Shown in pieces: positions 1 to 14,266 of a stretch of DNA of 14,266 nucleotides. A model generated the notes under the pieces. That model did no database searches, was not told where the DNA came from, and was given only the letters and a program-made list of their open reading frames with translations. Where the stretch lies: assembly GCA_018814265.1 (NCBI GenBank), contig JAHIZU010000206.1, forward strand, positions 1 to 14,266, given 5' to 3'. The stretch is from Candidatus Margulisiibacteriota bacterium. Its GTDB lineage: Bacteria > Margulisbacteria > WOR-1 > O2-12-FULL-45-9. Position 1 is the stretch's first letter, and the number at the start of each line of letters is the position of its first letter. A program made the translations under genes and the position numbers.

Positions 1-2
1 TC

Positions 3-1037
3 CAGGCTGTGCTTAATAAGCAGCGCTTGGATTTTAATGATTATCTAGTCCTGCTCTCTAAAACTGCTTCGAATATGCTGGAAGATCTGGCGCTCAAATC
101 CCGGGAGCTGACCTTAAAACACTTTGGCAAAACCATTCTGCTCTATATCCCTCTTTATCTGAACAATGAATGTGATAACAACTGCGTTTACTGTGGTTTC
201 AGCCAGAAATTATCTGAGAAAAGAAAGTCTCTGACGGTTGATGAGGTGTTGGCTGAGGCGGAAATAATTTATCAGAAGGGCTTTCGGCATCTGCTGCTGG
301 TTGCTGGAGAAAAGCGGGACAAAATTACTCTGGTTTATCTAAAAGAGATTATCTCAATGCTGCATGAAAAATTTGAATCGATCTCTCTAGAGATTTTTCC
401 TCTGGAGCAAGGGGAGTACCAGGAACTTTGCCAAGCCGGGGCAGATGGGGTGACAATTTACCAGGAGGCTTATAATAGGGAAGTCTATAAGCAGGTCCAT
501 CCCTGCGGTCCCAAGTCAGATTATGAATCCCGGTTGTTGACGCCGGAGCGCGCAGCCCGGGCTGGTTTATATCGGATCAATATCGGGGCCTTGCTGGGAT
601 TAGGGCAATGGTTTGAACAAGCTGCCTTGCTTGGTCTGCACGCGGCTTATCTTAAGAAAACATTCTGGCAAGCACAGATCGCGGTTTCGTTTCCCAGGCT
701 GCAAGGTTCAGCAGCTGGTTTTAAGCCGATCCATCCGGTTACTGACCAACAGCTGGTGCGGATGATCTGCGCTTTAAGGATCTTCCAACCAACCTTGGGG
801 CTGGTGCTCTCAACCAGGGAAAGCGGAGCGTTAAGGGATAATCTGATTCCACTGGGAATAACCCAAATGAGCGCTGAATCAAAGACCAGTCCAGGTGGTT
901 ATCTTGACGAAACTAAAGCACAAAAACAATTTGAGATCGCTGATCAAAGAAGTTTAGCTGAAATTAGCGCTGCGATCAGGCAACGAGGTTATGATCCAGT
1001 GATGAAAGACTGGGATAAGGAATACATTAGGGGATGA
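3..1037 (+). CDS. thiH: 2-iminoacetate synthase ThiH (5' partial)
   Basis: This is a radical-SAM enzyme that cleaves tyrosine to dehydroglycine (2-iminoacetate) and p-cresol for the thiazole half of thiamine. The radical-SAM CxxxCxxC signature is visible as C-DNN-C-VY-C-GF, about 55 residues in. Downstream blocks typical of ThiH are present: HPCGPKSDYESRLLTPERA, SFPRLQG, a LVLSTRE block and ITQMSAESKTSPGGY. The frame is open from the first bases of the window. A GTG at 9 could be read as a start, but the family is about 370 residues and the visible part is about 344, so roughly 25-30 N-terminal residues probably lie upstream. The stop overlaps the thiE start in an ATGA, implying translational coupling. 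ThiS and ThiG are not in view and may be upstream. Identification is secure; only the start is missing. Confidence 0.95.
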   Translation, partial: QAVLNKQRLDFNDYLVLLSKTASNMLEDLALKSRELTLKHFGKTILLYIPLYLNNECDNNCVYCGFSQKLSEKRKSLTVDEVLAEAEIIYQKGFRHLLLVAGEKRDKITLVYLKEIISMLHEKFESISLEIFPLEQGEYQELCQAGADGVTIYQEAYNREVYKQVHPCGPKSDYESRLLTPERAARAGLYRINIGALLGLGQWFEQAALLGLHAAYLKKTFWQAQIAVSFPRLQGSAAGFKPIHPVTDQQLVRMICALRIFQPTLGLVLSTRESGALRDNLIPLGITQMSAESKTSPGGYLDETKAQKQFEIADQRSLAEISAAIRQRGYDPVMKDWDKEYIRG

Positions 1038-1681
1038 ACCGAAAAGAGCGTTTAGCCAAATTCAAACAAATTGATCTTTATCCGGTAACAAATGAATCAC
1101 TGTCAAATGGCCGGAGTAATTTAGATATCCTGCAAGCAGTTATTGCTGGTGGCGCGAAAATTATTCAGCTGAGAGATAAAAACATTAGCCAGGACGATTT
1201 TTTGGAGCTGGCAAAGAAGTTTAGGGAAATTACAGCCCAAAGCAAGGTTCTTTTGATCATTAATGACCATTTAGATGTTGCTCTAGAGGTTAAAGCAGAT
1301 GGAGTGCATTTGGGCCAGAATGATCTGTTGGCTGCAGCAGCTCGCAAATCCGCGCCGGAGCTCCTGATCGGGGTTTCAACCCACAATGTTGCTGAGGCGG
1401 TTAAAGCTGAGCAGGACGGGGCTGATTATGTAAATATTGGCCCGATCTTTAAAACCCAAACTAAAGATGTTGAGCCGATCGGACCAGAAAGCATTAAACC
1501 AATTGCCGCAAAGATCAAAATCCCCTTTACTGTTATGGGTGGGATAAATTTTAATAATATTGATATGGTACTGGCGCAAGGCGCTCGACATGTCGCGGTT
1601 ATTTCCGCTGTAACGCAGGCTCCAGACATTCAACAGGCCGCCAGTCAGTTGATCAAAAAGATAAATAATTTGCGCCTGTAG
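1034..1681 (+). CDS. thiE: Thiamine phosphate synthase ThiE
   Basis: ThiE couples the thiazole and pyrimidine phosphates to form thiamine phosphate in the cytoplasm. The 215-residue length is normal for this TIM-barrel family. Recognisable blocks in order are: IIQLRDK near residue 43 (pyrimidine pyrophosphate site), LLIINDH with DVALEVKADGVHLGQNDL, IGVSTHN, ADYVNIGPIFKTQTK, and the phosphate-binding VMGGIN near residue 167. The ATG lies in the ATGA overlap with thiH, so the two genes are almost certainly co-transcribed and coupled. A TTGCGC-17-TAAAAT promoter-like sequence for the next unit begins inside the last codons of this gene. Confidence 0.95.
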   Translation: MNRKERLAKFKQIDLYPVTNESLSNGRSNLDILQAVIAGGAKIIQLRDKNISQDDFLELAKKFREITAQSKVLLIINDHLDVALEVKADGVHLGQNDLLAAAARKSAPELLIGVSTHNVAEAVKAEQDGADYVNIGPIFKTQTKDVEPIGPESIKPIAAKIKIPFTVMGGINFNNIDMVLAQGARHVAVISAVTQAPDIQQAASQLIKKINNLRL

Positions 1682-1698
1682 GTTTTTAGCTGTAAAAT
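1670..1698 (+). promoter_or_regulatory. Putative sigma70-type promoter for the nifS-like/dsrE/tusA unit
   Basis: TTGCGC (1670-1675), 17 bases, TAAAAT (1693-1698). The predicted transcript start near 1705 leaves a short leader that carries the AGGGAGG ribosome site at 1714-1720. Inference from consensus match and position only; read-through from thiE is equally possible. Confidence 0.4.
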
Positions 1699-1726
1699 GA
1701 GCCTGATTTTGTCAGGGAGGATAATA

Positions 1727-2905
1727 ATGGCTGACGAAGTAAAACGCCAGGTCTATCTAGACCACATGGCTAACACACCGGTTGATCCTCGGGTAATTGA
1801 GGCGATCCTGCCTCATTTAAAAAATACTTATGGCAATCCTTTAAATCTCCATGACTTTGGCCAAAAGACGGCGAAGGCAATAGAAGAGGGGCGACAAAAG
1901 GTGGCAGAGCTTATCGGAGCAACTGCCAAAGAAATCATTTTTACTTCCTGCGGCTCTGAATCTAATAATTTTGCCATTAAAGGGATTGCCAATGCTAATG
2001 AAAAGAAAGGCAAACATATTATTACTTCAGCGATTGAGCATTTTTCTGTGCTCCATCCAGTGAAGGAGCTGGAAAAGCAAGGCTTTAAAGTTACTTATTT
2101 GCCAGTTGATAAAAATGGTCTGATCGATCCGGAAGCCGTTGCCAAAGCGATCACGAACGAAACTATCCTGGTTACTTTAACCCAGGCCAGCAATGAGATT
2201 GGCGCGATCGAGCCGATCAAGGAAATAGGGGCCAAGGTCAAAGAAAAAGGCGTTGTCTTTCATGTGGACGCAGTGCAGTCTGCAGGAACGATACCAGTTG
2301 ATGTTGCCGACCTAAATGTTGATGCGCTGACCTTATCAGCTAATCAATTCTACGGGCCAACAGGCGTAGCTGCTCTTTATTTAAAAAAGGGGACACGGAT
2401 TATTCCTTTTATTCTTGGCGGGACTCAGGAAGAAGGTAAACGGGCAGGAACCCATAACATTGCCGGGATCGTTGGGCTGGGGAAAGCCGCTGAGTTGGCC
2501 AAGACGGAGATGAAGGTTCGCGCTGATAAGCTGGTCCCTTTGCGGGATAAATTGTTAAAGGAATTGCCAAAGAAGATCTCTGATTTTTTTGTGACAGGGC
2601 ATCCAACCCAGCGGCTGCCAAACCATGCCAGCGGCTGTGTAAAGTTCATTGAAGGTGAATCAATGTCCATGCTGCTCAATATGGAAGGTATTGCTGTTTC
2701 CACCGGCTCAGCCTGCGTTTCCAAGGCTTTAAAAGCCTCCCATGTGCTTTTGGCGATCGGTGTTAGTCCTGAGAACGTACATGGTTCATTGGTGTTTTCC
2801 TTGGGTAAAGATAATTCAGCGGCGGATGTGGATTATCTGCTGGAAAAGCTGCCGCCGATCGTCAACCGCCTGCGCGAAATGTCGCCTTTAGGGAAAAGCA
2901 AATAG
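1727..2905 (+). CDS. Cysteine desulfurase-fold protein (NifS/IscS-like) lacking the PLP lysine
   Basis: A full-length 392-residue class V aminotransferase-fold protein that aligns by eye with IscS from end to end. Kept: the EH after IITSAI, the NEIG block, HVDAVQS (PLP-ring Asp and Gln), the GESM block and the STGSACVS loop with the mobile catalytic Cys (C330). Lost: the S-[GA]-H-K-x-YGPKG block reads SANQFYGPTG, so the PLP-Schiff-base Lys is Gln (Q207, codon CAA 2345-2347) and the preceding His is Asn; the SxIRFSLG block reads GSLVFSLG, so the substrate-carboxylate Arg is Val (V356). GGGxERG also reads GGTQEEG. Classical PLP desulfurase chemistry is therefore unlikely. The chosen ATG has AGGGAGG six bases upstream; an in-frame ATG at 1697 sits in the promoter. 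It lies 9 bases before a DsrE2-like gene and shares a unit with tusA, suggesting a role in persulfide relay, for example as scaffold or sulfur acceptor. The function is inference. Confidence 0.85.
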   Translation: MADEVKRQVYLDHMANTPVDPRVIEAILPHLKNTYGNPLNLHDFGQKTAKAIEEGRQKVAELIGATAKEIIFTSCGSESNNFAIKGIANANEKKGKHIITSAIEHFSVLHPVKELEKQGFKVTYLPVDKNGLIDPEAVAKAITNETILVTLTQASNEIGAIEPIKEIGAKVKEKGVVFHVDAVQSAGTIPVDVADLNVDALTLSANQFYGPTGVAALYLKKGTRIIPFILGGTQEEGKRAGTHNIAGIVGLGKAAELAKTEMKVRADKLVPLRDKLLKELPKKISDFFVTGHPTQRLPNHASGCVKFIEGESMSMLLNMEGIAVSTGSACVSKALKASHVLLAIGVSPENVHGSLVFSLGKDNSAADVDYLLEKLPPIVNRLREMSPLGKSK

Positions 2906-2914
2906 GAGTTTGTC

Positions 2915-3385
2915 ATGGAAAAATTTAATATAGTTGTCTTTTCTGGCGACATGGATAAAGTGCTGGCGGCGTTTATTTTAGCCACAACCGCGGCTTCCAT
3001 GAACATGGAAGTTAACATGTTCTTTACTTTCTGGGGGTTAAATGTTTTGCGCAAGAAGAAATTTACCAGCGGCAAGAATATCCTGCAAAAATTGATGAAT
3101 TGGCTGAACAAAAGCGGGGCCAGCCGGTTACCGCTATCCAAATTTAACATGTTGGGTGCTGGTCCGGCCATGATGAAGATCATGATGAAACAGGCTAAAG
3201 TTCCGAGTATTGAAGAATTTCTTCAGCTCGCAAAGGGCCTAGGCATAAAAATGGTTGCCTGCACCACCACTTTCAGTTTTATGGGCTTTACGGAAAAAGA
3301 TTTTATTGATGGCCTCGATTCCTTTGCCGGCGCGGCGACATTTTTGCAGCTGGTCCGCGAAGGCAAGATCAGTTATTTTATTTGA
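2915..3385 (+). CDS. DsrE/DsrF-like (DsrE2-type) sulfur-carrier family protein
   Basis: A soluble 156-residue protein of the DsrE_2 family. Evidence: the N-terminal IVVFSGDMDKVLAAFILA strand-helix, FFTFWGLNVLRK, a Met-rich central GPAMMKIMMKQ segment, and the C-terminal KMVACTTTFSFMG block followed by DFIDG and GAATFL. The only cysteine, C116 in VACTTT, is at the position where DsrE-type proteins carry a persulfide. Family members pass sulfane sulfur to or from TusA-like proteins, and tusA is the next gene. AGGAG at 2904-2908 overlaps the stop of the preceding nifS-like gene and sits 6 bases from this ATG, so the two are likely coupled. The stop codon lies inside the first arm of the palindromic repeat that follows. 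Confidence 0.85.
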   Translation: MEKFNIVVFSGDMDKVLAAFILATTAASMNMEVNMFFTFWGLNVLRKKKFTSGKNILQKLMNWLNKSGASRLPLSKFNMLGAGPAMMKIMMKQAKVPSIEEFLQLAKGLGIKMVACTTTFSFMGFTEKDFIDGLDSFAGAATFLQLVREGKISYFI

Positions 3386-3419
3386 TGGAACCTGAGACTA
3401 AACGTCTCGGTTCCATCAA
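3382..3419. repeat. Palindromic repeat A1 (bulged hairpin, TAAAC loop)
   Basis: The left arm 3382-3398 pairs with 3404-3419 (16 pairs, with one bulged T at 3393) around the loop TAAAC (3399-3403). The arm includes the dsrE stop codon. No T-tract follows, so it is not a classic intrinsic terminator on the plus strand. It shares a scaffold with three other hairpins in this window (3432-3459, 12741-12774, 12794-12821): GGAxCC, a one-base bulge, a GxGA-type stem and a TRAAC loop. Confidence 0.8.
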
Positions 3420-3431
3420 TCTAGAGAGTGA

Positions 3432-3459
3432 GGAGCCGAGAAGTTCATTCTCAGGCTCC
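3432..3459. repeat. Palindromic repeat B1 (bulged hairpin, inverse orientation)
   Basis: GGAGCC plus GAGAA (3432-3442) pairs with TTCTC, bulged A (3453) and GGCTCC (3448-3459) around loop GTTCA, which is TGAAC on the other strand. It ends 10 bases before the tusA ribosome site. Read on the minus strand it follows the same scaffold as A1, so A1 and B1 form an inverted pair. Confidence 0.8.
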
Positions 3460-3481
3460 GAACGAAAAAGGAGGAGAATTT

Positions 3482-3715
3482 ATGAAAGCAGATGAGACTT
3501 TGGATTGTTTTGGGCTGCTGTGCCCCATGCCGATAGTTAAGACAGCGGAGAAGATCAAGGCCATGAGAGTCGGCCAGGTGCTGGAAGTTGACGCGACTGA
3601 TGTGGGGATCAAATCTGATATGCCGGCCTGGTGTAAGGCAACGGGGCAGGAGTACCTGGGGATCGAGGAAAAAGCCGCGGAATATAAAGTTTACGTGAAG
3701 AAGGTAAGGCAATGA
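3482..3715 (+). CDS. tusA: TusA/SirA-family sulfur carrier protein
   Basis: A 77-residue TusA-fold protein that carries a persulfide on the Cys of the CPxP motif and hands sulfur to tRNA thiolation, molybdenum-cofactor or sulfur-oxidation partners. The motif is visible as FGLLCPMPIVKT, with C14 as the acceptor. The second half VGIKSDMPAWCKATGQEYLG matches the family's second strand-helix unit, which commonly reads D-x3-DIPxW. The start is chosen from GGAGG at 3470-3474, seven bases before the ATG; the open frame upstream runs through a palindromic repeat and is not coding. The stop overlaps the following transporter start in an ATGA. With DsrE and the NifS-like protein it forms a likely sulfur relay. 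Confidence 0.93.
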   Translation: MKADETLDCFGLLCPMPIVKTAEKIKAMRVGQVLEVDATDVGIKSDMPAWCKATGQEYLGIEEKAAEYKVYVKKVRQ

Positions 3716-4455
3716 CCTGGATATACACGTTAACAGCGGTATTTATCGTCAGCCTGGTTTCGTTCATCGGGATTCTGACGATCGCGCTTAAGATGGAAGT
3801 CTTAAAAAAGATTGTCATGTTCCTGGTGAGTTTATCAGCCGGAGCATTGTTGGGCGGGGCTTTCTTCCATCTTATCCCTGAAGCTGCGGAGGAATTCGGC
3901 TTTACTTTAAGATTGGGCGTTTTTATTCTTTCCGGGATACTGGTTTTCTTTGCCCTGGAAAAAATAATCTGCTGGCGCCACTGCCACATCCCGACCTCAA
4001 AGGACCATCCCCATCCAGTTGCTATTATGAACCTGATCGGCGACGCTTTTCACAATTTGATCGACGGCGCGATCATTGCGGCTTCATTTCTGGTCAGCTT
4101 CCCGCTAGGCGTCAGCACGACAGTGGCGGTGTTGCTCCATGAGATCCCGCAGGAGATCGGAGATTTTGGGGTTTTGGTCCATGGTGGTTTTGGCCGCTTC
4201 AAAGCGTTGCTGCTAAACTTTGCTTCAGCCCTGACCTCGGTGCTTGGCGCGGTCCTGGTGTTATCCCTGAACGTCAAGGTTGAGACCATTGCCTGGTTCC
4301 TGGTGCCATTTACCGCGGGCGGATTTATCTACATTGCCGGGTCTGACCTGATCCCTGAAATGAAAAAGGACATTGTTCCGCTTAATTCTTTAATTCAGAT
4401 GTTCTTTCTGCTGTTAGGGCTGGCCATCATGCTGGCGCTGGTTGTTTTTGGATAG
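3712..4455 (+). CDS. ZIP family divalent metal transporter
   Basis: A 247-residue inner-membrane ZIP permease, predicted to import Zn2+ or Fe2+. The binuclear metal-site motifs are present: G-DAFHNLIDG in TM4 (H114, N115, D118) and HEIPQEIGDF in TM5 (H143, E144, E148). About eight hydrophobic segments are visible, with a His-rich loop before TM4 (HCHIPTSKDHPHP, residues 90-102) and an HLIPEA segment near residue 53. It overlaps tusA by ATGA, so it is translated with the sulfur genes; Fe-S or Zn demand could explain the link (inference). Its 3' end overlaps the end of the convergent minus-strand gene by 29 bp. Metal specificity cannot be read from the sequence. Confidence 0.92.
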   Translation: MTWIYTLTAVFIVSLVSFIGILTIALKMEVLKKIVMFLVSLSAGALLGGAFFHLIPEAAEEFGFTLRLGVFILSGILVFFALEKIICWRHCHIPTSKDHPHPVAIMNLIGDAFHNLIDGAIIAASFLVSFPLGVSTTVAVLLHEIPQEIGDFGVLVHGGFGRFKALLLNFASALTSVLGAVLVLSLNVKVETIAWFLVPFTAGGFIYIAGSDLIPEMKKDIVPLNSLIQMFFLLLGLAIMLALVVFG

Positions 4456-5335
4456 GGGCAATCTCGAACTTCTTTTCTAACTTCAGGGGGTAATAAGAAA
4501 GCTTGGCTTTCCGCAGCCCCGGGATTCCCAGGTCCTGCTCAAGATTGATATGAGTAAAATTTTGGAAGGTCTTGTTGCAGGCCTCCCAGAGCAGGGTTTG
4601 GAATATTCCCCGCAGAGCAGGGTGGGCATACTGGAAATGGGCGGAAACCGTTCTTTTGTTAAGCTGGCTGCCGATCATGAACCCCTTTACTTTTTTATCA
4701 ATAAGCAAAGCGCTACCAATCATTTTTAAATCATCATAATATTTAAAGGCTTTTTCCAGGGCGGTTTTTTGGGAGGTGTGGGCCCGCCTGGGGAAGTAGC
4801 GCGATTCCTGCCTGACGGCAAACCATTCCTCAAAAAGCTCCAGGCAGCCGTTTTTCAGTTCCGGCGCCAGAGGCAGATACTCATAGCCCGGATGGCGGCG
4901 CTTAAAATTCTTGATATGATTGCGTTTGCAGTCAAACTTCCTGCCTTTAAGCTCAGCCAAAACCTTGGTTTCGTAGAGATAATCAAACTGATCTCGCAAA
5001 CAGGTAACACGGATGCGCAGCAGGGAAAGTTTCCCGGTGAAACTTTCAGTGGCGCGGGAGATCTTACCGCAGTGTTTAAGGCATTCCTCAACTGTTTCCA
5101 GGGGCAGGTTCTCGCCAAGCGGCTCCAGGAAAAAAGGGGATTCGTTCAAGGGAGTTATCAGCAGGCACAGGTTCCCGTTAATTAAAGTGATCTTGGGCCG
5201 GTCAAAATCTTTCCAGATCATTAAGTTGGCTGGCGAGAATTCGCAGATGTTGGGCTCCGTGTCTTTTAGGTGCTTCTTGACCTGATCAAGGTCTTCAAAT
5301 TCCAGGGATTTAAATTTGGGATATTCAGGCGGCAT
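4427..5335 (-). CDS. DUF2156 / LPG-synthase C-terminal-like acyltransferase-fold protein
   Basis: A 302-residue soluble protein of the DUF2156 family, whose fold is a tandem GNAT-like domain related to the aminoacyl-transfer domain of lysyl-phosphatidylglycerol synthase. Supporting blocks: FSPANLMIWKDF near residue 39, CKRNHIKNFKR near 136, KMIGSALLIDKKVKGFMIG near 210, and the C-terminal INLEQDLGIPGLRKAKLSYYPL, which is diagnostic of the family. No membrane segments are seen, so it lacks the flippase part of MprF. The ATG at 5335 lies 11 bp inside the upstream GNAT gene, suggesting coupled translation. Substrate is unknown; aminoacyl or acyl transfer is the family-based expectation. Confidence 0.85.
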   Translation of the reverse strand: MPPEYPKFKSLEFEDLDQVKKHLKDTEPNICEFSPANLMIWKDFDRPKITLINGNLCLLITPLNESPFFLEPLGENLPLETVEECLKHCGKISRATESFTGKLSLLRIRVTCLRDQFDYLYETKVLAELKGRKFDCKRNHIKNFKRRHPGYEYLPLAPELKNGCLELFEEWFAVRQESRYFPRRAHTSQKTALEKAFKYYDDLKMIGSALLIDKKVKGFMIGSQLNKRTVSAHFQYAHPALRGIFQTLLWEACNKTFQNFTHINLEQDLGIPGLRKAKLSYYPLKLEKKFEIAPIQKQPAPA

Positions 5336-5738
5336 GTTTTATCATGGTAACGCATTTATAAGAAAAACATTCTTCGCAAATGTAGCGGCCTTTAGAAGGC
5401 AGGTCGGCTGGTTTTTCCTGCGTGGTCTCAAAGCCGAACTTTTTGAAGAAATCAGGGATGACGGTGTATAGATAGGTGTCTTTATCTGTGGTTGCCAGCG
5501 CTTTTGAGATCAATTCTTTAGCAATGCCGTGGCTTTGCTCAGTTTTAACCACGCCAACTGAGCTTAAGAACGCTATCTTGCCATAGGTGGCTAATTGAGC
5601 CATTCCAATGATCTTCTGGCCTTTTTCCGCCACCCAAAAATCAGTTAACGATAAAGTGGGGTAGTAAAGATTGAGGTCTTTTGAGATCTTTAAGATCTGG
5701 GGGTTATCTTTATCCGTTGCCAAGCGAATAGTTGTCAT
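5325..5738 (-). CDS. GNAT family N-acetyltransferase
   Basis: A 137-residue single-domain GNAT protein. Visible features: an N-terminal MTTIRLATDKDNPQI typical of GNAT starts, beta4 IAFLSSVGVV, the acetyl-CoA pyrophosphate loop as Q-S-H-G-I-A in TEQSHGIAKELI, and FFKKFGFE near the C terminus. A terminal CEECFSYKC segment could bind metal or be a simple Cys cluster. The frame stays open to 5837, but that stretch is the divergent promoter region; ATG 5738 begins the recognisable domain. A TTGTCA-17-TAAAAT promoter ends 10 bases upstream, so the mRNA is predicted to be leaderless; no ribosome site is seen. The substrate is not identifiable. Confidence 0.85.
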   Translation of the reverse strand: MTTIRLATDKDNPQILKISKDLNLYYPTLSLTDFWVAEKGQKIIGMAQLATYGKIAFLSSVGVVKTEQSHGIAKELISKALATTDKDTYLYTVIPDFFKKFGFETTQEKPADLPSKGRYICEECFSYKCVTMIKHAA

Positions 5739-5748
5739 AACGCTGGTT

Positions 5749-5777
5749 ATTTTAGCATTATGGAGTACCCTTGACAA
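5749..5777 (-). promoter_or_regulatory. Putative promoter for the GNAT-DUF2156 pair
   Basis: On the minus strand: TTGTCA (5777-5772), 17 bases, TAAAAT (5754-5749). The ATG follows 10 bases later, so the transcript would begin only a few bases before the start codon. Its -35 overlaps the -35 of the plus-strand promoter at 5771. Confidence 0.55.
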
Positions 5778-5798
5778 ATGTAGCTGGTTCGCTACACT
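5771..5798 (+). promoter_or_regulatory. Putative promoter for the GerMN-alkD unit
   Basis: TTGACA (5771-5776), 16 bases, TACACT (5793-5798). The transcript would begin near 5805, at the AAAGGA ribosome site (5805-5810) of the gene at 5821. The -35 is perfect and the -10 is 4 of 6. It is back-to-back with the minus-strand promoter, and the two cannot easily be occupied at once. Confidence 0.5.
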
Positions 5799-5803
5799 TT
5801 GTC
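5773..5803. promoter_or_regulatory. Long dyad in the divergent promoter region
   Basis: GACAAATGTAGC (5773-5784) is the inverse complement of GCTACA-c-TTTGTC (5791-5803), 12 pairs with one unpaired C at 5797 and a 6-base centre. It covers the spacer and -10 of the plus promoter and both -35 boxes. It could be an operator for a dimeric regulator or a DNA/RNA hairpin; the single bulge resembles the other hairpins in the window but the sequence differs. Confidence 0.55.
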
Positions 5804-5820
5804 TAAAGGAAAACGACACC

Positions 5821-6351
5821 ATGAAAAGAAAGAGCAAAAAAAATCTAAAAAGACTGGCGTTTTTTGCTGGGTTTTCGGTTGTTATTTTGGTGGTTTTGGC
5901 CAGTTTTTATTTAGGCAGAAGATCTGCTGAGCAGGAGCAGCCAAGTATCACTTTGACTGACGGCAAGGTAGCGGTCAAGCTCTACTATTATAATAAGCTA
6001 AAGGATAAGCTCAGGACTTTTGATCCCAAATTTGTTTTGCCGGTGGAACGGAGAATTCCCCGCGGCAAAGCCCCGATCCAGGATACGATCAAGTTACTGC
6101 TCCAGGGTAAACTGCGCTGGCAGGAAAAATCAGCTGGTTTTGACACTGAATTCCCGAATCCAGAGTTTAAGTTGTTGACTGTCAAACTAAAAGACGGAGT
6201 CCTGACCTTAAAATTTACTGATGTGCCTGGATTCACCAGCGGTGGAGCCAGTCGGGTGGGGTTGCTGGCCGCTCAAATTAAGAAGACTGCTTTGCAATTT
6301 CCTCAGGTTAAAGAAGTTAGGATCATTCCCGAATACCTTTTTCAGCCCTAA
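5821..6351 (+). CDS. Membrane-anchored GerMN-domain protein
   Basis: A 176-residue protein with a Lys/Arg-rich cytoplasmic start, one transmembrane helix (about residues 12-31, AFFAGFSVVILVVLASFYLG) and an extracytoplasmic GerMN domain (about 45-175). GerMN-like marks are KVAVKLYYYN, a VERRIPRGKAPIQDTIKLLLQG segment, LLTVKLKDGVLTLKF and the final QFPQVKEVRIIPEY. The domain was named from spore germination and sporulation proteins but is common as an envelope module in non-sporulating bacteria; nothing else here indicates sporulation. No lipobox Cys is present. The ATG at 5821 has AAAGGA at 5805-5810; the frame is open further upstream but runs through promoters. The stop overlaps the next ATG by one base (TAATG). 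Confidence 0.82.
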   Translation: MKRKSKKNLKRLAFFAGFSVVILVVLASFYLGRRSAEQEQPSITLTDGKVAVKLYYYNKLKDKLRTFDPKFVLPVERRIPRGKAPIQDTIKLLLQGKLRWQEKSAGFDTEFPNPEFKLLTVKLKDGVLTLKFTDVPGFTSGGASRVGLLAAQIKKTALQFPQVKEVRIIPEYLFQP

Positions 6352-7031
6352 TGAAGTATACGGAAATAATAAAAAAGCTAAAATCCAAGTCCAACCCCCA
6401 AAATATTGAAGGGATGGCACGCTTTGGAATTAACCCGAAAAATAATCTCGGCTTAAGCGTGACAACCATCAGAAAGATCGCCAAAGGAATGGAAAAAGAT
6501 CACGAATTGGCCCGGCGGCTTTGGGCCTCTGGTATTCGTGATGCCCGAATGCTGGCTTGTTTGATCGAGAAAATCCCTTTGGTCACGGAAAAACAGGCTG
6601 ATCACTGGGTCAAGGACTTTGACTCCTGGGATCTGTGCGACCATGCCTGCGGCAATCTTTTCGATCGGACAAAGTTCGCCTATAAAAAAGTGGGGCAGTG
6701 GGGGAAAAGCAAAAAAGAATTTATCAAGCGGGCGGGATTTGCTCTATTGGCCTGGCTGGCTGTGCATGATAAGCAGGCTGAGGATAAGAAGTTCCTGAAG
6801 TTTTTGCCGCTCATAAGGAAAGCTTCTACGGATGAGAGGAACTATGTAAAAAAAGCGGTTAACTGGGCCCTGCGATGTATTGGTAAGCGAAATCTCAAGT
6901 TAAATCTGGCTGCGCTTAAGGCCGCCAGAGAAATCCAGAAGATAAATTCTAAAGCTGCCCGATGGAATGCCGGTGACACCTTGCGGGAATTAACCTCAAA
7001 ACAGGTCCTCAAAAGGCTCCGCAAGAAATAA
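6351..7031 (+). CDS. DNA alkylation repair protein (AlkD-like HEAT-repeat glycosylase)
   Basis: A 226-residue all-helical protein of the DNA alkylation repair family, whose AlkD members excise N3- and N7-alkylated purines. Characteristic stretches: MARFGINPKNNLGLSVTTIRKIAK, a WDLCDHACGNLF block around residues 93-104 in which W93-x3-D97 fits the Trp and catalytic Asp spacing of AlkD, and NYVKKAVNWALRCIGKRN, the conserved C-terminal helix. It starts in a TAATG overlap with the GerMN gene, so the two are coupled despite unrelated roles. The last residues are Lys/Arg-rich, consistent with DNA binding. Family assignment is firm; actual glycosylase activity is inferred. Confidence 0.9.
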   Translation: MKYTEIIKKLKSKSNPQNIEGMARFGINPKNNLGLSVTTIRKIAKGMEKDHELARRLWASGIRDARMLACLIEKIPLVTEKQADHWVKDFDSWDLCDHACGNLFDRTKFAYKKVGQWGKSKKEFIKRAGFALLAWLAVHDKQAEDKKFLKFLPLIRKASTDERNYVKKAVNWALRCIGKRNLKLNLAALKAAREIQKINSKAARWNAGDTLRELTSKQVLKRLRKK

Positions 7032-7055
7032 TTTCTAGAATTCTCTAAAAAGGCC

Positions 7056-7082
7056 TTGACAAACTTCTTAAATAGGTATAAT
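7056..7082 (+). promoter_or_regulatory. Putative promoter of the Rrf2 operon
   Basis: Perfect TTGACA (7056-7061) and perfect TATAAT (7077-7082), with a short 15-base spacer. The predicted start at about 7089-7090 is only 4-5 bases before the ATG at 7094, and no ribosome site is seen, so the transcript is probably leaderless. The sub-optimal spacing is common in promoters that depend on a regulator. Confidence 0.65.
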
Positions 7083-7093
7083 TTGTACCTATT
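7071..7093. promoter_or_regulatory. Operator palindrome over the Rrf2 promoter
   Basis: AATAGGTA (7071-7078), seven bases, TACCTATT (7086-7093), directly abutting the ATG. Read as 11-1-11, ten of eleven pairs match. It covers the -10 and the predicted transcript start, the standard place for autorepression by an Rrf2 dimer; the 11-1-11 geometry resembles NsrR sites. Assignment to the adjacent regulator is inference. Confidence 0.7.
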
Positions 7094-7495
7094 ATGCAGA
7101 TAACAAGAGCCTCTGATTACGCGATCCGCCTGTTGGCCCATCTGGCAGCCGGGGAGGTGGAGACGACAAGCCAAACCTTATCAAATGAACTTGGCGTGCC
7201 TTTGAACCATTTGGCTAAACTGGTCCAGAATCTGGCCCGGCGCGGCTATTTGATCACCCGCAAGGGCAAGGGCGGCGGCTTACGTTTGGCTGTTGACCCT
7301 AAAAAGATCAATCTGGCTCAGGTAATTGAGGCAATTGAAGGCCCGATCATGATCAATAAATGTCTTTTTCACAGTCAAAGCTGCCGCTTCAGCAGAAAGT
7401 GTAAAGTCAGGAAATGTTTGGGCGGAGTGCAGGGCAAGATCCAGGAAATGCTGGCCAGCACAACTATTTTTGACATGGCGCTTCAATATAGCTAA
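7094..7495 (+). CDS. Rrf2 family transcriptional regulator, four-cysteine (Fe-S type)
   Basis: A 133-residue winged-helix regulator beginning with the hallmark MQITRASDYAIRLLAHLA, followed by the recognition region and the wing RKGKGGGLRLA. The sensor segment has C90, C97, C103 and C108 (C-x6-C-x5-C-x4-C), enough for an Fe-S cluster as in IscR, NsrR or RsrR. The first three spacings are closest to NsrR, so nitric oxide or redox sensing is a reasonable guess, but IscR-like or other roles cannot be excluded. It heads a unit with an NrdD-tail protein, a flavoprotein reductase and a ferritin-VIT1 fusion, and its own promoter is covered by a palindrome, implying autoregulation and control of redox and iron genes. 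Confidence 0.92.
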   Translation: MQITRASDYAIRLLAHLAAGEVETTSQTLSNELGVPLNHLAKLVQNLARRGYLITRKGKGGGLRLAVDPKKINLAQVIEAIEGPIMINKCLFHSQSCRFSRKCKVRKCLGGVQGKIQEMLASTTIFDMALQYS

Positions 7496-7511
7496 GAAAG
7501 GGGGTGAATTT

Positions 7512-7808
7512 ATGATACTCGAAGAATTAAATGTCTTTTTGGAGAATAATCCACAAGTAGAATGGGCCCAGGATGATGACGGCACTCTATATCTTAGACA
7601 CTCGGTCTTTGATAAGGAGCACGAAAAGATCAAGATTGAACCCGGGGCGCTAGCCAATCTAACTTCGGAAAAGCTGGAGCAGGTATTGATCGGCGGCCGC
7701 AACGTTGAGCACATTACCCGCGTCACTGGTTATTTCTCAAGGATCTCTGGTTGGAATAAAGGCAAGAAGGGAGAATTAGCAGATAGACATCGAATGAATA
7801 TTTTGTAA
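7512..7808 (+). CDS. Small protein with NrdD-like glycyl-radical C-terminal tail
   Basis: 98 residues. The C-terminal third reads RVTGYFSRISGWNKGKK followed by GELADR (residues 70-92). This resembles the tail of class III (anaerobic) ribonucleotide reductase NrdD, where the RVxGY loop holds the glycyl radical (G73 would be the radical Gly) and a WNxGK segment follows. The zinc CxxC pairs of NrdD and its catalytic barrel are absent. The N-terminal 60 residues (MILEELNVFLENNPQVEWAQ and on) are not recognised. AAGGGGG just upstream supports the ATG at 7512; the frame further upstream overlaps the Rrf2 gene. It could be a spare-part radical subunit comparable in idea to GrcA, or a regulatory relic. 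The family match is by eye and the function unknown. Confidence 0.7.
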   Translation: MILEELNVFLENNPQVEWAQDDDGTLYLRHSVFDKEHEKIKIEPGALANLTSEKLEQVLIGGRNVEHITRVTGYFSRISGWNKGKKGELADRHRMNIL

Positions 7809-7849
7809 TCTACTTGAAAGATAAATATGATTTAGTTAAGATAGGCGAT

Positions 7850-8752
7850 ATGAAGGACTTAATTATTATCGGAGCTGGTCCAGCGGGCATAACCGCTGCG
7901 GTCTACGCTGCCAGAAAAAAGCTGGATTTCGCAGTTATCTCCAGGGATATTGGCGGTCAAACTGCCTGGTCGCTGGAAGTTGAGAATTACACGGGCTATC
8001 AATTCATTCCCGGGCCTGAACTGGCCATGAAGTTCCGCGAGCATTTGGAAAAGTTTGATTTTGAGTTGCGCGAGGGCGAGAGCGTAAAAACAATCGAGAA
8101 AACCGGTCAAATCTTTAAAGTCACTACCACTAAGGGAGATGTTCTCGAAAGCAAGGCAGTTATTGTTGCCACGGGCAAGCGGCCGAAATTACTCGGCGTG
8201 CCGGGCGAAGGAAAGTTTAAGGGCAAAGGCCTGACCTATTGTGCCACCTGCGACGGCCCGCTTTTTACCGGAAAAAACGTCGCAGTGATCGGCGGCGGCA
8301 ATTCCGGGCTGGATGCCACCATGCAGCTGATGCGGCTGGCAAAAAAAGTTTATCTGATCAATAGCGTGGATAAGCTTACCGGTGATCCAATTATGCAGGA
8401 GAGGATCGCTCAGGCTGTAAATGTCGAGGTCATAAATTCAGCCAAAGTCCTGCAAATATCCGGCGAGCAATTTGTTAAGGCGCTCAAGGTTGAGATTAAT
8501 GGCCAGGAACGGGACCTGCCGGTCGAAGGCATTTTTGTGGAAATAGGGCTGGTGCCAAATTCAAAATTCGTTGACCTGGCGGAGAAGAACGAGCGCGGGG
8601 AGATCGTTGTTAACGCCGCAGCAGAAACTTCTGTTGAAGGACTCTTTGCCGCAGGCGATGTTACCAATGTTCCTGAAAAACAGATCATTGTAGCAGGTGG
8701 GGAAGGGGCCAAGGCGACCTTGACGGCTTTTAAATATCTTTCTACCCATTAA
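7850..8752 (+). CDS. Thioredoxin reductase / AhpF-like FAD oxidoreductase
   Basis: A 300-residue flavoprotein disulfide reductase of the low-molecular-weight thioredoxin reductase family. Visible: FAD motif GAGPAG (8-13), redox-active CATC (131-134), nucleotide-binding GGGNSG (148-153), and the C-terminal FAD block GLFAAGDVTN. The HRR residues that read NADPH 2'-phosphate in classical TrxB are missing: after KKVYLI the sequence is NSVDKL. GGQTAWSLEVENYTGY and EIGLVPNSKFV are closer to the AhpF C-terminal half, so NADH or another donor is more likely than NADPH. An in-frame TTG lies upstream at 7814, but the family starts right at the dinucleotide fold, so ATG 7850 is preferred. No thioredoxin or AhpC gene is adjacent. 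Confidence 0.9.
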   Translation: MKDLIIIGAGPAGITAAVYAARKKLDFAVISRDIGGQTAWSLEVENYTGYQFIPGPELAMKFREHLEKFDFELREGESVKTIEKTGQIFKVTTTKGDVLESKAVIVATGKRPKLLGVPGEGKFKGKGLTYCATCDGPLFTGKNVAVIGGGNSGLDATMQLMRLAKKVYLINSVDKLTGDPIMQERIAQAVNVEVINSAKVLQISGEQFVKALKVEINGQERDLPVEGIFVEIGLVPNSKFVDLAEKNERGEIVVNAAAETSVEGLFAAGDVTNVPEKQIIVAGGEGAKATLTAFKYLSTH

Positions 8753-8764
8753 AGGATTTTGATC

Positions 8765-9640
8765 ATGCCCAAAGTTGATGAACAAACACAAAATATTGTA
8801 AAAATATTTCAGCGCAATGAGATAACCGAGTATTTTATCTACGAAAAACTGGCATCCTTGGAAAAGGATCAGAACAATAAAGAGGTTTTGTTAAGAATTT
8901 CTCTAGATGAGCTGCGGCATTATGGTGTTTGGAAAGTTTATAGTGGCGGAGATGTTGCTCCTAGCCGTTTTAAGATCTGGTGGTATGTGTCCATTGCCAG
9001 AATTTTTGGCGTAACTTTTGGGATAAAATTGATGGAATCAGGAGAAGAGGGGGCCCAAGCTGCTTATGGCGAAATTGCGAAAGTGATCCCTGAGGCGGAC
9101 AGTATCAAAAACGATGAAAACCAGCATGAAAATGAACTGATCGCCATGATCGATGAGGAAAGATTGAAATATATTGGTTCAGTGGTCCTGGGGTTAAACG
9201 ACGCACTAGTTGAGCTGACGGGAACTCTGGCAGGCTTAACCTTTGCTTTGCAAAATGCCAAGTTAGTCGGGGTTGCGGGTTTGATCACAGGGATTGCTGC
9301 TTCGCTTTCTATGGCAGCCTCAGAATATCTTTCAACCAAGGTGGAGGAAGGGGAGAAGAACCCGCTTAAAGCTTCTTTTTATACTGGCACGGCTTATGTA
9401 TTAGCGGTTACAGTCTTGATCTTGCCGTTCTTATTATTGGGCAATCCTTTTATCTCATTAGGCCTGGCGTTGACCAGCGCCATCCTTTTGATCCTGGTCT
9501 TTACTTTTTACTTTTCGGTTGTTAGAGGAGTTTCGTTTAAGAAGCGTTTTACGGAAATGGTTGTTATAAGCCTGGGAGTAGCTGGCCTAAGTTTTATTAT
9601 CGGCCTGGCGGTCAGGCAATTTTTGGGAATAGATATTTAG
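8765..9640 (+). CDS. Ferritin-like/VIT1 fusion (MbfA-type iron exporter)
   Basis: A 291-residue two-domain membrane protein. Residues 1 to about 135 are a rubrerythrin-like di-iron domain with E19, ExxH at 49-52 (ELRH) and ExxH at 118-121 (ENQH). Residues from about 137 form a CCC1/VIT1 transporter with GLNDALVELTGTLAGLTFAL, LITGIAASLSMAASEYLS and about five membrane helices. This arrangement matches MbfA and related proteins, which export iron and protect from peroxide. GGA at 8754-8756 favours ATG 8765; another ATG six bases upstream is possible. It follows the reductase gene by 12 bases, so it belongs to the Rrf2 unit. Its stop overlaps the end of the convergent ferritin-like gene by 4 bp. 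Confidence 0.92.
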   Translation: MPKVDEQTQNIVKIFQRNEITEYFIYEKLASLEKDQNNKEVLLRISLDELRHYGVWKVYSGGDVAPSRFKIWWYVSIARIFGVTFGIKLMESGEEGAQAAYGEIAKVIPEADSIKNDENQHENELIAMIDEERLKYIGSVVLGLNDALVELTGTLAGLTFALQNAKLVGVAGLITGIAASLSMAASEYLSTKVEEGEKNPLKASFYTGTAYVLAVTVLILPFLLLGNPFISLGLALTSAILLILVFTFYFSVVRGVSFKKRFTEMVVISLGVAGLSFIIGLAVRQFLGIDI

Positions 9641-10167
9641 CCTTCAACGATCCAGCGTTCTTCTTTTTTAAACCAGTCGCCGGGATTGTTTAAGTATTGT
9701 AAGGTATCTTCCAGGATATCATAATGTTCCCTTTCTTCCTGGGCCAGGGCAGCGTAGAATTTTTTAGTGGTTTCATCACTGTTTTCTTTGGATATTGTGT
9801 CGTAGAGGTTGTAGCTGTCACGCTCCAGGCCTTCAGCAACTACATAAGCCTTGTTAATATCGGACGGGGTCTTGAATTTCATGTTCAGATCGTTTTTGAG
9901 TTTCAGGAGGATCGGTCTCAGCAATTCTTCTTTCTTGGGCGGGATGGCAACGCCTTTGAGCCAGTCGCTTTTTAGTTTGCTTTCGCCGGTTAAATTCTTA
10001 TAAAACTCGGTTATTTTAGCTAAATGCTCGGCCTCTCTGTCAGCTAAGCTTAACAGGGTAGCCTGGGCCAGGGGGTTGCTGGTTTTTGCGGCAGACCCGG
10101 AATAGAAGTCGTAACCATTTTTCTCCAGTTCGATCGCCAGCTTGGTGTCCGCAATAAGATTGTTCAT
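9637..10167 (-). CDS. Ferritin-like (rubrerythrin-type) di-iron protein without rubredoxin domain
   Basis: 176 residues in a four-helix bundle pattern with two E...ExxH half-sites: AIELEKNGYDFY and DREAEH (E15, E45, H48), then EGLERDSYNLYD and EEREHYDILED. There is no C-terminal CxxC pair, so it is a sulerythrin/ferritin-like protein and not a full rubrerythrin. GGAGGTG (10180-10174) lies six bases before the ATG at 10167, which decides the start over a GNN-frame extension to 10215. It is transcribed divergently from the superoxide reductase unit and converges on the ferritin-VIT1 gene, so three di-iron proteins sit within 2.7 kb. Likely role: peroxide reduction or iron binding. Confidence 0.88.
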   Translation of the reverse strand: MNNLIADTKLAIELEKNGYDFYSGSAAKTSNPLAQATLLSLADREAEHLAKITEFYKNLTGESKLKSDWLKGVAIPPKKEELLRPILLKLKNDLNMKFKTPSDINKAYVVAEGLERDSYNLYDTISKENSDETTKKFYAALAQEEREHYDILEDTLQYLNNPGDWFKKEERWIVEG

Positions 10168-10186
10168 TTTGTGCACCTCCAGCTGG

Positions 10187-10215
10187 ATTTTAGCAAGGTA
10201 AGGGGAAATAGGCAA
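10187..10215 (-). promoter_or_regulatory. Putative promoter of the ferritin-like gene
   Basis: On the minus strand: TTGCCT (10215-10210), 17 bases, TAAAAT (10192-10187). Transcription would start near 10180, right at the GGAGGTG ribosome site. Confidence 0.5.
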
Positions 10216-10226
10216 GGTGGAACAAG

Positions 10227-10255
10227 TTGAGCAATGATAATGGATGGTGTAAGAT
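10227..10255 (+). promoter_or_regulatory. Putative promoter of the dfx-rubredoxin-rbr unit
   Basis: TTGAGC (10227-10232), 17 bases, TAAGAT (10250-10255), with GGAGG (10271-10275) seven bases before the ATG at 10283. It is back-to-back with the ferritin-like promoter; the two -35 boxes are 11 bases apart, which would permit joint control. No copy of the AATAGGTA operator is seen here. Confidence 0.5.
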
Positions 10256-10282
10256 TATTAAGGGTAAACAGGAGGTAATATC

Positions 10283-10672
10283 ATGGTAAATGTAGGACAG
10301 CAGTTAGAAGTTTATAAATGCGGGGTTTGTGGCAATATTGTTGAGGTTGTCCATGTTGGTGGCGGGGAACTGGTTTGTTGTGACCAGCCGATGATATTGC
10401 AGAAGGAAAACACCGTTGACGCGGCAAAAGAGAAGCATGTCCCGGTTATTGAAAAGAACGATAAGGGGATTTTGGTTAAGGTCGGAACTGTGGCTCATCC
10501 CATGGAAGATAAACATTATATTGAATGGATAGAAGTTATTTCTGACGGCAGGTCCTGTAGAAAGTTCCTTAAACCAGGCCAGAAGCCTGAAGCCCATTTT
10601 GGCGCGAAATCAGCGGATATCATCGTTAGGGCATACTGCAATCTCCACGGGTTATGGATGGTCAAGGCTTAA
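10283..10672 (+). CDS. dfx: Desulfoferrodoxin (superoxide reductase, two-iron type)
   Basis: This 129-residue cytoplasmic enzyme reduces superoxide to hydrogen peroxide with electrons from rubredoxin. The N-terminal desulforedoxin centre has C13, C16, C32 and C33 (YKCGVCG and LVCCDQPM). The catalytic iron ligands are H52 (in EKHVPV, which also carries the conserved E50-K51), H72, H78, C119 and H122 (AYCNLHG). All expected ligands are present, so it should be active. Length is typical of two-iron desulfoferrodoxins. The ribosome site GGAGG is strong. Rubredoxin and rubrerythrin follow, forming a complete superoxide-to-water pathway. Confidence 0.97.
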
Positions 10673-10677
10673 ATGTT

Positions 10678-10842
10678 ATGAATCAAAAGTATGAATGTCT
10701 AATTTGCGGTTATATTTATGATCCGGAGAAAGGGGATCCTGATTCTGGTGTTGCACCAGGAATGGCTTTTGAGGCAATTCCTGACACCTGGGTCTGTCCG
10801 ATCTGCGGGGCGGCTAAGGACCAGTTTGAAAAGGTGGGCTAA
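10678..10842 (+). CDS. Rubredoxin
   Basis: A 54-residue electron carrier with a single Fe(Cys)4 centre: C7-LI-C10-G and C40-PI-C43-G, with conserved [15 protein letters not shown] and PDTWVCP. It should feed electrons to the superoxide reductase upstream and the rubrerythrin downstream. ATG 10678 fits the family length; an in-frame ATG at 10654 lies inside dfx. The start is 5 bases after the dfx stop and has no strong ribosome site, so translation is probably coupled to dfx. Confidence 0.97.
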
Positions 10843-10857
10843 GGAAAGGAGAAAACA

Positions 10858-11436
10858 ATGGTAAAAAGTTTAAAGGGATCTAAAACAGAGAAAAATCTTC
10901 TGGCGTCTTTTGCCGGGGAGTCCCAGGCCAGGAACCGCTACACCTATTTTGCCAGCGTGGCTAAGAAAGCCGGCTATGAACAGATAGCGGCGATCTTTTT
11001 GGAGACAGCGGAGAATGAGAAGGAGCATGCTAAGCGCTTTTTCAATTTACTGGAGGGTGGGGATGTTGCAATAACCGCTTCTTATCCAGCCGGGGTGGTC
11101 GGCACGACTGAAGAAAATCTTCTTGAAGCAGCCAATGGCGAAAAGCTGGAGTGGACCAAGCTCTATCTGGATGCGGAAAATGCTGCGCGGGAGGAGGGGT
11201 TTGAAGAGATCGCTGTCCAATTCAAGGAGATCGCTGAGGTTGAGGAAGAGCATGAGAAAAGATATCGTAAGCTCCTGCAAAATTTGAAAGAAAAAACTGT
11301 TTTCAAAAAGGATAAGGTTGTTAAATGGAAGTGCCGCAATTGCGGTTATGTGCACGAAGGCAAGGAAGCTCCGGATAAGTGTCCGGCCTGTGACCACCCA
11401 ACGGCATATTACGAGCTGTTAGCTGAAAATTACTAA
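10858..11436 (+). CDS. rbr: Rubrerythrin
   Basis: A 192-residue peroxide reductase. The N-terminal di-iron bundle shows E21, E54-x-x-H57, E95 and E129-x-x-H132; the C-terminal rubredoxin-like domain has C159-RN-C162 and C175-PA-C178. MVKSLKGSKTEKNLLASFAGES is the standard start of the family, supported by AAAGGAG just upstream. It removes the peroxide made by superoxide reductase, taking electrons via rubredoxin. The stop overlaps the arsC ATG by one base (TAATG), coupling it to the metal/arsenic genes. Confidence 0.97.
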   Translation: MVKSLKGSKTEKNLLASFAGESQARNRYTYFASVAKKAGYEQIAAIFLETAENEKEHAKRFFNLLEGGDVAITASYPAGVVGTTEENLLEAANGEKLEWTKLYLDAENAAREEGFEEIAVQFKEIAEVEEEHEKRYRKLLQNLKEKTVFKKDKVVKWKCRNCGYVHEGKEAPDKCPACDHPTAYYELLAENY

Positions 11437-11828
11437 TGGCCAAGCAGAAAATTCTATTTGCTTGTATCGGCAACTGCTGCCGTTCTCAGATGGCTGAGGG
11501 TTTTGCCAAGAAGCTAGCAGGTAATAAATTCGAAATATACTCGGCCGGATCAAAGCCAGCCGGGTTTGTCAGTCAGGATGTTGTCTCGGTGATGAAAGAG
11601 ATCGGGATCGATCTTTCCGCGCATTATTCTAAAGGTTTTAGCGATGTTCCTGCTGAGTTTGATTATGTTGTGACCATGGGATGCGGCGAGGATTGTCCGA
11701 TTGTTCCGGCTAAAGAAAGGCATGATTGGAAAATTGAAGACCCGATCGGGCAGGGGATTGATGTTTTTCGAAGAGTAAGGGAGAATATTGCTGAGGGGGT
11801 CCGGAAATTCATCCATGAGCACGCATAA
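11436..11828 (+). CDS. arsC: Arsenate reductase, low-molecular-weight phosphatase (ArsC, pI258-like) type
   Basis: 130 residues with the CX5R P-loop C10-IGNCC-R16-S, a second redox pair C83/C87 in VTMGCGEDCP, and the general-acid region WKIEDPIGQG (DP at 102-103). These match thiol-dependent arsenate reductases of the tyrosine-phosphatase fold, which reduce arsenate to arsenite through a Cys relay. The P-loop has an unusual second Cys pair (C14, C15). No arsenite efflux gene (ArsB/Acr3) or ArsR is in view; a CDF metal exporter follows instead, overlapping by 14 bp. A protein-phosphatase role is possible but less likely given the C83/C87 pair. Confidence 0.88.
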   Translation: MAKQKILFACIGNCCRSQMAEGFAKKLAGNKFEIYSAGSKPAGFVSQDVVSVMKEIGIDLSAHYSKGFSDVPAEFDYVVTMGCGEDCPIVPAKERHDWKIEDPIGQGIDVFRRVRENIAEGVRKFIHEHA

Positions 11829-12738
11829 TCACTCGCAGGCTTCATCTGAAACCTACAACACCAACAGGACCGCCTTAACTCTGGCGCTCTCTATCACCGC
11901 CTTGATGATGGTGTTGGAATTTGTTGGCGGCTTGGTCAGCGGCAGTTTGGCTCTGCTTTCTGACGCCGGACATATGTTGACTGATACTGGAGCGTTGGCG
12001 TTAGCGCTCTTTGCCTTATGGTTCTCACGCAGACCGGCAACTCCAGAAAAAACTTATGGTTTTTATCGGATAGAGATACTCTCCGCCTTATTGAATGGTT
12101 CCCTGCTGATAGTTATTGCCGGCTATATATTTTTTGAAGCTGTCCAAAGGTTTATTTCGCCGACTGAAGTGCGGGGCAGCCTGATGTTGGCCGTGGCAGC
12201 AATTGGACTGGTCGCCAACCTTGTCGGGGCATTCATCCTTTCTAAAGGCAGTAAAGAGAATCTGAATGTTAAAGCTGCCCTCTGGCATATTTTATCTGAC
12301 GCATTTTCCTCGATCGGGGTTATTGTCGCAGGTTTGATCATTATTTTTACTGGAGTAACCATTGTTGATCCGATCATTGGGTTTATTATTGGTTTAGTTA
12401 TCTTGAGAGGAGCCTGGCGGGTGGTCAAAGAATCAGTAGATATTCTGCTGGAGGCTACGCCAAAGCATATTAAGCATGAGGAAGTGGTGAAAGCCCTAAA
12501 AAATGTTCAAGGAGTAAGGGATGTCCATGATCTCCACATCTGGACCATCACCTCCGGCCTGGTCGCTCTTTCCGCGCATGTTTTGATCGAGGATACCCTC
12601 GTCAGTAAATGCGGTGATGTCTCCAGAACTTTAAAAAAGATCTTAAAAGGGAAATTTGGCATTTCCCACGCTACCATGGAATTTGAATGTGAAAATTGTC
12701 CGGATGGTTTAGTTTGCAGGATCCAGAAAGAAAAATAG
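11815..12738 (+). CDS. Cation diffusion facilitator (CzcD/ZitB-like Zn/Cd exporter)
   Basis: A 307-residue six-helix CDF antiporter. The transport site is the HD-HD type: H53-x3-D57 in TM2 (SDAGHMLTD) and H158-x3-D162 in TM5 (WHILSD), the pattern of Zn/Cd exporters. The cytoplasmic domain from about residue 210 includes the usual VxDVHDLHIWTI block. The His-rich TM4-TM5 loop is absent (SKGSKENL) and the His-rich N terminus is minimal, but the C-terminal tail has three Cys (ECENCPDGLVC) that may bind metal. ATG 11815 is preferred, 14 bp inside arsC; an in-frame ATG at 11788 is possible. A hairpin with a T-tract follows the stop. Confidence 0.93.
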   Translation: MSTHNHSQASSETYNTNRTALTLALSITALMMVLEFVGGLVSGSLALLSDAGHMLTDTGALALALFALWFSRRPATPEKTYGFYRIEILSALLNGSLLIVIAGYIFFEAVQRFISPTEVRGSLMLAVAAIGLVANLVGAFILSKGSKENLNVKAALWHILSDAFSSIGVIVAGLIIIFTGVTIVDPIIGFIIGLVILRGAWRVVKESVDILLEATPKHIKHEEVVKALKNVQGVRDVHDLHIWTITSGLVALSAHVLIEDTLVSKCGDVSRTLKKILKGKFGISHATMEFECENCPDGLVCRIQKEK

Positions 12739-12740
12739 AT

Positions 12741-12781
12741 CTGGAAACCCGCGAATGAACTTCGCGGGTTCCAGAATTTTT
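12741..12781 (+). terminator. Hairpin B2 plus T-tract, likely terminator of the dfx-CDF unit
   Basis: Arm 12741-12755 pairs with 12761-12774 (14 pairs, one bulged A near 12746) around loop TGAAC, followed by AATTTTTA. It starts two bases after the CDF stop. The TGAAC loop and the bulge mark it as a member of the palindromic repeat family seen at 3382-3459, here apparently serving as an intrinsic terminator. Confidence 0.7.
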
Positions 12782-12793
12782 ATCGATAAAATT

Positions 12794-12821
12794 GGAGCCG
12801 CGACGTTTAGTCGCAGGCTCC
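12794..12821. repeat. Palindromic repeat A2 (bulged hairpin, inverse orientation)
   Basis: GGAGCC-GCGAC (12794-12804) pairs with GTCGC, bulged A (12815) and GGCTCC (12810-12821) around loop GTTTA, which is TAAAC on the other strand. Its reverse complement differs from repeat A1 only by paired, compensated stem changes. It lies 19 bases before the ATPase start. Confidence 0.8.
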
Positions 12822-12839
12822 TCTAACTTGGGGGACAAG

Positions 12840-14266
12840 ATGGCCAAAGACCCGATTTGCGGTATGGACGTTGATCCAAAAACCGCCAAGTTTAAGGTTG
12901 AAAAAGACGGGAAAACTTATTATTTTTGCAGTAAAAGTTGTCACGACAAGTTTGTTGGTAGCCGGGAACCAGTAGCCAGTAGCCAGGAGGCGGCCGGGCA
13001 AAAACATCACCACCATCACGAAGCTACTTCTGGTAAAACAGAAAAGATATTTATTTCCATATCCGGCATGCATTGTGCCTCCTGCGTTACTTCGATCGAA
13101 GCAGCCTTGAAAAGTTTTAAGGGAGTAAAGGACGCCAAGGTTAACTTCGCTTCTGAAAAAGCCACGGTCGAATACGATCCAAACGTAACTGATATCCCTG
13201 CTATGGAAAAAGTTATTGAGAACACCGGCTACACTGTAATTAGGCCAAAGGCCCCAGGCCAGAGGCCGGAGGCCGGAGGAACTACGCTAAGGCTTAAAGT
13301 TGTTGGCATGGATAATCCCCATTGTGTGGGTACGGTTGGCGGATCTGTTGACAGTCTACCTGGAATAATTTTTAAAGATTTGCGCGTTAACGAAAAGGCC
13401 GTGATCAAATTTGACGCTGCCAAAGTTTCCGCCCAGCAGATCAAAGACGTGATCAAGGAAGCCGGTTATACACCAATTGAAGAAGCGGACATGACTGTTG
13501 ATGTGGAAAAAGAAGCCAGGGAAAAAGACATCCACAATTTAAGGGGCAGGTTCCTTGGCTCTCTGGTTTTGAGCTTACCATTGCTTTATTACATGTTTGT
13601 TATGCTTTTTGGTTGGCCTCTGCCGCAGTTTCTGATGAGTAACGCGGCGACGATCCAGCTTATTTTGACCACGCCGATCATGTTCATTGGCAGTATCTTT
13701 TTTACCCGTGGCATAATTTCCCTGGTCAAGCCTAAAACCGCTAATATGGATACGCTGGTATCGATCGGGGTCGGATCGGCTTATCTATATAGTTTATATG
13801 TGACCGTTGCTATCTGGCTGGGGAACCCTCTCTACAGCATGAGGAATCTTTATTTCGAGGTCGCGGGATTCCTGCTGACCTTTATTTTACTGGGTAAGTA
13901 TTTTGAAGCGATCGCCAAGGGCCGGACCTCTGAGGCGATCAAGAAGCTGATGGGCTTGCAGGCCAAGACAGCGATCGTGGTCAGGGACGGCAAAGAGATC
14001 GAAATAAAGATTGAGGAGGTTAATGTTGGCGATATTGTTGTGGTCAAGCCTGGAGGCAAAGTTCCTGTTGACGGCACAGTAGTTGAAGGACATTCCTCGG
14101 TTGACGAGTCCATGGTCTCTGGTGAAAGTCTGCCGATTGAAAAGAAAGCCGGTGACAAAGTAATTGGCGCGACTATTAATAAAACTGGTGCCTTTAAGTT
14201 TAAAGCTGAAAAGATCGGTAAAGACACTTTTCTGGCTCAAGTTGTTCGTTTGGTTGAAGAAGCGCA
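12840..14266 (+). CDS. P1B-type (copper-like) heavy-metal ATPase with YHS and two HMA domains (3' partial)
   Basis: 475 residues are visible before the window ends. Order: YHS/TRASH-like domain (about 1-40; C7-GM, FC30-SKSC34-H35), linker with five consecutive His (56-60), HMA domain with intact GMHCASC (76-82), linker, second HMA-like domain where GMxCxxC reads GMDNPHC (156-162, first Cys replaced by Asn), four membrane helices (about 235-350), and the actuator domain with SGES at 427-430. The CPC transport motif, DKTGT phosphorylation site and nucleotide domain lie beyond the window. YHS plus HMA points to Cu+ (possibly Ag+) export, but the ion is inferred. The ATG has GGGGGA just upstream. 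Both inter-domain linkers are encoded by heptanucleotide tandem repeats. Confidence 0.93.
12969..12989 (+). repeat. Heptanucleotide repeat in YHS-HMA linker (3 units)
   Basis: CCAGTAG, CCAGTAG, CCAGGAG in exact 7-base phase (last unit one mismatch), inside the ATPase gene and encoding part of the linker EPVASSQE. Seven is not a multiple of three, so gain or loss of a unit would shift the frame. Confidence 0.75.
13242..13276 (+). repeat. Heptanucleotide repeat in HMA1-HMA2 linker (5 units)
   Basis: Five consecutive 7-base units AGGCCAA, AGGCCCC, AGGCCAG, AGGCCGG, AGGCCGG, inside the ATPase gene, encoding the Pro/Gly/Arg-rich linker [13 protein letters not shown]. The core AGGCC is invariant. 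Confidence 0.8.

Follow-up and report, generated by a model that had tools for sequence, protein, structure and literature searches.

A gene in a 14,266-nucleotide stretch of DNA from a Candidatus Margulisiibacteriota bacterium (contig JAHIZU010000206.1; hereafter the window) encodes a cysteine desulfurase homologue that has lost the pyridoxal phosphate (PLP) lysine. It belongs to a widespread bacterial group of such proteins that is under purifying selection and is encoded beside the sulfur-carrier genes tusA and dsrE2 and often beside iscU. NifS/IscS-type proteins lacking the PLP lysine are here termed K-less, and family positions are numbered by Escherichia coli IscS. Since the catalytic lysine is lost and sulfur-carrier genes adjoin, the K-less protein probably relays sulfur rather than making it. 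The window protein most likely acts as a PLP-independent persulfide relay or docking platform that links TusA and DsrE2 to IscU, a reading to which about an even chance is given. In such a relay, sulfane sulfur would be carried by TusA and DsrE2, loaded onto Cys330, which sits on a loop that has turned basic, and passed on to IscU for Fe-S assembly; in the window's genome (G000), the IscU partner would be the only one found, which adjoins a canonical NifS gene. This reading draws on gene order and on reported properties of IscS, IscU, TusA and H2S, from which we infer the sulfur transfer, its direction and the Fe-S cluster as its product; the direction from TusA to the K-less protein is assumed, and is the opposite of the usual flow from IscS to TusA. 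The features concerned are listed in Table 1.

Table 1. Positions of genes, sites and codons in the window
Feature	Position	Strand	Basis
thiH (2-iminoacetate synthase)	9..1037	+	profile match; upstream, co-directional
thiE (thiamine phosphate synthase)	1034..1681	+	profile match; upstream, co-directional
Ribosome site GGGAGG preceding ATG 1727	1715..1720	+	sequence
K-less NifS/IscS homologue (putative pseudo-desulfurase), 392 aa	1727..2905	+	translation; profile match; AlphaFold2 model, pLDDT 93
His105 codon (IscS His104), retained	2039..2041	+	alignment
Asp181 codon (IscS Asp180), retained	2267..2269	+	alignment
Asn206-Gln207 replacing His205-Lys206	2342..2347	+	alignment to IscS
Mobile-loop Cys330, codon TGC (IscS Cys328)	2714..2716	+	kept by all family members examined
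Lys333, basic residue acquired in Cys loop	2723..2725	+	R/K in 88/92 bacterial K-less
Lys336, acquired in Cys loop	2732..2734	+	K in 90/92 bacterial K-less; E/D in 38/41 canonical
Val356 (codon GTG) replacing substrate carboxylate Arg354	2792..2794	+	alignment to IscS
DsrE2-like protein, family Cys kept (ACTTT)	2915..3385	+	PF13686
TusA, Cys of CPMP kept	3482..3715	+	PF01206
ZIP-family metal transporter, overlapping tusA stop	3712..4455	+	ORF list, Pfam

Translation of the gene yields 392 residues with no inner stop; a second in-frame ATG lies upstream at 1697. The protein has the IscS fold at full length, is 56% identical to the genome's own canonical NifS (G000:C8) and scores 505.3 bits against the NCBIfam NifS profile TIGR03402, below its cut-off of 530.75. 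Its AlphaFold2 model has a mean pLDDT of 93, falling below 50 at residues 332-334, directly after Cys330, and finds its best PDB matches in human NFS1, Archaeoglobus fulgidus IscS and E. coli IscS.

The active-site replacements are those that the original prediction had claimed: Gln207 (CAA, 2345-2347) stands in the place of the PLP lysine (IscS Lys206), Asn206 (AAT, 2342-2344) in that of His205 and Val356 in that of Arg354, with the mobile-loop Cys330 and the PLP-contact residues Asp181 and Gln184 (IscS Gln183) retained. Asn156 and Ser204 (IscS Asn155 and Ser203) are also kept in the window protein, and IscS Thr76 is replaced by Ser77. The same pattern recurs among the best 120 of 7,999 protein matches (the window protein itself is one of them). 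None of the 120 has the lysine and every one retains the Cys, the lysine site being Gln in 86, Leu in 16, Glu in 7, Met in 4, Ser in 3, Thr in 2, Ala in 1 and Gly in 1. Within these best 120 of 7,999, the Arg354 site holds Val in 103, Leu in 16 and a gap in 1, with Arg in 0 of 119 readable proteins, and His104, Asp180 and Cys328 are each present in 120/120. At the other PLP-site positions, 81 of 101 K-less locus rows have Ala for Gln183, 75 a changed Ser203 and 71 a changed Asn155. A Gln-specific family was rejected, the lysine site being Q, L, M, A, G, S, T, E, P, R or, in archaea, D. A clade with Gln at this site that co-occurs with DsrE and TusA had been predicted; the clade exists as a lysine-less one, with TusA and, less often, DsrE2, but its residue is not always Gln. 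In E. coli IscS, the K206A variant is described as having no desulfurase activity with some PLP still bound, and R354K as remaining active (PMC9978102). Judged by the residues, PLP chemistry has likely been lost in the K-less protein, for which a normal PLP-lysine desulfurase cycle should be out of reach, and we infer that the window protein would be without desulfurase activity.

K-less genes that keep the Cys account for at least 74 of the 80 best loci in a genome-contig scan, the remaining six holding a canonical gene only. Among the matches listed, which set a lower bound on the phyla represented, K-less loci occur in Margulisbacteria/Saganbacteria, Dehalococcoidia and other Chloroflexi, Deltaproteobacteria, anammox Planctomycetes (Brocadia, Scalindua, Kuenenia, Jettenia), Aminicenantes, Nitrospirae, Elusimicrobia, WOR-3, Schekmanbacteria and others. 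In a set of 57 related genomes, at least nine, the window's among them, carry the gene, distant matches without sequence in hand being left unclassed. In anammox genomes, a NifS-like domain at 42-44% identity to the window protein also forms part of long open frames, of 1,136-1,154 aa (G061:C47, G062:C19 and G063:C150).

The window gene is part of a tightly packed series, thiH-thiE-(K-less)-dsrE2-tusA-zip; a frequent order elsewhere is (K-less)-iscU-(zinc ribbon)-dsrE2-tusA. The window's DsrE2-like protein scores 161.4 against PF13686 (cut-off 25) and 86.8 against NF047629 (cut-off 210), and its TusA (motif GLLCPMP) passes PF01206 with 77.9 bits (cut-off 28.6) and falls below the narrower NCBIfam model NF001423 (51.4, cut-off 78). 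Across loci, each of the two proteins retains its Cys in 90% of rows or more. Neighbours on the same strand within 3 kb were counted in two sets, with canonical genes for comparison taken from near relatives. Exclusion of loci with less than 2.5 kb downstream reduced the first set from 79 to 59 K-less and from 41 to 38 canonical loci, and the second from 39 to 37 K-less, its 26 canonical loci being unchanged; the first set omits L033-L035 and L045, whose contigs are duplicated as L171, L172, L175 and L177, and the second omits L258. The second set, centred on Dehalococcoidia (a 245-genome draw around G058 that includes G070, recorded as Deltaproteobacteria), covers part of the matches and is not independent of the first, because 10 of its 65 NifS-like rows repeat first-set proteins. 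TusA adjoins 48/59 K-less versus 1/38 canonical genes in the first set and 32/37 versus 1/26 in the second, and DsrE2 26/59 versus 1/38 and 27/37 versus 2/26, as counted with TusA, DsrE2 and zinc-ribbon models whose seeds were taken from K-less loci and are biased toward them; Fisher values on these counts are not probabilities, because the loci are related. Where a canonical gene has TusA or DsrE2 nearby (G005, L234, L235), a K-less gene stands in tandem with it. IscU was rejected as the defining partner: it adjoins 41/59 K-less and 36/37 K-less genes in the two sets, but also 33/38 and 19/26 canonical ones, and it is therefore TusA, not IscU, that separates the two groups. IscU rows by K-less genes keep the CGD, FGC and HCS motifs in 81/82; LPPxK proved a weak, non-exclusive IscU signature (10/82 rows near K-less versus 26/45 near canonical genes).

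For the nine Margulisbacteria, Pfam searches agree with the seed-model counts. Within the class set of 31 genomes (G000-G030), these searches find both TusA and DsrE2 adjoining the K-less gene in 9/9 Margulisbacteria; by the neighbour counts of the first set, IscU adjoins it in 3/9. Because stand-alone TusA genes apart from the K-less gene are found in the same set (G001, G002, G025, G028 and G029), TusA occurs beyond K-less genomes, and what is confined is its adjacency to the K-less gene; nine further TusA matches fall within open frames 699-903 aa long. Other DsrE2 matches in the 31 genomes comprise stand-alone genes in G025 and G006 (the latter breaking off), weak second matches (G015, G021) and segments of long proteins (G012, G022). 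The G025 dsrE2-tusA pair stands at a contig start and was predicted to have a K-less tail upstream, but the 31 bases that precede dsrE2 do not resemble one; no K-less gene was seen beside the broken-off dsrE2 of G006. Two small genes recur at these loci. One encodes a 61-89 aa protein with zinc-ribbon-like Cys pairs (identified by eye), usually between iscU and dsrE2 (e.g. L036), and is present at 17/59 and 31/37 K-less loci of the first and second sets by the same K-less-seeded models; the other, of ~183 aa (cluster c24), directly follows the K-less gene in Planctomycetes, several of them anammox (L055, L063, L067, L073, L076, L084, L095). Ten neighbour families were sought within 3 kb, and none was found at six K-less loci (L047, L054, L057 of Scalindua, L059, L069 of Brocadia pituitae and L110); at L086, rubrerythrin was the only one.

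Bacterial K-less proteins appear to share an origin with archaeal forms, in trees rooted on E. coli IscS. With 12 active-site columns removed, FastTree united 92 bacterial and 18 archaeal K-less proteins against 41 canonical ones with support of 0.999 (0.85 for the bacterial group alone); with all columns, support was 1.0 for the union and 0.14 for the bacterial group alone. An iteration-limited IQ-TREE analysis of 49 taxa gave bootstrap values of 100 for bacterial K-less (n = 27), 100 for archaeal (n = 5) and 83 for their union, within which no canonical sequence fell. The union is likely, not certain, because A. fulgidus IscS, when it was the single archaeal row of an earlier tree, fell outside the K-less proteins once active-site columns were removed. 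The window protein likely belongs to an ancient lysine-less IscS/NifS branch that also holds A. fulgidus IscS. In 119 of the 120 best-listed matches of the latter, its own sequence among them, the lysine site is Asp; the exception is the engineered D199K protein.

This relationship bears on the possibility that the K-less protein is a scaffold of the A. fulgidus type, in which Cys330 would ligate a [2Fe-2S] cluster on IscU, free sulfide would supply the sulfur with no passage of persulfide, and TusA and DsrE2 would serve otherwise. The common clade and the many K-less genes that adjoin IscU are consistent with such a role, as are the structure and reported inactivity of the archaeal homologue (PMC7585200) and the description of sulfide supplying E. 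coli IscU under anaerobic conditions when IscS is missing (PMC13015791). However, it is TusA that sets the two groups of loci apart, and it is present even in the window, where no iscU lies beside the K-less gene; a pure sulfide route needs no TusA, and the scaffold role is considered unlikely.

The original prediction advised looking for a normal desulfurase elsewhere in the genome, and G000 (80.5% complete) does encode one canonical NifS, followed by the sole IscU found, an MnmA-like gene (by eye) and NadA; no SufB/D match was found in this 80.5%-complete genome, and its only TusA is that of the window. Canonical NifS was further confirmed in 10 of 16 chosen K-less genomes and not found in five, the matches of G061 being left unclassed; the idea that K-less genomes as a rule have no normal desulfurase was rejected on the strength of these ten. 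A PF00266 search covered nine chosen genomes, in seven of which matches of at least 54 bits were typed by residue or NCBIfam. No intact NifS/SufS besides the K-less protein was found in G029 (90% complete), G058 (which carries a NifS-like fragment), G059, G066, G070, G071 and G140, which is weak evidence because completeness is not given for most of these genomes and they are mostly drafts. G030 has a SufS-like protein and G057 a canonical NifS, and SufB/D matches occur in G059 and G070 only among the K-less genomes checked. The K-less protein might instead be a pseudoenzyme subunit or regulator of canonical NifS, as a heterodimer partner or sulfur recipient that would steer NifS to TusA. The coexistence of both proteins in G000 and in the ten confirmed genomes would suit this arrangement, as would the canonical nifS genes a few genes away from the K-less gene in G005 and at six loci (L233-L238), but the seven genomes without a detected intact NifS/SufS, drafts as most are, count against it, and it is judged quite unlikely.

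A thiamine link in the window's lineage is conceivable, with thi genes immediately upstream of the window's K-less gene; in G020, too, a thiH-like gene (by eye) precedes the K-less gene. Sulfur could flow in the reverse direction or elsewhere: the K-less protein would serve as a docking hub where TusA is loaded, either for the thiolation of tRNA or, in this lineage, for making the thiazole of thiamine, much as E. coli IscS is reported to supply TusA (PMC2854127). Such a hub is decidedly improbable: without desulfurase chemistry the obvious primary sulfur source is missing, thi genes (by eye) occur in only two of nine Margulisbacteria neighbourhoods, and IscU is the more general neighbour.

Other genes of the window lie farther downstream. 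An Rrf2-family regulator (7094-7495) is upstream of an NrdD-like piece and of a gene resembling thioredoxin reductase (7814-8752); 16/38 canonical nifS genes likewise have an Rrf2 gene within 3 kb. The NrdD-like piece (7470-7808; 112 aa as called) matches the C-terminal end of NrdD only (profile positions 548-581 of 581), resembles its glycyl-radical end by eye and is perhaps a stand-alone radical domain. Positions 9637-11436 hold, by eye, an oxygen-defence run of rubrerythrin-like (minus strand), desulfoferrodoxin-like, rubredoxin-like and second rubrerythrin genes.

The Cys loop of bacterial K-less proteins has turned basic. IscS position 331 is Arg or Lys in 88/92 of them, as opposed to Gly in 34/41 canonical proteins, and Lys336 (IscS position 334, six residues past the Cys) is the sole lysine kept in at least 95% of the 92, present in 0/41 canonical rows; archaeal K-less proteins have Lys at 331 in 18/18 and Glu or Gln at 334. 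The protein could conceivably still be a PLP enzyme, an altered desulfurase or lyase whose Schiff-base lysine has moved to this loop (Lys333 or Lys336). Conservation of Lys336, the mobility of the loop suggested by low pLDDT at 332-334, and retention of Asp181 and His105 (in the window also of Gln184, Ser204 and Asn156) would agree with a relocated lysine. It is nevertheless highly improbable, given that Arg354 is missing from every K-less row read, that Gln183, Ser203 and Asn155 are replaced in most of the 101 rows, and that archaeal relatives have Glu or Gln at the Lys336 site.

Purifying selection acts on the family, with a median dN/dS of 0.08 and a maximum of 0.14 in 81 K-less pairs with dS below 1.5, taken from the 160 most similar pairs, which are 70-97% identical and in some cases repeat a contig. 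The gene was held from the outset to be intact and not simply decaying, and this is upheld by its uninterrupted frame, its ribosome site, the low dN/dS and the family-wide losses; a lysine codon at 2345-2347, named at that time as counter-evidence, is not what is read there, and the best 120 listed proteins are likewise without Lys. Sequencing error or gene decay, for which no supporting point was found, can be dismissed, with identical losses in the best 120 listed proteins and dN/dS ~0.08.

For the persulfide relay between TusA/DsrE2 and IscU, the Fe-S step is the weakest in the window, because iscU is not adjacent there and adjoins in only three of nine Margulisbacteria. Several observations count against the relay as a whole: six K-less loci lack all neighbour families sought, DsrE2 is beside only 26/59 genes, and contact residues of E. 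coli IscS with TusA are not kept and lend it no support, being no K-less marker either (Trp45 in 0/101 K-less and 0/40 canonical rows; Arg237 in 4/101 versus 15/40). The DsrE2B of Metallosphaera cuprina is described as unreactive with any sulfur compound tested (PMC4175335), which also counts against a relay. A repurposed persulfide acceptor, a scaffold and a partner-binding pseudoenzyme had been proposed together in the original prediction; all three are compatible with the findings. What the analysis adds to that prediction is that a lysine-less IscS was already known from A. fulgidus, that IscU is commonly adjacent elsewhere, and that the Cys loop is basic.

More tentatively, the K-less operon may represent a second, cysteine-desulfurase-independent Fe-S machine, ancient and shared by many bacterial phyla and archaea, in which lysine-less IscS would be an obligate persulfide relay from TusA/DsrE2 to a dedicated IscU, and which in some anaerobes would be the only such machine; this is possible rather than probable. 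Many K-less genes are named 'cysteine desulfurase' in their sources, and are thereby credited with making sulfur from cysteine. If K-less proteins relay outside sulfur, they would provide a conserved, testable gene set and bear on the routes by which sulfur from sources other than cysteine reaches Fe-S assembly in anaerobes; the factors that direct sulfide in Methanococcus are called unknown in PMC7585200, and the cluster-making route of a Thermococcus strain without desulfurase is described as unclear in PMC12442378.

Lysine-less IscS is already known, from archaea; a full-text literature search, with most subscription papers outside its scope, found no report on bacterial K-less IscS, on the order of its genes with TusA/DsrE2 or on the loop signature, and the bacterial clade, its operon and its Cys-loop signature appear to be unreported. 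Among the closest known counterparts is A. fulgidus IscS, described as inactive (Lys to Asp), yet contributing a Cys that ligates the [2Fe-2S] cluster of IscU (PMC7585200); this protein would become one member of a large clade and not a curiosity. A. fulgidus IscS2 (PDB 4eb5, 4eb7, 4hvk; D199K mutant 4r5f) resembles the window protein in its changes (HK to ND, Arg to Leu), its retained loop Cys and its fold (4eb5_A, Foldseek TM 0.94/0.97, 46% identity), but has Asp instead of Gln and no lysine at the Lys336 site. Methanosarcina acetivorans IscS1 (MA0808), likened here by its description, is also reported to lack the essential lysine and is clustered with iscU1 and four further neighbour genes called function-unknown (PMC7585200). 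In the rhd-tusA-dsrE2 clusters of sulfur oxidizers, DsrE2 adjoins TusA as in the window, but these clusters are described as tied to Dsr or Hdr-like oxidation genes and not to an IscS homologue (PMC4175335). The minimal MIS system (MisS-MisU) is a bare IscS/IscU-like pair whose MisS is listed among cysteine desulfurases (PMC12442378), and is set beside K-less forms by that description only. E. coli IscS with IscU and TusA (3lvj, 3lvl), and human NFS1-ISCU, share the fold, Cys loop and partner types of the window protein; E. coli IscS is reported to bind IscU and TusA at separate sites and to pass sulfur to TusA (PMC2854127). Unlike the window protein, however, it is an active PLP enzyme with Lys206 and Arg354, in which IscS is the donor and TusA the acceptor.
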